Below, piece after piece: positions 1 to 64,000 of a DNA stretch of 64,000 nucleotides. Position numbers and translations under genes: made by a program. Within the stretch, counting starts at the first letter, position 1, and each line of letters starts with the position of its first letter. The notes under the pieces are model-generated. The model searched no databases. It had not been told where the DNA came from and saw only the letters and a program-made list of their open reading frames with translations. The stretch comes from Acidimicrobiia bacterium (GTDB taxonomy: Bacteria > Acidobacteriota > Vicinamibacteria > Vicinamibacterales > CAVVIG01): NCBI GenBank assembly GCA_016871175.1, contig VFZL01000005.1:1-64000 (forward strand), read 5' to 3'.

Positions 1-151
1 TGCCTCCTGCTCGCGTATGCCATCCCTATCCTCTGCGGCGGCTTGGCGTCATTACCTAAGGCAAGAGCCGGATGCGGGAAATCCGCTCGTCCGGATCTGT
101 GGAGGGGGGCATGGGCAACCATGATTCCTACTCCGACTCGGGGCTACGCGG

Positions 152-400
152 TCAGAGCGCGAGCCGATAATCGTTCGGCACGACGAGCGTTAGCCGCTGC
201 CCGAGGAGCGTCTCGAGCGAAATGAATCTCTTGCGCTGGGAAGTACATCGTTCGGTAGGCATGGACGGTCTCCTCCGGTGCCAGCCCCTCTTGTGCTCGG
301 GCAACCGCGCGCTCGAGAGCCGTATCGAACGTGCAATCGATCGAAATCGAGAGATCATAGCGTGGCGCGAACGCGCGCTTGAGCAGGTAGAGCCGGCCCT
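152..400 (-). pseudogene. Remnant of a uridine-kinase-like protein (C-terminal end, frameshifted)
   Basis: Reading the minus strand from about 400, one frame encodes a stretch with the wording of the C-terminal half of uridine kinase/phosphoribulokinase-family P-loop kinases: a 'DLSISIDCTFDTALERAVAR' segment, then 'YFPAQEIHFARDAPR'. The family's closing 'VVPND' motif lies in the neighbouring frame ('TLVVPNDYRLAL', stop at 152-154). Joining the two needs a one-base shift near 180-195. Nothing upstream of about 400 resembles the ATP-binding half, and the next gene on the other strand begins at 481. I read it as a truncated, frameshifted relic. A chance resemblance is possible because only about 80 residues are involved. 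Confidence 0.42.
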
Positions 401-480
401 GGGGCGCCCAGACGCGATGAGTTGACTCTCGGCTCGGCCTGGGGCATCGTGTCCGCCGAACGCCGCAAGGAGGTTGTACC

Positions 481-1920
481 GTGACTCGATCCACATCTGC
501 CGGCCTTGTCGTGGCACTGATCCTCGCTTTCACCTCGTCCGGCCCATCCGCACAGGATGCCGCGAGTGTTGTCGCCACCGCGTCGAACGCGATGGGCGTC
601 GACGCGCTCAGGACGGCTCAGTTCTCCGCGACCGGCCACGACTTCGCCCTTGGCCAGGCGCCAAACCCCTCGTCGCCGTGGCCGAAGTTTCTGAACAAGA
701 CCTATACGCGGGTCATCAACTTCGAAGCGCCGGCGTCCCGCGTGGACCGCGTGCGTGTCCAGGCCGAGCATCCTCCGCGGGGTGGTGGGCAGCAGCCGGT
801 CATCGGCGAACAGAAGCAGAGTCAGACCATCGTGGTGAAGGCCGACACGCCCTGGGCGCAGCAGCTCGAAATCTGGATGCTGCCGCATGGCTTCCTCAGG
901 GCAGCCGCGACGAGGGCGACGACGCTCGAGACGAAGACCGTGGCAGGGAAACGTTACCGCGTCGTCAGCTTCATCGGTGACAACAAGGCCAAGGTCAATG
1001 GCTACGTGAGCGATCAGGGTCTGGTGGAACGCGTCGAGACGTGGATCGACAACCCATTCCTCGGCGACATGCACGTCGAGGCGGTGTACGACCAGTTCAA
1101 GAGCGACGGCGGCGTCCAGTTTCCGCTGCACATCGTGCAGCGGCAGGGCGACCATCCCACGTTCGACTTGACCGTGACCGATCTGAGACTGAACGTGCCG
1201 GTGACCATCGATGCGCCCGCGCCAACGCCCGCTCCGCCGGCACCGCAAACCGCCTCAGAGAGGATCGGCGACGGCATGTACCTGATCACGGGTGGCTACG
1301 CTGTGCTCGCGGCTGACTTCAAGGATCACATCGTGCTCCTCGAGTCGGGGCAGAACGAGGCCCGCGCCCTCGCCGTCATCGCGGAGGCCCGCAAGATCAT
1401 CCCGAATAAGCCCATCAAGTACGTCGTCAACACGCACAGCCACATCGATCACTCGAGTGGGCTGCGCGCGTTTGTGGCCGAGGGGATCACGATCCTCACG
1501 CATCAGCTCAACACGTCGTATCTAGAACGCGTGCTGAGCGCACCGCACACGCTCAATCCGGACAAGGCGCAGGCGGCTGGCAAGAAGCCGATCGTGGAAG
1601 GCGTGGGCGACAAGCGGGTGCTCACCGACGGTACGCGGATCCTCGAGCTGCACCACATGAAGAACTTCAATCACCACGATGGCACGCTGATCGCGTATTT
1701 GCCGAAAGAGAAGATCCTGTTCCAGGCTGATGCGTACAACCCGCAGGCGGCGACCGCTGCACCGCCCACGCCTCCGAGTCCGTACACCGTGAGCCTGTTC
1801 GACAACATTCAGCGGTTGAAGCTGGACGTCGCGAGGATCATCCCCGTGCACTATCCCGCGGACAATCGCACCATCACGCTCGGCGAACTGACCCGCTGGG
1901 CAGGCAAGAGCTCCAGCTAG
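481..1920 (+). CDS. Exported MBL-fold metallo-hydrolase
   Basis: 479 residues, GTG start, with a hydrophobic leader ending near a 'PSAQ' cleavage-like site. The N-terminal half (about 30-240) resembles the outer-membrane-lipoprotein-sorting-like domain often placed before secreted hydrolases. The C-terminal half is a metallo-beta-lactamase fold: the zinc motif [10 protein letters not shown] near residue 317, a later His near 340, an Asp in 'LFQADAYNP' near 410 and a final His in 'IPVHYP' near 456. A binuclear zinc hydrolase in the periplasm is likely; the substrate is unknown. 'AAGGAGG' lies 6-10 bases before the start. The TAG stop shares its G with the GTG of the pyrophosphatase gene, so the two are probably translated together. 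Confidence 0.86.
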
Positions 1921-2570
1921 TGCCACGCCGACGCCGCCTCGTGCCGGCGCCGCCCCCTGCGGCGGCGCCGGTCGCTGTCAGTCACTTCCGTCCGCACCCG
2001 TGGCACGGCTTGGACGTTGGTCCTGAGCCGCCGATCCTGCTCAACGCGTACATCGAGATCACGCCCTTCGACCTGATGAAGTACGAGGTCGACAAGGTGT
2101 CGGGATACTTGAGGGTCGATCGGCCGCAGCGGTCGTCGGCCCAGCATCCGACCTTGTACGGATTCGTGCCGCGCACCTACTGTGGCGACCGCGTGCGCAC
2201 GCTTGCCCCCACCGCAGACCAGGGAGATGGCGATCCGCTCGACATTTGTGTGCTGAGCGAGCGGGCGATCACGCGCAACGAGATCATCGTTCGCGCGCGC
2301 GTCATCGGCGGACTGCAGATGGTCGATCACGGAGAGGCCGACGACAAGATTATCAGCGTGCTCGACAACGACTACGTGTGGGGCGACGCGCGCGACCTCC
2401 GCGATCTACCCGCCGTGCTGGTCGAGCGTCTCCAACACTACTTCATGACCTATAAGCTGGTGCCTGGCGAGAAACCGCAGGTCACGATTGCGCGCGTCTA
2501 CGGCCGGTCGCACGCCGTGAAGGTGGTCCAGGCCTCGATGGACGACTACGTCGACATGTTCGCGCGCTAG
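1920..2570 (+). CDS. ppa: Inorganic pyrophosphatase (family I, soluble)
   Basis: 216 residues. It hydrolyses pyrophosphate to two phosphates in the cytoplasm, pulling biosynthetic reactions forward. The family I hallmarks are visible: an 'EI...KYE' strand near residue 45, the [11 protein letters not shown] segment near 80, and the metal-binding DGDPLD signature near 102 followed by 'CVLSERAI'. Length is slightly above the usual 170-180 because of about 25 extra Pro/Ala/Arg-rich residues at the N-terminus; a later start is possible. The chosen GTG overlaps the preceding TAG by one base. It is convergent with the next gene, leaving only 14 bases between the stops. Confidence 0.92.
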
Positions 2571-2584
2571 GCCGCGCGCCCCTT

Positions 2585-3709
2585 CTACTTCGGCGCGGGG
2601 AAATAGGCGAGCCGATCGCCGCGTTGCGCGCCGAGCCACATCTCGTCTCCGATCTGGACTGCCGTCGTCGATGCGACGAAACCATCGATTGCCTTGTGCT
2701 GGAAGATCCGGCGGACCTCCAAGGTCTGCTGATCGATCCGTGCGACGTTCGACGTCTCCCGCAACGGTTCACGCGGTTCGACGATCGAGCGCCCGTCCTT
2801 GTCGCTGTGGCCGGCCGCGAAGAGGACGGACCCGTCGGCCGAGAAGCGGACGTTGTCCGGTCGGAATCCCAGCTTCACCTCGTCTCGCTGAATGGGCGTG
2901 CCTCCGCGTGAGATCCGCGTCAGCTTCTCTTCCGCCCATCCGGCGATGAACAGCCACCGGCCGTCCTTCGAGATCTCCAGACCGTTGGGCGCTGTCTTCT
3001 CGGAGCCCGGGACGCGCCGCCAACCGGTTTCGACCCGGTACTGCCACACGTCACCTGTGGGACCGCTGGTGGCGGCAAAGCCTCCCTCGGGCAGGGCGAC
3101 GACGCTGTTGAACGTGAGCGTCGAGAGGGCGGGTGCGCAGCCGACCCACGTCAATGATAGCGGCGCGGCGCGCGCGTCGACCTCGAACGCCTCGATTGAC
3201 TCGCGCGTCCCGTGATGCACGACGTACAAGGCGTGAAGCCCGTTGGGACCGGGCTTGAGATACAAGCCATGTGCGCGGAACTGATCCGCGTTCTTGAGCG
3301 CGAGCGGACCCGGGCAGGTCGGATACCCTCCCGCGTCGAATCGCTCGCGCTGGCCTGGCGCTGGGAACACGGCGGAGCTGGACTTGTTCTTCACGTTCAC
3401 GATGTGGAGGCGTCCGCCCTCGCGGTTGCCGGACGCGATGGCCCACTCGCCGCCCGGGAGGACCGCGATGTCTTCGGGGCTCGCCATGCCGCAGATGAAC
3501 TGGATACCGTCAACCGGCGTGCAGGGCGTGGCGCCCACGACGGCATAGCCAGGTTCGGTCTGGCCCTGCGTCGGAGCTTGGGGCTGAGCTGCTGCAGGGG
3601 CGGACACGGAAGCAGGGGCGGTCGATCGGTCTCCGGCCGGCTCGGGCGCTCCGCAACCGAAGGCGAGCAGCAGGAACGCGCTACACAGAGTCTCGGTGAG
3701 CGGCTTCAT
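2585..3709 (-). CDS. Lipoprotein with SMP-30/gluconolactonase-like beta-propeller
   Basis: 374 residues. The leader 'LLLAFGC' gives a lipobox with Cys about residue 19, followed by a low-complexity Pro/Ala/Gln linker to about 55. The remainder has repeated blade-like motifs ('MASPEDIAVLPGGEWAIASG', 'APNGLEISKDGRWLFIAGW', 'RPDNVRFSADGSVLFAAGH') typical of six-bladed SMP-30/strictosidine-synthase-like propellers. It is probably a periplasmic or outer-membrane-anchored lactonase or binding protein; the substrate is not predictable. It starts 31 bases downstream of the ABC ATPase gene on the same strand, so the two may be one operon. Confidence 0.72.
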   Translation of the reverse strand: MKPLTETLCSAFLLLAFGCGAPEPAGDRSTAPASVSAPAAAQPQAPTQGQTEPGYAVVGATPCTPVDGIQFICGMASPEDIAVLPGGEWAIASGNREGGRLHIVNVKNKSSSAVFPAPGQRERFDAGGYPTCPGPLALKNADQFRAHGLYLKPGPNGLHALYVVHHGTRESIEAFEVDARAAPLSLTWVGCAPALSTLTFNSVVALPEGGFAATSGPTGDVWQYRVETGWRRVPGSEKTAPNGLEISKDGRWLFIAGWAEEKLTRISRGGTPIQRDEVKLGFRPDNVRFSADGSVLFAAGHSDKDGRSIVEPREPLRETSNVARIDQQTLEVRRIFQHKAIDGFVASTTAVQIGDEMWLGAQRGDRLAYFPAPK

Positions 3710-3740
3710 GGTGCCTCACGATACCTCGCCACGCGTCGCG

Positions 3741-4577
3741 TTACCAGGGTGGGAGCGTCATGAACAGGAAGTCCCGCAGATAGGGGTCCTCGCGGGCGAG
3801 CAGCTCGTCGGCAGTTCCCTCGAAGTAGATACGCCCCTCGTGCAGCACCATGAACTGCGCGCGATCGGCGCCGCGTCCGCTGACGTCCATGATGTTGATG
3901 TTCCCATTGGCGCGCACCACCTCGTGTTTGGCGACATAGTACGCGTCGCGAATCTGATGGGTGACGACGATCGCCGTGACCTGCTCGATATCTCGCAGTT
4001 TAACGACTTCGTCGTTCACCGAATTCGCCGTGATTGGGTCGAGCCCCGTCGTCGGGTCATCGAACAGCAGCAGGCGTGGCCGGGCGGCAATCGCGCGGGC
4101 GATCGCCACGCGACGTCGCTGACCCCCCGAGAGCGCGGACGGCATCTGGTCGATGTACTCGCCGAGCCCGACAAACCCGAGCACCTCGACGACCCGCGCG
4201 CGTACCTCGTCAAGGGGCAGCCGCACCTCTTCGTACAGCCGGTACCCGACGTTCTCTGCGACCGTGAGCGAATCGAAGAGGGCCGTCTCCTGAAACGACA
4301 TGCCGATGTCGCCACGAATCGCCATGAGGTCGGGCTCCGACATCTGATCGATCCGCTGCCCGTTCACGTGGATCGTTCCGCTGTCGGGGCGGAACAGGCC
4401 AAGGATCAGTTTCAGGACGATGGATTTCCCGGCGCCACTGGCGCCCAGAAGGATGCGCATCGTGCCTCTGGGTACGGAGAAGCTGACGTCGCGAAGCACG
4501 ACTTGGCCGTCGAAGGCAAAGGAGACTCGATCGAAGACGACGGCGGGCGAGTCCACGATGGCGTCGTACGTTATCAC
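3741..4577 (-). CDS. ABC transporter ATP-binding protein, MlaF-like
   Basis: About 278 residues from a GTG at 4577. This start was chosen because the reading frame further upstream runs through the divergent cytochrome gene. The ABC set is complete: Walker A GASGAGKS near residue 42, signature LSGGQRRR near 147, Walker B LLLFDDPTTGLDP near 168 and the H-loop VVTHQ near 203. The tail ('MVLHEGRIYFEGTADELL' then 'RDFLF') matches ATPases of the MlaF/Ttg2A/Mkl type that energise phospholipid or organic-solvent transport with MlaE and MlaD. No permease or MCE-domain gene is in this window, so the partner must be elsewhere. Confidence 0.83.
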   Translation of the reverse strand: MITYDAIVDSPAVVFDRVSFAFDGQVVLRDVSFSVPRGTMRILLGASGAGKSIVLKLILGLFRPDSGTIHVNGQRIDQMSEPDLMAIRGDIGMSFQETALFDSLTVAENVGYRLYEEVRLPLDEVRARVVEVLGFVGLGEYIDQMPSALSGGQRRRVAIARAIAARPRLLLFDDPTTGLDPITANSVNDEVVKLRDIEQVTAIVVTHQIRDAYYVAKHEVVRANGNINIMDVSGRGADRAQFMVLHEGRIYFEGTADELLAREDPYLRDFLFMTLPPW

Positions 4578-4743
4578 GGCCTCGCCAGGTGCCAGCCAGG
4601 CACCCGTCACAGTCTCCGATTTGAGACTGAATTCGCTCGCCTCCGCTCGTCCGAGCGATGTCGGGCGGGCCGGCGACAGTAGCTTGTGACTTGCGACTGG
4701 CGCCTTGGTAGACTGCTGCGGTGTTCGCGATCGGGTGAGGCTC

Positions 4744-5193
4744 ATGGTTGGGACGTCACTCAAGACCTCGGAATTCGTGCTGTCGTTGAAGACGCCGCTC
4801 GCGGTAGGGGCCGTTGTGATCTCGTGCGCCGCACCACGCGCGAGCGCACAGGATGCGGCGCCGCCGCCGGCATTGCTGGCGGGTGCCTTCAGCGCGGCCC
4901 AAGCCGCTCGCGGCGAAGAGACGTTCAAGGAAGTGTGTGCGGCGTGCCACAACATCGACGAGATGGCGGGTGCCCGGTTTCGCTCGAGTTGGGCCGATCA
5001 GACGGCCGGGGATATCTTCGACTTCCTTTCCAACGCAATGCCACAAGGTGATCCTGGGAGTCTGACGCCGGAGGAGTACCGGAACATCATCGCGTTCTTC
5101 CTGAACCGGAGCGGCTACCCTGCGGGTGAACGCGAGCTGCCTGTCGACAAAGCAGAGCTCTCGAAGTTGCGGATCGTGGCGTTGTCGAAATGA
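4744..5193 (+). CDS. Exported single-haem cytochrome c
   Basis: 149 residues with a signal peptide ending near 'ASAQ' (residue 35). One haem-binding site, CAACH, begins at residue 66, with a plausible axial Met in 'NAMPQGDPG' near 98. The small class-I-like fold resembles the electron acceptors paired with PQQ dehydrogenases. It lies 41 bases before the PQQ-propeller gene on the same strand, which makes it the likely electron acceptor for that enzyme. Start: ATG at 4744, preceded by 'GGTGAGG'. A divergent gene begins at 4577, so the bases between are a shared promoter region. Confidence 0.82.
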   Translation: MVGTSLKTSEFVLSLKTPLAVGAVVISCAAPRASAQDAAPPPALLAGAFSAAQAARGEETFKEVCAACHNIDEMAGARFRSSWADQTAGDIFDFLSNAMPQGDPGSLTPEEYRNIIAFFLNRSGYPAGERELPVDKAELSKLRIVALSK

Positions 5194-5234
5194 GAGTCGA
5201 GGCAGATAAGGCTGAGAGCTGAATGGAGACGACC

Positions 5235-7388
5235 ATGCGTGCATTCCGATCCGGTCAACGTGTCGTCGGCCCTCCGGGCGTTCTGGCAGTGGCGCTGTTC
5301 CTGGCGCTGTCATCGACCCCCAGCGCGCAGTTGCCGGGCACCGCGAACGGCGAGTGGCGATATCTGGGTGGCGATGCCGGACACACGCGCTCGTCGACGC
5401 TCAACCAGATCAATGCGTCGAATTTCTCGGGGCTCAAGGCGGTCTGGGTGTATCGCGGCGACAACTTCGGCCCGGGCGTCGAGTACACCGCACGGTCGAC
5501 GCCGATCCATGTCAACGGCACGCTCTACACGGTCATGGGACAGCGCCGGCAAGTGGCGGCGATCGATGCCGCGACCGGTGAGACACGCTGGACGTTTCGC
5601 GAGCCAGACACGATGCGGTACCTCCGCTCGCCGCGCACCGACTTCGGGAAGGGCGTGGCCTACGCGGAAGTCGATGGACGAGGTGTGATCTTCGTCTCTA
5701 CACCGGCGTTCTTCCTGTGGGCCCTCGATGCGAAGACCGGTCGTCCGCTGGAGAACTGGGGCACGAAGCCAGTTCCGCTGAAGGAGTTTCCGAAGAGCGG
5801 CGTCATCGACATGATTCCGGACCTTGTCAGTGACTGGGACCCGTGGTTGAAGTGGAAGGGCGGTGCCTACGACCCTGACTACGGCTTGCCGCGTCAGCTC
5901 GGGATGATCACCTGCTCCTCACCACCGATCGTCGCCAACGGGGTGGTCGTGGTGCTGGCGGGACATGAGCCGAGCTACGACCAGACCCGCATCGAGAACG
6001 TCCCGGCGGACATCCAGGGCTACGACGCGAAAACGGGCAAGCGGCTGTGGAAATTCCATGTGATTCCGCGCCCAGGCGAGGTCGGACACGAGACGTGGGA
6101 GAACGACGCGTGGAAGCACTCCGGCAACATGGCGTCGTGGGCGCCCGCGTCAGCCGACCCGCAGCGTGGTCTCGTCTATATCGTCACCAACGCCTCGACG
6201 TACCAGTTCTACACAGGGCATCGACCTGGCCACAACCTATTCGGTGGCAGCGTGCTCGCGCTCGATGTGAAGACCGGCCAGCGGAAGTGGCACTACCAGA
6301 TTCATCACAGCGATCAGTGGAACTACGACATTCCCACGGCGCCGATCCTGATGGACCTCACGGTCGACGGGAAGAGGATTCCCGCGCTCATCCAGAACAC
6401 GAAGCAAGGGCTCATCTTCGCGTTGAACCGCGAGACCGGGCAGCCCATCTGGCCGATCGAAGAGCGTCCGGTGATGCAGACGCAGGTGCCCGGGAACTAC
6501 ACGGCGAAGACGCAGCCGTATCCGACGCGTCCGGAACCGCTCGACAAGATCGTGCTGGGCGGTATCACAGACGAGTACGTCATGGATTGGACGCCGGAGC
6601 TGAAGAAAAGAGCGACCGACATCTTGAGCAAGTTCAACATCGGCGGCCTGTACGTGCCGCCGTTGCCCTATCCGCACACGAATAGCTACGTCAATAACGT
6701 CGGCTGCGTGGGTGGCCTGAACATCTACCATCCGCCGGTGGCCGATCCGACCACGGGCATCATGTACGCGTCACATCAGCGTGGGTGTAGTGCGCCTCAG
6801 TACCTCGTGCCCACTGAAGGCAAGGACGAGGAGAGAGGACTGGCAGGCAAGAGCGAAGAGGAGTGGCGTGGCCGCGAGCGGCACACACCGACGACGGGGA
6901 CGACCGTCGCGCGTTTCAAGCAGGGCGGTCCGCGGACTGGCGTGCTGCCGTTGATGGACGGCGTCCCGGTCTACAAGCCGCTCAATCAGGCGCTTGCCGC
7001 CTACGACATGAACACCGGCGAGAAGCTCTGGGACATTCCGGTTGGACAGACGCCGGCGCGGCTCAGGAACCACCCGCTGCTCAAGGGCGTGAACGTGCCG
7101 AACGTCGGTGGGACAGGCCACTCAATTCAGATGGTCGTCGGCGATCTCTTGGTCCAGACCACCGAAGACCTGCGAGGCGAGGCGGAGGCGAACGACAAGG
7201 GGATGCCGCTCCTTCACGCCCGCGACAAGAAGACCGGGCGGATCCTCGCCAGCGTCGAACTCCCGGTTCCGGGCCAGTACGGCATGATGACCTTCATGCA
7301 CGACAAGAAGCAGTACATCGTCGTGCAGGCCGGCAGCGCACGGCGCAAGCAGCCCGGAGCGCTCGTTGCCCTTGCGTTGCCCGACTAG
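5235..7388 (+). CDS. PQQ-dependent (quinoprotein) alcohol/glucose dehydrogenase-like beta-propeller
   Basis: About 717 residues. A signal peptide ends near 'PSAQ', followed by an eight-bladed propeller with tryptophan-docking style repeats: 'AAIDAATGETRWTFREPD', 'DAKTGKRLWKFHVIPRPGE', 'DVKTGQRKWHYQIHHSD', 'ALNRETGQPIWPIEER', 'AYDMNTGEKLWDIPVG'. This matches membrane-free quinoprotein glucose/alcohol dehydrogenases that oxidise sugars or alcohols in the periplasm. ATG at 5235 is preferred over ATG 5223 because GGAG lies 6 bases before it. The upstream cytochrome c gene is its probable partner. The substrate cannot be read from sequence. Confidence 0.85.
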   Translation: MRAFRSGQRVVGPPGVLAVALFLALSSTPSAQLPGTANGEWRYLGGDAGHTRSSTLNQINASNFSGLKAVWVYRGDNFGPGVEYTARSTPIHVNGTLYTVMGQRRQVAAIDAATGETRWTFREPDTMRYLRSPRTDFGKGVAYAEVDGRGVIFVSTPAFFLWALDAKTGRPLENWGTKPVPLKEFPKSGVIDMIPDLVSDWDPWLKWKGGAYDPDYGLPRQLGMITCSSPPIVANGVVVVLAGHEPSYDQTRIENVPADIQGYDAKTGKRLWKFHVIPRPGEVGHETWENDAWKHSGNMASWAPASADPQRGLVYIVTNASTYQFYTGHRPGHNLFGGSVLALDVKTGQRKWHYQIHHSDQWNYDIPTAPILMDLTVDGKRIPALIQNTKQGLIFALNRETGQPIWPIEERPVMQTQVPGNYTAKTQPYPTRPEPLDKIVLGGITDEYVMDWTPELKKRATDILSKFNIGGLYVPPLPYPHTNSYVNNVGCVGGLNIYHPPVADPTTGIMYASHQRGCSAPQYLVPTEGKDEERGLAGKSEEEWRGRERHTPTTGTTVARFKQGGPRTGVLPLMDGVPVYKPLNQALAAYDMNTGEKLWDIPVGQTPARLRNHPLLKGVNVPNVGGTGHSIQMVVGDLLVQTTEDLRGEAEANDKGMPLLHARDKKTGRILASVELPVPGQYGMMTFMHDKKQYIVVQAGSARRKQPGALVALALPD

Positions 7389-7416
7389 CTAGGGTCTCGA
7401 GTGTGTCAATCGCGTG

Positions 7417-7432
7417 TGGCGTGGTTACGCCA
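7417..7432. terminator. Candidate hairpin between convergent genes
   Basis: TGGCGT, loop GGTT, ACGCCA: a perfect 6-bp stem 29 bases after the PQQ dehydrogenase stop and 13 bases before the stop of the convergent gene. There is no T-run, so intrinsic termination is uncertain. The adjoining 'CGCCAGGTGCCAG' also occurs at 4585-4597. Confidence 0.35.
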
Positions 7433-7444
7433 GGTGCCAGGGGT

Positions 7445-7897
7445 TTACTTCGTATTCACCCTCGTGCTCTGACTCGTCACACACTGCCATCGCCCGTCGC
7501 GCCACACGAAGACGTCGATGTAGCGAAACGTGACCTCGTGGCGGACGCCATTGCGCGGGCCGACCATCGTGCGCGCGAACCGTACGATCGCGGTGTCACC
7601 GTAGGCGCGTACTGTGAAGTCCTTGATGGTCGATTCGTCGATGCGCTGGTTGAACTCGCGAACGAGTGCGAGCTCCTTGGCTTTGTCGCCTTGCGAACCG
7701 TCTTCGTAGGTCGAGACGTACTCGTCTGCCAGAATGGCGTTCACGAACTCGACGTCGTTGCGTTCAACGGCGGCGGCCCACACCTCTTCGAGCTCGCGAA
7801 AAATCTGCTGGTCGGAACGACCCCGAAGGTCCTGCGCGGCGACGGCTGAAGACATGGCAACCAGCACCCAGGCGAGGACCAAGCCCCATTTCATCAT
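7445..7897 (-). CDS. Exported NTF2-like (SnoaL/DUF4440-type) protein
   Basis: 150 residues. A signal peptide ends near 'AVAAQ' (residue 22). The rest has the NTF2-like cone-fold pattern: an amphipathic first helix with 'LEEVWAAAVERNDVEFVNAI', then 'LADEYVSTYEDG', and strands ending 'FRYIDVFVWRDGRWQCVTSQS', as in DUF4440/SnoaL-like proteins. Such proteins bind small ligands or act as modest hydrolases; no catalytic assignment is justified. It faces the PQQ dehydrogenase gene tail to tail. Confidence 0.78.
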   Translation of the reverse strand: MMKWGLVLAWVLVAMSSAVAAQDLRGRSDQQIFRELEEVWAAAVERNDVEFVNAILADEYVSTYEDGSQGDKAKELALVREFNQRIDESTIKDFTVRAYGDTAIVRFARTMVGPRNGVRHEVTFRYIDVFVWRDGRWQCVTSQSTRVNTK

Positions 7898-7948
7898 GGA
7901 TCAAGAGCTTACCGCGATTTCGCCATCGCGGCATGCCTCAGCTGACCT

Positions 7949-8000
7949 CGAACCCGTGGACCCTTGAACCTGCGAACACGTGAACCCTGTGACCCTGTTC
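7949..8000. repeat. Intergenic array of GAACCC/GTGGACCC words
   Basis: The 52 bases between two minus-strand genes consist almost wholly of imperfect copies of a roughly 9-base word related to 'GAACCCGTG' (aacccgtgg, acccttgaa, cctgcgaac, acgtgaacc, ctgtgaccc). The same words build the hairpins at 19639-19672 and 63521-63553. Confidence 0.5.
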
Positions 8001-8006
8001 TGCCCG

Positions 8007-8615
8007 TCATGGGCGGCTCGGAGCGGAAGCGCGCCGCGTGATCGCAACGAGCTCGCGACCGCCGAGGGCCGTCTTGCCGACCGTCATCCCCATGACCTCG
8101 TAGCCGGCCTTTTCGACGCCCCGCAGTTCTCTCTCCAGCGTCGACGTCTTGGAGGTCGCCAGCAGCCTGTACTGCGAAGGGGGCCCGCTGCTGTCTTTGT
8201 CTCGCTCGAGGATGCAGACGACCTCGTCGCCACCGAACATCGATTCAAAGACCGTCTGGCCGACATACTCGTACCCTTCTTGTGCGGCGGCCTGGAGCTC
8301 TTTCTCCATCGTGGACGTACGGTTGGTCGCCAAGAGCTTGTAGGCGAATCGCGAGCGCGAGGTGCCGCTCTTGGCCAGGACCGCGACGACCTCGTTTCCG
8401 CCGATGGCCGTTTCACCGCCCATCACCGCTCTGAAGCGGAAACCTGCCTCGGCCACCTCGTTCAGCTCCTTCTCCATCGTCGAGGTCTTGTTGGTGGCGA
8501 GTACGCGGTGCTCCACACCGGGCGGTGTCTGGGCTGACGATGTCGTCGCGGCCGTCGCGCACAACCACACAAACACCGCCGCTCGAACGGCCGCCCGCTC
8601 AGTCTTGGATGTCAT
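8007..8615 (-). CDS. Exported protein with three internal repeats
   Basis: 202 residues from ATG 8615, chosen because AGGAG lies 7 bases before it. A signal peptide ends at 'SSAQ'. The mature protein is three copies of a unit of about 55 residues: 'LATNKTSTMEKEL...AGFRFRAVMGG...GGNEVVAVL', 'LATNRTSTMEKEL...EGYEYVGQTVF...GGDEVVCIL' and 'LATSKTSTLERELRGVEKAGYE...GGRELVAIT'. I do not recognise a characterised family; each unit looks like a small alpha/beta module. Function unknown. Confidence 0.7.
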   Translation of the reverse strand: MTSKTERAAVRAAVFVWLCATAATTSSAQTPPGVEHRVLATNKTSTMEKELNEVAEAGFRFRAVMGGETAIGGNEVVAVLAKSGTSRSRFAYKLLATNRTSTMEKELQAAAQEGYEYVGQTVFESMFGGDEVVCILERDKDSSGPPSQYRLLATSKTSTLERELRGVEKAGYEVMGMTVGKTALGGRELVAITRRASAPSRP

Positions 8616-8837
8616 CACGATGCTCCTGGCATGGGACGAGCTGACCCCAACTGTAGCAGGATGGTCGAGCGTCGATCGGCCTGGACCCAGACCAAGCTGA
8701 GCCACACAACTGCAGGGCTGCAGGGTCGTCGGTCGGCGTTGACCGCTGCACGATGGCGAATCAGCCGTCGCGTTCTGTGATAGCATCGCGCCGCCTCGGC
8801 CCCCAACACTCTCCGGTCGTGTGTGGAGGAGACACCC

Positions 8838-9527
8838 ATGTCACAGCGGTGGACCTTACGAGCAGCCTCGCTGACCCTGGCGATCGTCGCCCTCGTCGCT
8901 GGATCAGCCCACGCGCAGAGCGCGATTTCAGGGTTGCTCACCGACGCCTCTGGCGCCGTACTGCCTGGGGTGACCGTCGAGGCGACGAGCCCCGTGCTCA
9001 TCGAGAAGGTGCGCACGACCGTTACCGACGCGCAGGGTCTCTACACCCTCGTCGATCTCCGACCAGGCACCTACGTGGTGACGTTCTCGTTGAGCGGTTT
9101 CTCGACCCTTCGGCGCGAGGGGCTGCTGGTGTCGTCGAATCTCACGTTACCCGTGAACGTCGAGCTCACCGTCGGTGGCCTCGAGGAGACGCTGGCCGTC
9201 TCCGGACAGGCGGCCGTCGTCGACGTCCGTAATGCGGCGCGCACCGCGGTCTTGACGCGCGAGCTGCTCGACGCCCTGCCGACGTCTCGCACGTACACGA
9301 CGGCCGGAGCGATTGTACCTGGCATCAGGCTCACCAAGCCGGATATCGGAGGCACACAAGCCGTGCAGCAGGCGTATCCCGTCTCTCGCGGCATGGTGAA
9401 TCACCAGGACAACAATGATGATGGTCGACGGCATGCCGGTGAGGCTAAATGGGACCACCTCGCAGGCCTACACCAACTTCTCGATGGTCGAAGAGGTCAC
9501 CTATCAGACGACCGGGCTTGGTTCTGA
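8838..9527 (+). CDS. TonB-dependent receptor, N-terminal part (frameshifted gene)
   Basis: Start ATG 8838 has a strong GGAGGAG 6-7 bases upstream. A signal peptide is cleaved near 'AHAQ'. Residues about 30-110 form a carboxypeptidase-regulatory-like (CarboxypepD_reg) beta-sandwich ('ISGLLTDASGAVLPGVTVEA'), followed by the plug domain up to 'MVNHQDN'. At 9411-9423 the sequence AACAATGATGATGG shifts the frame: this frame reads a meaningless tail to 9527 while the true continuation runs one base later. Together with the following entry it is one outer-membrane receptor of the Oar/SusC-like type for importing large substrates. Confidence 0.8.
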   Translation: MSQRWTLRAASLTLAIVALVAGSAHAQSAISGLLTDASGAVLPGVTVEATSPVLIEKVRTTVTDAQGLYTLVDLRPGTYVVTFSLSGFSTLRREGLLVSSNLTLPVNVELTVGGLEETLAVSGQAAVVDVRNAARTAVLTRELLDALPTSRTYTTAGAIVPGIRLTKPDIGGTQAVQQAYPVSRGMVNHQDNNDDGRRHAGEAKWDHLAGLHQLLDGRRGHLSDDRAWF

Positions 9528-11739
9528 AACCTCCGGGGGCGGCGTGCGGGTCAACATGGTTCCGAAGGAAGGCGGCAACGCCTTTCGCGGGTACTTCTTC
9601 CTGGGCGGCTCGAGCGGGACGTGGCAGAGCAACAACATCACACCCGAGTTGCGGGGGCGCGGACTGCCGTCGCCAACGTCGACGGACTATCTCTACGATC
9701 TCAATCCATCCTTCGGTGGACCGATCAAACGAGACGCCCTCTGGTTCTTCGGCTCGTATCGTCGATTGGTGCTGAACACGCGTCCCGGCGGGACCTATGC
9801 GGACGGTCGGCCAGCCATCGAAGACCAGTGGATCGACAGCGGATCGGCACGCGTCACCTGGCAACTATCCTCGAAGCACCGGCTGACCGGGTATCTGGAT
9901 CGCGCGTTCAAGGGCAAGGGGCACGACTTCACCGACTTGGTGCCGGCGGAGGTGTCCCCGGCACTCATCGACCCTGAAACGGCGGCCAGCAAGCGCGACC
10001 CGAAGGTCTACTACATCGGATATGGCAAGTGGACGGCGACGCTCAGCAACAGACTGCTGCTCGAGAACGGTGTGTCACTCGCCGTCAACAACTACTCGAT
10101 CATCTACCAGCCCGGGATCGCCGCGCCGCAGGGTTCCCCGCGCTTTCTCACCAGCTTCCCACGCATCGACATCCTTCGAGGGACATTGACGGGCGCCTCC
10201 GACTTCACGCCCAACTTCCAGCGGCAGGTCGCCTATGCGCTCGGGTCGCAGATGACCTACGTCACGGGATCGCACAACGTGCGTGTCGGTTACCAGTGGC
10301 GGTTCGGCCCGGTTGATTCCCAGGTCGACTCGACCAACGCGGATCTCAACGCGCGCTACCGGAACGGGGTGGCGGACAGCGTCACCATTCGCAACGCTCC
10401 AGTCGAAGCGAGGCACTACCTGAACGCCGACCTCGGCGTCTTCGTGCAGGACTCGTGGACCATCGGGCGCATGACGCTCACGCCCGGCGTCCGCCTCGAG
10501 TACCTGAATGCCGAGGCCCGTGCGACGGCGGCCGGTCCGGGGCGATTCGTGCCTGCCCGGACGTTCGACGGGACGATTCCGAACGTGCCGCGGTGGCGCG
10601 ACGTCGCCCCTCGCCTTGGCCTCGCGTATGACGTGTTTGGCGATGCGAAGACGGCGGTGCGGGCCAGCCTCAGCCGCTACATGAACCAGAATCAGACCGA
10701 TATCGTGAGTCGTTACAATCCGATGGCGCAGCAGACCGATCGACGCAATTGGTTCGACTGCGATCTACGCCCCGGGACGTCGACCTGCTCGGGCCTCTCC
10801 CTGCCGTCCAACGGCGATGGCATTCCGCAAGACAACGAGATCGGTCCAACCGGCAATCGCAACTTTGGCGTTTCGACGGGCCGTCGACCGGATCCGGGTC
10901 TGCGTCGCCAAAACAACTGGGACTACAGCGTCGGCGTCGACCATGCGGTGACGCCGAGTCTGTCAGTGACCGGCGCCTGGTACCACCGCACATTCCAGAA
11001 CGTCGAGGGGCAGTACAACACGCTCGTGGATCCCGTCACCGACTGGGTCGCCTTCCAGACGACAAATCCGCTGACGAATCAGCCGATGACGATGTTCAAC
11101 CTGAACCCGGCGAAGCTGGGGCTGGTGGACCTGGTCGACCGCAACTCGGACGTGAACACGCGGATCTATACCGGCTTCGAGGCGAGCTTCCGTTTGCGGT
11201 TGCCCCGTGGAGCCACGGCACTGGGGGGCTGGATGCGCGAGCGGACGCAGATCGTTGCCTGCGACACGAGCAACCCCAATCAGTTCCTGTACTGCGATCA
11301 GACCGGAAAGCTCCAGCAGGCGCTCGGACCGGCGGCCGGCATCCCGTTCCTCAACGAGTTCAAGCTGGCGCTCGCATATCAGTTACCGTGGCAGATGAAC
11401 GCCAGCATGTCGATGCTCAGCTATCCGGGTCCGATGCTGCGCGTGGACTGGTTGCCCGCCGCGGCGGCCTTTCCCAATGGGCAACGCACGCAACCGGTCA
11501 CCGTGCCGCTCATCGCGCCAGGGACGAAGTACGGCGACCGTTGGAATCAGGTGGACTTCGGCGTGAAGAAAACCCTGCGGATCGCGCGGGCGGATCTTGA
11601 AGGGCAAGTGGACATCTTCAACGCATTCAACTCGAGTGCCGTGTTGACGCAGCTCCAAGTCTTTGGCCCCACGCTCGAGCGACCGACCGCGATTCTGCAA
11701 GGCCGACTCGTGCGGTTATCGGTGGGAGTAAGGTTCTAG
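9415..11739 (+). CDS. TonB-dependent receptor, plug end and beta-barrel (continuation after frameshift)
   Basis: 774 residues continuing the receptor that starts at 8838. The first residues 'MVDGMPVRLNG' are the conserved plug motif that should follow 'NHQDN'. Then comes 'VEEVTYQTTG...SGGGVRVNMVPKEGGNAFRGYFF', and a long alternating-strand barrel ending in 'LSVGVRF' with the terminal Phe needed for outer-membrane insertion. Removing one A at about 9414 restores a single protein of about 966 residues, a normal size for this family. It is either an assembly error or a recent inactivation; the barrel itself looks intact. No TonB box or ligand clue is visible. Confidence 0.85.
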   Translation: MMMVDGMPVRLNGTTSQAYTNFSMVEEVTYQTTGLGSETSGGGVRVNMVPKEGGNAFRGYFFLGGSSGTWQSNNITPELRGRGLPSPTSTDYLYDLNPSFGGPIKRDALWFFGSYRRLVLNTRPGGTYADGRPAIEDQWIDSGSARVTWQLSSKHRLTGYLDRAFKGKGHDFTDLVPAEVSPALIDPETAASKRDPKVYYIGYGKWTATLSNRLLLENGVSLAVNNYSIIYQPGIAAPQGSPRFLTSFPRIDILRGTLTGASDFTPNFQRQVAYALGSQMTYVTGSHNVRVGYQWRFGPVDSQVDSTNADLNARYRNGVADSVTIRNAPVEARHYLNADLGVFVQDSWTIGRMTLTPGVRLEYLNAEARATAAGPGRFVPARTFDGTIPNVPRWRDVAPRLGLAYDVFGDAKTAVRASLSRYMNQNQTDIVSRYNPMAQQTDRRNWFDCDLRPGTSTCSGLSLPSNGDGIPQDNEIGPTGNRNFGVSTGRRPDPGLRRQNNWDYSVGVDHAVTPSLSVTGAWYHRTFQNVEGQYNTLVDPVTDWVAFQTTNPLTNQPMTMFNLNPAKLGLVDLVDRNSDVNTRIYTGFEASFRLRLPRGATALGGWMRERTQIVACDTSNPNQFLYCDQTGKLQQALGPAAGIPFLNEFKLALAYQLPWQMNASMSMLSYPGPMLRVDWLPAAAAFPNGQRTQPVTVPLIAPGTKYGDRWNQVDFGVKKTLRIARADLEGQVDIFNAFNSSAVLTQLQVFGPTLERPTAILQGRLVRLSVGVRF

Positions 11740-11770
11740 AGAGCCGAGAGCATCTCTCCTCTCAGCTCTC
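11739..11770. terminator. Inverted repeat at a convergent gene end
   Basis: Arms 11739-11750 (gagagccgagag) and 11759-11770 (ctctcagctctc) pair over 12 positions with one C-A mismatch and an 8-base loop. The left arm starts in the receptor's TAG stop codon. It sits between two convergent genes, so it could act on both strands. No T-run. Confidence 0.5.
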
Positions 11771-11786
11771 ACATCTCCGCCGAGCG

Positions 11787-12332
11787 TCAGTTGCCAGGGA
11801 TCATCAAGTGCGCCGTCGAAGTCCCGGCGTTCATGAGCCACAGGCCGCCCTGCTTCGGGTTGTCCGGGATGCCACCAAGCGATGCGCTCGTCGCGCCGGG
11901 CACGGCGACCGTCATGTGCTTGCGGGGGTTGGCCGCATCGCCCATGGCGTGCCACCAGATCGAGCCGTACTCGGGCTTCTCACGCGTGCCGTCCTTTTCC
12001 GCGGCGTCGATGAGTGCCTGCGTCTTGGCCTTGTCACCCGCCGCCTCGAACCGCAGGTTCTGCGCCGCGCGCTTCAGGTTGTTGATGCTCGTGCACTCAA
12101 TCGAGAATGCCGCCTGCCCGGGCAGGCCCGACAGGTCATAGCACACCAGGTTGTTGGTGCCCTTGCGCAGGGTGTCGTACGTGAAGTCCGGCTTCCACTT
12201 GATGACGGTGGCGCCCTCTTTCTGTGGTGCCGGGGCGGCGATGAGCGCTTTGTCGACTTCTGGCGACGCCTGCGCGAACGCGCTGGCCGACACTACAACG
12301 AAACCGAGAACGAGATGGGCAATCCGTTTCAT
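11787..12332 (-). CDS. Exported protein of unknown function
   Basis: About 181 residues from ATG 12332, with GAGG 7-8 bases upstream. A signal peptide ends near 'AFAQ'. The mature part starts with 'EGATVIKWKPDFTYDTLRKGTNNLVCYD' and ends with a conserved-looking segment 'GSIWWHAMGDAANPRKHMTVAVPGATS' and 'GLWLMNAGTSTAHLMIPGN'. Two Cys (about 67 and 80) could form a disulfide. I recognise it only as a hypothetical protein type seen in Acidobacteriota-like genomes; no function is assigned. Confidence 0.68.
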   Translation of the reverse strand: MKRIAHLVLGFVVVSASAFAQASPEVDKALIAAPAPQKEGATVIKWKPDFTYDTLRKGTNNLVCYDLSGLPGQAAFSIECTSINNLKRAAQNLRFEAAGDKAKTQALIDAAEKDGTREKPEYGSIWWHAMGDAANPRKHMTVAVPGATSASLGGIPDNPKQGGLWLMNAGTSTAHLMIPGN

Positions 12333-12617
12333 ATGGGACCTCATAGTTGGCGATCGAACTCACGGGTGCGTGCCGCGAGCAAGGAATCTACCACGGCGCG
12401 TGCCGCCGCGCCTATCGGACCGAACCGTTCAGGTTGACGGCGAGAAACCCGTTCGCGTGGCCAGCAAACACCATTTTGGCACTCGAGGGTCTTGGGACCG
12501 GCGTTGGCGTGAACGAGCTGCCCGTCGAGCGCATGCCCACCCACGCCTCGCCGGCGGCACCAGCCACTCGAAGAAGGCGCTCGTGACCGATTGCGCCGTC
12601 TGATTAGGGGCGCATCA

Positions 12618-13004
12618 TCATTCGGCCCGAATCGAGTCCACGGCGATCTTCTTCGTCTTGTCGTCGACCGTGCCAACCACCCGCACCTTCTTGGCCACGA
12701 GGGTCGCCGCAGTCTTCTGATCGCTCAGGCCGTAAGCCGTCTTGCCGTCGAAGACCACGTACGCGGCCCCGTGTGCGTCCACGCAGGCTTTAGCGCACTC
12801 GGCGTCGTTGCTCCCCATCCTCATCTTCGAATGATCGGCCCTCGCGCACATGTCATCGGTGATCGTGCCGACGATGGTCTGCTTGGCCTGTGCGGCCGTC
12901 ACTGCCGCCGCGGCGAGGCACGCGCACACGGTGATGGCGGCGAAGAGGCCACCTATGGTCATCGGGACGCGTGTGGGGCACGGAGCGAATCGGGACAGCA
13001 TCAT
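12618..13004 (-). CDS. Small exported cysteine-containing protein
   Basis: Up to 128 residues, or 114 if translation starts at the ATG at 12962. A signal peptide of Ala/Val-rich residues is followed by 'TIVGTITDDMCARADHSKMRMGSNDAECAKACVDAH', in which three Cys are close together, and then 'GAAYVVFDGKTAYGLSDQ', a small beta-barrel-like remainder ending 'KKIAVDSIRAE'. The layout resembles DUF5818-like OB-fold secreted proteins. Binding of a metal or small ligand is possible but not shown. No clear ribosome-binding site supports either start. Confidence 0.62.
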   Translation of the reverse strand: MMLSRFAPCPTRVPMTIGGLFAAITVCACLAAAAVTAAQAKQTIVGTITDDMCARADHSKMRMGSNDAECAKACVDAHGAAYVVFDGKTAYGLSDQKTAATLVAKKVRVVGTVDDKTKKIAVDSIRAE

Positions 13005-13111
13005 GCCCGGGAAGATATCACGGCCCGGGCTGGACCGAGCGGGCTGACAGGCCGGCCGGCGCGTCGGAGGACGCGCTCTACCTTCGAATGGCTGATGTAG
13101 GATGGCGGCGC

Positions 13112-13633
13112 ATGGACCCGATGTTCCGGTGGCTCGAGACGTCCGCGTTCAGCACCTGGACGCGTGAGTCCACCTCGGTCTTCGCGTACCCCACGTTTCT
13201 CTCGGCACATGCGATTGGGATGGGACTGGCTGTCGGCGTCTGCGTGGCGGTCGCGTTTCACCGGCTCGGGTGGCTCCCCGGAGTGCCGGGCCACGAGTTG
13301 CGCCGATGGTCATTCGTCCTCTGGTTCGGCGTCCTGCTCAACGCCGCATCGGGGGTCCTGTTGCTGATCGCGTACCCGACCAAGGCCCTGACCAACCCTG
13401 TCTTCTATCTGAAGCTCGCATGTATCGCCGTTGGCCTTTGGCTCTATCGCGCGATGGATCGCAGGTTGGAGCCCACCACGGTCCTGGACGCTCGGGCAGG
13501 CGTCGAGGGAGCCTGGCCGGATCGGAGCGCCCTGCGACGCGTCGCCGTCGGCTCGCTGGTGAGCTGGGCCGCGGCCATTACCGCCGGCCGCCTGCTCGCG
13601 TACACCTATCGGCGGCTGTTCGTGGACTTCTGA
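13112..13633 (+). CDS. Four-helix integral membrane protein (tandem paralogue 1)
   Basis: 173 residues from ATG 13112, with AGGA 8-9 bases upstream. The first residues 'MDPMFRWLETSAFSTWTRES' form an amphipathic lead-in, followed by four predicted membrane helices (about 20-42, 58-80, 88-105, 140-160) and 'AITAGRLLAYTYR' near the end. The arrangement matches a small uncharacterised membrane family (DUF6644-like, named with caution). The next gene, 2 bases downstream, encodes a related protein, suggesting a heterodimer. Function unknown. Confidence 0.7.
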   Translation: MDPMFRWLETSAFSTWTRESTSVFAYPTFLSAHAIGMGLAVGVCVAVAFHRLGWLPGVPGHELRRWSFVLWFGVLLNAASGVLLLIAYPTKALTNPVFYLKLACIAVGLWLYRAMDRRLEPTTVLDARAGVEGAWPDRSALRRVAVGSLVSWAAAITAGRLLAYTYRRLFVDF

Positions 13634-13635
13634 AC

Positions 13636-14190
13636 GTGGCCGTCTTCCAGATCTGGCTTGCAAGCGTGCTCTATGTGCCGGCTGTCGCTGAGGTCATGCG
13701 CATGGCCTTCGTCTGGCCTCTTGCCGAGAGCGTGCACTTCATCGGGTTGTCGCTTCTCGTCGGTACCGTGGTCCTGTTCGACTTGCGCCTCCTTGGCATC
13801 GCGCGCGGCATTCCAGCCGCGGCGTGGCACCGGCTGATTCGCTACGGTTTGATCGGGTTCGCTCTCAATGCCGCGACGGGTCTGCTGTTCCTGATGACGG
13901 AACCGGACCAGTACATCTACAACCCGTCGTTCATGCTGAAGATGGCTTTCATCGCGACGGCGGGGCTGAACGCGCTGAGCTTCTACTTCTCCGTGGGTCC
14001 ACGCCTGCTCGCCCCAGGTGTGCCACTTGACGCGCCGCGCACGGCGAAGGTGATCGCTGCCGCGTCGCTGACGCTGTGGATGTGCGTCATCATCGCCGGC
14101 CGACTCTTGACGTTCTACCGGCCGTTCGACTGTGCGCCTGGCGAGGCGACGGGCCTCGTCCTCCTTTGCGTGCCCGGTAAACCTCAATGA
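13636..14190 (+). CDS. Four-helix integral membrane protein (tandem paralogue 2)
   Basis: 184 residues from a GTG at 13636, two bases after the previous stop. It shares the pattern of the upstream protein: a Trp-rich start, 'AESVHFIGLSLLVGTVVLFDLRLL', an 'ALNAATGLLFL' helix matching 'LLNAASGVLLL' in the first protein, 'KMAFIA' against 'KLACIA', and 'IIAGRLLTFYR' against 'ITAGRLLAYTYR'. It ends with a short Cys-containing tail. The repeated 'A/SG...L' and 'AGRLL' signatures suggest duplication. Function unknown; probably a two-subunit membrane complex. Confidence 0.72.
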   Translation: MAVFQIWLASVLYVPAVAEVMRMAFVWPLAESVHFIGLSLLVGTVVLFDLRLLGIARGIPAAAWHRLIRYGLIGFALNAATGLLFLMTEPDQYIYNPSFMLKMAFIATAGLNALSFYFSVGPRLLAPGVPLDAPRTAKVIAAASLTLWMCVIIAGRLLTFYRPFDCAPGEATGLVLLCVPGKPQ

Positions 14191-14243
14191 CGGTTGTCGC
14201 GTAGAAGCTCGAAGGGTGAAGGCGAGCGCAGAGCCCCTACACG

Positions 14244-14654
14244 TTATGACCGTTGCGCTTCGTGATTGAGCATCCACTGGACGCCGAAGCGATCAGTGAG
14301 CGCGCCGAAGCGACCCTAAAATTGATCCGACAAGGGCATCGTGATCGTGCCGCCCTTGGAGAGCCGTTCCCAAACGCGGGTCTGCTCGTCTTTGTCGGTG
14401 AAGTTCAAGCTGATCGACACCTGAGTCCCCGGTGTGGGCGCCGTCCCTCCCATCCCATCGGAGGCCATCAGGATCAGGCTGTCCGTCTTGATGGTCGCGT
14501 GCATGACCAGGTCCTTGGCTTCAGGCGGCACCTGCATGGGACTGTCTCCCATGCGCATGACGTGGCTCGTCGCGCCGGGTGCCTCAGACCAGAACTTCAC
14601 GGCCTCAGTACAGGTGCCGTTCAAGGTGACGTAGGGATTCATCGTGGTAGCCAT
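14244..14654 (-). pseudogene. PhnB-like VOC protein interrupted by an in-frame TAG
   Basis: Start ATG 14654 ('MATTMNPYVTLNG'). The protein follows the PhnB/glyoxalase-like VOC pattern: 'CTEAVKFWSEAPGA', 'MHATIKTDSLILMASDG', 'GTQVSISLNFTDKDEQTRVWERLSKGG'. After 'TITMPLSDQF' the frame hits TAG at 14316-14318. The same frame then continues for 23 codons with the family's conserved end, 'GRFGALTDRFGVQWMLNHE', to TAA at 14244-14246. Relatives have Trp at the amber position (TGG to TAG is one transition) and usually one more residue beside it. The truncated product would lack the last beta strand carrying the metal-ligand region, so the gene is probably inactive. Confidence 0.75.
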
Positions 14655-14899
14655 GCGCGGACATTGCCTCAAATGGCTGGCGGGGTGCACAGAATTGCAC
14701 AGCTCCATCTGCCGGCTGCATAAGCGGACGTCCATCGCGTTTGAGCGGCACACATCTGCCTGAACGCCCATACGCCGCCGCCGACGACAACCCGCCGCCT
14801 ACGGGCAATCGCCGGTTCGAGCGGTAGCGAGACGGATGTGAATGACCCTCCCGTTCGGCGCCGCGAAGCGGTGCATAATCGCACGCAGCGGAGGTGGAC

Positions 14900-15379
14900 A
14901 TGCGTCGCGTCACGCTCAGTGTCATGGTCGGTGTGGTCACGGTGGGACTCTCGATGACGGCCTCGGTGGGTTGGGCGCAAGAAAGCAGGATCCGCGTGCG
15001 GAGCATTCGCGTGCTGGCGACCGACCCGGAGGCGTTGGCCAATTTCTACAAGAAAGCGTTTGGCATGTCCGAGACGCGCCGGCCCGTGGACACGCCGACC
15101 TTCAAGGAGATCGTGATCAACTCAGGCTCGACCGTTGAGCTCGCTCGCAAGGCGACGAGCACACCGATCGTCATCGCCTCGAGGGGCAAGGAGCCGGCCA
15201 CCGGTGCCATGGCCGCGCTCATCGTCCAAGTGCCGGACATCGACAGGGCCATCGAGCTGGCGAAGGCGGCGGGCGCCATCGTCATGCGCGGACCGAACAA
15301 GTCGGGCGAGGGGCTCGGGTTCGCGTTTCTGAAAGATCCGGACGGCAATCAGTTCGAGCTGGTCATGTCGCCGAAGTAG
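14900..15379 (+). CDS. Exported VOC-family protein (glyoxalase/dioxygenase fold)
   Basis: 159 residues from ATG 14900, with GGAGG 5 bases upstream. A signal peptide ends near 'GWAQ'. Two VOC half-modules follow: 'VLATDPEALANFYKKAFGM' (typical first helix) with 'FKEIVINSGSTVELARK', then 'VPDIDRAIELAKAAGAIVMRGPNK' and the closing 'FAFLKDPDGNQFELVMSP' containing the usual metal-ligand Glu. Export of a VOC protein is less common than cytoplasmic forms. The TAG stop overlaps the GTG of the next gene by one base. Confidence 0.83.
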   Translation: MRRVTLSVMVGVVTVGLSMTASVGWAQESRIRVRSIRVLATDPEALANFYKKAFGMSETRRPVDTPTFKEIVINSGSTVELARKATSTPIVIASRGKEPATGAMAALIVQVPDIDRAIELAKAAGAIVMRGPNKSGEGLGFAFLKDPDGNQFELVMSPK

Positions 15380-16134
15380 TGGCCCCCCGCCTGGCTCCGA
15401 TGGCGTTTCGACCCGCCGATTGGCCGTCGCTCACGGTCTTCATGGCGATCGTGGCGTTCGTGATCGCCGCCCTGCTTGTGGGGACTCGGGTGGCGATGCT
15501 GCGCGCTCGCGGATCGGAAGCCGCGCGGCACGTGACGACACGTGTGGCCGTTGGAATCGCATTATGGCTATTCGTCACCTCGACTCCGGTGTTCGCCGGC
15601 GTACTTGCGGCCCAGCCGTTTCCACGGATCCCGCTGGCCTTCGCGGCGATCAATCTCAGCGCACTGTCGTTTGGCCTTTCCTCACTCGGTGGCCAGATCG
15701 CACGGCACCTCCCGCTCTGGAGTCTGGTCGTGTTCCAGGGATTCCGGCTTCCCCTCGAGCTCGTGCTGCACCGATGGGCGGAGGGAGGCATGATTCCGAC
15801 GACCATGACCTGGAGCGGTTCGAACCTCGACATCGTGAGCGGCATTGTGGCGCTTGGAGCGGCACCGTTCGTCGAGCGCAGCCGAACACTGGCGTGGATC
15901 GCCAACCTCGTGGGGATCGCCCTCCTCGTGAACGTGGGTCGCGTGGAGATGAAGTCGTCGCCACTCCCGTTTGCGTGGAATGTCGACCCGCCCCTCCAAC
16001 TCATCCTCTATCTGCCGTATGCCTTGATCGGCACGGTCTGCGTGGCTGGCGCGTTGGCCGGCCACGTCATCCTGACGCGGCGACTGCTGATGGCAGCCCC
16101 TCCGCTGCCACCGGCTCAGTACCCGAACGCGTGA
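15379..16134 (+). CDS. Seven-helix membrane protein of unknown function
   Basis: 251 residues, GTG start sharing one base with the upstream TAG, so translation is probably coupled. About seven hydrophobic helices (near 18-38, 50-75, 82-100, 108-125, 148-165, 170-188, 208-230). A conserved-looking loop 'FRLPLELVLHRWAEGGMIP' with 'MTWSGSNLDI' suggests a real family rather than random hydrophobic sequence. I cannot name it. The tail is Pro-rich. Confidence 0.7.
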   Translation: MAPRLAPMAFRPADWPSLTVFMAIVAFVIAALLVGTRVAMLRARGSEAARHVTTRVAVGIALWLFVTSTPVFAGVLAAQPFPRIPLAFAAINLSALSFGLSSLGGQIARHLPLWSLVVFQGFRLPLELVLHRWAEGGMIPTTMTWSGSNLDIVSGIVALGAAPFVERSRTLAWIANLVGIALLVNVGRVEMKSSPLPFAWNVDPPLQLILYLPYALIGTVCVAGALAGHVILTRRLLMAAPPLPPAQYPNA

Positions 16135-16257
16135 CCTGCAGGTCGGTTGCGGCGCGCGAGTCGTCGATGCCGTCGAGCGTCATGGAAGGCCCGGCGCGAG
16201 CGAGACCGAAGGCAACCGGACCGCTTCCGCCGAACGCCCAACGCCAAACCCCACCCG

Positions 16258-18744
16258 TCAGATATTGGCGGTGAGCGTTTCGTACGCGGGACGGCCCGCC
16301 TCGAGCGACGTCAGGATCATGTCCGACTCGACAGGCGCGCGGCGAATCACGTTTTCGCCGACGGCGTCGACGAGCGCGTTCAGGACCGCATTGGTGCCCG
16401 CGGCAACCGGCGGCTCACCGATTCCACGTGCTCCCACGGGCGTCCCAGGATCCGGAATGTTCAGCGCATCCCACTGCATGTGTCCAGGCGCGTCAAGCAT
16501 CGTCGGAGGCCGATTCTGATAGAACCGCAGCGCCAGCGGGACGCCGTAGTGCTGGTCGTACACCCACTTCTGGCCGATGGCGTGGGCGATGCCGAGCATC
16601 GAACGGCCGAGGATCTGTCCCCCGAGGCTGCGCGGGTGCAGCACCGTGCCGACGTCCGCGACACCGAGGTAGTCGAGCAACGCGTACCGGCCGGTTTCGA
16701 CGTCGACCTCCACTTCCGCAAAGCCGGCGACGAACGAGAACGGCACGCCGATCGGCGGTGCCGCGTCACGTGCCACGCCCATCAGCCCTTGACCGGCGAG
16801 GCTCGCAGCCGCTTTCTTCGTGTGGGCGTTCACATCCTCGGGCACCTGATGTCCATCGTATTTGCCGCCGAGCTCGATGGCCTTCTGCGCCGCCTGGCCG
16901 AGCGTCATGCTGCGGCCACCGTTGAACACGCGGCCGTCAGCCACCTGATAGGACTCCGGCTTGCCACCGAGCACCTGCGCGGCAATCTCCTGCAGCTTCG
17001 TCTTGGCGTCGTTGGCCGCCACGTAGGCGGCGCGCGACATCGCGTGCGCCGTTTGACTGCCGCCGGAGATACAGGTCCATGGAAGGTGCTGCGCGGTGTT
17101 GCCCCACGTCAGCACGACGTTCTCCCATGGCACGCCGAGCTGCTCGGCGGCCACACGATGGACGTCTGACACCGACTCGCTGCCGAAGTTGCCGATGCCG
17201 GACTGCACGTAGAGCTTCCCGTCGGGCTTGATGAGCAGCATGCCGTCGAATCCGCTCGAGCCGGCGAAGAACGTGCTCACCGACACCCCCACGCCGCGAA
17301 TCTTCGATCCATTCCGTTTGCCGCTCTGCGCCTTTCGCTCATCCCACTTGAAGAGCGCACGCCCGCGATCAAGCGCTTCCTTCATGAACGCGCTGGTCGT
17401 GCGCATGCCGCCCTTCGGCGCGCCCGGTCCCGGCGGCCCCGCGACGGCCTGGCCGGCCGGCGCGTTGATGCGCCGGATGGCGACTTGATCGACCCCGAGC
17501 TGACGCGCGGCTTTCTCGATGGCCCGGTCGACAACCGTGATGGCCTGCATGCCGCCCGGCTGACTCTGGGAGACGCGCGGCGGCGTGTTCGTGAGCACAG
17601 TCAGCGTCCGATAGCGCATCGCGGGCGGCTGATACATCAGCGCGGCGATCATGCCGCCGATGCCGCCATCGCCCTGACCTTCATACGGTCCGTTGTCGGA
17701 AATCACGTACAGGTCGAGCGCGGTGAGCTTGCCTTGCTTGTCGAAGCCCGCCTTCACTCGGCCATGGAAGGCTGGGCGCGCACCGCCCATGTAGTGCTCT
17801 TCTTCGCGTGAGATGCGCATCATCACCGGCGTGCTCGTCTTCTTCGAGAGCAGCGCCGGAATGGCGACTGACACGTCGCTGGTGATCTTGCTGCCGAAGC
17901 CGCCGCCGGTGTACTCGCTGATCACCACTACATCATCAGGTGTGACGCCGACCAGCGCCGCCACCGCAGTGATGGTTTGAACGGTGCTCTGCGTCCCACA
18001 GTGCAGGTGCAGTTTGCCGTTCTGCCAGTACGCCATGGAGGACCGTGGTTCGAGCGTCTGGTGGCTGACGTTGGGCGTCACGAACGTCTCGTCGACGACG
18101 ACGGCGGCTGTTTTGAAGCCGGCCTCGACGTCGCCGTATGTCCACTCGTCCCCCGGCTTGCCCATAGGCATCTGGCCGTCGGTGGCCGACGCGAAGTCTT
18201 CCGCCGTCCACTTCAGCTCCCCCAACGTAAGAGGGGCGAACGGACCCGCAGGTTTTTCCCCTGGCTTCCGCATCCACACGTTGCCGTCGGTTCGTGCGTT
18301 GGGTCCGCCAGGCCGGAGGCTCTGGAGCGGGTCGGTGACGAAGGGCAGCGGCTCGTACTCGACGACGATCTTCTCGATGGCTTCAATCGCGGTCAGCTCG
18401 TCCACCGCGGCGACGGCGAGAATCGGCTCGCCCTGATAGAGCGGCTCCTTGGTGAGCGCGCGCTCGTTGTGGGGATCGACTTCGACCTTCTGTCCCAGGT
18501 CGGTCACGCCGCCGGTCGGCTTCGGCAGATCGTCGGCGGTGAGGATCGCTTTGACCCCCGGCATGGCCTCCGCGGCACTCGTGTCGATGCGAGTTACACG
18601 GGCGTGTGGCATGGGGCTCAGGAGCTGCCGCGCAAACAACATCCCTTCGGCTCGGAAGTCCTCGGCGTACTTCGCGCGGCCGGTGACCTTCGCGACCATG
18701 TCCGGCGTGGAGTAGTTGCGCCCAACGAGCTTGGTCTCAGCCAC
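16258..18744 (-). CDS. Molybdopterin-binding subunit of a xanthine-dehydrogenase-family hydroxylase
   Basis: About 828 residues from GTG 18744, chosen for AAGGGGG 6 bases upstream. The N-terminus 'STPDMVAKVTGRAKYAEDF' is the standard start of CoxL/XdhB-type large subunits; 'GGGFGSKIT' near 285 and 'ISREEEHYMGG' belong to the cofactor-binding core. The C-terminal 'GARGIGEPPVAAGTNAVLNAL' contains the catalytic Glu motif (GxGEP). It would hydroxylate a heterocycle or aldehyde with electrons passing to a [2Fe-2S] subunit. That small subunit, normally encoded immediately upstream, is absent here: upstream is an unrelated plus-strand gene. The partner is elsewhere or lost. Confidence 0.88.
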   Translation of the reverse strand: MAETKLVGRNYSTPDMVAKVTGRAKYAEDFRAEGMLFARQLLSPMPHARVTRIDTSAAEAMPGVKAILTADDLPKPTGGVTDLGQKVEVDPHNERALTKEPLYQGEPILAVAAVDELTAIEAIEKIVVEYEPLPFVTDPLQSLRPGGPNARTDGNVWMRKPGEKPAGPFAPLTLGELKWTAEDFASATDGQMPMGKPGDEWTYGDVEAGFKTAAVVVDETFVTPNVSHQTLEPRSSMAYWQNGKLHLHCGTQSTVQTITAVAALVGVTPDDVVVISEYTGGGFGSKITSDVSVAIPALLSKKTSTPVMMRISREEEHYMGGARPAFHGRVKAGFDKQGKLTALDLYVISDNGPYEGQGDGGIGGMIAALMYQPPAMRYRTLTVLTNTPPRVSQSQPGGMQAITVVDRAIEKAARQLGVDQVAIRRINAPAGQAVAGPPGPGAPKGGMRTTSAFMKEALDRGRALFKWDERKAQSGKRNGSKIRGVGVSVSTFFAGSSGFDGMLLIKPDGKLYVQSGIGNFGSESVSDVHRVAAEQLGVPWENVVLTWGNTAQHLPWTCISGGSQTAHAMSRAAYVAANDAKTKLQEIAAQVLGGKPESYQVADGRVFNGGRSMTLGQAAQKAIELGGKYDGHQVPEDVNAHTKKAAASLAGQGLMGVARDAAPPIGVPFSFVAGFAEVEVDVETGRYALLDYLGVADVGTVLHPRSLGGQILGRSMLGIAHAIGQKWVYDQHYGVPLALRFYQNRPPTMLDAPGHMQWDALNIPDPGTPVGARGIGEPPVAAGTNAVLNALVDAVGENVIRRAPVESDMILTSLEAGRPAYETLTANI

Positions 18745-19027
18745 GTGTGCCCCCTTTGTCCAACGTGAACCTGCCCCGTCGCCCCGCGAAGACCCGCGCG
18801 GCGGCTGAGTGTCCAATCATAGCGCTTCTCGAGGCCGAGCAGGCCCGGTAGGCCAGGGCGGGCCTGGCAAGGGGGCAGGCGCCCGAACTCGACCCATCTC
18901 CGCGCCAGGCTCAACCGGCTTACCCGGCTCACCGCGACGCCGACCTGTGACAACATGATCGCCGCTCAGAACGGGCATTTCCCGCCGCGCGGCGCGATCG
19001 GGCTGACGAGGCGGGCTGGAGGTTCGT

Positions 19028-19621
19028 ATGCGGAACGTGTGTATCGTGCGATCGGCCGTCTTGGCCGGCGTCCTCGCTGGATTCGGTGCGCCGATGCCGG
19101 CGTCGGCACAGGCGCCTGCGGCGGCCGGCGGCGATTCAGTCATCGTGGTCGAGAAGCCGACCTACGCGACCATTACGCTCGAGACGACCGTCAACAAGCC
19201 GGTGGCGGACGTGTGGAAGCGCGTCGGGAAGCACTGCGACGTAGCCGAGTGGCTCCAGATCGCTGCTGGCTGCAAGATCACGGCGGGACAGGACGGGCAG
19301 GTCGGCGCAGTCCGGACGGTTGGCGCCGAGGTGATCGTCGCGCAGACACAGTACTCGTACACCTACACCCAGCCGCCGCGGGTGGGCCGTCCCTACAACC
19401 TGTATCACGGCACCCTCGAGGCCCGGCCGATGTCGCCGACGAGCACGAAGCTGATCTACACGCTGCTCTTCGACAACTCGATGCTCCCCGACGATGCGGC
19501 ACGCGAGAAAGACAAAGCCACGCGGACGGCGGTGTTCACTCGCGCGTTGAACAACATGAAGACGCTGGCGGAGGGCGGCACGCTCCCGCCCCCGCCGGCG
19601 CCGCCAACCCCGGGACAGTAG
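19028..19621 (+). CDS. Exported SRPBCC (START-like) protein
   Basis: 197 residues, start supported by GGAGG 6 bases upstream. A signal peptide ends near 'ASAQ'. The mature region has the SRPBCC/polyketide-cyclase pattern: 'ITLETTVNKPVADVWKRVGKHCDVAEWL', 'GAVRTVGAEVIVAQTQYSYTY', 'LIYTLLFDN' and a long C-terminal helix 'RTAVFTRALNNMKTLAEG'. The fold binds hydrophobic ligands; the ligand is unknown. It has a Pro-rich tail and is followed by a strong hairpin. Confidence 0.8.
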   Translation: MRNVCIVRSAVLAGVLAGFGAPMPASAQAPAAAGGDSVIVVEKPTYATITLETTVNKPVADVWKRVGKHCDVAEWLQIAAGCKITAGQDGQVGAVRTVGAEVIVAQTQYSYTYTQPPRVGRPYNLYHGTLEARPMSPTSTKLIYTLLFDNSMLPDDAAREKDKATRTAVFTRALNNMKTLAEGGTLPPPPAPPTPGQ

Positions 19622-19638
19622 AAGACCAGGCGGTTCAG

Positions 19639-19672
19639 CGGTTCGAGGGTTCACAAGTGCACCCTCGAACCG
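19639..19672. terminator. Perfect 12-bp hairpin after the SRPBCC gene
   Basis: Arms 19639-19650 (cggttcgagggt) and 19661-19672 (accctcgaaccg) are exactly complementary with a 10-base loop that itself contains CAC/GTG. It lies 18 bases after the stop. No T-run follows; neighbouring bases repeat the same words (GGTTCA, GTGAACG), as at 63521-63553. Confidence 0.55.
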
Positions 19673-19704
19673 TGAGACCGTGAACGCCCGAACCGACGGA
19701 TGTC

Positions 19705-20451
19705 GTGCTGACGCTCTACGTCGGGAGAGAGACTCCTCGTCCCTGCAGTTATCTGTCGGACAGACTCGCGTCCCATGATGTGCGCGTCCTCGCGGATGTC
19801 GCACAGAGCGAGTTCGAGGCGCTGCTGGCACGAGGATGGCGCCGCTTCGGCCGGACCTTCTTCCGACCGGCCTGTACGCCCTGCGCCGAGTGCGCGAGCC
19901 TGCGCATCCCCGTCGACATCTTTCACCCCAGTCGCAGCCAGCGACGGTCGCGCCACCAGGCCGCGCACCTTCATCGCACCGTCGGGCGCCCACGGGTCGA
20001 CGGCGAGCGCATCTCGCTGTACAACCGCTGGCACGCCGACCGGGAGCGACATCGAGGGTGGCAGGCAAATCCGATGGACGCCGCCGGGTATGCGGAGGAG
20101 TTCGCCTATCCGCACGCGTTTGCGTACGAAGTCGCCTTTCGCGACCCACGCGCCACCGATCGGCTCGTGGGGCTTGGACTGGTCGACATCGTGCCAGACG
20201 CGCTCTCCTCGGTCACCTTCTTCTGGGATCCGGAGTGCGCGCCGCCGTCGCTCGGCGTAGCCCACATCGTGACGCTCGTCGAGGACGCGACGGCGCGGGG
20301 ACTTCGTCACGTGTGCCTGGGGTATCGAGTGCGTGGCTGCGCGTCGCTCGCCTACGAAGCGCGATACACCCCTCACGAGCTGTTGGAAGGACGGCCCTCC
20401 TCTGCTGACGTCCCTCGCTGGCGCGGGTCAAACCCAGTCCGTCGCCCCTGA
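19705..20451 (+). CDS. bpt: Aspartate/glutamate leucyltransferase or arginyltransferase (Bpt/Ate family)
   Basis: 248 residues, GTG start. It transfers Leu (Bpt) or Arg (Ate) from tRNA to N-terminal Asp/Glu of proteins, marking them for ClpS/ClpAP degradation. The N-terminal domain has 'RPCSYLSDRLA' followed by 'GWRRFGRTFFRPACTPCAEC' with the conserved Cys pair. The C-terminal acyltransferase domain has 'SVTFFWDPE', 'LGVAHIVTLVEDATARGL' and 'LGYRVRGCASLAYEARYTPHELL', matching the family end motif. No clpS or clpA is nearby. Choosing Leu or Arg as donor needs phylogeny, so the symbol is provisional. Confidence 0.84.
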   Translation: MLTLYVGRETPRPCSYLSDRLASHDVRVLADVAQSEFEALLARGWRRFGRTFFRPACTPCAECASLRIPVDIFHPSRSQRRSRHQAAHLHRTVGRPRVDGERISLYNRWHADRERHRGWQANPMDAAGYAEEFAYPHAFAYEVAFRDPRATDRLVGLGLVDIVPDALSSVTFFWDPECAPPSLGVAHIVTLVEDATARGLRHVCLGYRVRGCASLAYEARYTPHELLEGRPSSADVPRWRGSNPVRRP

Positions 20452-20509
20452 GTGAGCGCGGTGGTGGTAACGTGCCGGCGGTGCTATTCTCCTGCGACAA
20501 GAGGCTGAC

Positions 20510-21406
20510 ATGAACCAACGACCAAGCGTGTTCAGGCACGTCGTAGTGTTGGGCAGTGCACTGGCGCTGCTCGTGGCGGCGCAGCAACTGCGCGGACAAC
20601 AGCCGACTGGCGAGCCGTTTACGACTGCCATCACGAAGTTGAAGGATGGGCTGTACGTGATTCCCGGCTACGACGGTGCCGCCACGGGGGGGAATGTGGC
20701 GGTCCGTGTCACCAGCGAAGGCGTGATCGTCGTCGACTCGAAGCTGCCAACGCTGTACGACGACATCGTCAATAAGGTGAAGAGCGTCTCGGCTCACCCG
20801 ATCCGGTATGTGCTCAACACACACCAGCACGGCGATCACACCGGCGCCAACGCGCAGTTCCTGAAGTCGGCGGACATCCTGATGCACCGCAACGCGCGCG
20901 CGAATATGTTGACGATGAAGCTCGCCGGTCCGGGGCGTATCGTCTACACGGGCCAGCAGTCTGTGTTTCTCGGCGGCGCGGAGGTCCAGATGCGGTACCT
21001 CGGTCGCGGACACACCAACGGCGACTCCGTCATCTACTTCCCCGATCTCCGAACCGTCCACACGGGCGATCTGGTCGTGTGGGGCAAGCGATCGCAGGGC
21101 ACGATTCTCACGCCGTTCATGGACTACGCAGAAGGTCACGGGAGCGGCAAGGAGTGGGTCGCGACACTCGACAAGCTCCTGGCGATCGAGTGGGACGCGG
21201 CGATTCCCGGTCACGGGCCCGTGTTGACCAAGGACCAGGTGCGCACCTTCCGCAGCCGCATGCAGACGATGAACGATCGCGTCGCGGCGTTCATCAAGCG
21301 CGGGGGGAAGAAGGCCGATGTCGCCGGTGCGATCACACTGGACGATGTGGGGTGGCCAGGGGCGGTGCGGGGACTCGACGGGCTTTATGACGAGCTCTCA
21401 AGGTAG
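20510..21406 (+). CDS. Exported MBL-fold metallo-hydrolase
   Basis: 298 residues, ATG with GAGG 5 bases upstream. A signal peptide of about 27 residues ends around 'LRGQQ'. Zinc ligands are evident: 'NTHQHGDHTGAN' near residue 103, 'LGRGHTNGDSVIYFPDLRTV' with His near 168 and 'HTGDLV', and 'IPGHGPV' near 235. This is the pattern of subclass B3-like or quinoprotein-relay-type hydrolases seen next to oxidative pathways. Substrate not predictable. The C-terminus ends with 'GLDGLYDELSR'. Confidence 0.86.
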   Translation: MNQRPSVFRHVVVLGSALALLVAAQQLRGQQPTGEPFTTAITKLKDGLYVIPGYDGAATGGNVAVRVTSEGVIVVDSKLPTLYDDIVNKVKSVSAHPIRYVLNTHQHGDHTGANAQFLKSADILMHRNARANMLTMKLAGPGRIVYTGQQSVFLGGAEVQMRYLGRGHTNGDSVIYFPDLRTVHTGDLVVWGKRSQGTILTPFMDYAEGHGSGKEWVATLDKLLAIEWDAAIPGHGPVLTKDQVRTFRSRMQTMNDRVAAFIKRGGKKADVAGAITLDDVGWPGAVRGLDGLYDELSR

Positions 21407-21422
21407 TCGCCAGTTACAAGTC

Positions 21423-21449
21423 GCCGCTCCAGCGCGCTGAAGGCGCGCT
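21423..21449. repeat. Short dispersed inverted-repeat element, copy 1
   Basis: Contains AGCGCGC, loop TGAAG, GCGCGCT (21431-21449, perfect 7-bp stem). The left portion 'GCCGCTCCAGCGCG' plus 'TGAAGG' recurs at 32208-32227 with one base missing. Probably a REP-like intergenic element. Confidence 0.4.
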
Positions 21450-21466
21450 CATGTCACCTGATCGAG

Positions 21467-21508
21467 CGGGAACCGTCACGTCGGCCTCGTGACCTGTGAC
21501 GGTTCCCG
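21467..21508. terminator. Perfect 13-bp inverted repeat after metallo-hydrolase gene
   Basis: Arms 21467-21479 (cgggaaccgtcac) and 21496-21508 (gtgacggttcccg) are exactly complementary with a 16-base loop, about 60 bases after the stop. It could terminate transcription or stabilise the 3' end. No T-run. Confidence 0.5.
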
Positions 21509-21630
21509 GTCAACTCTGACTCGTCGGATGCGCGCGTACTGGGCGCTCGATCCCGGTCGCTCAGGCGACGTCATCAGGCGACCCGTGCGGACGTGAACCT
21601 GCTATCGTGATGAGCGATCGGGAGGTGTGC

Positions 21631-23223
21631 GTGGCAGGCGGGGCCTGGCGATTCGGTCCATGGGTGTGGCTGGTGGTGGTCGCGGTACGGCCCCTCGGGG
21701 CCGCGCCAACAACCCTCACGGTGCCCGACCTCCGATTGGTCGTCGCGGCTCAAGAAGGTGACGTGCGGCAAGTCCGTTTGCTGATCGCCGCGCGCGTGGA
21801 GGTCAATACGCCGCGACCGGACGGGACCACACCACTCATGTGGGCAGCCCATCGCGATGATCTCGAGATGGCGAACGTGTTGCTCGAGGCGGGCGCGAAG
21901 GTGGATCCGACCGACGAGCAGGGGGTCGGCCCGCTCGCGTTGGCCGCCGAGAACGGCAGCCTGACGCTGGTGAACCGACTGTTGAGTGCTGGCGCCGACG
22001 CTCGGCGGGCGCAGGCCAACGGCGTCACTCCGCTCATGATCGCCGCGCGAGTCGGGAGCCTGCCGGTCGTGAAAGCGCTGCTTGCCGCTGGTGCCGATCC
22101 GTCCGCGGCCATCCCGAGCACTGGACAGACGGCCCTGATGTGGGCGACGGCCGAGCGCCATCGCGAGGTGGTGCTGGCCCTGCTGGCGGGTGGCGCGAAC
22201 GTCCGCGCCGCGTCAGCAATCGGCTTCACACCCTTGTTGTTCGCCGCGCGTAACGGCGATCTCGACACGGCCGCCGTTCTCGTCGAGGCGGGCGCCGACG
22301 TCAACCAGAGTGGCAATGACGGCACGCACGCGTTACCGCTCGCGATCGTCAGCGGCCATCAAGCGGTCGCGAAGTACCTCATCGAGAGAGGCGCGAACGT
22401 CAACGGGACGATGCACGGCGTGAGCGCGCTGCACGCCGCAGCAGGGAAGGTGGACCTCTGGATTCGCGACTGGCTGCGCGCGCGACGCGCGTCGGTCGAT
22501 GCGCGATCCACGGCGGGGTTGCCCGCGAACGAGCGGGTCGAGTTGACGAAGCTGCTCCTCGCGCGCGGTGCCCCCGTGAACGCTCGGACGGCGGTTTCCA
22601 CGTTCGTGGGCCTGGGCATCTCCGGCCGCAACGGTGCCCGCGATCCCATTTCGACGCACGTCGGCGACCTGAAAGGGGCCACACCGCTGTGGGTGGCGGC
22701 TTACTGGGCCAACGGCGCCGGGCCTGACGCCGCCGCTGCGGTCGAGATCATGCGGGTCCTACTGGCCGCCGGCGCCGATCACTCGGCGACCACAGCCGAT
22801 GGCACGACGCCACTGATGGCGGCCGCGGGCCTTGGCCACGGCAGCTATCAGCCTGGGGCCGACCGCGGAGCCCGCTCGGTGTCCGCCGAGGCCGCCGTCG
22901 CCGCCCTCGTCGAGGCTGGTGCCGACGTCAATGCCGTGAACGAAGCCAGGTTCACCGCGCTCCACGGCGCCGCGTTCCGTGGGCTCAACGAGGTCATCGA
23001 GTACCTGGTGCAGCACGGCGCGTCGCTGAATGCGCAAGACTTCAGAGGACGAACGGCCTTTCGCATTGCGCAAGGCGCCCAGCAGGGATTCCGTGTGCAG
23101 CCGTGGCCAAGCACCGCCGCCCTCATCGAGAAGCTGGGCGCCGACACGACGATCGGCGTCGACGGGCTAACCGATGAACGCGAGAGGGCCCGGGCGCTGG
23201 GGCCGGCGAGGAGCCGACCGTGA
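21631..23223 (+). CDS. Exported ankyrin-repeat protein (cassette A)
   Basis: About 530 residues from GTG 21631, chosen because GGAGG lies exactly 5 bases upstream; earlier GTG/ATG codons at 21607 and 21610 lack this. A hydrophobic leader ends around 'RPLGAAP'. The rest is an ankyrin solenoid of about ten units, for example 'DGTTPLMWAAHRDDLEMANVLLEAGAKVD', 'NGVTPLMIAARVGSLPVVKALLAAGAD', 'GFTPLLFAARNGDLDTAAVLVEAGADVN', 'RFTALHGAAFRGLNEVIEYLVQHGASLN'. Repeats usually mediate protein binding; here they would work outside the cytoplasm. The stop overlaps the next start (GTGA), implying coupled translation with the DUF1592 gene. A paralogue is at 44598-46235. Confidence 0.85.
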   Translation: MAGGAWRFGPWVWLVVVAVRPLGAAPTTLTVPDLRLVVAAQEGDVRQVRLLIAARVEVNTPRPDGTTPLMWAAHRDDLEMANVLLEAGAKVDPTDEQGVGPLALAAENGSLTLVNRLLSAGADARRAQANGVTPLMIAARVGSLPVVKALLAAGADPSAAIPSTGQTALMWATAERHREVVLALLAGGANVRAASAIGFTPLLFAARNGDLDTAAVLVEAGADVNQSGNDGTHALPLAIVSGHQAVAKYLIERGANVNGTMHGVSALHAAAGKVDLWIRDWLRARRASVDARSTAGLPANERVELTKLLLARGAPVNARTAVSTFVGLGISGRNGARDPISTHVGDLKGATPLWVAAYWANGAGPDAAAAVEIMRVLLAAGADHSATTADGTTPLMAAAGLGHGSYQPGADRGARSVSAEAAVAALVEAGADVNAVNEARFTALHGAAFRGLNEVIEYLVQHGASLNAQDFRGRTAFRIAQGAQQGFRVQPWPSTAALIEKLGADTTIGVDGLTDERERARALGPARSRP

Positions 23224-25667
23224 GGCGAGCACACATCATCGTCTCGAGCGTGGTCGCGCTGTTGGCAGTGCCGGCCTTCAGGGGAATCGCCGATGCCGCT
23301 CAGGCAGCGCCGCCCGCGACCGCCGCGCCGGACCGGACGATCATCGACCGCTACTGTGTTGCGTGTCACAACGATCGCCTCAAGACGGCGGGGCTGACGC
23401 TCGAGAGCCTGGACATCGCGGACGCACAGGCTAATGGCCCGGTGCTCGAGAAGGTCGTCTCGAAGATTCGGAGTGGACAGATGCCGCCGATGGGGCGGCC
23501 GCGTTCCGATCTCGCCACGACTCGTGCCTTTGCTGCAGCACTCGAGGATCGCCTGGATCGCGCACACGCCCCGAATCCCGGACGTATCGTCGCCCATCGC
23601 TTGAATCGCGTGGAGTACGTGAACGCGGTCCGCGATCTGCTTGCGCTCGAGATCGATCCCGCCTTGTTGCCGACGGACGCCGCGGGCATCAACTTCGACA
23701 ATAACGCCGAGGGCTTGACGATCACGCCGGCGTTGATGAGCCGCTACATGACGGCCGCCGGCAAGATCGGCCGCCTCGCTCTCGGGGATCCCGAGCAGAA
23801 GACCGCGAGCACCGTGTACCGCGCCTCCGACTTCGCTCGACAGACCGCGCGCCTGGGTGACGACCTGCCGTTTGGCACGCATGGCGGCCTCGCCGTTCGT
23901 CACGCGTTCCCGCTCGATGGCCAGTACGCCTTCAAGGTTCGGCTCCAGCGGAACACCATCGGCGACACGATTCGCGGCATCGACGACGAGCACGAAGTCC
24001 AGGTGCGGGTGGATCACGTGCTGGTGGAGCGCTTCACGGTCGGCGGTCAGTACAAGGGCTTCGACCCCGGGCTGGTCAACGGGGCGCCCGACGATGACCT
24101 CGAAGGGAAGAGGCTACACACGTACCGATTGACGGCCGATGACGCGCTCCAGGTGCGCATTCCCGTCAAGGCCGGCACGCGGCTTGTCACGGTGTCCTTC
24201 TCGGACTCGGCGCCGGCGGTCACCGAGAACGTGCCGCTGATGCCCTCCTCAGCTAAACGATCGTTCTTCACCGATGACGCCGGCGATCCCGGCATCGAGC
24301 GGATCACGATCGAAGGTCCGTACCAGGCGCTGGTGACCGAAGACACGCCCAGCCGTCGGCATATCTTCGTATGCCGTCCTGGGCCCCGCCAGACGGCGGA
24401 ACCCTGCGCTCGCCGCATCCTCCGCACGTTGGCGCGTCGCGCCTACCGACGGCCCGTGACCGAGGAGGATCTCGCCGAGCTGCTGCAGTTGTATCGAACC
24501 GGCTATCGACACGGTGGTTTCGAAGCAGGGATTGGCCTGGCGCTCGAGGCGATCCTCTGGTCGCCGGCGTTTCTGATGCGCATGGAGCGCGATCCCATCG
24601 GCGCCGCACCTGGATCGTCTCATCGCGTGAGCGATCTCGAGCTGGCAGCTCGCCTGTCGTTTTTTCTGTGGAAGAGCGTTCCAGACGAGCAACTCCTCAC
24701 AGTCGCTGAAGCACGGCGCTTGCACGAGCCGGGAGTGTTGAAAGCGCAGGTGCGCCGGATGCTCGACGATCGCAAGGGCCGTCGCTGGATGGTCGATTTC
24801 GTCAACCAGTGGCTCACCATCCGTAACGTCCGCTCGCAGGAGCCCGACCCCGATCTGTTTCCGGAGTTCGACGACAGCCTGCGCGACGCGATGGCACGAG
24901 AGACGGAGCTGTTGTTCGAGAGCCAGGTCCGTGAGGACCGGAGCATCTTCGATCTGCTCCGAGCCGACTACACGTTCGTCAATGCGCGGCTCGCCGAGCA
25001 CTATCGGATTCCGGGCGTCTACGGCAGCCACTTCCGGCGCGTAACCGTGACCGATCCGAGACGCGTGGGATTGCTGGGCCACGCCAGCGTGCAGACGGCT
25101 TCGTCATACGCGCATCGAACGTCGGTGGTGCTGCGAGGAAAGTGGATCCTCGACACGTTGGTCGGTGCGCCGCCACCGCCACCGCCAGCCAACGTGCCGC
25201 CGCTCAGGGAGAACGAGCGCGGCGCTTCGGCCACGTCGCTGCGATCTCGGATGGAACAGCATCGCCAGAACGCGGTGTGCGCGAACTGTCACGCGGCGAT
25301 GGATCCGCTGGGCTTTGCATTCGAGAACTTCGATGCGACCGGCCGCTGGCGCGACACTGATAGCGGCGCCGCCATCGACACGAAGAGCACGATGGTCGAC
25401 GGCTCGACCGTCGACGGGCCAGCCGGCATTCGTGAGTACCTCTTGAACCGGTCCGATCAATACGGGCGGACCGTCATCCGGAAGCTGCTCGAGTACGCCG
25501 TCGGTCGGGAACTCGAGTACTACGACGCGCCGGTGGTGCGTCAGATTGAGCGGCGCATCGCCGCCGATGGACAGCGGTGGTCGACGCTCGTCATGGCGGT
25601 CATCGAGAGCGACCCGTTTCTCAGGCGGCGCGCCGGTGAGGGCGGAGAGCCGAGGGCTGAGCGTTGA
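23220..25667 (+). CDS. DUF1592-family di-haem cytochrome protein (cassette A)
   Basis: 815 residues, GTG start overlapping the ankyrin stop by 4 bases. A signal peptide ends near 'ADAAQ'. A haem c site CVACH (46-50) lies in a planctomycete-type cytochrome domain ('SKIRSGQMPPMGRPR'). Regions typical of the DUF1587, DUF1595, DUF1592, DUF1588 and DUF1585 series follow: 'RLNRVEYVNAVRDLLALEID', 'LARRAYRRPVTEEDLAELL', 'ELAARLSFFLWKSVPDEQLL', 'RTSVVLRGKWILDTLVG', and a second haem site CANCH near 687 in 'CANCHAAMDPLGFAFENFD'. Biochemical role unknown; two haems suggest electron transfer. Paralogue at 47704-50211. Confidence 0.9.
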   Translation: MRRAHIIVSSVVALLAVPAFRGIADAAQAAPPATAAPDRTIIDRYCVACHNDRLKTAGLTLESLDIADAQANGPVLEKVVSKIRSGQMPPMGRPRSDLATTRAFAAALEDRLDRAHAPNPGRIVAHRLNRVEYVNAVRDLLALEIDPALLPTDAAGINFDNNAEGLTITPALMSRYMTAAGKIGRLALGDPEQKTASTVYRASDFARQTARLGDDLPFGTHGGLAVRHAFPLDGQYAFKVRLQRNTIGDTIRGIDDEHEVQVRVDHVLVERFTVGGQYKGFDPGLVNGAPDDDLEGKRLHTYRLTADDALQVRIPVKAGTRLVTVSFSDSAPAVTENVPLMPSSAKRSFFTDDAGDPGIERITIEGPYQALVTEDTPSRRHIFVCRPGPRQTAEPCARRILRTLARRAYRRPVTEEDLAELLQLYRTGYRHGGFEAGIGLALEAILWSPAFLMRMERDPIGAAPGSSHRVSDLELAARLSFFLWKSVPDEQLLTVAEARRLHEPGVLKAQVRRMLDDRKGRRWMVDFVNQWLTIRNVRSQEPDPDLFPEFDDSLRDAMARETELLFESQVREDRSIFDLLRADYTFVNARLAEHYRIPGVYGSHFRRVTVTDPRRVGLLGHASVQTASSYAHRTSVVLRGKWILDTLVGAPPPPPPANVPPLRENERGASATSLRSRMEQHRQNAVCANCHAAMDPLGFAFENFDATGRWRDTDSGAAIDTKSTMVDGSTVDGPAGIREYLLNRSDQYGRTVIRKLLEYAVGRELEYYDAPVVRQIERRIAADGQRWSTLVMAVIESDPFLRRRAGEGGEPRAER

Positions 25668-25684
25668 AAGCTGAGATGAGAGAT

Positions 25685-27070
25685 ATGAGTCACGAGACCT
25701 CGTCGATCGTCTTCAAGAAGCACCTCGGGCGTCGGACGGCGCTGCGAGGCCTCGGCGTGTCGCTTGCGTTGCCGTGGCTCGACGCGATGTTGCCGGCTCT
25801 CACCGCGCTCGAGCAGAGCCCCGCTGCGCCGGCGCTGCGCTTCGGGGTGTTCTACGTGCCAAACGGCATGTCGATGGGCTACTGGTGGCCGAAGGCCGAG
25901 GGTCCGCTGACTGGTTCGCCGTTGCCGCCCACCGTGGGTGCACTCGATGGGTTCAAGAACAGAATCCTGATGGTCGGCGGGCTCGCTGGCGATGCTGCGA
26001 ACAAGATCAAGGGAGCGGGCGCCCACTCGCGGTCAGCCGGCACCTTCCTGACCTGTGTGCCGTTCCGCGCGGTGACCGACGCGAACGTCATCGCCGAGAC
26101 GACGATGGATCAGCTCGTCGCGAAGGAGTACGCGAGGACAACCGAGATCTCGTCATTGGAGCTCGGGCTGGAGTCGGCGGACATTCTCGGCGCGTGCGAC
26201 GGCGCGAGCTGCGCCGTGACCAACACCATTGCGTGGAGCAACCCCACGACCCCCCTGCCGATCGACAACGATCCGCGGTCCGTCTTCGAGCGGCTCTTCG
26301 GATTGAGCGGCGGCACCGATCCCGCGGTGCGGCAGGCGCGGCTCGTGCGCAATCGCAGCATGCTCGACGTGCTGACGCGGCAGATCGCGCGGCTCAGCGC
26401 TCAGCTCGGCGCGCCGGACCGGAGGAAGATGGACGAGTACGTCGAGTCGATCCGCGACGTCGAACGCCGGATCCAGAGGATCGAGGAACGCGGGACGAAG
26501 GAGCTTCCGATCGTCGATCAGCCCATCGGGATCCCGAACGACTACGCGGAGCATGCGATCCTGATGATGGATCTGCTGACGCTCGCCTATCAGACGAACT
26601 TGACGCGGGTGAGCACGTTCATGCTTGGACGAGAAGTGAGCAGTCGCGCGTATCCCGAGATCGGGGTGTCCGACTCACACCATCCGCTGTCGCATCATTC
26701 GAACGAGGCGCCGAAATTGGAGCGGCTGCACAAGGTCAACGAGTATCACTTCCGACAGTTCTCGCACCTCGTCAAGAAGCTGTCGACGATTGCCGAGGGC
26801 GATGGCACCATGCTCGATCACTCCCTGTTCATGTACGGCACCGGCATCAGCGATAGCAACACGCACTTCTACGATGATCTGCCGATCGCCCTGGTCGGGG
26901 GCACACGCACCGGCTTGCGCGGTGGGACGTACGTTCGGTTTCCGCAGGGCACGCCGCTGGCGAACCTACATCTGACGGTTCTCGACAAGCTCGGCGTCCG
27001 ACTCGAGAAGTTCGGCGACAGCACCGGGCGGCTCAAGGAGCTCCTCGACGCGCGACTCAACGGCGTTTAG
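25685..27070 (+). CDS. DUF1552 protein with Tat signal (cassette A)
   Basis: About 461 residues if ATG 25685 is used; an earlier TTG at 25664 would overlap the previous stop. The twin-arginine leader 'LGRRTALRGLGVSLALPWLDAM' indicates folded export through Tat. The body shows the DUF1552 hallmarks: 'FYVPNGMSMGYWWP', 'GLAGDAANKIKGAGAHSRSAGTFL', 'SLELGLESAD', 'SDSHHPLSHH' and 'IYGTGISDSNTH'-like 'MYGTGISDSNTH'. The family resembles sulfatase/phosphatase-like (DUF1501) folds, but activity is unproven. Gene order and spacing indicate one operon with the two upstream genes. Confidence 0.88.
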   Translation: MSHETSSIVFKKHLGRRTALRGLGVSLALPWLDAMLPALTALEQSPAAPALRFGVFYVPNGMSMGYWWPKAEGPLTGSPLPPTVGALDGFKNRILMVGGLAGDAANKIKGAGAHSRSAGTFLTCVPFRAVTDANVIAETTMDQLVAKEYARTTEISSLELGLESADILGACDGASCAVTNTIAWSNPTTPLPIDNDPRSVFERLFGLSGGTDPAVRQARLVRNRSMLDVLTRQIARLSAQLGAPDRRKMDEYVESIRDVERRIQRIEERGTKELPIVDQPIGIPNDYAEHAILMMDLLTLAYQTNLTRVSTFMLGREVSSRAYPEIGVSDSHHPLSHHSNEAPKLERLHKVNEYHFRQFSHLVKKLSTIAEGDGTMLDHSLFMYGTGISDSNTHFYDDLPIALVGGTRTGLRGGTYVRFPQGTPLANLHLTVLDKLGVRLEKFGDSTGRLKELLDARLNGV

Positions 27071-27162
27071 CTCGGGGGTTGGACGTTTGTCGATGGTCGT
27101 GGGGCGGTCCGGTGTGGGCGGAGCCCCACGAAACAGTGCGCACGGAGCGCGAGCCCACCCGG

Positions 27163-27504
27163 CTATGACTCCGGTAACGGCTGTGCCGAATGGGCCCGCC
27201 AGTAGGCGAGAAACAGGCTGCGCAATTCACACGGCACCAGTCTTCGGGACCCGATGAGGCGCGTCGGCCGAGCTGAGTCCAGAACCAAGCCGGCGAAAAC
27301 GAGGTCGCGCGCTCCCGGGACCGAGTCCAAGAGGTCGTCGAGGTGCGGCTGTCCGCCCTCGAACTGCCGCACAAGCATGTCGGCCGTCGCGATTTCCGCA
27401 GCGCGCTCGTCCGTCTTGAACGCTTCGGCGGCCAGCCGGACGAACTCGTCGATGTCGCCTCGCCGGATATGTGTCGCCACGAGGGCCTCCGATGGGATTG
27501 ACAC
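27163..27504 (-). CDS. Small hypothetical protein
   Basis: 113 residues from GTG 27504, with a GGGGG run about 10 bases upstream. It begins 'MSIPSEALVATHIRRGDIDE' and is rich in charged helices ('FVRLAAEAFKTDERAAEIATADMLVRQFEGG'), ending 'CELRSLFLAYWRAHSAQPLPES'. No signal peptide or membrane helix; probably cytoplasmic and all-helical. It follows the HERVH membrane protein gene by 17 bases on the same strand. I do not recognise a family. Confidence 0.5.
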   Translation of the reverse strand: MSIPSEALVATHIRRGDIDEFVRLAAEAFKTDERAAEIATADMLVRQFEGGQPHLDDLLDSVPGARDLVFAGLVLDSARPTRLIGSRRLVPCELRSLFLAYWRAHSAQPLPES

Positions 27505-27521
27505 GTCTTGGCCCCCGCAAG

Positions 27522-27983
27522 TCACAAGTCGCTCGTCGCCTCTGCCCAGAACGCCTGTCGCTCGAACCAATTGTCGAGATAGAAGTGCCGGCCCGTGGCC
27601 ACAGCCCACACGCTGGAGGCCAGGTAGGCCGGCACAAACAGTGGTCCCCACTGCTCGTACTGGCGCACATGGACACGCTCGTGCACACGCGTCGACTCGA
27701 GCGCCTCGAGATCGCGCCCCAGCACGAGATGACCGAGTGTGAGGGCAGCCGCGCCGCCGCCCAGCACGGTCACGTGGGTCAACACCCAGGCGATGGCGGG
27801 CCCGTGGGCTTCGATGACGCCGTTGACCACGGACACGCGGGTTCGATGGGAGGCCAGGAGCACCATCGCTAGCCCGAACATGGTGGTCGGACCCGCCCAG
27901 AGGTAGCGCCATGCCCGATCGACAAGCAGGGCATCGGCTTCCGTCCTTGCCGCCCTTAATTGTCCCCGTCGCCCACCACTCAC
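27522..27983 (-). CDS. Membrane protein with HERVH motif
   Basis: About 153 residues from GTG 27983, which lies 2 bases after the upstream gene's TAG; the start is uncertain. Features are a hydrophobic helix 'TTMFGLAMVLLAS', a second 'AIAWVLTHVTVLGGGAAALTLGHLVL', then 'STRVHERVHVRQYEQWGPLF' and a third helix 'VPAYLASSVWAVATG' followed by 'YLDNWFERQAF'. HExxH-like spacing (HERVH with a downstream Glu) recalls zinc-peptidase-like proteins but falls short of proof. It belongs to a conserved hypothetical membrane family. Probable operon with its neighbours. Confidence 0.6.
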   Translation of the reverse strand: MSGGRRGQLRAARTEADALLVDRAWRYLWAGPTTMFGLAMVLLASHRTRVSVVNGVIEAHGPAIAWVLTHVTVLGGGAAALTLGHLVLGRDLEALESTRVHERVHVRQYEQWGPLFVPAYLASSVWAVATGRHFYLDNWFERQAFWAEATSDL

Positions 27984-27985
27984 GG

Positions 27986-28399
27986 CTACGCCACCGTTTG
28001 CCGCGATTGCAGGCGCAGCCAGCCTTTCGCCACGCGGTAGACCGCCCATACGCCGAGCGCGAAGAGGCCGACGGGCCAGGTGATGAAGCCCACGAGGAGG
28101 AGCATCAAGGGCAGAGAGATGGCGATGATCCCCGCGGCCCACGCGACCCCCCCCCACCAGAACGTGCGGATTTGCCACGCGAAGTGGGACTCGATCCACG
28201 TGTCGCGGGGCTCGCCGCGCTTCACGTAGTTCAAGATGACCGCGATAATCGACGGCCAGCCGAGCAGGAACGACCCGACGATGGACGCTGCCCCGAACGC
28301 GCTAATGGCGAGACCCAGCGCGTGGAGCGCGTACGTCACATGCGAGATGGTGATGAGCGATGGATCGGGTTCACGCAGCGCGCCGGTGGAAGACGACAT
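27986..28399 (-). CDS. Small membrane protein, COG3671-like
   Basis: 137 residues. After a short polar N-terminus, 'LITISHVTYALHALGLAIS' begins the first of about three membrane helices; 'ILNYVKRGEPRDTWIESHFAWQIRTFWW' is the conserved cytoplasmic loop of the COG3671 family, followed by two helices and 'GVWAVYRVAKGWLRL'. The family is uncharacterised. It leads a probable three-gene operon with the two genes downstream. Confidence 0.8.
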   Translation of the reverse strand: MSSSTGALREPDPSLITISHVTYALHALGLAISAFGAASIVGSFLLGWPSIIAVILNYVKRGEPRDTWIESHFAWQIRTFWWGGVAWAAGIIAISLPLMLLLVGFITWPVGLFALGVWAVYRVAKGWLRLQSRQTVA

Positions 28400-28616
28400 G
28401 TGTCGAGCTCAGCCTCCCTTTTCTCCTTAGACGTGCCCACGAACGAGGTGTTCCGCGCAACCGCCACTGGCGCTGCTACGCGCCACGATTCGAGGATCTT
28501 ACGCCCGGACGACCTCGTCTCGCGAGCCGCACGAAAGCCGAGCTGTGTGCTTGTCGCCCTCGGAGCCGTCCGTGCGGGTCGGCGATACCACTCAATCGAC
28601 GTGATATCGTGGCCTC

Positions 28617-29984
28617 GTGAGGAGTCTTCTCGCGGTGTGCGGCTTGGTGAGCGTTGTGGGGTGTACGGCGCAGGCGCAGTTCGGAGATGAAGTCCTGCTG
28701 GCGCGCGCCCGAGCCATCCACGATCGCGTGATCACGCTCGATACCCACGACGACATCGATCCCGCCGATTTTACGTCGAGCTGCAACTACACCGAGCGTC
28801 TCACCACACAGGTCAACCTCCCCAAAATGAAAGAAGGCGGCCTCGACGTCTCCTTCTTCATCGTGTACGTGGCGCAGGGACCACTGACGCCTGGAGGGTA
28901 TCGCACCGCGTACAGGCAGGCCATCGCCAAGTTCGACGCTATCCATCTGCTCACTGAGCAGATTGCCCCGAGCGAAATCGGTTTGGCGCTCACACCTGAA
29001 GACGTCCGACGCATCGCGGCATCCGGCCGGCGGGTGGCCGTGATCGGGATCGAAAACGGCTATCCGATTGGGACCGATGTGGCTCGCGTGAAGGAGTTCT
29101 ACGATCGAGGCGGACGCTACATGTCGCTCGCGCACAACGGCCACAATCAGCTGGCGGACTCGAATACCGGCGAGGCGGCGAAGTCGTGGAGACACGACGG
29201 TGTAAGCCCGCTCGGGAGACAGGTGATCGTCGAGATGAATCGTCTGGGCATGATGGTGGATGTATCGCATCCGTCCAAAGCCGCGATGTTGCAGATGGCC
29301 GAGCTCTCGAAGGCGCCAATCATCGCGTCTCACTCGTCAGCGCGCGCCCTCGCGAACCACCCACGCAACATGGACGATGCGATGCTGGACGCGCTGAAGC
29401 GAAGCGGCGGCGTCATCCAGACGGTTGCGCTTGGCGCCTACCTGCGATCCGAGCCTGGTGAGCGGACCGCCGCCATGGCTGCGTTGCGGCGTTTATTCGG
29501 CGTTCGATCCGGCCCTCGCCCGAGCTCCGGGCAGCCGCGGCCGTGTCCTGTCGAGCAGGCAGGTGCAGAGTCCGCCGCCGACGGGGACGCCGCCGCCCTT
29601 TCGGCGCTGTCCGCAGGGCGTCGCGCCGACTACGAGCGCCAGCGTGCCGCGATCGACGCCAAGTGGCCTCACCGGCCACCGTCCGTCAAGGACTTGGTCG
29701 ATCATGTGGACTATCTCGTCAAACGCATCGGGATCGATCACGTCGGCCTTTCGTCGGACTTCGATGGCGGCGGCGGGGTTGAGGGTTGGAACAGCGCCGC
29801 CGAGACCTTCAACGTGACGCTCGAGCTTGTGCGCCGGGGCTACACCGAGGCACAGATCGACAAAATCTGGAGCGGAAATCTCCTGCGCGTGTGGGGCGAG
29901 GTCGAGCGCGTGGCGCGAGAGCTACGGCGAGCGAACGGACTCATCAGGGCTCCGCGCCGAACCCCAGCGCACTCGCTACAATGA
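28617..29984 (+). CDS. Membrane dipeptidase (peptidase M19), lipoprotein
   Basis: 455 residues, GTG start. The leader 'CGLVSVVGCTAQ' suggests lipid attachment at Cys16. M19 zinc ligands are present: 'LDTHDDID' near 41 (HxD), Glu in 'GIENGYPIG' near 144, 'IIASHSSARALANHPRNM' near 240, and 'IDHVGLSSDFDGGGG' near 375. The enzyme would cleave dipeptides or beta-lactam-like amides in the periplasm. A segment of about 45 Gly/Pro/Ala-rich residues near 290-335 separates conserved blocks and reads like low complexity; relatives also vary there, though a pair of compensating frameshifts cannot be excluded. Confidence 0.86.
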   Translation: MRSLLAVCGLVSVVGCTAQAQFGDEVLLARARAIHDRVITLDTHDDIDPADFTSSCNYTERLTTQVNLPKMKEGGLDVSFFIVYVAQGPLTPGGYRTAYRQAIAKFDAIHLLTEQIAPSEIGLALTPEDVRRIAASGRRVAVIGIENGYPIGTDVARVKEFYDRGGRYMSLAHNGHNQLADSNTGEAAKSWRHDGVSPLGRQVIVEMNRLGMMVDVSHPSKAAMLQMAELSKAPIIASHSSARALANHPRNMDDAMLDALKRSGGVIQTVALGAYLRSEPGERTAAMAALRRLFGVRSGPRPSSGQPRPCPVEQAGAESAADGDAAALSALSAGRRADYERQRAAIDAKWPHRPPSVKDLVDHVDYLVKRIGIDHVGLSSDFDGGGGVEGWNSAAETFNVTLELVRRGYTEAQIDKIWSGNLLRVWGEVERVARELRRANGLIRAPRRTPAHSLQ

Positions 29985-30014
29985 AGGCATCCTGGAGGCC
30001 TACGGCTTTCGGCC

Positions 30015-30590
30015 ATGACCTACATCGACGCAGACGTCTTGAACCTGATCGAGCGTTTGTGCCAACGGTTCCAGCAGCTGACGGGCCGGACGAATGTGTG
30101 GCTGGCGGTCCAGCTTACGAACCTCAGTATCATCGCGTACTTCGTCTGGGCCGCGGGTGTGTACTTCGGGAGTGCGGACCTCGCCGTACGGGTGTTTCTG
30201 ACGCTCTTCTGCACGGGCGTCTTTCTCGGCCTCACGCGGACGCTCTTCAAGGAGTCGGTCGAAGTGTCCGAGTCCGATGCGTACCGTCGCGTCGCGAAGG
30301 GGCTACGGAACCCGAGGCGTTTGCGCGACGCACAGCTCCGCGTTTCCTTCCTCACGCTGTCAGTCTTGCTCGCGTTCTTCGCGCTGTCCTTGCTTGCTGC
30401 TCCAGCCGACGTTCGGCCTTATATCGCGCCGCATTGGCCAAGAGTGCTGCTCACAGCAACGCTCGTCGTCGGGCTGACGACGGTGCTGTTGTACGTGCTC
30501 GCGTGCGATCCGCTTCCCCCGTGCGTCGGAAAGGTGGCCGAGTGGGTCCGCGGCCTCGTGAAGCTTCGGCCTGTTCGTGTGAGAGTCTGA
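30015..30590 (+). CDS. Membrane protein of unknown function
   Basis: 191 residues starting ATG 30015. A soluble N-terminal helix ('DADVLNLIERLCQRFQQLTGRTN') precedes four hydrophobic helices in two pairs (about 30-75 and 110-160). The loop between pairs is basic ('RRVAKGLRNPRRLRDAQLRVS'), consistent with a cytoplasmic side. It ends 'LKLRPVRVRV'. No family recognised. A TACAAT hexamer at 29977-29982 could be the -10 of its promoter. Confidence 0.68.
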   Translation: MTYIDADVLNLIERLCQRFQQLTGRTNVWLAVQLTNLSIIAYFVWAAGVYFGSADLAVRVFLTLFCTGVFLGLTRTLFKESVEVSESDAYRRVAKGLRNPRRLRDAQLRVSFLTLSVLLAFFALSLLAAPADVRPYIAPHWPRVLLTATLVVGLTTVLLYVLACDPLPPCVGKVAEWVRGLVKLRPVRVRV

Positions 30591-30643
30591 CGCACATGGG
30601 TGGACGGTAGCCCGCCGACGACATGACGTGCGACTGGTGACTC

Positions 30644-32152
30644 TTACATCTCCGCCGTCAGCATCGGCTCGGTCTGGTCGGCCGGGAGAACCTTCGCGAC
30701 GAACTCCGGGACCTTGAAAGACGCGACAAGCGCGAGAAGCGCGGTGACCGACGCTGCGTAGAACGCTCGTTCGAGGCCGAGGATGAAGTGCTGCTGCACT
30801 TCCGGACTGAGGTCGGTGACACCCGTCTCGAGCGCGGCCTGGATATCGTGTCCAGAGCCGCCGAGCGCGGAGGCGAGCACGGCACCCATCAGGGAGACGC
30901 CGATTGCTCCGCCGATGCTGCGCGCGAACATGTTGAGCGACGTTGCCAGCGCGAGCTGCGTGCGCGCGACAGAGTGCTGGACGGCGAGCAAGAGCGAGAG
31001 CATGGAGAAGCCGAGTCCGGACCCCATCAATGCCACGTCGGCGAACACCCATGGCCGTGACAAGTGCACAGCCACCCATGGCAGGAGCGCGCAGGAGACG
31101 AACACGGCCGCCGTGCCGATCACCGCGGAGACCTTGGGTCCGACGCGGAACAGCAATCGCGCGGCGACAATCGATGCCAGCACCCACATCAGGTAAAGCG
31201 GTGTCAGGATCTGACCCGCACTGGTCGCCGACGCACCGGTGGACACCTGCATGAGCAACGGCAGAAACGCCAGCGTGCCGAAGAGCGACGTGCTCGCGAG
31301 AAATCCGACGAGCGTCGCTATCGCGACGGTCCGATTGGTCAGCAGCGTCAGCGGAAGCATCGGATGCTCCGATCGGCGATCGTTCCACGCCAATGCCACA
31401 CTGGCCGCCAGAGCCGCCATGGCCCACGGAACACTCGTTTCGGAGGCGGCCAGGAGCAAGAAGGTCGTCGCGGCAAACAACAGGAGTCCGCTCGGCCAGT
31501 CGATGGCGCCACCCGATGACGGCCGCTCTGACGGCAACGTCCGTGAGACGACCAGGCCTGCCGCCAGGCCGATCGGAAGGTTGACGTAGAAGACCCACCG
31601 CCACGACACCGTGTCCGTGATGATGCCGCCGATGAGCGGGCCGGCCACCGACGACACGCCCCAGATGCTGCTGAAGACCGCCTGCATCCGCGTACGCTCG
31701 GCGAGCGTGTAGATCTCGCCGATGATCGTCAAGCCGAGGGGAATAAGTCCCCCCGCCCCAAGACCTTGCAGGAGCCGGAAGGCGATGAGCTGTCCCATCG
31801 TCTGGGAGAGGCCCGCGAGCATCGAGCCCAGGAGAAAGAGTGCAATGGCGCCGATATACGTCGGCCGTCGACCCGCCACATCCGATAGCCGGCCCCACAG
31901 CGGCACGGACGCGGTAGACGTCAGCATGTAGGCGGTGAAGACCCAGCTGTAATGGTCGATGCCCCCCAGGCTGGCGACGACGGTCGGCATCGCGGTGCTG
32001 ACGACGGTGGCCTCGAGAGCTGCGAGGAACATCCCAAGCATCAGGCCAGCGGTCACCGCGGCTCGACGCCCGGCCTGCAAGACGATGGCGGGCTGGACGG
32101 ACTGCACGAGACCATTAATTGTACTCGGGCTGCACCTCGGAGCCCGGCTCAC
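30644..32152 (-). CDS. MFS multidrug exporter, DHA2 (14-helix) family
   Basis: 502 residues, GTG at 32152 (a start 30-45 bases later is possible). The DHA2 pattern is clear: 'MFLAALEATVVSTAMPTVVASLGG' (motif D1-like), 'STASVPLWGRLSDVAGRRPTYIGA' (motif A), 'AFRLLQGLGAGGLIPLGLTIIGEIY', and 'SSVAGPLIGGIITDTVSWRWVFYVNLPIG' (motif C plus the DHA2 WRWxFxxNxP signature). About 14 helices fit the length. It probably exports drugs or toxic compounds by proton antiport. No regulator is adjacent. Confidence 0.9.
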   Translation of the reverse strand: MSRAPRCSPSTINGLVQSVQPAIVLQAGRRAAVTAGLMLGMFLAALEATVVSTAMPTVVASLGGIDHYSWVFTAYMLTSTASVPLWGRLSDVAGRRPTYIGAIALFLLGSMLAGLSQTMGQLIAFRLLQGLGAGGLIPLGLTIIGEIYTLAERTRMQAVFSSIWGVSSVAGPLIGGIITDTVSWRWVFYVNLPIGLAAGLVVSRTLPSERPSSGGAIDWPSGLLLFAATTFLLLAASETSVPWAMAALAASVALAWNDRRSEHPMLPLTLLTNRTVAIATLVGFLASTSLFGTLAFLPLLMQVSTGASATSAGQILTPLYLMWVLASIVAARLLFRVGPKVSAVIGTAAVFVSCALLPWVAVHLSRPWVFADVALMGSGLGFSMLSLLLAVQHSVARTQLALATSLNMFARSIGGAIGVSLMGAVLASALGGSGHDIQAALETGVTDLSPEVQQHFILGLERAFYAASVTALLALVASFKVPEFVAKVLPADQTEPMLTAEM

Positions 32153-32207
32153 TCGCTCGCGGCCCGGTGCCCCGGGCCCGCTCGTTCGCGGGTGCGCTGT
32201 GCGCGCC

Positions 32208-32227
32208 GCCGCTCCAGCGCGTGAAGG
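32208..32227. repeat. Short dispersed element, copy 2
   Basis: GCCGCTCCAGCGCGTGAAGG matches the element at 21424-21443 except for one missing base. It lies between the DUF885 gene end and the exporter gene start. Confidence 0.35.
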
Positions 32228-32232
32228 GGCTT

Positions 32233-34011
32233 TCAGAATAGCGGCCCGGTGTCGCCTTCGCCCATCATCGCCTTTCGGATGAGCGGAAGCGGCAGCGGTC
32301 CGAGCTTGACGAACGTGTCGTGGAATTCACGCAAGGAGAAGGATGTGCCCCGCTTCTCCTTGAGTGCTCGGTAGTCGTCTCGCAGTTTCAGGATCATCAA
32401 CTTGCCCATCGTGTAATAGCCGTACGTCGGATCCGACGTGCCGCGTTTGCTCTCGGACACGGCCACCGGCCTGGGCTGATAGCCCTCCTTCACGAACAGA
32501 CCTTCGGCCTCCGCGACGGTCATGCCTCGCGTGTGTAGACGGATACCAGCAATGAACCTCACGTCTCGCAGCAACGCATCTTGGATCTGTGCGAGCCGAT
32601 AGCGCGGATCGTCGGCATGGAAGCCTGAGTCGATCACCATCTGCTCGCAGTAATGGGCCCAACCCTCGCTGTTGCTCGAGGCGCCAAACACCTTGCGCAC
32701 GTCGGATGGGAAGTGCCGCGCGTAGAGGAACTGCAGATAGTGCCCCGGCCACACTTCGTGGACCGACACGTTCGTGATCGCCGGATAGTACCACTGGGTC
32801 ATGAACTCGCGCGTCTGGGCCGCCGATAGCTTGGAATCGGGCAGCGTCATGTTGTAGTACGCCTCGGTGGCCACGCGCTCGTACGGACCCGGGATGTCCA
32901 TCGACGCCGTGCTGGTCGCCCGGAGAAATGGTGGAGTTTCCTGGACGAGGGCCGGTTCCGCATCAGGGATCGTGACGATCTTGTTCTCAACCATGAATCG
33001 CGCTATGGCGTCCAGCTCGCTTTGGGTCGTGGCGATCAGCGAGGAGGGAGGGGGAGCCTCCTGCTGCACCCGCGCCAAGACCTGGGCGAGCGGCCGCTTG
33101 GGATCGATCTGCCGAACGGTCTCGGCCAACGCCTCTTGATTCCGCCTCAGATCGCGTTCCGCGATCGCGAGCAATTCGTCGAGTGGGAGATCGATCATCT
33201 CGTCTGCCGAGAGCTTCTTGCGATAGGTGTCGGCGCCGATCGCGAAATTGCCGTTCGCCCGAGGCAGCAGGTCGTTGGTCATCCACGCCTTGTAGTCCTG
33301 CAACGCCGCCACCACGGCGCCGTTGGCTTGCCTGAACTCGGCGAGCAGCGCCTGGTCGCTGACCTCGGGGAACGCCTCGGCGACGGCCGTCTCGAAGAAC
33401 GCTCGGTTGTCGTCGATTTGCTGGAGCGCGATCTCAGTGGCGATGCGCGGTGGGTTGTCGAGGTTCTTCTTCGCCTCAGCGAGCGCACCCGGCATCACCC
33501 GCTCGCGTGCGATGAGCTTCCGCAGACGCTCTTCGGGGGACGCGAAGTTCCGCTTGATCATCACGTAGGCCGTCCTCGTCAGGCCGCTGCTGTAGCTATC
33601 CGGTTGTGTGGCCCAGGGCCGGATCACTTCGAGCGTCAGCAGCATCGAGTCCATGGCTCGGATGAGCTGTTCATGGTCGAGTTGATTGGCCGTCGTCAGA
33701 CTCCTCGCGTCGATAGCAGCCGCCCGTTTGCGAAACGCTCGGATGGCCGCGACGGCCGAGTCCACCCCTGCGCGCGAGTAGTCCTCGAGCTTGTGGTCGT
33801 GGTCGTGGATGCCGAGATAGGTCGCCTGGGTCGGCTGACGGCCGTGCAGGTCGGCGAGAAACTCCTCGACGAGATCCGTGAAGACTACATCGCTGCTGGG
33901 AGCAGGTTTGACGTCGGCCGGCGGCGCGGCGCAGGCGGTCGCGAGCCCCGCCGCCGCGAGGCCGAGCAGAATACCGAGCGCGCGTGGCGCGAGGTTGTGC
34001 GACGCCCTCAT
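32233..34011 (-). CDS. DUF885 lipoprotein (putative metallo-carboxypeptidase)
   Basis: About 592 residues from ATG 34011. The leader 'GLAAAGLATACAAPP' contains a lipobox. The N-terminal part has 'PTQATYLGIHDHDHKLEDYS', a standard DUF885 start. The zinc motif 'HEVWPGHYLQFLYAR' (HExxPGH) near 445 and 'SEGWAHYCEQM' near 475 carry the likely ligands, as in M32-related DUF885 peptidases. Expected in the periplasm, trimming peptides. The ORF could extend to 34137, but that part has no leader features. Confidence 0.87.
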   Translation of the reverse strand: MRASHNLAPRALGILLGLAAAGLATACAAPPADVKPAPSSDVVFTDLVEEFLADLHGRQPTQATYLGIHDHDHKLEDYSRAGVDSAVAAIRAFRKRAAAIDARSLTTANQLDHEQLIRAMDSMLLTLEVIRPWATQPDSYSSGLTRTAYVMIKRNFASPEERLRKLIARERVMPGALAEAKKNLDNPPRIATEIALQQIDDNRAFFETAVAEAFPEVSDQALLAEFRQANGAVVAALQDYKAWMTNDLLPRANGNFAIGADTYRKKLSADEMIDLPLDELLAIAERDLRRNQEALAETVRQIDPKRPLAQVLARVQQEAPPPSSLIATTQSELDAIARFMVENKIVTIPDAEPALVQETPPFLRATSTASMDIPGPYERVATEAYYNMTLPDSKLSAAQTREFMTQWYYPAITNVSVHEVWPGHYLQFLYARHFPSDVRKVFGASSNSEGWAHYCEQMVIDSGFHADDPRYRLAQIQDALLRDVRFIAGIRLHTRGMTVAEAEGLFVKEGYQPRPVAVSESKRGTSDPTYGYYTMGKLMILKLRDDYRALKEKRGTSFSLREFHDTFVKLGPLPLPLIRKAMMGEGDTGPLF

Positions 34012-34152
34012 CCTCGCATTGTAGCGCCCAGTGCAGCCGTAGCCCTCGGTGAGCCGACCACGGCATGCCGGCGCCGGCCGGAGAGCCCGTTCGCACGCGC
34101 TACACCGACCGATAAAGTGAGCTGAGCGCACCGCCACCCACCAGGAGGTTTC

Positions 34153-34941
34153 ATGATTCGTTACGCATGTGCATCGATCTGCATTGCCACGCTCGCCGCC
34201 CCGGCATTCGCCGACGTCACCATCAAGCAGTCCGTCTCCGGCAAGGCGATGGGCACCGGCGGCGTGTCGACGTCGACCACGTTCATCAAGGGCTCGAAGA
34301 TGCGGGTCGAGACCGTGGTGGGCGACTCGACGCGCGTGTCAATCTTCGACCTCGACGCGCAGAAAATGTACTCATTCGACCTGAAGAAGAAGGAAGCCGA
34401 AGTCATGAGCCTGGTGGAGCTCCAGGCCGACATGGCGAAGGCGGTGGACGTGTCCGCCATGAAGGCCACCTTCGAGCCCAACGGCAAGACGAAGCAGATC
34501 GCCGGCAAGACGGCGACCGGCTACGACATGGCGATGAGCATGCCGATGAGCATGGGTGGCAGCAAGGACATGAACATGACGATGAACATGTCCGGTCCCG
34601 TCTGGATCGTGAAGGGCGCGCCCGGGTCGGCCGACTGGGTCAACTTCTACAAGATGGCTGCCGACAAGGGCTTCATCTTCGGCGATCCCCTCGCGGCCAA
34701 GGCCAATCCCGGTCAGGCGCGCGCGCTCACCGAGATGTATCGCAAGATGGCCGAGACCGGCGGCATCGCCTACGAGACGGAGATGACGGTGAAGGTGGAC
34801 GGCGGCGGGCCCCTCGGTGGTCTGATGGCGAAGATGGGCGGCGGTTCCACGACCTCCACCGTCACGGAGATCTCGGCCGGCGCGTTGGCCGCCGACCTCT
34901 TCGCGCCTCCGGCCGACTACAAGCTCAAGGAGCGCAAGTAG
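34153..34941 (+). CDS. Exported DUF4412-like protein
   Basis: 262 residues, ATG with AGGAGG 5 bases upstream. A signal peptide ends at 'AFAD'. The region 'STTFIKGSKMRVET...DSTRVSIFDLDAQKMYSFDLKKKEAEVM' is typical of DUF4412/LolA-like concave sheets that bind lipid or hydrophobic ligands. A Met-rich stretch ('MAMSMPMSMGGSKDMNMTMNM', about 126-147) is unusual and could bind copper. The end 'FAPPADYKLKERK' is common in this group. Confidence 0.78.
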   Translation: MIRYACASICIATLAAPAFADVTIKQSVSGKAMGTGGVSTSTTFIKGSKMRVETVVGDSTRVSIFDLDAQKMYSFDLKKKEAEVMSLVELQADMAKAVDVSAMKATFEPNGKTKQIAGKTATGYDMAMSMPMSMGGSKDMNMTMNMSGPVWIVKGAPGSADWVNFYKMAADKGFIFGDPLAAKANPGQARALTEMYRKMAETGGIAYETEMTVKVDGGGPLGGLMAKMGGGSTTSTVTEISAGALAADLFAPPADYKLKERK

Positions 34942-35025
34942 TCCTCGAGGTCGAAGACCACAGCCGACGCGTCGGGGCGCAGGAAGAGAACACCCTGCGC
35001 CACCTCGTGACCCGGCGCCGATCCA

Positions 35026-35682
35026 CTACGGCGTGCCGTTGATCAGCGACCAGGGGTAGTGACCCACGTTGACCTTCATCAGGACGTAGGTCATGCCGCC
35101 GGCATCGGGCACCGTGGCATGGGGCAAGTTGGCTGGGATGTTCAGGATGTCACCGGCCGCCAGCCTGAACGGCTTGCCGCCTTGAATTGGCCCGACGTAT
35201 TCGCCCGGTCTCACCGTGCGTCGATTGTCGATGCCACCCCCGACCGTCACCGTACCACTCCCCGACACGATGAAGTAGACGTCGGCCGCGCCTTCATGCT
35301 GCTCGGCGCTCGGCGCCGGCGCGGAGGCCTTCGGCTGCGGCCGATGCAGCAGAATGAATGAGTGAGTGCGCGTGACGAGCGGCGCCAGCAGATCGCGAGG
35401 GTTCGAGACGGCCCCACCGCTCTTGGCCGCGCGTGCCTGCAGCTCGGTGTGCGCGTTGCGCATCTGCGCGCCGGAGAGCAGCACCGGCTCCCCCTGATCG
35501 GGCGCGATGGCAAGCTTCGAGTAGTCGCCTGGCGGCAAGGCCCCAGCCAGGGCCGGCGGAGCCGCCGCGACGTTCTGCGCGCCAGCCTGCGCCGCCTGTG
35601 GCCGGGCCGGCCCCATCGCATACCCCACGAAAAACGCTCCAAGCACGGTTACCGTCCACAGCGTCGTCGTCCGTCGATTCAT
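35026..35682 (-). CDS. Exported cupin-domain protein
   Basis: About 218 residues from ATG 35682, chosen for GGGAG 6 bases upstream. An N-terminal signal anchor ('TLWTVTVLGAFFVGYAMGPA') is followed by a low-complexity Ala/Gln linker. The cupin domain spans about 100-205: 'HEGAADVYFIVSGSGTVTVGG' (with histidine/glutamate-like metal positions) and 'GDILNIPANLPHATVPDAGGMTYVLMKV'. Enzymatic or binding role unknown. Confidence 0.8.
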   Translation of the reverse strand: MNRRTTTLWTVTVLGAFFVGYAMGPARPQAAQAGAQNVAAAPPALAGALPPGDYSKLAIAPDQGEPVLLSGAQMRNAHTELQARAAKSGGAVSNPRDLLAPLVTRTHSFILLHRPQPKASAPAPSAEQHEGAADVYFIVSGSGTVTVGGGIDNRRTVRPGEYVGPIQGGKPFRLAAGDILNIPANLPHATVPDAGGMTYVLMKVNVGHYPWSLINGTP

Positions 35683-35783
35683 GACCCACTCCCAGTTCTT
35701 GAAATCCGACATCGTCAAGGTTCCATTCAGTCGGGGCTTTGCCGAACCCCAGCCCCTCGTCGGTGGTTACCGCACATCCGTCC

Positions 35784-37796
35784 CTAAAAGGTGTAATTGA
35801 GAGTGAACTGCACGTTTCGCCCTGGGATGAACGGCAGCGTCGCCGTGTTGTCCGGCGCCGTCGTCACACGGCCGAAGGCCGGTCCAGACCTCGTCGTGAT
35901 CGACGTCACCGTGTTGATGTTCAACAGGTTGAAAACGTCCACACCAAGGGCGAGACGGTGGGCGCGGTAGCGGAACTCTTTACGCGCCCGTGCGTCGAGC
36001 AGGTGGATGTTGTCGTAGTACCGAGCGCCGAGCGGCTCGACGGGGAGCACGATGGTCGGGATCTCCACGCCGCCGCGGAAGAGCACGGTGCGCTGCCACG
36101 GCGCACCGCTTCGGAGCTCATAGTTGACGGACGCCAGCACGTCGAAGGGCAGCTGGTAGGCGCCCGACGCCTTGGCACTCCATTCACGGGTGTTGTTGTC
36201 GCCTAGGAAGCGTGTGTTGGGCGTCGCAACGGCGCCCGCCACGTTCAAGCCCTGGGCACGCAAGCGTGTGTACGAGAACGAGGCCATCGCCTGCCAGCGG
36301 TTCACGAGCCGTCGACTCACGGCGAGCTCGAAGCTCCTGTATCTCGCGTCCAGCTCCGGAGCGTTCACCCTCGTGGTGGCCTGGAATGCCGTGCCGTGCA
36401 TCGACGTGGGGAACTCGTAGTAGGTGAACGACCGCCCGGTGTCATCCGCATTACCCAACACGCCGTCAGGTCCTGGGTCGCGGTTGGTGATCGGCACGGT
36501 GTACGCCTCGAACGGAATCAGCGGGTTGATCACGAACGCGTTGTTGGTGTCCTGTGAGTAGATGCCCGTCACGCGGACCGCGACGTTCGGGACCAACTGA
36601 CGCTCAAGGGACAACGAGAACTCGTCGCTGATGGGTGGCCTCTCGTCCGGATTCAGGATGCCGAGCGTGGTCCCGGTCTGCGAGACGAAGTCGGGTCCGT
36701 TCGGATCCAGGTTCGTTTCGCCGAGGTCGAAGTTGCGGTTGCCATTGAGGTCGCGCCACCGGAACGTGGTGCTGGCAATCACGTTGCGGTTCACGTAGTT
36801 CGCATCGTCTGCGCCTCGGATGGCGGCGAAGCGCCCCCAACCTCCCTTGATGACCGTTTTCCCATCCCCGGTGACGTCGTAGGCCGCATGCAGGCGCGGT
36901 ACGAACGTATCCCACGCCGTCACGTCGATGCGTGCGTAAGTCGCCGCCGGGTAGATCGACGCGAACTGACCAACAGCGTGGCTTTGCTCGGGAATGAACC
37001 CGCGGTCGAATGCGAGGCGCGCATCCAGGCTGAGTGTGAGCCGCTTGGACGGCCGCCATTCGTCCTTCACAAAGAACCCGTAGTAGTGGTCGGTGTTGCG
37101 CACGTCGACCGGGAGATTGAAGACCTGCGCCTGGAACGGCGTGCCGTTGCTGTATTGCCGTTGGTAGTTGCCGTTTGCGTGCTCGGGTGATTGGATGTTC
37201 GTGAGCCCGGCGATGAAGTCGAGCCTGCCCTTCACGTTGTGGTCACCGAGGAACCCATCCGCGGCGTACCAACTGACGGCGGCTTTCACGTTGTACTTCG
37301 TCCAGATGTAGCCGATCGGGGTGAAATAGCTCTGCGACGAGGAACCCCAGCGGGTGAGGCGGACGATGTCCTGGCTCGAGGGACCGGTGTCGAACCCGTA
37401 CTGCCAGGAGTTGAAGTTCCAGAAGCCGACGAGGGCATTGGCCAGAACGTTCGGATTGAGCGTGCCTTGCCACTCCCCCTTACCCACGTTCCCCGAGAAC
37501 TGCTGATCGAAACGGGATCCCCAGTCGATGAGCGCGCTCGCGCCAGTGATGTTACGCTTCAAGTTCCACTGGTAGTACCCGATGAACCGCTGTTTGGGAT
37601 TGATCTGGTAGGTGACCTTGCTGTTGTAGAACCGCTGCGTGAGCAGCGTTTCGCACGACGACCCATCCGGCTTCAGACAATCGAGGACGCCATTGTCGTT
37701 CACGCGCTGGCGCGCGCCGAGGTAGTACCACACCTTGTCGTGGATGGCATACCCACCGACGTCGCCCCCGAAGTCCCATCGCCGCTTGATCGGCAA
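35784..37796 (-). CDS. TonB-dependent receptor, barrel part (downstream of in-frame TAG)
   Basis: 670 residues counted from the first TTG, but the reading frame is continuous with the upstream piece: codons from 37808 onward read 'GLRGLPIKRRWDFGGDVGGY'. The content is the outer-membrane barrel of an Oar/CarboxypepD_reg-type receptor, with 'DKVWYYLGARQR', many amphipathic strands, 'RLHAAYDVTGDGKTVIKGGWGRF' and a terminal 'FTLNYTF' ending in Phe. Only one amber codon at 37809-37811 separates it from its signal peptide and plug, without which it could not reach the outer membrane. No good ribosome-binding site precedes the TTG. Confidence 0.82.
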   Translation of the reverse strand: MPIKRRWDFGGDVGGYAIHDKVWYYLGARQRVNDNGVLDCLKPDGSSCETLLTQRFYNSKVTYQINPKQRFIGYYQWNLKRNITGASALIDWGSRFDQQFSGNVGKGEWQGTLNPNVLANALVGFWNFNSWQYGFDTGPSSQDIVRLTRWGSSSQSYFTPIGYIWTKYNVKAAVSWYAADGFLGDHNVKGRLDFIAGLTNIQSPEHANGNYQRQYSNGTPFQAQVFNLPVDVRNTDHYYGFFVKDEWRPSKRLTLSLDARLAFDRGFIPEQSHAVGQFASIYPAATYARIDVTAWDTFVPRLHAAYDVTGDGKTVIKGGWGRFAAIRGADDANYVNRNVIASTTFRWRDLNGNRNFDLGETNLDPNGPDFVSQTGTTLGILNPDERPPISDEFSLSLERQLVPNVAVRVTGIYSQDTNNAFVINPLIPFEAYTVPITNRDPGPDGVLGNADDTGRSFTYYEFPTSMHGTAFQATTRVNAPELDARYRSFELAVSRRLVNRWQAMASFSYTRLRAQGLNVAGAVATPNTRFLGDNNTREWSAKASGAYQLPFDVLASVNYELRSGAPWQRTVLFRGGVEIPTIVLPVEPLGARYYDNIHLLDARARKEFRYRAHRLALGVDVFNLLNINTVTSITTRSGPAFGRVTTAPDNTATLPFIPGRNVQFTLNYTF

Positions 37797-37808
37797 ACCG
37801 CGTAGCCC

Positions 37809-38666
37809 CTAGGCCACCAACCCGGCGTCAATGTTGTTGCTGATGAGTGACGAGTTGGTGTGGGAGCCAATGAGACCGCCGTGGTACGTGTTTCCGCCAG
37901 ATTTCACGAGCATCGAGAGTTGAATGCCGCGCGTTGGAGTTTCGGCGTCGTTGCCCACCGAGCTCACCTGCGCTTCTTCCAGGCCCGAGTAGTCGAGATA
38001 CACGCCGGACTGCGATCCGCTCGAATTCGACGGTTGCGCGACCGGGATCCCTTCGACCACCGACCACGATCCGTTCGACTGGCCGAAGGCGCGGAATTGT
38101 GGAATGGCGCCCGCGGTGTTCCCGCCGACGTCGAGATTGGTTCGAGTTCCAGGGGCCTGCGTCAGAAGCGCCTGAACGCCGTTCCGGCTGGTCGGAATCA
38201 GCTCGAGCGTCTCCCTCGTCAATGCCGTCGTCGGCGTCGTCGACACGACGTCGATCACCGGCGACGCGCCCGACACCGTGATGGTCTCGTTCAACGCACC
38301 GACTTTGAGCGTGATGTCGAGCTTTGCAGTGAATCCCGCTGTGAGTCGCACGTCCTGCCGACGAACGGATTGGAACCCGTCCAGGCTGTACACGACCTCG
38401 TAGGTCCCGAGTGACAGGCCGCTCAGCCGGTATTCGCCGGAGGCTTCGGTGACGGTGCTGACCTGCTTGACCTGAAGGCTCGGGCTCGATGCCGTGACCG
38501 TCACGCCCGGGAGGACGCCGCCGCTCTCATCGGTGACGATGCCCGTGATGTTGGCCAGCGACGCGGTTTGTGAGTGACCCGGGGAGGACGTCCACAATGT
38601 GGCCGCGAGTGCGAGGGAGAGTGCGTGGGCGAACCGGAACGGTCGCCTGCACGAAGAAAACGTCAC
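37809..38666 (-). CDS. TonB-dependent receptor, signal peptide, regulatory-like domain and plug (ends at in-frame TAG)
   Basis: 285 residues from GTG 38666, strongly supported by AGGAGG 6 bases upstream. A signal peptide ends at 'PGHSQ'; a carboxypeptidase-regulatory-like domain covers about 38-115 ('ITGIVTDESGGVLPGVTVTA'); the plug region has 'LELIPTSRNGVQALLTQAPG' and 'VEGIPVAQPS'. It stops at TAG 37809-37811 after 'NNIDAGLVA'. The next codons in the same frame continue the receptor, so a CAG (Gln) to TAG change is the simplest explanation. Whole gene: 35784-38666, about 960 codons, a normal receptor length. Confidence 0.82.
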   Translation of the reverse strand: MTFSSCRRPFRFAHALSLALAATLWTSSPGHSQTASLANITGIVTDESGGVLPGVTVTASSPSLQVKQVSTVTEASGEYRLSGLSLGTYEVVYSLDGFQSVRRQDVRLTAGFTAKLDITLKVGALNETITVSGASPVIDVVSTTPTTALTRETLELIPTSRNGVQALLTQAPGTRTNLDVGGNTAGAIPQFRAFGQSNGSWSVVEGIPVAQPSNSSGSQSGVYLDYSGLEEAQVSSVGNDAETPTRGIQLSMLVKSGGNTYHGGLIGSHTNSSLISNNIDAGLVA

Positions 38667-38786
38667 CTGCCACCTCCTGTCGAAACCGACTCAGAGACGA
38701 GCCAAGTGTCGGGGATTTCTGCTCGTTACGTACGTCTTGAGGGCCGCGAATGGGGGCTGTTATACCACCAGATGGAGGGATTGCGA

Positions 38787-40115
38787 TCAGGTGAATGCCG
38801 GCCTGATCAGCCCTCTGCACTCGCCGAATCCAATGCCGACGAATCCGTCGCGCAGGCAGTACGCGCGGAACACGACTTCGTCTCCGTCGGCGAGGAAGGT
38901 ACGGGTTTCGCCGGACGGCAACGCGATCGGGCCGTTCTGCGTGAGCTCGAGGAGGCATCCGAGCGCGTCGCGCGTGGGGCCCGAGACGGTCCCGCTACCG
39001 ATGAGGTCGCCAGGGCGGAGGTTGCAGCCATTGCTGGTGTGGTGAGCGACCATCTGCGCGAACGTCCAATACATGTCACGAAAGGACTGACGGCTTAGTC
39101 GGTGCGCGCCAAGGCCTTGCGATCGCATGTCCGCCGATGAAAGCCACACCTCGGCGCTGATGCCGAAACCGCCCGATGTGCGGTTCCCCTGGCTGTCAAG
39201 GTATGGGAGAGACGCGGGATCCCCCGCAGGGCGTTCCGTTGCTGCGCAACGGAACGGTGCCAGTGCCTCCAGCGTGACGACCCAGGGCGAGATGGTTGTC
39301 GCAAAGCTCTTGGCGAGGAACGGTCCGAGCGGTTGCGATTCCCAGACCTGGATGTCGCGAGCCGACCAGTCATTCAACAAGCCGATGCCGAACAAGTGGT
39401 ATTCGGCATGCGTGATCGGAATCGCGGAGCCCCAGGTATTCCCTGGACCCACGAACGCTCCGAACTCCAGCTCGTAGTCGAGACGCTCGCTGGGGCCAAA
39501 TGGGGGTGGTGCTCCTTCGGCAGGCCGTTGCTGGCCGTGCGGCCGGCGGATCGACGTGCCGCTTGCCACGATGGACGAGCTTCTTCCGTGATAGCCGACG
39601 GGCATGTGCTTGAAGTTGGGAAAGAGCGGGTTCCCGGGTCGGAACATGTGTCCCACGTTCGTGGCGTGATGGATCGAGGTGTAGAAATCGGAGTAGTCGC
39701 CGACGTGGAACGGGAGCTCGAGGGAAACGCTCTCCGCCGGTAGCACTGCCGAAGGCTCCGCCCATCGGCCAGCCGCGGAGAGCAGTCGACTGATGCGCGC
39801 GCGCAGGGTGGACATGGCGGCCGGACCGAGGGCGGCGAGCGCATTGAGCGGCGGCGCGGAGATCGCGGCCACGATGTCCGAGGAGAGGCCGTCAAGGAGG
39901 CCGAGGTCGACGCACCGCACCAGGTCCAGGACGTGATCGCCGATCGCGACACCGATTCGTGCGGCCCTCTCGTCGTCCGGATCGGAGGCGCGCCCGGTGG
40001 ACCGCTCGCGAAACACGCCAAACGGCAGGTTCTGGATGGGGAAGTCCGTGTGGCCGTTGGCGGACTCCACCCAACTCCGGAGCGAGGGGTCGTGCGTCTC
40101 ATCGATTGGTCGCAT
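38787..40115 (-). CDS. fahA: Fumarylacetoacetase
   Basis: 442 residues, a full-length match to the family. It cleaves fumarylacetoacetate to fumarate and acetoacetate, the last step of tyrosine/homogentisate breakdown. Visible are the N-terminal domain 'FPIQNLPFGVFR' and the catalytic region 'YSDFYTSIHHATNVGHMFRP' near 143 with the metal Asp and active-site His. 'HMPVGYHGRSSS', 'LDYELEFGAFVGPGN', 'LLNDWSARDIQVWE', 'LGPFLAKSFATTISPWV' and 'GSGTVSGP' follow. The rest of the tyrosine pathway (hmgA, hppD) is not nearby. Mg/Ca-dependent, cytoplasmic. Confidence 0.95.
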   Translation of the reverse strand: MRPIDETHDPSLRSWVESANGHTDFPIQNLPFGVFRERSTGRASDPDDERAARIGVAIGDHVLDLVRCVDLGLLDGLSSDIVAAISAPPLNALAALGPAAMSTLRARISRLLSAAGRWAEPSAVLPAESVSLELPFHVGDYSDFYTSIHHATNVGHMFRPGNPLFPNFKHMPVGYHGRSSSIVASGTSIRRPHGQQRPAEGAPPPFGPSERLDYELEFGAFVGPGNTWGSAIPITHAEYHLFGIGLLNDWSARDIQVWESQPLGPFLAKSFATTISPWVVTLEALAPFRCAATERPAGDPASLPYLDSQGNRTSGGFGISAEVWLSSADMRSQGLGAHRLSRQSFRDMYWTFAQMVAHHTSNGCNLRPGDLIGSGTVSGPTRDALGCLLELTQNGPIALPSGETRTFLADGDEVVFRAYCLRDGFVGIGFGECRGLIRPAFT

Positions 40116-40390
40116 ATGATCTCGCGCTTTACGTGCACCTCAAGGATGACTCAGACGTGGGCGGCACGACGAGCGGCGGCGGGGACGCGCTTTGAAAGGT
40201 CGCGCGCGGTTCGCGGAGCTGTCTTTCCACCCAAGCATCACACGTTGCCTCTCACGCCTGCTCGGTCGACAGCGCACTGCGGCGCACCACACCGGAAAGA
40301 GTACACGGGTGGCGGGCGCGATCATCAGGCTGGTCGCAGTCCTGGAGCGCCGCCATTCGAAGCAGTCGGCGCCGCTGGTACCATTGGCGC

Positions 40391-40882
40391 GTGTCTCCCG
40401 AACGCCTGCCGGTCATCGTCGTGCTGGATAACATCCGGAGCTTGTATAACACCGGATCGTTCTTCAGAACAGCCGATGGGTGCGCGATTCAACAGCTGGT
40501 GCTGTGTGGGATCACGCCAAGGCCCGACCAGGGACGGCGTCAGCAGCAGGCCATCGCGAAGACGGCGCTCGGAGCCGAGTTGACAGTCCCGTGGACCTAC
40601 GAGCCGAACGCCGTCACGGCCGTCGAGGGGCTCGCGGCCGCCGGCTATCACACCGTCGCAATCGAGCTCTCCGAGCGCGCGGTCGATTTGTACGAATGGA
40701 CGCCGACGTGGCCCGTCTGCCTCGTCTTCGGTCACGAAACGGACGGCGTGGCGTCGGCGCTCACAGAATCGATCGCCACCCACGTGCAAATCCCCATGCT
40801 CGGAACCAAGCGGTCGTTGAACGTAGCCACTGCAGCCGGGGTGGTGTTGTACGAGCTGCTGAGGCGCAGGAGGAGCGCGTAG
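40391..40882 (+). CDS. SpoU-family RNA 2'-O-methyltransferase
   Basis: 163 residues, GTG start. It is a minimal SPOUT knot domain without an extra RNA-binding domain. Motif 1 'DNIRSLYNTGSFFRTAD' near 12-28 carries the conserved Asn/Arg; motif 2 'CLVFGHETDGV' near 112; motif 3 'IPMLGTKRSLNVATAAGVVLYE' near 133 binds S-adenosylmethionine. Likely methylates the ribose of a tRNA or rRNA; the exact nucleotide is unknown (TrmH/TrmL/RlmB group). Confidence 0.9.
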   Translation: MSPERLPVIVVLDNIRSLYNTGSFFRTADGCAIQQLVLCGITPRPDQGRRQQQAIAKTALGAELTVPWTYEPNAVTAVEGLAAAGYHTVAIELSERAVDLYEWTPTWPVCLVFGHETDGVASALTESIATHVQIPMLGTKRSLNVATAAGVVLYELLRRRRSA

Positions 40883-41007
40883 GCGACCGAGCCGTGTGAA
40901 CACCCTCTCGGCCAGCGCCACTTCCCGAGGCCTGCGGCAGTCGCCCGATACAACTCTGAGCGGTCCATTTCGTCCCAGTTTGAACGGGCACACGCCCTCG
41001 ATCACTC

Positions 41008-41940
41008 GGCCGCGACGTCCACGCGTTGTTCGTCATGGGGTCGAACCCGATCGTGTCTGCACCCAATGGCCGACACGTGGCCGATCGACTCTCTTCGCTC
41101 GACACCCTCGTGGTCGCCGACTATTTCCTCTCCGAGACCGCTCAGTATGCGCACGTGGTGCTGCCGTCCGCCCAGTGGGCGGAGGAAACCGGGACGATGA
41201 CCAATCTCGAAGGGCGTGTGCTGCTTCGGCGTCTCGCGGTCGCACCTCCCGCCGGTGTGCGCACCGACCTTCAAGTCATCGCGGGTCTCGCTGAGGCTCT
41301 TGGTTGCGCTCCCGGAGTGTGCGTCGAAGACGAAGCGTCGGTGTTCGACGAGTTGCGGCGAGCCACGGCAGGAGGCGTCGCCGACCACTCGGGGATCACC
41401 TACGCGCGTCTCGATGAGAGTGATGGTATTCAGTGGCCGTGCCCAGCGACCGATGTGCCGGCATACCCGGGAACACCGCGTCTCTTCACCGAACGCTTCT
41501 ACACGCCCAGCGGCCGCGCGCGGTTCCATGCCACGCCACATCGAGAGGCGGCGGATCCGCGAGACGAGCGCTATCCACTTCTGTTGACGACCGGCCGCGT
41601 CCTGCCGATGTATCAATCCGGTACGCAAACCAGACGCGTGGAGACACTGCAGGCGGCAGCGCCCTCGGCCGTGGCGGAGATTCACCCAGCCGCCGCAGCG
41701 CGAGCTGGCATCGAGGATGGCGGGCTCGTTCGCCTCAGCACGAGGCGGGGGACCGCGACCTTCAAGGCTCACGTCACTCGCACCATCCGTGAAGACACCG
41801 TGTTCGTCCCGTTCCACTGGCCGGGCGAGCAGTCCGCGAACCGTCTGACCAATGACGCGCTCGACCCGACCAGCCGCATGCCGGAGTTCAAGGTTTGCGC
41901 AGTGCGCGCGGATGTGGAGTCCCCAGAGGTGTCGACATGA
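41008..41940 (+). pseudogene. nasA: Assimilatory nitrate reductase (NasA-like), C-terminal fragment
   Basis: About 310 codons in frame from shortly after a TGA at 40981. The sequence begins inside the molybdopterin domain: 'LFVMGSNPIVSAPNG', 'VVADYFLSETAQYAHVVLPSAQWAEETGTMTNLEGRV', and later the guanine-dinucleotide binding domain 'YPLLLTTGRVLPMYQSGTQTRRV' and 'FVPFHWPG'. Everything expected before this (the [4Fe-4S] domain and half of the cofactor core, some 400 residues) is missing; the 125 bases back to the SpoU gene hold no trace of it. Tail to head it overlaps the next gene (ATGA). Not functional as it stands. Confidence 0.82.
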
Positions 41941-43436
41941 CGCCCCATCGGGTCGTCGTCGTCGTCGGGAACGGAATGGCCGGGGCTCGGTTCGTCGAGG
42001 ACGTACGGGCCGAGCGCGCGTCTCGGCCCATCGACCTTACCGTATTCGGGGATGAGTCGGGCGGCTCTTACAACCGCATTCTCCTCTCTGGCGTGTTGGC
42101 CGGTACGCATCGACCCGACGATATCGTCACGCATTCACTGACGTGGTATCGCGACAACGGCGTCACGCTGCACGCCGGTGTGCCCGTGCGACAGGTGGAC
42201 CTCGCGAGCGGATGCGTGCTCGCCGAGGGCGATCTTCGTGTGCCGTTCGATTCGCTCGTATTGGCCACAGGTGGTCGACCCGTGCTCCCCCCTATCGAGG
42301 GACTCGAGGTCAACTGCGAGCTCAGGCGAGACGCCTTCGTGTTTCGCTCACTGCGCGATTGCGGGGCGATTGACGCCGCGGCCCGGACAGGTCGGCGGGC
42401 GGTCATCATCGGCGGCGGCTTGCTCGGGCTGGAAGCGGCGCGAGGTCTGGCCGGGCGAGACGTCGACGTCACGGTTGTCCATCTCACACCCACCATCATG
42501 GATGCCCAGCTCGATTCGACGGCGAGCCAGCTGCTCCAGCAGCAGCTGGAGGCGCGCGGCGTCCGGGTTCTCCCAGGCCAAACAACGTCTGCGATCCTGA
42601 GCGACGAGCAGGTCGGCGGGGTGCGACTGGCCGACGGTCGCGAGCTGCCTTGCGATCTCGTCATCGTCACGGCCGGCGTCCGGCCGAACACGACGCTGGC
42701 GGAGAGCGGCGGTCTCACGATCCGGCGCGGCATTCTTGTCGGGGACGACCTCGCCTGCCTGGGTCACTCGAACGTGTACGCGATCGGCGACTGCATCGAA
42801 CACCGTGGATGCACACAGGGGCTCGTGGCGCCGGCATGGGATCAAGCGTCTGTCCTCGCGGATCGTCTGGCTGGCCGCCGCCCGGACGCGCGCTACACGG
42901 GATCGAAGGTGACGACGAAGCTCAAGATTGCCGACCTCGATGTCGCAGTCATGGGCGAGAAGGACGCAGAGGAGGATGCCGATGTCGTCACCTACGCCGA
43001 ACTCTCACGCGGCATCTACAAGCGGTTGATCGTCCGAGACAATCGACTTGCGGGTGCGATCCTGATTGGAGCCGGCCCGGCGGTGCCGGCCGTCACACAG
43101 GCATTCATCGACGGCGTGCCGCTCCCAGAACCACGGTCGGAGCTGCTGTTTCCGCAGTTCGCAGACCCTGTGCCCTCGCGCGTCGAGCAGATGCCGGATC
43201 ACATACGCATCTGCGACTGCAACGCCGTGAGCAAGGCACAGCTCGTCGAGGCTGTGCTCGAGGGCGCCACGAGCCTGCGATCCGTCTGCGAACGAACGCG
43301 GGCCGGTACGTGCTGTGGTTCGTGTCGGCCAGAGGTGCAGCGCGTGATCGAGTTCGTTCGTCGCGGCCTCGATCGACCGGCCCCGCTGGCGCCGTCGTCG
43401 GCGCTTGCGGTGGAGGGACTGTCTCATGCCGGGTAG
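41937..43436 (+). CDS. NirB-like NAD(P)H nitrite reductase flavoprotein (FAD/NAD domain plus BFD iron-sulfur domain)
   Basis: 499 residues from ATG 41937, overlapping the nitrate reductase stop (ATGA). An FAD site 'VVVVVGNGMAGARF' starts the protein, with 'YNRILLSGVLAG' typical of NirB/NasB. An NAD site 'VIIGGGLLGLEAARGLAGR' is near 155, and 'NVYAIGDCIEH' near 278 closes the FAD domain. The C-terminus is a BFD-like [2Fe-2S] domain: 'ICDCNAVSKAQLVEAVLEG' near 425 and 'RAGTCCGSCRPEV' near 457. The sirohaem half of full NirB is absent, so it is probably an electron-transfer subunit for nitrate or nitrite reduction. This is the only gene of the locus that looks whole. Confidence 0.86.
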   Translation: MTPHRVVVVVGNGMAGARFVEDVRAERASRPIDLTVFGDESGGSYNRILLSGVLAGTHRPDDIVTHSLTWYRDNGVTLHAGVPVRQVDLASGCVLAEGDLRVPFDSLVLATGGRPVLPPIEGLEVNCELRRDAFVFRSLRDCGAIDAAARTGRRAVIIGGGLLGLEAARGLAGRDVDVTVVHLTPTIMDAQLDSTASQLLQQQLEARGVRVLPGQTTSAILSDEQVGGVRLADGRELPCDLVIVTAGVRPNTTLAESGGLTIRRGILVGDDLACLGHSNVYAIGDCIEHRGCTQGLVAPAWDQASVLADRLAGRRPDARYTGSKVTTKLKIADLDVAVMGEKDAEEDADVVTYAELSRGIYKRLIVRDNRLAGAILIGAGPAVPAVTQAFIDGVPLPEPRSELLFPQFADPVPSRVEQMPDHIRICDCNAVSKAQLVEAVLEGATSLRSVCERTRAGTCCGSCRPEVQRVIEFVRRGLDRPAPLAPSSALAVEGLSHAG

Positions 43437-43820
43437 ACGACCGCTCGAAGGGAGGCGCATCGGGCTCCTCGAAGCGCGAAAGCGGCTGGAGTTGTCTGCG
43501 CTCGTCACGTGAGCAGGCGGCGTGGCGACATGCGCACCAGCGTTGCGAGAGGCGCCGACTGACGTCGATCTGGCTCCCCTTCTGCGTGAGGTGACTGGTG
43601 GCCGATATGACATCGCGGTGGTGCTGACAGCGGTGGCCATGACGAGCTTGTGCGAGGCCGCCGATCACCTGGGGGTGCTTCAGAATCTGCGTGAGGCCCT
43701 CGGACGCATGATGCTCGCGTGCCGAGGGCCGAAACCACTGCTCGTGCTCCGACGTCTCGGCGCGTGCCCAGAGATCGTGACGACGCCGCCACACACCAGC
43801 ACGGAGCTCATCGAGGCGTT
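43426..43820 (+). pseudogene. hemD: Uroporphyrinogen-III synthase (HemD-like) fragment with in-frame TGA
   Basis: ATG 43426 (GGAGG 9 bases upstream) overlaps the flavoprotein's end by 11 bases. It reads 'MPGRRPLEGRRIGLLEARK' and so on to 'ALVT', then TGA at 43510-43512 where an Arg codon (CGA) fits, then continues in the same frame: 'GGVATCAPALREAPTDV', 'DIAVVLTAVAMTSLCEAADH', 'CRGPKPLLVLRRLG', 'TSTELIEAL'. These are HemD motifs, as in the siroheme-related copies placed in nitrate loci. The homology ends at about 43820, where the frame meets narK sequence, so the last third is missing. Doubly inactivated. Confidence 0.72.
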
Positions 43821-44591
43821 GACAGCGGCACCGTGCTGGCGAACCTCCTCGCCCCACGTTTCGCGGAGTCGGTCGGATGGCAAAACGTGTTCGGTTTGGC
43901 GCTCATCCCGCTCGGGTTGGTGTTCGTGCTGTTCCTCGTCGCGGCGCGTGACCCGCCGGTCGTGCCAACCGCTCGCTCGGCGCGCAAGTATTGGAACGCG
44001 ATCTCGCACCCAGATGCGCTGTGGTTCTGCGCGTTCTACTGCATCACCTTTGGTGGTTACGTCGGATTGAGCAGCTTCCTTCCTCTCTATTTGCACGACC
44101 AGCTCGAGATGTCGCCCGTGACTGCCGGTTCACTGACGGCTGCCGCAGCGTTGGCCGGAAGTCTCTCCCGACCCGCAGGAGGCTACGTGGCCGACCGTTT
44201 GGGTGGCACGTCGGTGTTGCAGGGGTTGTTCGCCGTGATCACCGTCTGCTACACCGCGCTTGCGACGTCGCCTTCGGCGGCTCTGATGCCCCCGCTGCTG
44301 CTCGTCATGATGGTCGCCCTGGGACTGGGCAACGGGGTAGTGTTCCAGCTCGTGGCGCAGCGCTTCGCGAAGGAGATCGGGAGCGTCACGGGTATCGTGG
44401 GTGCCACAGGTGGCATTGGGGGATTCTTGCTGCCGACGCTTCTGGGCGCGTTCAAGCAGGCGACAGGTTCGTGCGGGCCCGGTTTCGCCACCATGTCCAG
44501 TTTGTCGCTTGCTGCGGTCGTCGCGCTCAGGCTGTCGCAAGACCGCGCAGATGCCGCTCCGATGATCCCAGTGGCGCCGCGGGATGAATAG
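43821..44591 (+). pseudogene. narK: NarK-type nitrate/nitrite MFS transporter, C-terminal fragment
   Basis: About 256 codons starting abruptly inside a NarK motif: 'DSGTVLANLLAPRFAESVGWQNVFGLALIPL' corresponds to the conserved 'SGTVL' segment in the middle of the first half. It continues through about seven helices ('FGGYVGLSSFLPLYLHDQ', 'GSLSRPAGGYVADRLGG', 'GATGGIGGFLLPTLLG') to the natural end. Roughly the first five helices are missing. The joint with hemD sequence lies at GTTGACAGCGGCACC (43819-43833). A GTG at 43833 could start translation, but half a transporter should not function. Confidence 0.78.
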
Positions 44592-44597
44592 GAAGCT

Positions 44598-46235
44598 CTA
44601 ACGGGCTTCAGCGGCGTATTTCGCCGCGAACTCGGCTTCCATCTTCGCATCGCGGGCAACGACCGCTCGGGCCTGGTCGCTGCGCGTCTGCAGACAGTCG
44701 TGGCACACTGAACCGTCAACGACGTGACCATCGGTCGAGAGACTCCTGGCCTGCATCAACTTCCTCAACGCTGCCGCTGTGGTGAGCTGTTCTTTGTAGA
44801 AGTCGCTGTAGCTCAAGCCGTTCGCGATCGCGAGCGGCGTCCAGCCGCGTGAGTCCTTGGCATCCAATGCCGCACCCTTGCTGGCGATATACTCGGCCAC
44901 CGCCGGCACGCCCCGATACGCTGACCCGTGGAGCGCCGTCTCGCCATAGATGTTCGTGGCGTTGACGTCCACGCCCAGCTCGACGCACATCTTGACCGCT
45001 TCGAGGACCTCGTCTTCCTGGCCCGCCAGCGATCCACCGTCCTCGCCCGGATTCCAGATCATCAAACCGGAAGCGACCATCAGCGAAGTGGTGCCATCCG
45101 CCGAGGGAAGCTTGGCGTCTGCGCCGGCCTTCACGAGTGCCTTCATCACCTCGACGTCGGTGTTCTTCGCCGCGAGGAAGAACGCGGTGGCACCGAGACG
45201 GTTGAGGCGATTCCGCTGACCATCCTTCATGCCGTTCTTGGTCATGCGCGCGTTGATCTTCGCGCCTTTGGCGAGCATCTTCTCGATCACCAGAAGGCTG
45301 TCCACGGTTCCGGTGGGGATGGGACCTGGCGTCCCGAATCCGATGTTCGGCCGCCGTTCGCGAACGGCCTGATGCAGCGCGTTCCAGCCAGCGCCCGCCA
45401 GATTGGGATCGGCACCCTGATCGAGCAAGTAGTCCGCGACTTGCCAGTGAGCGTTGGCGGCGGCGACGACCAGCGCGCTCTGCCCGTCGGAGAGCGTGTC
45501 ATTGAGGTTCGCGCCCGCCTTGACCAGCTCCTGGACGGCTTGCAGCGCGCCCGCTCGAACGGCGAACAGCAGCGGCGTGAAGCCGGTGGGCTGCGGTCCA
45601 GTGAACGTGTTGCCGGACTCGGAGACGCGCCCGCCGCCGCGACTGGAGATGTTCGTTCTGGTGCTGAAGTCCGCTCCCGCCTCGAGCAGTGTCCGCACCA
45701 CGTCCGCGTTGTTACGCGCGGCGGCCCACATGAGCGCCGTTTGCCCACGGGACGTGTCCTTCGCGTTGACGTTCGCGCCCCCCTCGACCAAGGCTTTCAC
45801 CGCGTCCGCTTTGCCTGAGCGCGCGGCCGTCATCAACACTGTTTCACCTTCGGGGAGCGCCGCGTTGACCTCCGCGCCCGCACGGATCAGGAGGTTCAGC
45901 ACCGGGGCGCTGCCGTTGACCGCGGCCAGTGCGAGTGGCTGGACGCCGTACCGGTTCGTCGCCCTGGGTGATGCGCCGGCCTCGAGGAGCAGCGCCACCA
46001 GGTCACGGTCGTCGGCTTCGACCGCGTAGTGAAGGGCGGTGCTGCCGTCAGGTGTGGTCTGGGCGGTGCTACCCGGGCGCTGCACCAGCGTCCGCGCAGT
46101 CTGCTTGTCGCCGCGCTTGACCGCATCGATGAGCGACGTGTCGCCAGCCGCGAACGCGCTGACCGCGAGAGCGAAGCTCGATACACCCGCTACGCACGCG
46201 AGCCACCCGATTCGCCGAACGACTGTGCTGTGCAT
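44598..46235 (-). CDS. Exported ankyrin-repeat protein (cassette B)
   Basis: 545 residues from ATG 46235 (GAGG 9 bases upstream). The much longer open frame upstream is only a shadow of the DUF1552 gene. A signal peptide ends at 'AFAAG'. About ten ankyrin units follow, such as 'DGSTALHYAVEADDRDLVALLLEAGASP', 'TVLMTAARSGKADAVKALVEGGANVN', 'GQTALMWAAARNNADVVRTLLEAGAD' and 'GETALHGSAYRGVPAVAEYIASKGAALD'. The C-terminus adds a segment absent from the cassette A protein, with 'GSVCHDCLQTRSDQA', a CxxC that could bind metal or form a disulfide but is not a haem site. Last gene of a probable five-gene operon. Confidence 0.86.
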   Translation of the reverse strand: MHSTVVRRIGWLACVAGVSSFALAVSAFAAGDTSLIDAVKRGDKQTARTLVQRPGSTAQTTPDGSTALHYAVEADDRDLVALLLEAGASPRATNRYGVQPLALAAVNGSAPVLNLLIRAGAEVNAALPEGETVLMTAARSGKADAVKALVEGGANVNAKDTSRGQTALMWAAARNNADVVRTLLEAGADFSTRTNISSRGGGRVSESGNTFTGPQPTGFTPLLFAVRAGALQAVQELVKAGANLNDTLSDGQSALVVAAANAHWQVADYLLDQGADPNLAGAGWNALHQAVRERRPNIGFGTPGPIPTGTVDSLLVIEKMLAKGAKINARMTKNGMKDGQRNRLNRLGATAFFLAAKNTDVEVMKALVKAGADAKLPSADGTTSLMVASGLMIWNPGEDGGSLAGQEDEVLEAVKMCVELGVDVNATNIYGETALHGSAYRGVPAVAEYIASKGAALDAKDSRGWTPLAIANGLSYSDFYKEQLTTAAALRKLMQARSLSTDGHVVDGSVCHDCLQTRSDQARAVVARDAKMEAEFAAKYAAEAR

Positions 46236-46272
46236 CACGCCCGCCTCACGGTGTCGAGTGGAGAAGAGCCGG

Positions 46273-46310
46273 CTGCGAGTCCCGGGTCGCTTGGCACTCG
46301 AGACTCGCAG
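46273..46310. terminator. Inverted repeat between DUF1552 and ankyrin genes
   Basis: CTGCGAGTC (46273-46281) and GACTCGCAG (46302-46310) pair exactly over 9 bases with a 20-base loop containing further CGAGT words. In the transcription direction it lies between two operon genes, so it may attenuate or protect the mRNA rather than end it. Confidence 0.4.
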
Positions 46311-46324
46311 TCGGAACGAAGGCC

Positions 46325-47656
46325 TCAGAGGTCGGTGAGCCGGCCCGTGCTGTCCGCAATCTTGTCCACGTGGACGCCGAGTTTGTCGAGGATTGACACG
46401 CCGAGGTTCATGAACGGCGTATTCAGCTCGTACTTCAGATGGCGATTGCCGGCGAGCTTGCCGCGGCCGCCGCCGATGATCGCGACAGGCAGATCGATCG
46501 GCGTGTGATGATCGCCATCCCCCATGCCGGCGCCGTACACGAAGATGCTGTGGTCGAGCAGCGATCCGTCCCCGTCCGGCGTTTGCGACAGCTTCTCGGC
46601 GAAGCGCGCGAACAGCGACATGTGGTACGTGTCGATCTTCGTCTTCTGCTGGATGTTGTGCGGATCCTGCTGGTGGTGTGATACCGGGTGATGCGACTCC
46701 GGCACGCCAATCCACGGATACGCCCGCGTGCTCGACTCCCGTGCGATCTGCATGCAGCTGACGCGGGCGAGATCTGCCTGATACCCGAGTATGAGCAGGT
46801 CCATCAGCAGCTTTGCGTGCTCGTCGTACTCCTCGGGGACGCCGGCGGGCTGCGCAATGGTCGGCAGCGGATTGCTCTCGTTGTTCCGCTCGGTCTTCTG
46901 GATCCGCATCTCGACGTCTCGGACGGCGTCGAGATAGGTGCTCAGGGTACGGCGATCCTCGGCACCCACGCGGCCGCTCAGGCGCGTGAAGCTCTCGGTG
47001 ACCGAGTCGAGGATGCTGCGATCCTTGCGCATCTGCTGCAGCCGCGCGCCGATGCTGCCGCCGTCGCCGAACATTCGCTGGAAGACGACCCGTGGGTCGC
47101 GCTCGTGCGGGAGCGGAACGTTCGGCGTACGCCACGAGGTGGAGTTGAGGTACGCGCAACTGTACCCGTTCTCGCAATTGCCGACCATGAAGCTCGATTC
47201 AGTCGTCAGCTCGAGCGACCGCAACGGCGTGTCCTCGCCGAGCGCGTCGGCCGCGTACTGGTCGATCGTCTTGCCAGCCGTGATATCCGCGCCTTCGGTT
47301 CGCTTTGGCAGGACTCCATTCAGCCATCCCGCATGCGCTCGCGTATGGACGCCGCCCCCCTCGTTTGGGCTGATGACGCCCAGGTTGCTGAGGCCGGTAA
47401 CGACGGTCAGCTGCTTGCGGAACGGCTCGAGTGGCTTGAGCACGGGCGTGAACTCGAAGTTCGCCCCGCCGTTGCCTTTCGGATGGAAGTTCGGCAGGTA
47501 CATGCCGTTCGGCACGTAGAAGAATCCCAGCCGAGGAATTGCCGTCGCCGCCGCTGACAGAGCCGGCACCATGGCGTCGAGCAGCGGCAACGCGACGGAG
47601 GCTCCCAGGCCTCGCAGGAAGGTCCGTCGGGGCAGTGCCATCTTCGTGATGAACAT
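46325..47656 (-). CDS. DUF1552 protein with Tat-like signal (cassette B)
   Basis: 443 residues from ATG 47656 (GAGGAG 8 bases upstream). The leader 'LPRRTFLRGLGASVALPLLDAM' is twin-arginine. It matches the cassette A DUF1552 protein in order: 'GFFYVPNGMYLPNFHP', 'GLSNLGVISPNEGGGVHTRAHAGWL', 'SLELTTESS', 'VPESHHPVSHHQQDPHN', 'FVYGAGMGDGDHHT' and 'ILDKLGVHVDKIADSTGRL'. His/Asp-rich motifs suggest a metal site. Exported and folded before transport. Gap to the upstream DUF1592 gene is 47 bases. Confidence 0.88.
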   Translation of the reverse strand: MFITKMALPRRTFLRGLGASVALPLLDAMVPALSAAATAIPRLGFFYVPNGMYLPNFHPKGNGGANFEFTPVLKPLEPFRKQLTVVTGLSNLGVISPNEGGGVHTRAHAGWLNGVLPKRTEGADITAGKTIDQYAADALGEDTPLRSLELTTESSFMVGNCENGYSCAYLNSTSWRTPNVPLPHERDPRVVFQRMFGDGGSIGARLQQMRKDRSILDSVTESFTRLSGRVGAEDRRTLSTYLDAVRDVEMRIQKTERNNESNPLPTIAQPAGVPEEYDEHAKLLMDLLILGYQADLARVSCMQIARESSTRAYPWIGVPESHHPVSHHQQDPHNIQQKTKIDTYHMSLFARFAEKLSQTPDGDGSLLDHSIFVYGAGMGDGDHHTPIDLPVAIIGGGRGKLAGNRHLKYELNTPFMNLGVSILDKLGVHVDKIADSTGRLTDL

Positions 47657-47703
47657 CGGGCTGGCTCCTCGGTTTATCGACAATCCGCCTTCAAGTTTCA
47701 ATC

Positions 47704-50211
47704 TCAATCTTCCGTACTGGCACGTCGCATGGTGAACGGGTAGCTCTTGACGATGCCCACAATCAACGACTGGAACGTGTACCGATCCTTGCCCGCATCG
47801 GCGACGATGCGGCGGACGGCGGTCATGTCGTAGGATTCCAGGCCTCGGCCGAGGGCATACGTCAGCATCTTCTCGGCAATCGTCGTCGCGAACCGCTCCG
47901 GCCGCGAGGCGAGCACGGTCCGCAGCTCGGCGACCCCGTTGAACTTACTCCCGTCCGGTAGCTGGCCCGACGCGTCGATCGGGTTGAAGGATTCGTCCAC
48001 CGTTCGGAAGCGTCCGATCGCGTCGAAGTGCTCCAGCACGTAGCCGGCCGGATCGATCATGTTGTGGCACGCGGCGCAGACGGCGTTTGCTCGGTGTGCG
48101 GCCATCCGTTGGCGCATGGTCTGCACCCGCGCCTGGGTCTTGGCCTCCGGAAACGCCGGGACGTTTGGCGGCGGATCCGGCGGTGGCGAGCCGAGGATGT
48201 TGTTCAGGATCCACTTGCCGCGCAACACAGGCGACGTGCGGATGGCGTGCGAGGTCACCGTGAGCACCGAGGCCTGGCCGAGAATGCCGCCGCGCGGGCT
48301 GTCCGCCGGGAGCTCGACGCGGCGGAAGTGATTCCCTTGCACGCCGGTCATCCCGTAGTGTGCCGCGAGCCGCTCGTTGAGGAACGTATAGCGCGCCGTG
48401 AGCAGGTCGGTGATCGGACGGTTCTCGCGGACCACGCTGTCGAAGAAAAGCTCGCTCTCCGTGTTCATCGCCTGCCGCAGGGTCTCGTCGAATGCGAGGG
48501 AGAACGGATCGCCGGGACGAACCGTGCTGATGTTGCGAATGAGCAGCCATTGGCCGGCGAAGTTGCGCGTAAGCGCGATCGTACGCGGGTCGTTGAGCAT
48601 CCGCCGCGTCTGCCGCTCGAGCATCGCTGGATCCTTCAAGCGACCCTGCGCCGCCACCTCGAGCAGCTCATCGTCTGGGATGCTGCTCCAGAGGAAGAAA
48701 GAGAGGCGAGACGCCAGCTCGAGGTCGCCCACTCGATACGCCAACGGCGCGCTCGCGCGACTCGCAGCGCCCGGCTTGGTAGGCGACGTCGGATCGGCTT
48801 CGACGCGGAAGAGGAAATTCGGATCGACCAGCAGGCGGCGGATGGCCGCCTCGATGCCGGCTTCAAAGCCTTCGTCTTCCTGGCGGGCGGCATCGTAGAA
48901 CGACACCAGCATGCCGACGTCTCTCGGGCTCGTGTGGCCGCGATACGCTCGACGCGCCAGTCGCTCGAGAATCCGCTTCGCGCACGCGCTCTCGGATATG
49001 CCACTGCCCGGCCGGCAGACGAAGACCTGGCGCCGGCTAGGCGTGTCACCGGGGCCTGTGGCGCTGTGTGGACCAATGATCGTGAGGCTCGTCACGACCG
49101 GCATCGAGCCGCCGGGTCCGCCCTCGTTGCCCGAGATCCGCGGATTCGGGAACGGCTCGCGCACCTGTTCCAGGAGGTCCGGGGGCCTGCGATAGAACGC
49201 GATGCCGACATCATGCGGCCCTGCGGTCACCGGCAGCCGGACCGCGAGTTGTCCGCTGACCTCGTAGACGCCGTTGGGCTGACGCGCATCGGCGGGGGCG
49301 AACTCGAACACCTTGACCTGCTCGCCGTCGATGGTCAGCTCGAGCTTGTGCGCCGCGCGGACGCCGCCGACGCCGGTCACTTCGATCCTGAATTCGTATT
49401 CGCCGTTCTGCGGAAAGCGATGCCTCGCCAACGTCCCGCCGCGCGTGCCGAACGGAAGTCCCGCGACGCGATCGTGCTGCTGCACGTCGGGTGCCACGCG
49501 ATACGATTCGCCATCGGGCGTGGGCAGTGGACTTCCGACCGCGCTTCGTGCGATCGACTTCGCCGCCGCCAAGTATCGCTCGAGCAGCGCTTGCGACAGT
49601 CCGAGGACGCCCGCCATGTTGTCGAAGCCGTAGCTGGCGTCGTCGGCCGGCAGGAGGTCGGGTGCGTCGATATCCACCGCAAGCAGATCCCGGATGGCGT
49701 TGGTATATTCGGTGCGGTTCAGTCGATGGAAGGTCGCCGTCCGGCCGGGATTCGGGTTCTTGTCGAACGCGCGATCCAGCTCAGTGGTCAGCGACGTGAG
49801 AAATCCGTGGAGCGTCGCCTCGTCGGGGCGAGGCATTCCGGCGGGTGGCATCATGCCGGCACCGACCTTGCGGATCACGCGCTCCCACACCGGCGCGTTC
49901 GACGCGAGATCGGTGGTGAGCACGTCTGCCAGCGATAAGTTGCCGTTCTTGGTGCGAGCGTTGTGGCAGCCCACGCAGTAGCGGGTGACGACCGCGACGT
50001 GCGGGGAAGGCGATACCGTCGACGTCGCGCTTTTCGCTCCCGCCGCAGACGTTTGCGGACCGCTGGCCGACACGCTCGACGCGCTGAGCGCCAGCGCGGC
50101 CACCGTGGCCAGCGTCCGAAACGACGCCAGGAGGTAGGGGCTCCTGGCGGACGAGAAACGCGCGAACATCGACGTCATCATGACGAGGGTAGGCGCCGGC
50201 CGGCGAGCCAT
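47704..50211 (-). CDS. DUF1592-family di-haem cytochrome protein (cassette B)
   Basis: About 835 residues if ATG 50211 is used; ATGs at 50181, 50178 and 50169 are alternatives closer to the signal peptide ('TVAALALSASSVSA'). First haem site CVGCH near 79-83, then 'GAGMMPPAGMPRPDEATL'. Later blocks match the cassette A protein: 'RLNRTEYTNAIRDLLAVDID', 'LARRAYRGHTSPRDVGMLV', 'ELASRLSFFLWSSIPDDELL', 'RTSPVLRGKWILNNILG', and the second haem site CAACH near 711 in 'CAACHNMIDPAGYVLEHFD'. Pro-rich 'PPPDPPPNVPAFPE' precedes it. Role unknown; probably periplasmic electron transfer or haem-dependent catalysis. Confidence 0.9.
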   Translation of the reverse strand: MARRPAPTLVMMTSMFARFSSARSPYLLASFRTLATVAALALSASSVSASGPQTSAAGAKSATSTVSPSPHVAVVTRYCVGCHNARTKNGNLSLADVLTTDLASNAPVWERVIRKVGAGMMPPAGMPRPDEATLHGFLTSLTTELDRAFDKNPNPGRTATFHRLNRTEYTNAIRDLLAVDIDAPDLLPADDASYGFDNMAGVLGLSQALLERYLAAAKSIARSAVGSPLPTPDGESYRVAPDVQQHDRVAGLPFGTRGGTLARHRFPQNGEYEFRIEVTGVGGVRAAHKLELTIDGEQVKVFEFAPADARQPNGVYEVSGQLAVRLPVTAGPHDVGIAFYRRPPDLLEQVREPFPNPRISGNEGGPGGSMPVVTSLTIIGPHSATGPGDTPSRRQVFVCRPGSGISESACAKRILERLARRAYRGHTSPRDVGMLVSFYDAARQEDEGFEAGIEAAIRRLLVDPNFLFRVEADPTSPTKPGAASRASAPLAYRVGDLELASRLSFFLWSSIPDDELLEVAAQGRLKDPAMLERQTRRMLNDPRTIALTRNFAGQWLLIRNISTVRPGDPFSLAFDETLRQAMNTESELFFDSVVRENRPITDLLTARYTFLNERLAAHYGMTGVQGNHFRRVELPADSPRGGILGQASVLTVTSHAIRTSPVLRGKWILNNILGSPPPDPPPNVPAFPEAKTQARVQTMRQRMAAHRANAVCAACHNMIDPAGYVLEHFDAIGRFRTVDESFNPIDASGQLPDGSKFNGVAELRTVLASRPERFATTIAEKMLTYALGRGLESYDMTAVRRIVADAGKDRYTFQSLIVGIVKSYPFTMRRASTED

Positions 50212-50234
50212 CCCATCCGGCGCCGTGCAATCGC

Positions 50235-51668
50235 CTACTGCTGCTGTTGGGTCGTTGCAGCGGGCGCCTTCGCCTTCCGCTCGGCCACGATTCGGTTGTA
50301 GTCGTCCTCGGTGATGTAGACGAACACCTCGTTGGCGTGCGCCATCTCGTCGACGCTTCGCTGCCCGAAGGTCACCCACTGCGCCGGGTCGGGGTTGAAC
50401 TTGTTCGCGGGCGAGTTGTCGTGCCACGCCGTGGTCTTGAGGATCGTGCCCTTCGGGAACACGGGCGCCGAGTCCTTGTCGTAGACGTAGTTGATGTGCC
50501 AGTTGAAACGATACTGTGGCACGGAGTTGATGACCTCGGTGCGGCCGTCCGGGTAAATGGCTTCCATGGAGAACGCCTTGCCGCGGAAGTGCATGTGCGG
50601 CTGGAAGTTCAGCATGATGGCCGGCGCCGGCAGTGTGGTGTACGCGTCCAGCCGCGTGATCTGGCCGGGTGGGATGTCGATCTCATGCGACTTCATGTAG
50701 CCGACCGCACTCATCATCGCGCGATACTTCGGCAGCTTGCCCTTCGGGTAGAACCAGAACGCCGTCTCGACGAGCGCGGGCGTTTCCTCTCCGGACGCGC
50801 TCAGGTGAATGTCCCAGCCGACCTGTGAGCCGGCCCGGAGAAACTGTCCCGCTTCGTGCTCGACGTACAACTCGCCGTTCTTGCCGACGGCCCACTCGGA
50901 GAAGCCCTGACCGGACGGCGGCGGATCCTGTAGCTTCGAGGGATCCTCTGGCTTGTCGCTCGGATAGAGCACCGACGGATCGACCTTGCCCGTTCGCGCC
51001 GACCGCAGGAAGTCGCGGACCTCGGCGGTCTCTTTCTGGAACAGCATCGTCGTCGCATGATGGACGACCTTGCGCGACCGCTTCGCCGGACGCGTTTCCG
51101 TGCCTGCCACCCAGCGATCCTCCGGAACAGCCGGTGCGCCGCGCACTTCCCACCACCGGTCCTGCGAGACCGCGGGCATCGAGTAGTCGGGCGACTTCAC
51201 GATCAGGTCCGGCGGCCGGCCGAAGTAGGCCGCGAACTCCCACACGTCGTCGGACGGCCACACCTTCGCCTTCGGCGCGTCCTTGGGATCGCCTTGCGGC
51301 GCGCCCGCGTCCACCCACCGCGCGATGAGGTCGATCTCACGATCGGACAGTGACCGATCGTTGGCGAACTTCTGAATGCCGACCGTGCGGTCGACATACC
51401 ACGGTGGCATGTCGCGCTGCTGGACCTTCAGCTTGATCGAGCGGATCCACGGACGGACTTCGTTGTAGCTGGCCAGCGACATGGGCGCCATGCCCTCGCC
51501 GCGGTGGCAGATCTCGCATTTCTCTTGGAAGATCGGCGCGATGTCCTTGGTGAACGTCGGCGCTGCCGCTCGCGCCGTTTGTGCCTGCGCCGAGGTCGCC
51601 GCGACGAATACGGCGGCCGCTGCTCCGAGCACGCCACGCGCCACCCACCCACGTCGTGTTTCGATCAT
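50235..51668 (-). CDS. Exported cytochrome c fused to a copper type II monooxygenase-like domain
   Basis: 477 residues from ATG 51668 (GAGGG 5 bases upstream). A signal peptide ends at 'SAQAQ'. A haem c site CEICH (51-55) is in 'FTKDIAPIFQEKCEICHRGEGMAPMSL', with 'QQRDMPPWY' as likely Met ligand region. The C-terminal half resembles the copper type II ascorbate-dependent monooxygenase (PHM) C-domain: 'IMLNFQPHMHFRGKAFSMEA' with His-Met-His near 357, and 'FNWHINYVYDKD'. The arrangement suggests haem-to-copper electron delivery for an oxidation. It lies 23 bases before the DUF1592 gene in the same orientation, so it is part of cassette B's operon. Confidence 0.83.
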   Translation of the reverse strand: MIETRRGWVARGVLGAAAAVFVAATSAQAQTARAAAPTFTKDIAPIFQEKCEICHRGEGMAPMSLASYNEVRPWIRSIKLKVQQRDMPPWYVDRTVGIQKFANDRSLSDREIDLIARWVDAGAPQGDPKDAPKAKVWPSDDVWEFAAYFGRPPDLIVKSPDYSMPAVSQDRWWEVRGAPAVPEDRWVAGTETRPAKRSRKVVHHATTMLFQKETAEVRDFLRSARTGKVDPSVLYPSDKPEDPSKLQDPPPSGQGFSEWAVGKNGELYVEHEAGQFLRAGSQVGWDIHLSASGEETPALVETAFWFYPKGKLPKYRAMMSAVGYMKSHEIDIPPGQITRLDAYTTLPAPAIMLNFQPHMHFRGKAFSMEAIYPDGRTEVINSVPQYRFNWHINYVYDKDSAPVFPKGTILKTTAWHDNSPANKFNPDPAQWVTFGQRSVDEMAHANEVFVYITEDDYNRIVAERKAKAPAATTQQQQ

Positions 51669-51732
51669 TGGTCCCTCGCTTTGATGACTCCAGGAGCTCC
51701 TACCCCCTGAAGTGCCTACCTGCCTGCCCGCG

Positions 51733-52620
51733 TCAGCGAGCACTCACAGATGCGTGGATGAACCCATTGCTCCAGCAGCAGTGGAAGTCATGCACCTCGG
51801 TGTCGCTGGCTTCGACGCGCAGGTCGTACTCGCCTGGCTGCGCGAACATCAACGTAATGGACGCGTCGCCGTTGCCCTCCTGAAGCGACTTCGTCTCATC
51901 CGATATCGTGACCGGACCTGCCCCGCGGTAGCGCACCCACTTCAAGGTCACGCCGAAATTTCGTTTCTGCGGGAGCGCCTTCCTGTCGTCCGTGACCTTG
52001 TACTTCACCGTGACCGGCGTGCCCGCGACCGCCTTGATCGTCGTCTTCGCGCCAAGCGGTCCGGTGCCCGACGCCGGCGCACCCTCGAAGTGCAGCACAG
52101 GCGGCGTGTTGCCGACTGTCGGCTCCTTGAGCGCGTCGATGGCATACGCGGCACCCATGTTCGCGGGAATGGTCACCGTCTGGCCGTTCGCTCGAAGCGT
52201 CCACGTCACGTTCTTCTTCTCCGCGATGAGGCGACGCTCGAGATCCTTGGAGACGGGGACAGCGAACGTGCCCCACAGCCGTCGCGGAATGAAGTGTGTC
52301 GGTTGGCCCTGATCGGCGGGTCCCGGCTCGATCTTGTTGTCGGGACCGATGGGGATGTCGATCTCCTGCGTGAAGTTGCGGTTGAAGTACCCGAACGAGA
52401 GGTGCATGACGCCGGCTGTGTCGCGAAACCAGCCTTCGAAGACGGGCGAAACGAGCTCACCCTGTTCGTGGCGCAGGCCGTCCGGCGGCTTGATGTCCGG
52501 TGGGCGCTCCTGCGCGAGCAAGGGCGACACGACCGCGAGACACACCGCACCAAGGGCACACGCGGCCAGCACCAACCTCCGTGCCACACGACCACCGCGA
52601 GGTACCTGCGTTCTCCGCAT
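51733..52620 (-). CDS. Exported protein of unknown function, head of cassette B operon
   Basis: About 295 residues from ATG 52620. A leader 'RRLVLAACALGAVCLAVVSPLLAQ' is followed by a beta-rich body: 'PVFEGWFRDTAGVMHLSFGYFNRNFTQEIDIPIGPDN', 'PTHFIPRRLWGTFAVPVS' and an Ig-like end 'PGEYDLRVEASDTEVHDFHCCWSNGFI'. The double Cys near the C-terminus and the neighbouring His could bind metal. It is frequently a partner type of PHM-like cytochrome proteins in such operons (recalled, not verified). Function unknown. Confidence 0.72.
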   Translation of the reverse strand: MRRTQVPRGGRVARRLVLAACALGAVCLAVVSPLLAQERPPDIKPPDGLRHEQGELVSPVFEGWFRDTAGVMHLSFGYFNRNFTQEIDIPIGPDNKIEPGPADQGQPTHFIPRRLWGTFAVPVSKDLERRLIAEKKNVTWTLRANGQTVTIPANMGAAYAIDALKEPTVGNTPPVLHFEGAPASGTGPLGAKTTIKAVAGTPVTVKYKVTDDRKALPQKRNFGVTLKWVRYRGAGPVTISDETKSLQEGNGDASITLMFAQPGEYDLRVEASDTEVHDFHCCWSNGFIHASVSAR

Positions 52621-53022
52621 TTCGACAGACCCCAGGTTTTGGCCGGGCCGAGTCACGACACCGACCCCATCGTGTCGCCAGCCCTCAGCCAGCGACGTTC
52701 GAACACATCATAAATGATAAGGGCCGCAACTGCGCGGCGGAGTTGGGTCTCGGGCGTTCCAAAGTGGGTGATGGCACGTCAGTCTGCGAGGATATGGTCA
52801 CATGACAGAATCTATTGATTCTTTGACGTTTGCTGGTCTCTTGTCCGGGCGACGGTGGAGCTTCGGTTGACGTTCGGCCCTCCGTCCACAGAGGGTCCAG
52901 CCTTGGACGCGACAAGCCCTGACGATGGGTTCCCACGCGTGATTACAATAAGGCGCCAGACAAATGTGCCGCGGTGCGGCCCCTCACCAACAACCAGACG
53001 ACTCTCGGCCAGGATTGACATC
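52621..53022. promoter_or_regulatory. Divergent intergenic region with AT-rich palindromes
   Basis: This 402-base gap separates the cassette B operon head (minus) from the PEBP gene (plus), so it must hold both promoters. It includes two small palindromes in an otherwise GC-rich setting: ATCAT-AA-ATGAT at 52707-52718 and AGAATC-TATT-GATTCT at 52807-52822. They are plausible operators or promoter parts. TACAAT at 52944-52949 could be a -10 for the plus-strand gene. I see no coding sequence here. Confidence 0.4.
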
Positions 53023-53571
53023 ATGAAGATAAGTGCCGAGCTTGCTCTCGCGATCGCGACCCTGGGCCTCGCGGCCCAGCAGGCGGCGGCGCAGGGCTTC
53101 CAGTTGCCCAACATGCAGGTGCGCAGCTCAGCCTTTGAAGACGGCGGCATCGTCCCGCTTCGCTTCACGTCTCACGGGCAGAACGTTCAACCCGATTTCC
53201 GAATCACTGGCGCGCCTGACACGACCAAGAGCTTCGTGGTCATCATGCATGACATCGAAGTGGCGCTTGGCGGCAACCCCGATGACGTGACGCATTGGGT
53301 GGCGTTCAACATCCCGTCGCCGAACATTCCCGAAGGGAAGTTGCCGGAAGGCAGCGTGAACGGCAACAACATCCGGAACCAACCGGGCTACATGGGCTCC
53401 GGTGCGCCCCTGAAGGATCGCTTTCATCACTATGTGTGGGAGTTCTATGCGCTGAACGCCACGCTAGATCTGCCGGCCGGCGCCACCCGGGAGCAGGTCA
53501 CGCAGGCGATGCGCGGCAAGGTGGTAGCCAAGGCGGCCTACGTCGGCCGCTACGCCAACGCGAAACCGTGA
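53023..53571 (+). CDS. Exported YbhB/YbcL-type PEBP protein
   Basis: 182 residues from ATG 53023 (AGGA 8 bases upstream). A signal peptide ends near 'AAAQG'. The phosphatidylethanolamine-binding/RKIP-like fold is clear: 'FEDGGIVPLRFTSHGQNVQPDF', 'SFVVIMHDIEV', 'VTHWVAFNIPSPNIPEGKLPEG', 'GYMGSGAPLKDRFHHYVWEFYALN' and 'GKVVAKAAYVGRY'. Periplasmic YbcL-type members bind lipid-like or small ligands. Single gene. Confidence 0.88.
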   Translation: MKISAELALAIATLGLAAQQAAAQGFQLPNMQVRSSAFEDGGIVPLRFTSHGQNVQPDFRITGAPDTTKSFVVIMHDIEVALGGNPDDVTHWVAFNIPSPNIPEGKLPEGSVNGNNIRNQPGYMGSGAPLKDRFHHYVWEFYALNATLDLPAGATREQVTQAMRGKVVAKAAYVGRYANAKP

Positions 53572-53812
53572 GCGAGAACAGCGAGCGCTGCTGCGATTCG
53601 TCGTAGACGACCACGCTCCCAGCGTGCTGCCGCCGCGGCGCCGCGGCGCGACCAGAACCAGCCCGTGGCGGCCCATTCGCGACGTCGAGGGGCGGTCCGG
53701 CCGCCGGTGGCGTTCATCCAGGCACGCATCGACGGTCAGGTTGGAGGCTTGTGCCTCACGATGCGCAGCCGTCGCGTCCGGAGTCCTGACCAGACGCGGC
53801 CGCTGTCGTAGA
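53572..53812. other. Non-coding gap with an 18-bp GC palindrome
   Basis: No convincing coding sequence. CGCCGCGGCGCCGCGGCG at 53631-53648 is its own reverse complement. It lies 60 bases after the PEBP stop and may act as a terminator stem; it could also be simple GC-rich sequence. The remaining bases up to the remnant at 53813 look like degraded coding DNA but match nothing I can name. Confidence 0.3.
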
Positions 53813-54622
53813 CTATCGGGACGGTTTCGACTCTTCGAAGCTGTTCACGCGGACCGAACCACGCGCGAGCGGACTGTCGGCGATGGGCAAGAGCGCCTCC
53901 GCACCGAGCATCTCGATCGTGGCGGACACGAATGGCGTGCGGACGAGCCCGTCGTTGATCGCGATGACCCGATCGGTCCCGGGCTAGAACACATCCTTCA
54001 CATACTCCTACTCCGCGTGCTCTTCGCCGCCGCCGCCGCTGGCGTCACGGTAGCGCGTCCGATAGAGCACATCTCGATAGGCCACGCGGTCGTTGGTCAG
54101 CGTCAACCGCACCGTCCAGATCACGACACCGCGGAACCCGACGGTGAACCGATCCTCTAAGAAGCGCAGGTCGCGCTGGATATCCCATGGGCGGGAGTCC
54201 CGCTGGAGCATCGCCGGTCCGCCATCGATGGCGAACGCACGTCGATGCCCGAACATCTCCGGCTCCTTGAGCCGAACGGCCGTCGCGACGACCTCTCGGT
54301 TGCGGTACAACGAGTGTTGGGGCGCGTGGATCCACGCCTGTCCCGCGTGGTACAGCACGTTGGTGGTCAGCACGACGGCTGCCACTCGGCGCCAGCGCGG
54401 TGAGTCCACGAAGGTCCAGCAATACGCGGCGAACATCAGGCCGACCGGGGCAATCACGAAGAACGCGTGGGCCTGGGGCGGCTCCATCACCATCCAGTAG
54501 CTGGCGTAGACGATCAGCACGACCCCGACTACCAGCCATTTGAGCGGCCGCCACTCGGGAAAAGGGGCCTGCGTCCGGAACCACTCGCGCAACATCCAGA
54601 TCGGCTGCCACATGCCGGCAAG
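53813..54622 (-). pseudogene. 5'-truncated membrane protein with two in-frame TAG codons
   Basis: In one frame from about 54622 the sequence reads 'GMWQPIWMLREWFRTQAP', then two hydrophobic helices ('WLVVGVVLIVYASYWMVMEP' and 'FFVIAPVGLMFAAYCWTFV'), a third ('VAAVVLTTNVLYHAGQAW') and a soluble domain with 'LEDRFTVGFRGVVIWTVRL'. It meets TAG at 54008-54010, runs 'EYVKDVF', meets TAG at 53984-53986, and continues 'PGTDRVIAINDGLVRTPFV' to a real end at 53813. Both ambers could be CAG. The start is missing where it joins spermidine-synthase-like sequence. It resembles the C-terminal part of an integral-membrane glycosyltransferase-like protein, but I cannot name it. Confidence 0.55.
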
Positions 54623-54774
54623 CCGCCCATGAAGCTGGACAGCACCAGACTCGTCGACCACACGCTGCTCCCGAACACCAGGCTGGCACGATGGAACCAA
54701 ACCAATTCGAAGACGAGCGCCGCAGCGCCTGACAGGAAGCAGATGAAGGGAATCATCGGGCCGGCAAACGGCAT
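54622..54774 (-). pseudogene. N-terminal fragment of a membrane-fused spermidine-synthase-like protein
   Basis: ATG 54774 begins 'MPFAGPMIPFICFLSGAAA' followed by 'LVFELVWFHRASLVFGSS' and 'SLVLSSFMGG', the first two helices of the membrane module found in fused spermidine synthases. After 'FMGG' (54622) the frame is lost and another protein's sequence follows. Only about 51 of the expected 700 or more residues remain. It lies 41 bases after the methyltransferase gene on the same strand. Confidence 0.6.
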
Positions 54775-54815
54775 CCTATACGAGCCGGGTGGGCCTGGCG
54801 TCTCCTCAGGCGAGA

Positions 54816-55613
54816 CTACGCTTTCGTCGCGCGCGTGAGCAGATACCCTTGGCGCATCGTGTTCTCGGTCCAGTACTCCGCGGTGAGCGCTTCGTACTCC
54901 CGTCTGAAGGCGTCGAGCGATCTTGGGTCTTGCTCGCGCAGTTGCTGTATCAACGCGACCACGGGCCCCGCCGTGCGCTCGGTCGCGTCGCGACTGTGCT
55001 GCGGGCTGAGCGACGGAATGACCATTGTGTCCCGGTCGAACCGGAGATCTGTGACCGCCGCACCCAGCCGGTCTCGCACCACGGCCGGGTCGCCCCACAG
55101 GCTGGGATGCTCGACGCCTGTTGGCGGAGGTGAGGCATAGCGAGACACCAACGTGAAGAGACGGCCGACGAACAGCTCGGGAGGCCACGTCGAGAAGGCC
55201 AGCGTCCCTCCGCGCTTCAACACGCGCAGCATCTCGGCGGTTGCGACCGCTGGTCTAGGCGCGAAGATGTGGCCGTATTGGCTGACCACCACGTCGAAGG
55301 AGGCGTCCTCGAACGGCAGCGTCTCGCAGTCGCCCTCGCGGAACTCGATCGTGACGCCCGCGAGGGCCGCGTTGTCTCGGGCGATCGAGAGCAGGCTTGG
55401 CGTCAGATCGAGGCCGATGACGTGCGCGCCGATGCGGGCCGCGGTGATCGCGACGACACCGGTGCCGCAGGCGACATCGAGGACACGATCGGCAGGCTGA
55501 ACGCCGGCATATCGTACCAGCCGCGCGGCCGGCACGGTGGTGAGCGCCGCCATTGGCGCGAAGTGCGACCACCCTTCGCGCTGTACCGTCTTGAAGCCGT
55601 CCAGGACATCCAT
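54816..55613 (-). CDS. Class I SAM-dependent methyltransferase
   Basis: 265 residues. Rossmann-fold motifs: motif I 'VLDVACGTGVVAITAARIGAHVIGLDLT' near 44, motif II 'EFREGDCETLPFEDASFDVVVSQYGHIFAP' near 90, motif III 'LRVLKRGGTLAFSTWP' near 128. This is the UbiE/Methyltransf_11 type acting on small molecules. The start ATG follows GGAGG with only 2 bases between, which is tight. The substrate is unknown; the C-terminal half ('VVALIQQLREQDPRSLDAF') is variable in the family. Confidence 0.86.
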   Translation of the reverse strand: MDVLDGFKTVQREGWSHFAPMAALTTVPAARLVRYAGVQPADRVLDVACGTGVVAITAARIGAHVIGLDLTPSLLSIARDNAALAGVTIEFREGDCETLPFEDASFDVVVSQYGHIFAPRPAVATAEMLRVLKRGGTLAFSTWPPELFVGRLFTLVSRYASPPPTGVEHPSLWGDPAVVRDRLGAAVTDLRFDRDTMVIPSLSPQHSRDATERTAGPVVALIQQLREQDPRSLDAFRREYEALTAEYWTENTMRQGYLLTRATKA

Positions 55614-55643
55614 CGCCTCCAGCTTACCGCACGAGGTGTCCCC

Positions 55644-56198
55644 CTAGTCCGCGAGCTCCGCACGAAGCAGGAGACGGGCCTTCAACCAACCGCGGCGCAC
55701 CGTACGCTCCGTCACCCCGAGCACCTCCGCGATCTCAGTCTCGGTCATCCCTCCGAAGTAACGCATCTCGACCAGCTGCGACAGGCGCGGATACAGCGTG
55801 GCGATTCGCGCCAGAGCCCGGTGCACACCGAGGATCTCGACCTCCGGTGTGGACCCCGGAAGCTGCTGATCGTCGATCGGGACGTGTTGACCACCTGAGC
55901 CGCGCCGATCCGCGAACGTGCGGCGCGCATGATCGACGATGACCGAGCGCATGACCTGAGCGGCCCATCGCATGAAGTGCGCCCGGCTGTCGAGGGAACG
56001 ATTGTGACCTTGTGCGAAGCGGAGATAGGACTCATGGACCAGCGCACCCGTGTCGAGCAGCGTCTGTCGCGAGACGGCGCGCAGCCGGGCCCACGCCAGT
56101 CGGCGCAGGTCGGCATAGGTGGCCGCAAAGAGGGCGTCAGCGGCGTGACGATCCCCTTGTTGGGCGTCACGGATGAGACAGGTGAGAGGGGTAGACAC
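55644..56198 (-). CDS. ECF sigma factor, TIGR02999 type
   Basis: About 184 residues from GTG 56198 (AAGGTG 9 bases upstream). Region 2 'ADALFAATYADLRRLAWARLRAVSRQTLLDTGALVHESYLRF' and 'AQVMRSVIVDHARR' is diagnostic for the TIGR02999 ECF family of Acidobacteriota and Planctomycetota. Region 4 'TLYPRLSQLVEMRYFGGMTETEIAEVLGVTERTVRRGW' is the -35-binding helix-turn-helix. Such genes normally sit beside a serine/threonine kinase gene; here the next gene on the same strand is a methyltransferase, 30 bases away. Its regulon is not evident. Confidence 0.9.
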   Translation of the reverse strand: MSTPLTCLIRDAQQGDRHAADALFAATYADLRRLAWARLRAVSRQTLLDTGALVHESYLRFAQGHNRSLDSRAHFMRWAAQVMRSVIVDHARRTFADRRGSGGQHVPIDDQQLPGSTPEVEILGVHRALARIATLYPRLSQLVEMRYFGGMTETEIAEVLGVTERTVRRGWLKARLLLRAELAD

Positions 56199-56410
56199 GA
56201 TTCGGCACCTTACTCGAGTCTGGCGTTTCGCCACAGCGCGACTGTGATGTCAGTCACGTCGGTCGATTGGTAGTGTCGCCACGTCACCCGCCGTTGCAGA
56301 CGCGTCCGCGACGTTTGGGCTACCGGCGCGCAGGGCCGCGGACCGCACCCGGCGACGAAGGACACGGCGACCGACAGCCAGCCGGTGCGATCTCCCGGCG
56401 TGTCCCTCGC

Positions 56411-57592
56411 TCAGCGGATGCTGGATCTCGCGACAGTGGTCGGGGTGCCCGCGCCCTCGGGCTGCAGCATGTGCGCCGTCAGCGCCTTATACAAGCTTGG
56501 GGCGGCCACCTGATGGCCGGCGGCCCGCCAGTGGCCGTCGTTGTCGTAGTACAGCGGGAACGTCGTGCGGGCGGCCTCCTGGAAGTCGGACACCATGTTG
56601 ACCACGTGGATGCCGTGGCGCCGCCCAAAGGCCTCGACCAGTTCCTGAGCGTGGGAGGAGTAGACGCGATTCACCTCGAATCCCCAGAAAAGCCGGCCCG
56701 TGTTCCATTCCTTCGCGCTGATCTGGAGTCCGTACGGATACACCGCGATCCAGAACTCGATGTCGCGCGCCTTGAGCACCGCGTGGATGCGCTGCAGGTA
56801 ATCGTAGGTGCGCCACCAGCTCCGATCGTCCAGTGCCGACGGATCGCCTCGAAGCGCGCCGTACTTGTCGAGGGCGACGTCGCCGGAGAAGTTGAGAGAC
56901 CTCTTTGCCAGGAGGCTGGCCAGCCGGCGACACACGAAGTTGTAGGTGCGGGTGTTGTACTTCAGGAAATCCTTGACGCCTACAAGCGCCCGCCCTGCAG
57001 GTGAGTGGACCGGATCGGTCGGCGGTGTGACGGCGATCGGCTCGCCTTGATCGTCGAAGCGGGCGAGCGCGCTGTACTGAATGTCATCGAAGAAGTCCGA
57101 CAGGTCGAGTGCGAGGATGACGACATCGGGATCGAGGGTCAAGCCGCGATTCTTGAGAAAGAGATACTCCAGTAGGGGAGAGTAGCTGGCGACGACGGCA
57201 TTGATGACCTCCCAACGCTCCGAGCCGCGCACGCCGTCCAGCGCGGCTTGCAGGTGGCGCGCGTACGTTTCGCTGGCCTGGACGCCCACACCCTCGGTGA
57301 ACGAGTCGCCGAGCAGAAGGAGCCGCTTGACTCCAGCCGGCTTGGTGGCAGCGATCTCGGGACTCCGCAGTCCGAAGGCGTTGATTGCGTACACGGCATC
57401 GAATTCTGTCGTCTTCTGGCGCCCGCGTGCGTTCGGAATGAGTCGGTGATGAAAGACATGATCCGATGTCTCGAAGAACTTACGCAGCACCGCGCGGGGT
57501 TCGATGATGCGGACTACGCCTTCTGCGACGATCAGCGAGAGCAGCACGCTGGCTGCCGTGAGCGCCAGCCACTTTTGCGCCTCTGTGGCCAT
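56411..57592 (-). CDS. Membrane-anchored SGNH-hydrolase-like protein
   Basis: 393 residues from ATG 57592. One N-terminal membrane helix ('WLALTAASVLLSLIVAEGVV') anchors an extracytoplasmic domain. 'RLLLLGDSFTEGVGVQASETYARHLQ' near 92 carries the SGNH block I Ser; 'DPDVVILALDLSDFFDDIQY' resembles block III; 'YYDNDGHWRAAGHQ' near 350 provides the Asp/His end of the triad. Related proteins acetylate or deacetylate polysaccharides (AlgX/AlgJ, DHHW types). No exopolysaccharide genes lie beside it. Confidence 0.78.
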   Translation of the reverse strand: MATEAQKWLALTAASVLLSLIVAEGVVRIIEPRAVLRKFFETSDHVFHHRLIPNARGRQKTTEFDAVYAINAFGLRSPEIAATKPAGVKRLLLLGDSFTEGVGVQASETYARHLQAALDGVRGSERWEVINAVVASYSPLLEYLFLKNRGLTLDPDVVILALDLSDFFDDIQYSALARFDDQGEPIAVTPPTDPVHSPAGRALVGVKDFLKYNTRTYNFVCRRLASLLAKRSLNFSGDVALDKYGALRGDPSALDDRSWWRTYDYLQRIHAVLKARDIEFWIAVYPYGLQISAKEWNTGRLFWGFEVNRVYSSHAQELVEAFGRRHGIHVVNMVSDFQEAARTTFPLYYDNDGHWRAAGHQVAAPSLYKALTAHMLQPEGAGTPTTVARSSIR

Positions 57593-57667
57593 GGAGGAAA
57601 TGCTCGGACCGTTAAAAACGTGCTCCACGATGCTACAACACCCCGCGTACAATGGCCTGCGACGCAA

Positions 57668-58417
57668 ATGCGGCCACCCACGACCGCCGTCCTGTTCGTC
57701 GCCGGGCTCACGTGCGCTCTCGTTCCCACCCTCGCCCTTGCGCAGACTCGGACTGCGCGTCCGTCCGTCTGGGATGGGGTCTACACGTCGGAGCAGGCGG
57801 GGCGTGGCAAGCCGGCCTACGACGCCGCGTGCAGCGCGTGCCACGGCGCCGACCTGAAGGGCGTTCGCGACAATCGGCCGCTCGTCGGCGACCGTTTCTG
57901 GCAAGACTGGGGCGAGGATTCGCTCGGCACGATGTTCTCCGTCGTGCGCAGGACGATGCCGCGGAATGCCCCCGCAAGCCTCACCGAACAAAGCTATCTC
58001 GACATCGTCGCGTTCGTCCTCCAGCAGAATGGCTATCCATACGGCACCGGTGAGCTTACCGCGACCGCGATCAACGACATCTGGATCATGCGGAAGGAAG
58101 GCCCAGGGCCGGTGCCGAATTTCTCGATGGTGTGGGTGGTCGCCTGCCTGGAGCAGGAGCCGGATAAGGCCTGGGTGCTGGCGCGCACCAGCGAACCGGT
58201 CAAGACCCGCAACCCGGCCCCATCCGAAGGAGCTGATCTCGACCGTGTGAAGGCGACGGCCCTTGGTGCGGACACGTTCGGCCTGCTGGACTTGCCGTCC
58301 AAGCCCGCCGCACATGCGGGGCAGATGGTCGAGGCAAAGGGCCTGCTCATCCGCGGGCCCCGCAACAAGCTGAATCTGACATCCCTGCAGCTGCTTGGGA
58401 GCGCCTGTTCTCAGTAG
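57668..58417 (+). CDS. Exported single-haem cytochrome c
   Basis: 249 residues from ATG 57668. A signal peptide ends at 'LALAQ'. Haem site CSACH begins near residue 57 in 'GKPAYDAACSACHGADLKGV'; the likely Met ligand is in 'VRRTMPRNAPASLTEQSYLDIVAFVLQQNGYP', a pattern shared with the cytochrome at 4744. A C-terminal extension of about 120 residues ('EPDKAWVLARTSEPVKTRNP' onward) has no haem motif and ends with a Cys-containing 'LLGSACSQ'. It is convergent with a PQQ-propeller gene that is its likely electron donor. Confidence 0.82.
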   Translation: MRPPTTAVLFVAGLTCALVPTLALAQTRTARPSVWDGVYTSEQAGRGKPAYDAACSACHGADLKGVRDNRPLVGDRFWQDWGEDSLGTMFSVVRRTMPRNAPASLTEQSYLDIVAFVLQQNGYPYGTGELTATAINDIWIMRKEGPGPVPNFSMVWVVACLEQEPDKAWVLARTSEPVKTRNPAPSEGADLDRVKATALGADTFGLLDLPSKPAAHAGQMVEAKGLLIRGPRNKLNLTSLQLLGSACSQ

Positions 58418-58535
58418 CGACGACGTGTCGCGGGTCAGACCGCAGCCGTGCGAGCCGAGGCGGCAATTGCGCGTCGGGCCACGGGCAAGACGATCCACGT
58501 GGGGCTGCATCGGGCGCGGAAAGCGCAACGACGGC

Positions 58536-60503
58536 TCATGGCGCAGGACGATCGAGCGCGAACGCCACGAGTGCGGCGTCGACGCTCGCTCCGGTCGAGA
58601 CAAGAATGAACTGTCGACCCGTCCTCGTGCGATACGTCATCACGTTCTCGCCATTGGGATACGGGAGCTGTCCGCGCCAGACCTCGCGGCCGTCGCTCTT
58701 GTTGAATGCGTACAGATAGCCGTCGCCCCCGCCGATGAAGATCAACCCCCCTGCGGTGACGATGCCACCCCCATTGGCTGGCGATCCCAGGCGATCTGGT
58801 AACTTCGCGCCTTTGAGCAGCCGGTGGTTCCGGATGACCCGGCTTCCTTCACCAACCGGCACCTGCCAGACGATGTCGCCTTTGTTGAGATCGATCGCGC
58901 TCAGGTGAGCGTACGGCGGCTTGAGCAGCGGGATGCCGCCGAGCGTGCCGCCCGGGTTGTCGAAGGGCAGGTGTCCCGAGTACGCGTGGTCGATATACTT
59001 GTCGGTGCCGTCGCTCGCGACAACCCTGTTGTTGCGAGGGACGTCCTTGCTGCGCACATAGAGACGACCGGTTTGTGCATCCCACATCGCACCGCCCCAG
59101 TTCGCGCCACCCTCGTTGCCTGGGAGCTGCAGCGTCCCGCGCAGTGAGGGCGGTGTGAAGAGCGGACCGAGACGATACTTCTTCAGCTCCGCGATGGCCA
59201 ACTCTTTGATCTCCGGCGTCAGATCGTTGGCATCGTCCAAGGAGACGCCCTGACGAGCGAACGGCGGTGGTTTGGTGGGAAACGGCTGCGTGGGCCACAC
59301 CTTCTCGCCGGGCACGTCGCTGTCGGTCGGGACGGGACGCTCTTCGATCGGCCACACGGGAATCCCCGTGACACGATCGAACACGTACGTGAAACCTTGC
59401 TTGGTGACCTGCGCGACCGCGTCGATCCGCCGTCCATCGACGGTGATCGTCACCAGGTTGGGCGGGGCCGGGTTGTCGAAATCCCACAGCCCGTGGTGCA
59501 CCACCTGGAACGACCACTTGCGCTGTCCAGTGGCGATGTCGAGGCACACGAGCGATTCGGCCGGCTCGTTCTTCCCTGGTCGTCGCGCGCCGTAGTAGTC
59601 GTTCCCGGGCGTGCTCGTGCCGAAGTATACGAGGCCGCGCGTATCGTCGACCACCATCGGCCCCCACACGTTCGCGTGGCCGTTGAAGCGCCACGACGCC
59701 TCTTCCCAGGTGTCAGCGCCGTAGTCGGTGGGTGACTGCGGGATCGCATTCCACACCCACAAGCGTTTGCCGGTCCGCGCGTCGAACCCCTGGACGATGC
59801 CCGGAGGCTCGTTCGCGAGCTGATAGCGATCGGGCACAGAGCTGCCGACGATGACGATGTCACGGTAGACCACGGGTGGGGAGGCGCCGTGATTCACGTG
59901 TCGGACGTCGGAGATCGGACGCGGGTACGCGTCGACGAGCGAGACGACCCCGTCTCGCCCGAAGCTCGGCATGGGGCGACCGGTCGCGGCGTCGAGGCTG
60001 TGGAGCTCGGTGCGCGTGTTCAGCAGCACGCGGAGCTTGTTGCCGTCCTGGGTATCGCGCCACAAGGCGGGTGCGCGATGCTTGAAGCCTGTCCCTGGGA
60101 TCTCGCCGAGCTTGACCGCGCCGCTGTCGAAGCGCCAGAGCTCCTTGCCGGTCTCCGCATCCAGCGCCGTCGCGTTGTTATACGGGGTCGTGACGTACAG
60201 GACGCCGTCCACCATGAGCGGCTGATTCTCGAAACGGAACGGAGTGGTGTTGTACTCCTTGAGAGGCCGCTCGCGATGCTCCCATTGCCAGGCGATTCGC
60301 AGTCCGACGACGGTGCGTGGCGTGACCTCGTCAGCCGCCGAATACTTGCTGCCCGACGGCTCGCCTCCGTAGACGGGCCACTCGATCTGGCGCGACTGAC
60401 CCTGAGGTGTGGCGAGGCAGGTGACGACCAGGCAGGCAATTACGCCCAGCCTCTGACCTGGAGTCTGTTGACCTGGAGTGTTGATCGAACTCGGGTTCTT
60501 CAC
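58536..60503 (-). CDS. PQQ-dependent dehydrogenase-like beta-propeller
   Basis: About 655 residues from GTG 60503. A signal peptide ends near 'ATPQGQS'. Mature start 'IEWPVYGGEPSGSKYSAADEV' is the standard opening of quinoprotein glucose dehydrogenases. Repeats include 'ALDAETGKELWRFDSG', 'GFDARTGKRLWVWNAIPQSP', 'CLDIATGQRKWSFQVVHHG', 'FDRVTGIPVWPIEERPVP' and 'AFNKSDGREVWRGQLPYP'. 'GNEGGANWGGAMWDAQTGRL' near 480 is highly conserved. Periplasmic oxidation of a sugar or alcohol is expected, with electrons to a c-type cytochrome. Second complete enzyme of this type in the window. Confidence 0.87.
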   Translation of the reverse strand: MKNPSSINTPGQQTPGQRLGVIACLVVTCLATPQGQSRQIEWPVYGGEPSGSKYSAADEVTPRTVVGLRIAWQWEHRERPLKEYNTTPFRFENQPLMVDGVLYVTTPYNNATALDAETGKELWRFDSGAVKLGEIPGTGFKHRAPALWRDTQDGNKLRVLLNTRTELHSLDAATGRPMPSFGRDGVVSLVDAYPRPISDVRHVNHGASPPVVYRDIVIVGSSVPDRYQLANEPPGIVQGFDARTGKRLWVWNAIPQSPTDYGADTWEEASWRFNGHANVWGPMVVDDTRGLVYFGTSTPGNDYYGARRPGKNEPAESLVCLDIATGQRKWSFQVVHHGLWDFDNPAPPNLVTITVDGRRIDAVAQVTKQGFTYVFDRVTGIPVWPIEERPVPTDSDVPGEKVWPTQPFPTKPPPFARQGVSLDDANDLTPEIKELAIAELKKYRLGPLFTPPSLRGTLQLPGNEGGANWGGAMWDAQTGRLYVRSKDVPRNNRVVASDGTDKYIDHAYSGHLPFDNPGGTLGGIPLLKPPYAHLSAIDLNKGDIVWQVPVGEGSRVIRNHRLLKGAKLPDRLGSPANGGGIVTAGGLIFIGGGDGYLYAFNKSDGREVWRGQLPYPNGENVMTYRTRTGRQFILVSTGASVDAALVAFALDRPAP

Positions 60504-60775
60504 GGCCGCCAAGCTTAGCGCCGGCCCGCCTGACAAACAACCCCGACCGCACAGGGACTCAGGGATTGGTCGCGCTGACGCACGCTACGGGACCCGGTGA
60601 GTCCGTTCTTGCGATGTCTTGTCGGACTCCAGCTGATTGGGCTCGCCCCACTCAGTTCCCCGCATTCACCGGTCGGGGTGAGCCCTGGTGCCGGCCTCGA
60701 CGGCGTGCCCCTCGGGCCCACCTACCTGCGCGCGACCGCACTCTCAGCGGTTTGCCCGTGTTCGTGCCGTTCGGC

Positions 60776-61294
60776 TCAGATGAGTGCGGGATACCAGACG
60801 TGCTGACCCTCGGTCCGCGCGAAGGGCGTGAGCGTATGCCGTACCGGCGGCGCGGTGCTCGTGATGTGCCACACCTCTCGCCCGCGTGCCACCAGCGCAT
60901 CGGCGATGAGTTGACGATGGCATCGCCACCACACCGATTCCGCGCACATCAGCGCGAGGCGTCTCGAGGGTTCCTCCCACCGAAGGAGCTCGTCCATCGC
61001 GGACCGCCACGCGGCTGTGGCGAGGTGATCGGCGTATCCGCGGAAGCTCTCGTTCTGCCAGGCGCCGTTGGGCGAGTCGGGTCGAGGTCGACGATGCCCG
61101 CCGAGATCACGAAAGTGCCGGTAGGCGATGCCCGCCTCGTCGAGAAACGCCTCAAGCGCGTGCTGCGCGAAATGTGGATGCCGCCTCGACTGTGGCACCA
61201 GCCGGACGTCGGCCACCGCGTCGATCTGGTGTGCCGAGAGCAAGGCGAGGAACGTCGCAGCCGTGTGCGTGGAATGCCCGACGGTGAACAGCAT
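60776..61294 (-). CDS. DUF488 protein
   Basis: 172 residues, ATG 61294. The DUF488 pattern is complete: 'LFTVGHSTHTAATFLALLSAH', 'AVADVRLVPQSRRHPHFAQHAL', 'YRHFRDLGGHRRP', 'GYADHLATAAWRSAMDELL' and 'LALMCAESVWWRCHRQLIADAL' with the conserved Cys-Ala-Glu and Cys-His. It is probably cytoplasmic and possibly nucleic-acid or nucleotide related; biochemical role not established. Confidence 0.9.
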   Translation of the reverse strand: MLFTVGHSTHTAATFLALLSAHQIDAVADVRLVPQSRRHPHFAQHALEAFLDEAGIAYRHFRDLGGHRRPRPDSPNGAWQNESFRGYADHLATAAWRSAMDELLRWEEPSRRLALMCAESVWWRCHRQLIADALVARGREVWHITSTAPPVRHTLTPFARTEGQHVWYPALI

Positions 61295-61566
61295 GGGGCA
61301 AAGCGACCGCTTCCACGATACCGCAGACCTCGCGCCAGGCAGCCGACGTCATCAGTGACCGAGCGCTGCTGTAGAATCACGGCGGTTGACTCGTCGCGGA
61401 ATGGCCATGCGGAGAAGCCCATCGATGCTGTGCCGCACTGGCCGCCGTGCAGAGCACGCGGTATCCACAACTGCGTGGCTCGAAATACTCCGAGAGACGA
61501 TTCGTGAAGGACGCGCGCTCCAAGGGCCGAGCGCGAGAGAACCGGTAACAGGGCAGGGAGGTCGAC

Positions 61567-63507
61567 ATGCGCAGTGAACTCGATCGCTCAACATTTCAGC
61601 GTCGAAGGGGGTGGTGGATCCTATTGAGCGCGGTCACGCTCGTGATAGCCACCATGGCAGCGGGGATTGGTTCCTGGACGAGCCTCGCGCCGTCGACCGT
61701 ACAGGCCGCGCCGCCAGGGATGGCGACGTTGACGGGGCAGGTGACGGCACCCTCGTCTGTCACCGCGGCGCAGGTGTATCTGCGGAACACCGACAAGAAG
61801 ATCCTTCACATGGTGTACACGCAGGGTGGCCGGTTTCGAGCGACGCCGCTGTTCCCTGGCAACTACGAGGTCATGGTGATCACGAAGGGCCTGGTGTCCG
61901 AGATGCAGCGCGTGACGCTGAAGGCCGGCGAAACGCGGACGTTGAGTGTCGGGCTGAAGCCAGGCACGGCACGTCCGCCGGTCGGCGCGACGCCGTCAGG
62001 TGACTCCGAGGCCGACACGAATCTGGCGTCTGCGGTGGCTGAAGAGGCGAGCTACGAAGAGATCTATCCGCCCGGTCCAGGTCGTGCTGTCGCGGAGCGG
62101 ACGTGCATCGTCTGTCACGGCGAGAACTTCCTCCCCTCGCGGCCGGCCTCCCGCGCCTCGTGGGAGTCGCGCATCGGGCACATGATGGGGGCCATGCTCG
62201 GGACGCAGCCCGCATCCTCGTATGCGCAGGGGCTCCTGACGTACCGCTCGGGTGAGTTCGGCTTCTCGCGGGAGGACCGCGACGCCCTCCTCGAGTACAT
62301 GGTCGAGCAGTTCGGACCACGCGCCAAGCCGCGGCGCGTGCGCATCACGCAAGAGATGCCGATAGACGAGGCCCAGCTCGGGAAGGCGATGTACATCGAG
62401 TACTACTTGACCGAAGATCCCCCCAACCAGGGCGTGCGCGATTCCTCGTTCCTCGGCCTCAAAGGGTCGTTCTGCTGCGGCCGCCGCGTGGGCCAGGACG
62501 TGCGGTTCGACGATGCGGGAAACGTCTGGCTGACGGATCGGGGCTACCCCCACCGGCTGGTGCGCCTCGATCCACGCACGGGGGATCAGAAGGACTTCTG
62601 GCTGCCCGATGGCGCGCGCCTGGGCGTGCACGAAGTCGTGGTGGATCGCAACGGCATCGCCTGGGCGCCGGAGCACTCCGGTACGGATTCGTCGAGTCAG
62701 AAGCGTCTGCTGGGTCTCAATCCGAAGACGGGGCAGTGGGACTACAAGATCCCGCTCGACCCGGACAACGTGATCCGGATGCCGATCAAGTGGACGCAGT
62801 CGCTGGCTATCGATTCGAAGGGCACGATCTACGTCGGCTGGATCATGGGCGGCGCGCTCAGTCAGGTGGATGCGGCGACGCGCAAGGTGACGGTGTTCCC
62901 CATTCCCGAGCACAACGCGATCCCCTACGGTCTGGTCGCGGATCGCAACGACAACATCTTCATCGCGCTGTGGAACTCAGGTGATATCGCGAAGTTCGAC
63001 ACGCACAACCACCAGTGGACGCTGTTCACGCCGCCGACCCACCCGAATCAGACGCGGCGATTGAGCGTGGACATGCAGAACAACATCTGGTGGGGGATCT
63101 ACTCGGCGGGCAAGAGACAGGGCAAGCTCGCCAAGTTGGATCAGACGACAGGGGTCATCACGGAAGTGACCATCCCGCGACAGAACACGCAACCGTACGA
63201 CGTCGAGACCGATCCAGACGGGAACATCTGGGCGGCGGACGGTGGCGGCAGCGTCGCGGCACTCTGGCGGTTCGATCAGAAAACGCAGCGCTTCACGCTG
63301 TATCCCAAGCCACAGGGAGCGGCCGACACACCCAAGATCCAGGTCACGAAGGAAGGCGCCGTCTGGTACTCGCCGCGTGGCAGTGCCAACGCGCCCGCCA
63401 TCGGCGTCCTGTTACCCGACATGGACAAAGTGACGACGCTCGGCGCGTACTACCCGAACGGCACGCCTGGCAACTGGTTCAGAGCCGTGGCGAATCGGTC
63501 GAACTGA
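61567..63507 (+). CDS. Exported multidomain protein: regulatory-like domain, cytochrome c and Vgb-like propeller
   Basis: 646 residues, ATG with GGGAGG 5 bases upstream. A membrane-spanning leader ('WWILLSAVTLVIATMAAGI') comes first. Residues about 52-130 form a carboxypeptidase-regulatory-like sandwich ('LTGQVTAPSSVTAAQVYLR'); a haem site CIVCH begins near 180 in 'RAVAERTCIVCHGENFLPS'. From about 300 a virginiamycin-B-lyase-like propeller follows ('QDVRFDDAGNVWLTDRGYPHRLVRLD', 'YGLVADRNDNIFIALWNSGDIAKFD', 'YDVETDPDGNIWAADGGG'). Such proteins are probably secreted oxidoreductases or sugar-binding sensors; the substrate is unknown. Confidence 0.85.
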   Translation: MRSELDRSTFQRRRGWWILLSAVTLVIATMAAGIGSWTSLAPSTVQAAPPGMATLTGQVTAPSSVTAAQVYLRNTDKKILHMVYTQGGRFRATPLFPGNYEVMVITKGLVSEMQRVTLKAGETRTLSVGLKPGTARPPVGATPSGDSEADTNLASAVAEEASYEEIYPPGPGRAVAERTCIVCHGENFLPSRPASRASWESRIGHMMGAMLGTQPASSYAQGLLTYRSGEFGFSREDRDALLEYMVEQFGPRAKPRRVRITQEMPIDEAQLGKAMYIEYYLTEDPPNQGVRDSSFLGLKGSFCCGRRVGQDVRFDDAGNVWLTDRGYPHRLVRLDPRTGDQKDFWLPDGARLGVHEVVVDRNGIAWAPEHSGTDSSSQKRLLGLNPKTGQWDYKIPLDPDNVIRMPIKWTQSLAIDSKGTIYVGWIMGGALSQVDAATRKVTVFPIPEHNAIPYGLVADRNDNIFIALWNSGDIAKFDTHNHQWTLFTPPTHPNQTRRLSVDMQNNIWWGIYSAGKRQGKLAKLDQTTGVITEVTIPRQNTQPYDVETDPDGNIWAADGGGSVAALWRFDQKTQRFTLYPKPQGAADTPKIQVTKEGAVWYSPRGSANAPAIGVLLPDMDKVTTLGAYYPNGTPGNWFRAVANRSN

Positions 63508-63520
63508 ATTCGGGGATCCA

Positions 63521-63553
63521 GGGTTCGCGGGTTCACCCTGAACCCGTGAACCC
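63521..63553. terminator. 15-bp hairpin between convergent genes
   Basis: Arms 63521-63535 (gggttcgcgggttca) and 63539-63553 (tgaacccgtgaaccc) pair over 15 positions, 14 Watson-Crick plus one G-T, with a 3-base loop. It fills the 60-base gap between two convergent stops and so can work on both strands. No T-run. Same words as at 19639-19672. Confidence 0.6.
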
Positions 63554-63567
63554 GTGAATCGACTCGC

Positions 63568-64000
63568 TCACCTGATGGCGTAGAGCTGGCGCTCGCTGCG
63601 TAGATAGATCTCGCCGTGCGCGATGGCGGGTGACGCGATGAACGATTCGCCCGCCATCGTGTTCGTGGCGAGGACTTCGAAGGTCGGGCCCATCCGCACG
63701 ACCACGACATCGTCTGTCTCGGTGGCCAGGTAGAGTTTGCCGTTCGCCCCGACAGGCGACGCCTTGAATTGATACGGCTTGGGTAGGCGTTGCTGCTGAT
63801 AGTGCGGCTTACCCGTCTTGGCATCGAAAGCCGAGAGCATCCCCGAATCGGTGAGGAGATAGAGGATGCCGTCGTGCAGGACCGGGGACGGAGTGTACGA
63901 GTTGCCGCGCGTGTTCTCCCAGATGATGGCATCGGTCCCCGTGAGGTCGCCTTTGCGTCCCAGTCGAATCGCCTGCAGGTTCGGATTGCGGTAGCCACTC
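63568..64000 (-). CDS. PQQ-like beta-propeller protein, C-terminal part (cut by window edge)
   Basis: The open frame runs from the right edge to a stop at 63568, about 143 codons. Blade repeats are visible: 'TPSPVLHDGILYLLTDSGMLSAFDAKTGK', 'ASPVGANGKLYLATETDDVVVV' and 'ASPAIAHGEIYLRSERQLYAIR', the last closing the propeller. This is a BamB/PQQ-like repeat protein; whether it is an enzyme depends on the missing part. Third such propeller gene in the window. Confidence 0.8.
   Translation of the reverse strand, partial: SGYRNPNLQAIRLGRKGDLTGTDAIIWENTRGNSYTPSPVLHDGILYLLTDSGMLSAFDAKTGKPHYQQQRLPKPYQFKASPVGANGKLYLATETDDVVVVRMGPTFEVLATNTMAGESFIASPAIAHGEIYLRSERQLYAIR

Follow-up and report, generated by a model that had tools for sequence, protein, structure and literature searches.

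The gene pieces and their relatives

The window, i.e. the whole stretch of 64,000 nucleotides analysed here, belongs to the draft genome of a soil acidobacterium (85 contigs, 96.8% complete). At the locus under study, four pieces of genes follow each other on the forward strand, with family matches ranging from E 1e-8 (hemD') to 1e-119. The nitrate-assimilation locus of the reference family relative G026, called L020, was used for comparison. The features are:

40391..40882, + strand: open gene of a SpoU/TrmH-family RNA methyltransferase in the upstream flank (PF00588, E 2.6e-28, 2-142 of 142)
40984..41012, + strand: left deletion junction, onset of NasA homology (three-frame translation; tblastn of nasA' against L020-L025 starts at query residues 7-12)
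41000..41940, + strand: nasA', the C-terminal ~310 residues of an assimilatory nitrate reductase (NF047855, PF01568, PF00384)
41937..43436, + strand: nirB-N', a front half with FAD/NAD(P)H and BFD [2Fe-2S] domains, 499 codons (PF07992, PF18267, PF04324)
43377..43433, + strand: putative scar of an in-frame deletion of a NirA half (alignment; stop/start phase equal to that of L020)
43426..43822, + strand: hemD', the N-terminal ~130 codons of a uroporphyrinogen-III synthase whose 3' half is missing (PF02602 match with one TGA)
43816..43826, + strand: right internal junction between hemD' and narK', which stand in different frames (hemD frame from 43426, narK frame from 43824)
43824..44591, + strand: narK', the C-terminal ~255 residues of a NarK nitrate/nitrite transporter (TIGR00886)

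Judged from the sequences, this arrangement is more than chance, since it combines the family matches with an order identical to that of the intact operon of G026.

The initial annotation had described a nasA fragment without its N-terminal half, a HemD with a stop and a missing end and a NarK without its first helices, and the profile matches agree with all three descriptions. Positions 41026-41937 correspond to 413-705 of the 708 positions of NF047855 (E 1.5e-100, 337.5 bits), nasA' being no complete assimilatory nitrate reductase of the NasA/NasC type; the intact NasA of L020 covers positions 20-707 of the profile with 849 bits and is itself below the cut-off of 1100. The homology begins around residue 385 of the 693 residues of the G026 protein, the first ~384 codons being lost, and the sequence upstream of the left junction is unrelated and contains stops in the frame of nasA'. 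In hemD', the frame opened by the ATG at 43426 is interrupted by a TGA at 43510-43512, and the part after this stop matches positions 11-110 of 231 of PF02602; this hemD duplicates a gene of the siroheme/haem pathway. The narK' piece (43824-44588) matches positions 163-368 of 368 of TIGR00886, and ~144 N-terminal codons are absent relative to L020, as judged from the L020 start and the L023 length. Identity to the L020 proteins is 68% for nasA' (over 304 aa), 61% for the flavoprotein, 39.5% for hemD' and 62% for narK'. Neither frameshifts nor stops were found within nasA', the flavoprotein or narK', and the G+C content by codon position of the remnants is still gene-like.

The ends of the pieces overlap as expected from an operon, as had been noticed earlier. 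The nasA stop and the flavoprotein start share four bases (ATGA, 41937-41940), and the flavoprotein gene, which ends with the TAG at 43434-43436, already contains the hemD ATG (43426). A hemD start within the end of the preceding gene is also found in four relatives, and its offset to the preceding frame is 1 in both the window and L020.

The flavoprotein and the chimeric nitrite reductase

The flavoprotein had been considered as a whole NirB-like protein and as the one surviving gene of the locus, and the comparison with relatives contradicts the first statement and does not support the second. TIGR02374 is matched only over positions 1-467 of 794, with 400.3 bits for a cut-off of 578.35, and no match to the siroheme domain (NIR_SIR) was obtained in the flavoprotein. 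In G026 it aligns to positions 1-497 of a protein of 1,022 residues, a chimera whose front half is of the NirB type (FAD/NAD(P)H/[2Fe-2S]) and whose other half is a siroheme enzyme of the NirA type. Chimeras of 1,022-1,035 residues are found in 6 of the 27 family genomes, which are also the only 6 among the 162 genomes of the order; this architecture is deduced from length and alignment in the six relatives and is supported by profiles in L020. The L020 chimera reaches 532.7 bits on TIGR02374, below the cut-off, whereas the canonical NirB of L027 is above it (881.8 bits), and it reaches 541.8 bits on PRK09566 (profile 10-502 of 513), below the curated cut-off of 594.

Our data thus indicate, from alignment and profiles, that the flavoprotein of 499 aa corresponds to no more than the first ~480 residues of the chimera, the front half alone being present, and no gene at the locus is whole. 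It shares with NirB (TIGR02374) the FAD/NAD, Rubredoxin_C and BFD [2Fe-2S] modules but lacks the siroheme domain, a part that resembles NirA in the six relatives. In the same way, the half lost from the window matches NirA (PRK09566) along its length in L020, where, unlike NirA, it is joined to a module that oxidises NAD(P)H. The remaining fragment, deprived of the siroheme/[4Fe-4S] domain, would be unable to reduce nitrite. A frame of 499 residues with clean FAD and [2Fe-2S] domains seems complete, and only the relatives reveal half a gene; automated annotation could also take it for a complete one.

The loss of the NirA half preserved the frame, the stop codon and the phase of the hemD start being as in G026. 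The putative scar at 43377..43433 is rich in Ala and Pro, a composition that the intact chimera has in its linker as well as in its C-terminal tail; the excision probably took place between these two GC-rich stretches coding for Ala and Pro.

A reading in the opposite direction, in which the short flavoprotein would be ancestral and the NirB::NirA fusion would have occurred later in the relatives, seems extremely unlikely to us. A separate flavoprotein donor beside a nitrate reductase does exist: Flp of Bradyrhizobium japonicum is encoded next to the nitrate reductase gene and is proposed as electron donor to NasC (PMC4724949). Nevertheless, in a tree of 34 loci among the best 80 of 552 relatives, with supports read by split, the window falls inside the fusion clade (fusions plus window, 100; window plus L020, 100), and the fusions without the window do not form a group, L022 being outside the group of the window with a support of 90. 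The hemD start phase, equal to that of L020, also argues against an ancestral short form.

Decay of the operon

The intact order nasA - chimera - hemD - narK is present in G026, the sole fusion relative of the six that has the full order on one strand. The inspection of loci covered 33 of the best 80 (of 552 relatives). An additional hemD-like frame, read by eye, lies upstream in L020. The 4-base overlap between the nasA stop and the chimera start is found in all six fusion relatives, as in the window. The window copy thus has in common with L020 the gene order, the nasA overlap and the hemD phase, but of the ~7.2 kb of coding sequence it has lost about half, in at least three places, and it carries one nonsense codon. 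The losses concern the front of nasA, the NirA half (in frame), and the end of hemD together with the front of narK (out of frame). The proposal of a decayed nitrate-assimilation locus is therefore borne out, all four pieces being incomplete relative to G026 in the same order, and the locus is very probably the relic of a nasA - nirB-N::nirA - hemD - narK operon in which no whole gene is left. In the ancestral operon, NarK would have taken up nitrate, NasA would have reduced it to nitrite and the NAD(P)H-driven chimera would have reduced nitrite to ammonium.

When the assembly was searched, the missing parts of NasA, NirA and NarK were not found a second time, and the earlier suggestion to look for further nitrate genes brought up neither a NasA nor a NarK with a comparable score. 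Other molybdopterin proteins of the genome (three of the five were scanned) reach at most 225 bits on NasC vs 849 for the intact NasA of L020, and the other NarK-family matches at most 32.9 bits vs 124 for the narK' remnant. All siroheme-reductase matches fall in one 620-aa protein (C31), which we rejected as a NirA acting in trans because its identity to the NirA half is only 24% and its scores are below both nitrite-reductase cut-offs. As a caveat on such scores, the L020 chimera is likewise below the PRK09566 cut-off. These results bear on the case where the deletions would be assembly artefacts, strain variants being collapsed in an organism that has the full operon. The draft state of the genome leaves some room for it, but it needs three separate collapses and a point nonsense within 3.6 kb, while the missing NasA, NirA and NarK parts were found on no other contig, and we consider it very unlikely.

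The comparison of the syntenic region, advised in the initial annotation, located the operon in relatives and yielded no orthologous empty site among the loci compared. The flanks were compared with a local database of 16 loci, in which no SpoU/TrmH methyltransferase was seen beside the nas genes of relatives (best match E 0.78). Two flank markers were discarded: downstream, the ankyrin gene and its neighbours belong to a multi-copy cassette, the genome itself giving 19 ankyrin matches (self included) at E 1e-60; upstream, a 442-aa gene, presumably fumarylacetoacetase-like, has a counterpart at E 1e-50 in a single other genome among the 27. The same-genus genome G025 gives no intermediate stage, since neither the flavoprotein nor nasA is matched there at E 1e-15.

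Rates of change and the fate of the flavoprotein

To what extent the flavoprotein is still constrained was considered from its substitutions. In the invariant-site alignments, from which the L026, L029 and L030 rows were omitted, 42 of the 211 flavoprotein sites that are invariant elsewhere differ in the window, vs 6-14 of 175-183 in six intact relatives. The corresponding values are 17/117 for narK', 10/46 for hemD' and 12/155 for nasA', the latter in a seven-row alignment (with nine rows it becomes 3/82, within the range of 0-6 of the others). Protein branch lengths of the window and G026 are 0.63 and 0.23 for the flavoprotein, 0.34 and 0.24 for nasA', and 0.50 and 0.31 for narK'. The numbers of changes unique to the window and to G026 are unequal with all five outgroups for the flavoprotein (p 0.0013 to 7e-8) and with none of the five for nasA'. 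Of nasA', the flavoprotein and narK', it is the flavoprotein in which an excess of amino-acid changes is clearest.

Of the two housekeeping controls, gyrB is not raised in the window (7/456), and cobA-hemD is raised (34/246 in the window, 25/237 in G026, 3-8 of 215-220 in seven others). Within the window, the share of changed sites of the flavoprotein is not significantly above that of cobA-hemD (p 0.10); when the window is set against G026, the difference is significant (42 vs 11 for the flavoprotein, 34 vs 25 for cobA-hemD; Fisher p 0.016). The radicalness of the changes at invariant sites is neither significantly above nor below the prediction of a neutral model. The dN/dS ratio proposed in the initial annotation was computed with a branch codon model, for the flavoprotein only and with four of the seven foregrounds; the omega of 0.043 obtained on the window branch is not interpretable, because foreground branches of 0.5-3.3 substitutions per codon mean that synonymous sites are saturated, and this holds also for L025, the sole foreground with a raised omega (0.147).

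These data have to be weighed against the idea that the flavoprotein is retained for another role. Free-standing flavoprotein donors of the Flp/NasB type consist of an FAD/NAD(P)H module and a BFD domain, with no siroheme domain, and the domain composition of the window protein corresponds to this definition. Selection could maintain the fragment as a free-standing NAD(P)H:[2Fe-2S] diaphorase serving a new partner, its neighbours decaying, a reading that we judge rather unlikely. The in-frame removal of the NirA half left a stop codon and translational coupling, a ribosome-site-like AGAGG precedes the ATG at 41937, and the motif residues for FAD, NAD and [2Fe-2S] are retained, with the four Fe-S cysteines and both dinucleotide motifs intact; 480 codons are open, the only window-specific internal deletions being two of one codon each. 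A protein evolving faster and yet in frame would agree with a changed, not an absent, constraint.

The open frame is nevertheless weak evidence for retention, because in ~23% of 300 simulations the frame was still free of stops after 60 neutral substitutions, a number sufficient for ~40 amino-acid changes. The flavoprotein moreover exceeds G026 by more (42 vs 11) than either of the other large remnants does, although not significantly against nasA' (12 vs 5; p 0.51), and its start codon overlaps the broken nasA'. The adjacency to a nitrate reductase gene likens it, by description, to Flp, but Flp works with an intact NasC and was reported to be dispensable for growth on nitrite (PMC4724949), whereas the window fragment is without an intact partner, its NasA being truncated and neither an intact NasA nor an intact NirA being found in the genome. 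An AlphaFold model of the flavoprotein from 7 rows, with a mean pLDDT of 65.8, was set aside. As for another role, the preserved frame, cysteines and nucleotide-binding motifs and the in-frame excision are compatible with it, but nothing that supports it directly was found. That the excision freed an NAD(P)H:[2Fe-2S] donor module now evolving rapidly under a new function, a fission reversing the fusion of the family, is in our opinion quite improbable. Most likely, the fragment is a drifting leftover of the decayed operon, at best translated as a putative diaphorase without a partner.

The loss had also been called recent, which fits when taken relative to the split from G026, since nasA' shows neither a rate difference with G026 nor a frameshift; the loss of nitrate use in the lineage of the window would follow from the state of the operon. 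A NasA relative is found at E 1e-15 in 18 of the 27 family genomes, so that the decay described here would be one instance of the loss of nitrate use in a soil acidobacterial family where this trait is patchy. Such a loss is ordinary, and the more unusual point is the chimera: with an NAD(P)H donor of the NirB type joined to an enzyme of the NirA type, nitrite reduction could become independent of ferredoxin.

Remnants of the operon and its intact counterparts

The draft genome G000 (4.44 Mb, 85 contigs, 96.8% complete) carries in the window (G000:C5:1-64000) four consecutive gene pieces, all on the + strand, as seen from the sequence and from profile matches:

about 41000-41940, + strand: 3' part of nasA
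41937-43436, + strand: open frame of 499 codons (flavoprotein)
43426 to about 43822, + strand: 5' part of hemD, with a TGA at 43510-43512
43824-44591, + strand: 3' part of narK

An open SpoU-type methyltransferase gene lies upstream of the relic and, downstream on the opposite strand, a gene that is ankyrin-like by its sequence. The latter protein (44601-46190) has 19 matches at E 1e-60 in its own genome, itself included, and its copies in the window and on other contigs stand beside presumably DUF1552/DUF1592-like genes, forming a strongly expanded cassette. Some 3 kb before the relic, a gene encoding a carboxypeptidase-regulatory domain and outer-membrane beta-barrel protein (35787-38690, - strand) is interrupted in frame by a TAG (37809-37811) and is possibly a second freshly broken gene.

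When the flavoprotein was compared with the 27 genomes of the family (threshold E 1e-60), matches were obtained in 12, the window's own included. Six genomes (G026, G005, G015, G002, G023 and G022; loci L020-L025) showed 52-60% identity over nearly the whole query, and their proteins run far beyond the window's stop, to 1,022-1,035 residues (the L024 frame as translated includes extra 5' codons). In all six, nasA lies immediately 5' and its stop overlaps the next start codon by 4 bases, as in the window. The hemD start falls within the end of the long gene in four (L020, L021, L024, L025); narK is downstream in L020 and L023, in the same orientation; L024 and L025 have it upstream in the opposite orientation, and no narK turned up in the L021 or L022 piece. 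The window's complete gene order is present in one relative only, G026, where the operon (L020) encodes a NasA of 693 residues, the long protein, a HemD of 277 and a NarK of about 400 residues. A second hemD-like frame was read by eye directly upstream of nasA in G026 (L020:2609-3580).

The initial annotation had recognised the decay of a nitrate assimilation locus and called the flavoprotein the one intact survivor. The syntenic comparison that it proposed recovered the full operon order in G026, but the supposedly whole flavoprotein was misread: it aligns with residues 1-497 of the 1,022-residue L020 protein, and corresponds to the front half of a chimera.

The NirB-NirA chimera and the probable loss of its NirA half in the window

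In the relatives, a NirB-type FAD/NAD(P)H/[2Fe-2S] half is joined to a NirA-type siroheme half. On the NirB model the L020 protein reaches 532.7 bits, and on PRK09566 (ferredoxin-nitrite reductase, residues 506-996) 541.8 bits; both values are somewhat below the curated cut-offs of 578 and 594, as may be expected of a chimera. L027, a canonical NirB of the family, reaches 882 on NirB and lacks such a NirA match. Judging from the domains, electrons would flow from NAD(P)H to FAD, [2Fe-2S] and [4Fe-4S]/siroheme in one chain.

A census of 162 genomes of the order (E 1e-150, five best candidates of each scored) gave matches in 10, the fusion being present over essentially its whole length in six, all of the window's family (L020:5696-8761; L021-L025). 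Two other family members, G020 and G009, have a NirA-like protein, the front half being absent from the match; these proteins (G020:C92, L141; G009:C20, L144) are 67% and 53% identical to the chimera's NirA half, with no NirB-front match, and are possible donors or fission products. The remaining matches were the window itself and G155, from another family, over residues 5-616, probably a canonical NirB. Among 33 of the 80 loci retained as the best of 552 relatives, one carried the fusion (L050, whose contig is apparently that of L022), 31 had GCPRNC, which we take to be a NirB motif, and L077 had neither motif.

According to excerpts of the published accounts, Flp of Bradyrhizobium, a separate flavoprotein, is required for growth on nitrate, not on nitrite, and the organism is described as assimilating nitrite in a ferredoxin-dependent way (PMC4724949). 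Similar excerpts mention a NirB-NirD fusion in fungi and some alphaproteobacteria (PMC4013037), and putative assimilatory nitrate/nitrite reductase genes in several Acidobacteria, among them the subdivision 6 species Luteitalea pratensis (PMC5900883). No description of a NirB-N::NirA fusion was found in the excerpts of open-access literature searched.

In the window, the BFD [2Fe-2S] domain is followed by an Ala/Pro-rich tail and the stop. Relative to the preceding frame, the hemD ATG is offset by 1 both here and in L020, and the stop lies 11 bases past this ATG in L020, L021, L024 and L025 and 8 bases past it in the window. In the alignment, the chimera is Ala/Pro-rich both in its linker and in its C-terminal tail, and the simplest reading would be that about 1.5 kb was deleted in frame, in a single event, from the former to the latter. 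In a tree of 45 front halves (the window, 10 from the order and 34 of the 80 best loci), the window grouped with the six fusions (support 100) and with L020 (support 100), and the fusion L022 fell outside the window's group (support 90). Since the window is nested among fusions, loss of its NirA half is the more parsimonious account, compared with fusion at a later date in the relatives.

Drift or retention of the flavoprotein

At positions invariant among all the other intact sequences, each relative being treated alike, the flavoprotein is changed at 42/211 and the six intact relatives at 11/180, 6/175, 14/183, 7/176, 6/175 and 6/175. The corresponding values are 12/155 for the nasA piece (controls 2-5 of 145-148), 17/117 for narK (2-12 of 102-112) and 10/46 for hemD (0-7 of 36-43). 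With two NirB-type relatives added, they become 23/137 for the flavoprotein (others 2-7 of 116-121), 3/82 for nasA (0-6 of 79-85) and 14/107 for narK (0-10 of 93-103). Among housekeeping genes, gyrB is changed at 7/456 in the window and 21/470 in G026, and cobA-hemD at 34/246 in the window, 25/237 in G026 and 3-8 of 215-220 in seven others, so that the excess partly reflects the distance of the lineage. Taken alone, the proportion changed in the flavoprotein does not significantly exceed that in cobA-hemD (p 0.10), but the window:G026 ratio is higher in the flavoprotein (42:11) than in cobA-hemD (34:25; p 0.016). The ratios of nasA (12:5) and narK (17:12) are not higher than that of cobA-hemD (p 0.41 and 1.0), and the flavoprotein and nasA are not separable on this ratio (p 0.51).

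Protein branch lengths for the window and its sister G026 were 0.63/0.23 in the flavoprotein, 0.34/0.24 in nasA and 0.50/0.31 in narK; those of the controls, with the internal branch to the window's genus added, were 0.41/0.32 (cobA-hemD) and 0.07/0.10 (gyrB). Unique changes (window/G026, per outgroup) were 75/35, 87/29, 76/29, 84/29 and 73/39 for the flavoprotein, 31/24, 32/25, 27/30, 36/29 and 31/26 for nasA, 29/18, 28/19 and 32/18 for narK (one of three at p 0.048), 71/60, 74/57, 78/58 and 71/55 for cobA-hemD, and 28/42, 27/40, 27/45 and 37/38 for gyrB. The outgroup comparisons, which are not independent, gave p 0.034, 0.003, 0.005 and 0.19 for the flavoprotein against cobA-hemD and p 0.17, 0.015, 0.002, 0.013 and 0.18 against nasA. 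The flavoprotein is thus, with moderate support, the fastest-changing large piece relative to expectation, contrary to the initial annotation, to which it seemed intact. The suggested dN/dS comparison, run as a codon branch model, returned an omega of 0.043 for the window branch, which at 3.3 substitutions per codon was too saturated for this value to be usable.

That the flavoprotein is retained as a putative diaphorase is a live minority view, favored by a frame without stop or frameshift, by the unchanged GNGMAG and GGGLLG motifs and cysteines C426, C428, C460 and C463 in the alignment, whose roles we presume, and by a gene-like third-position G+C (0.77; six neighbouring genes 0.77-0.84). 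Its internal window-specific gaps are only two single-codon deletions; nasA has one three-codon insertion. In 300 simulations of 60 neutral substitutions (about 40 amino-acid changes, indels not simulated), 23% stayed free of stops, so the open frame is weak evidence, and the changes show no clear sign of having been filtered by similarity, nor of having escaped such filtering. The flavoprotein is most likely a leftover, drifting or having recently ceased to matter. The raised cobA-hemD control does not alter the odds for a relic, because this case, which bears out the decay first proposed, rests on truncations and not on rates.

Other nitrate genes and the spread of the trait

The search for other nitrate genes also agreed with loss. 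Apart from the nasA piece, molybdopterin-oxidoreductase matches in the genome are to a formate dehydrogenase-N-like gene, matched twice, and to four further proteins; in an NCBIfam scan of three of these five (the remaining two being L004 and L006, of which L006 resembles NuoG by eye), NasC scores reached at most 225 bits, compared with 849 for the intact NasA of L020, itself below the cut-off of 1100. The formate dehydrogenase-N alpha-like gene (G000:C5:71716-73368, - strand; L005, L031) has an open frame from TIGR01553 position 196 and an in-frame TGA in the match; this position being, as we assume, the selenocysteine of E. coli FdnG, the gene is probably a selenoprotein and not a break. Siroheme-reductase matches were limited to two domains of one 620-aa protein on contig C31, which shares 23.6% identity with the L020 NirA half, and other NarK-family matches reached at most 32.9 bits, against 124 for the narK piece. 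A second, intact HemD occurs on contig C12 as a CobA-HemD-like fusion, matched in 26/27 family genomes at E 1e-100, and loss of the operon hemD should therefore be of no consequence for haem.

Neither flavoprotein nor nasA was found at E 1e-15 in the genus mate G025, and a NasA relative is present at this threshold in 18/27 family genomes; the nitrate trait is thus patchy. The locus is a real, ordinary loss of nitrate assimilation in which no gene is whole, and what makes it of interest is a half-gene that can be taken for a complete one, together with the unusual chimera from which it came.
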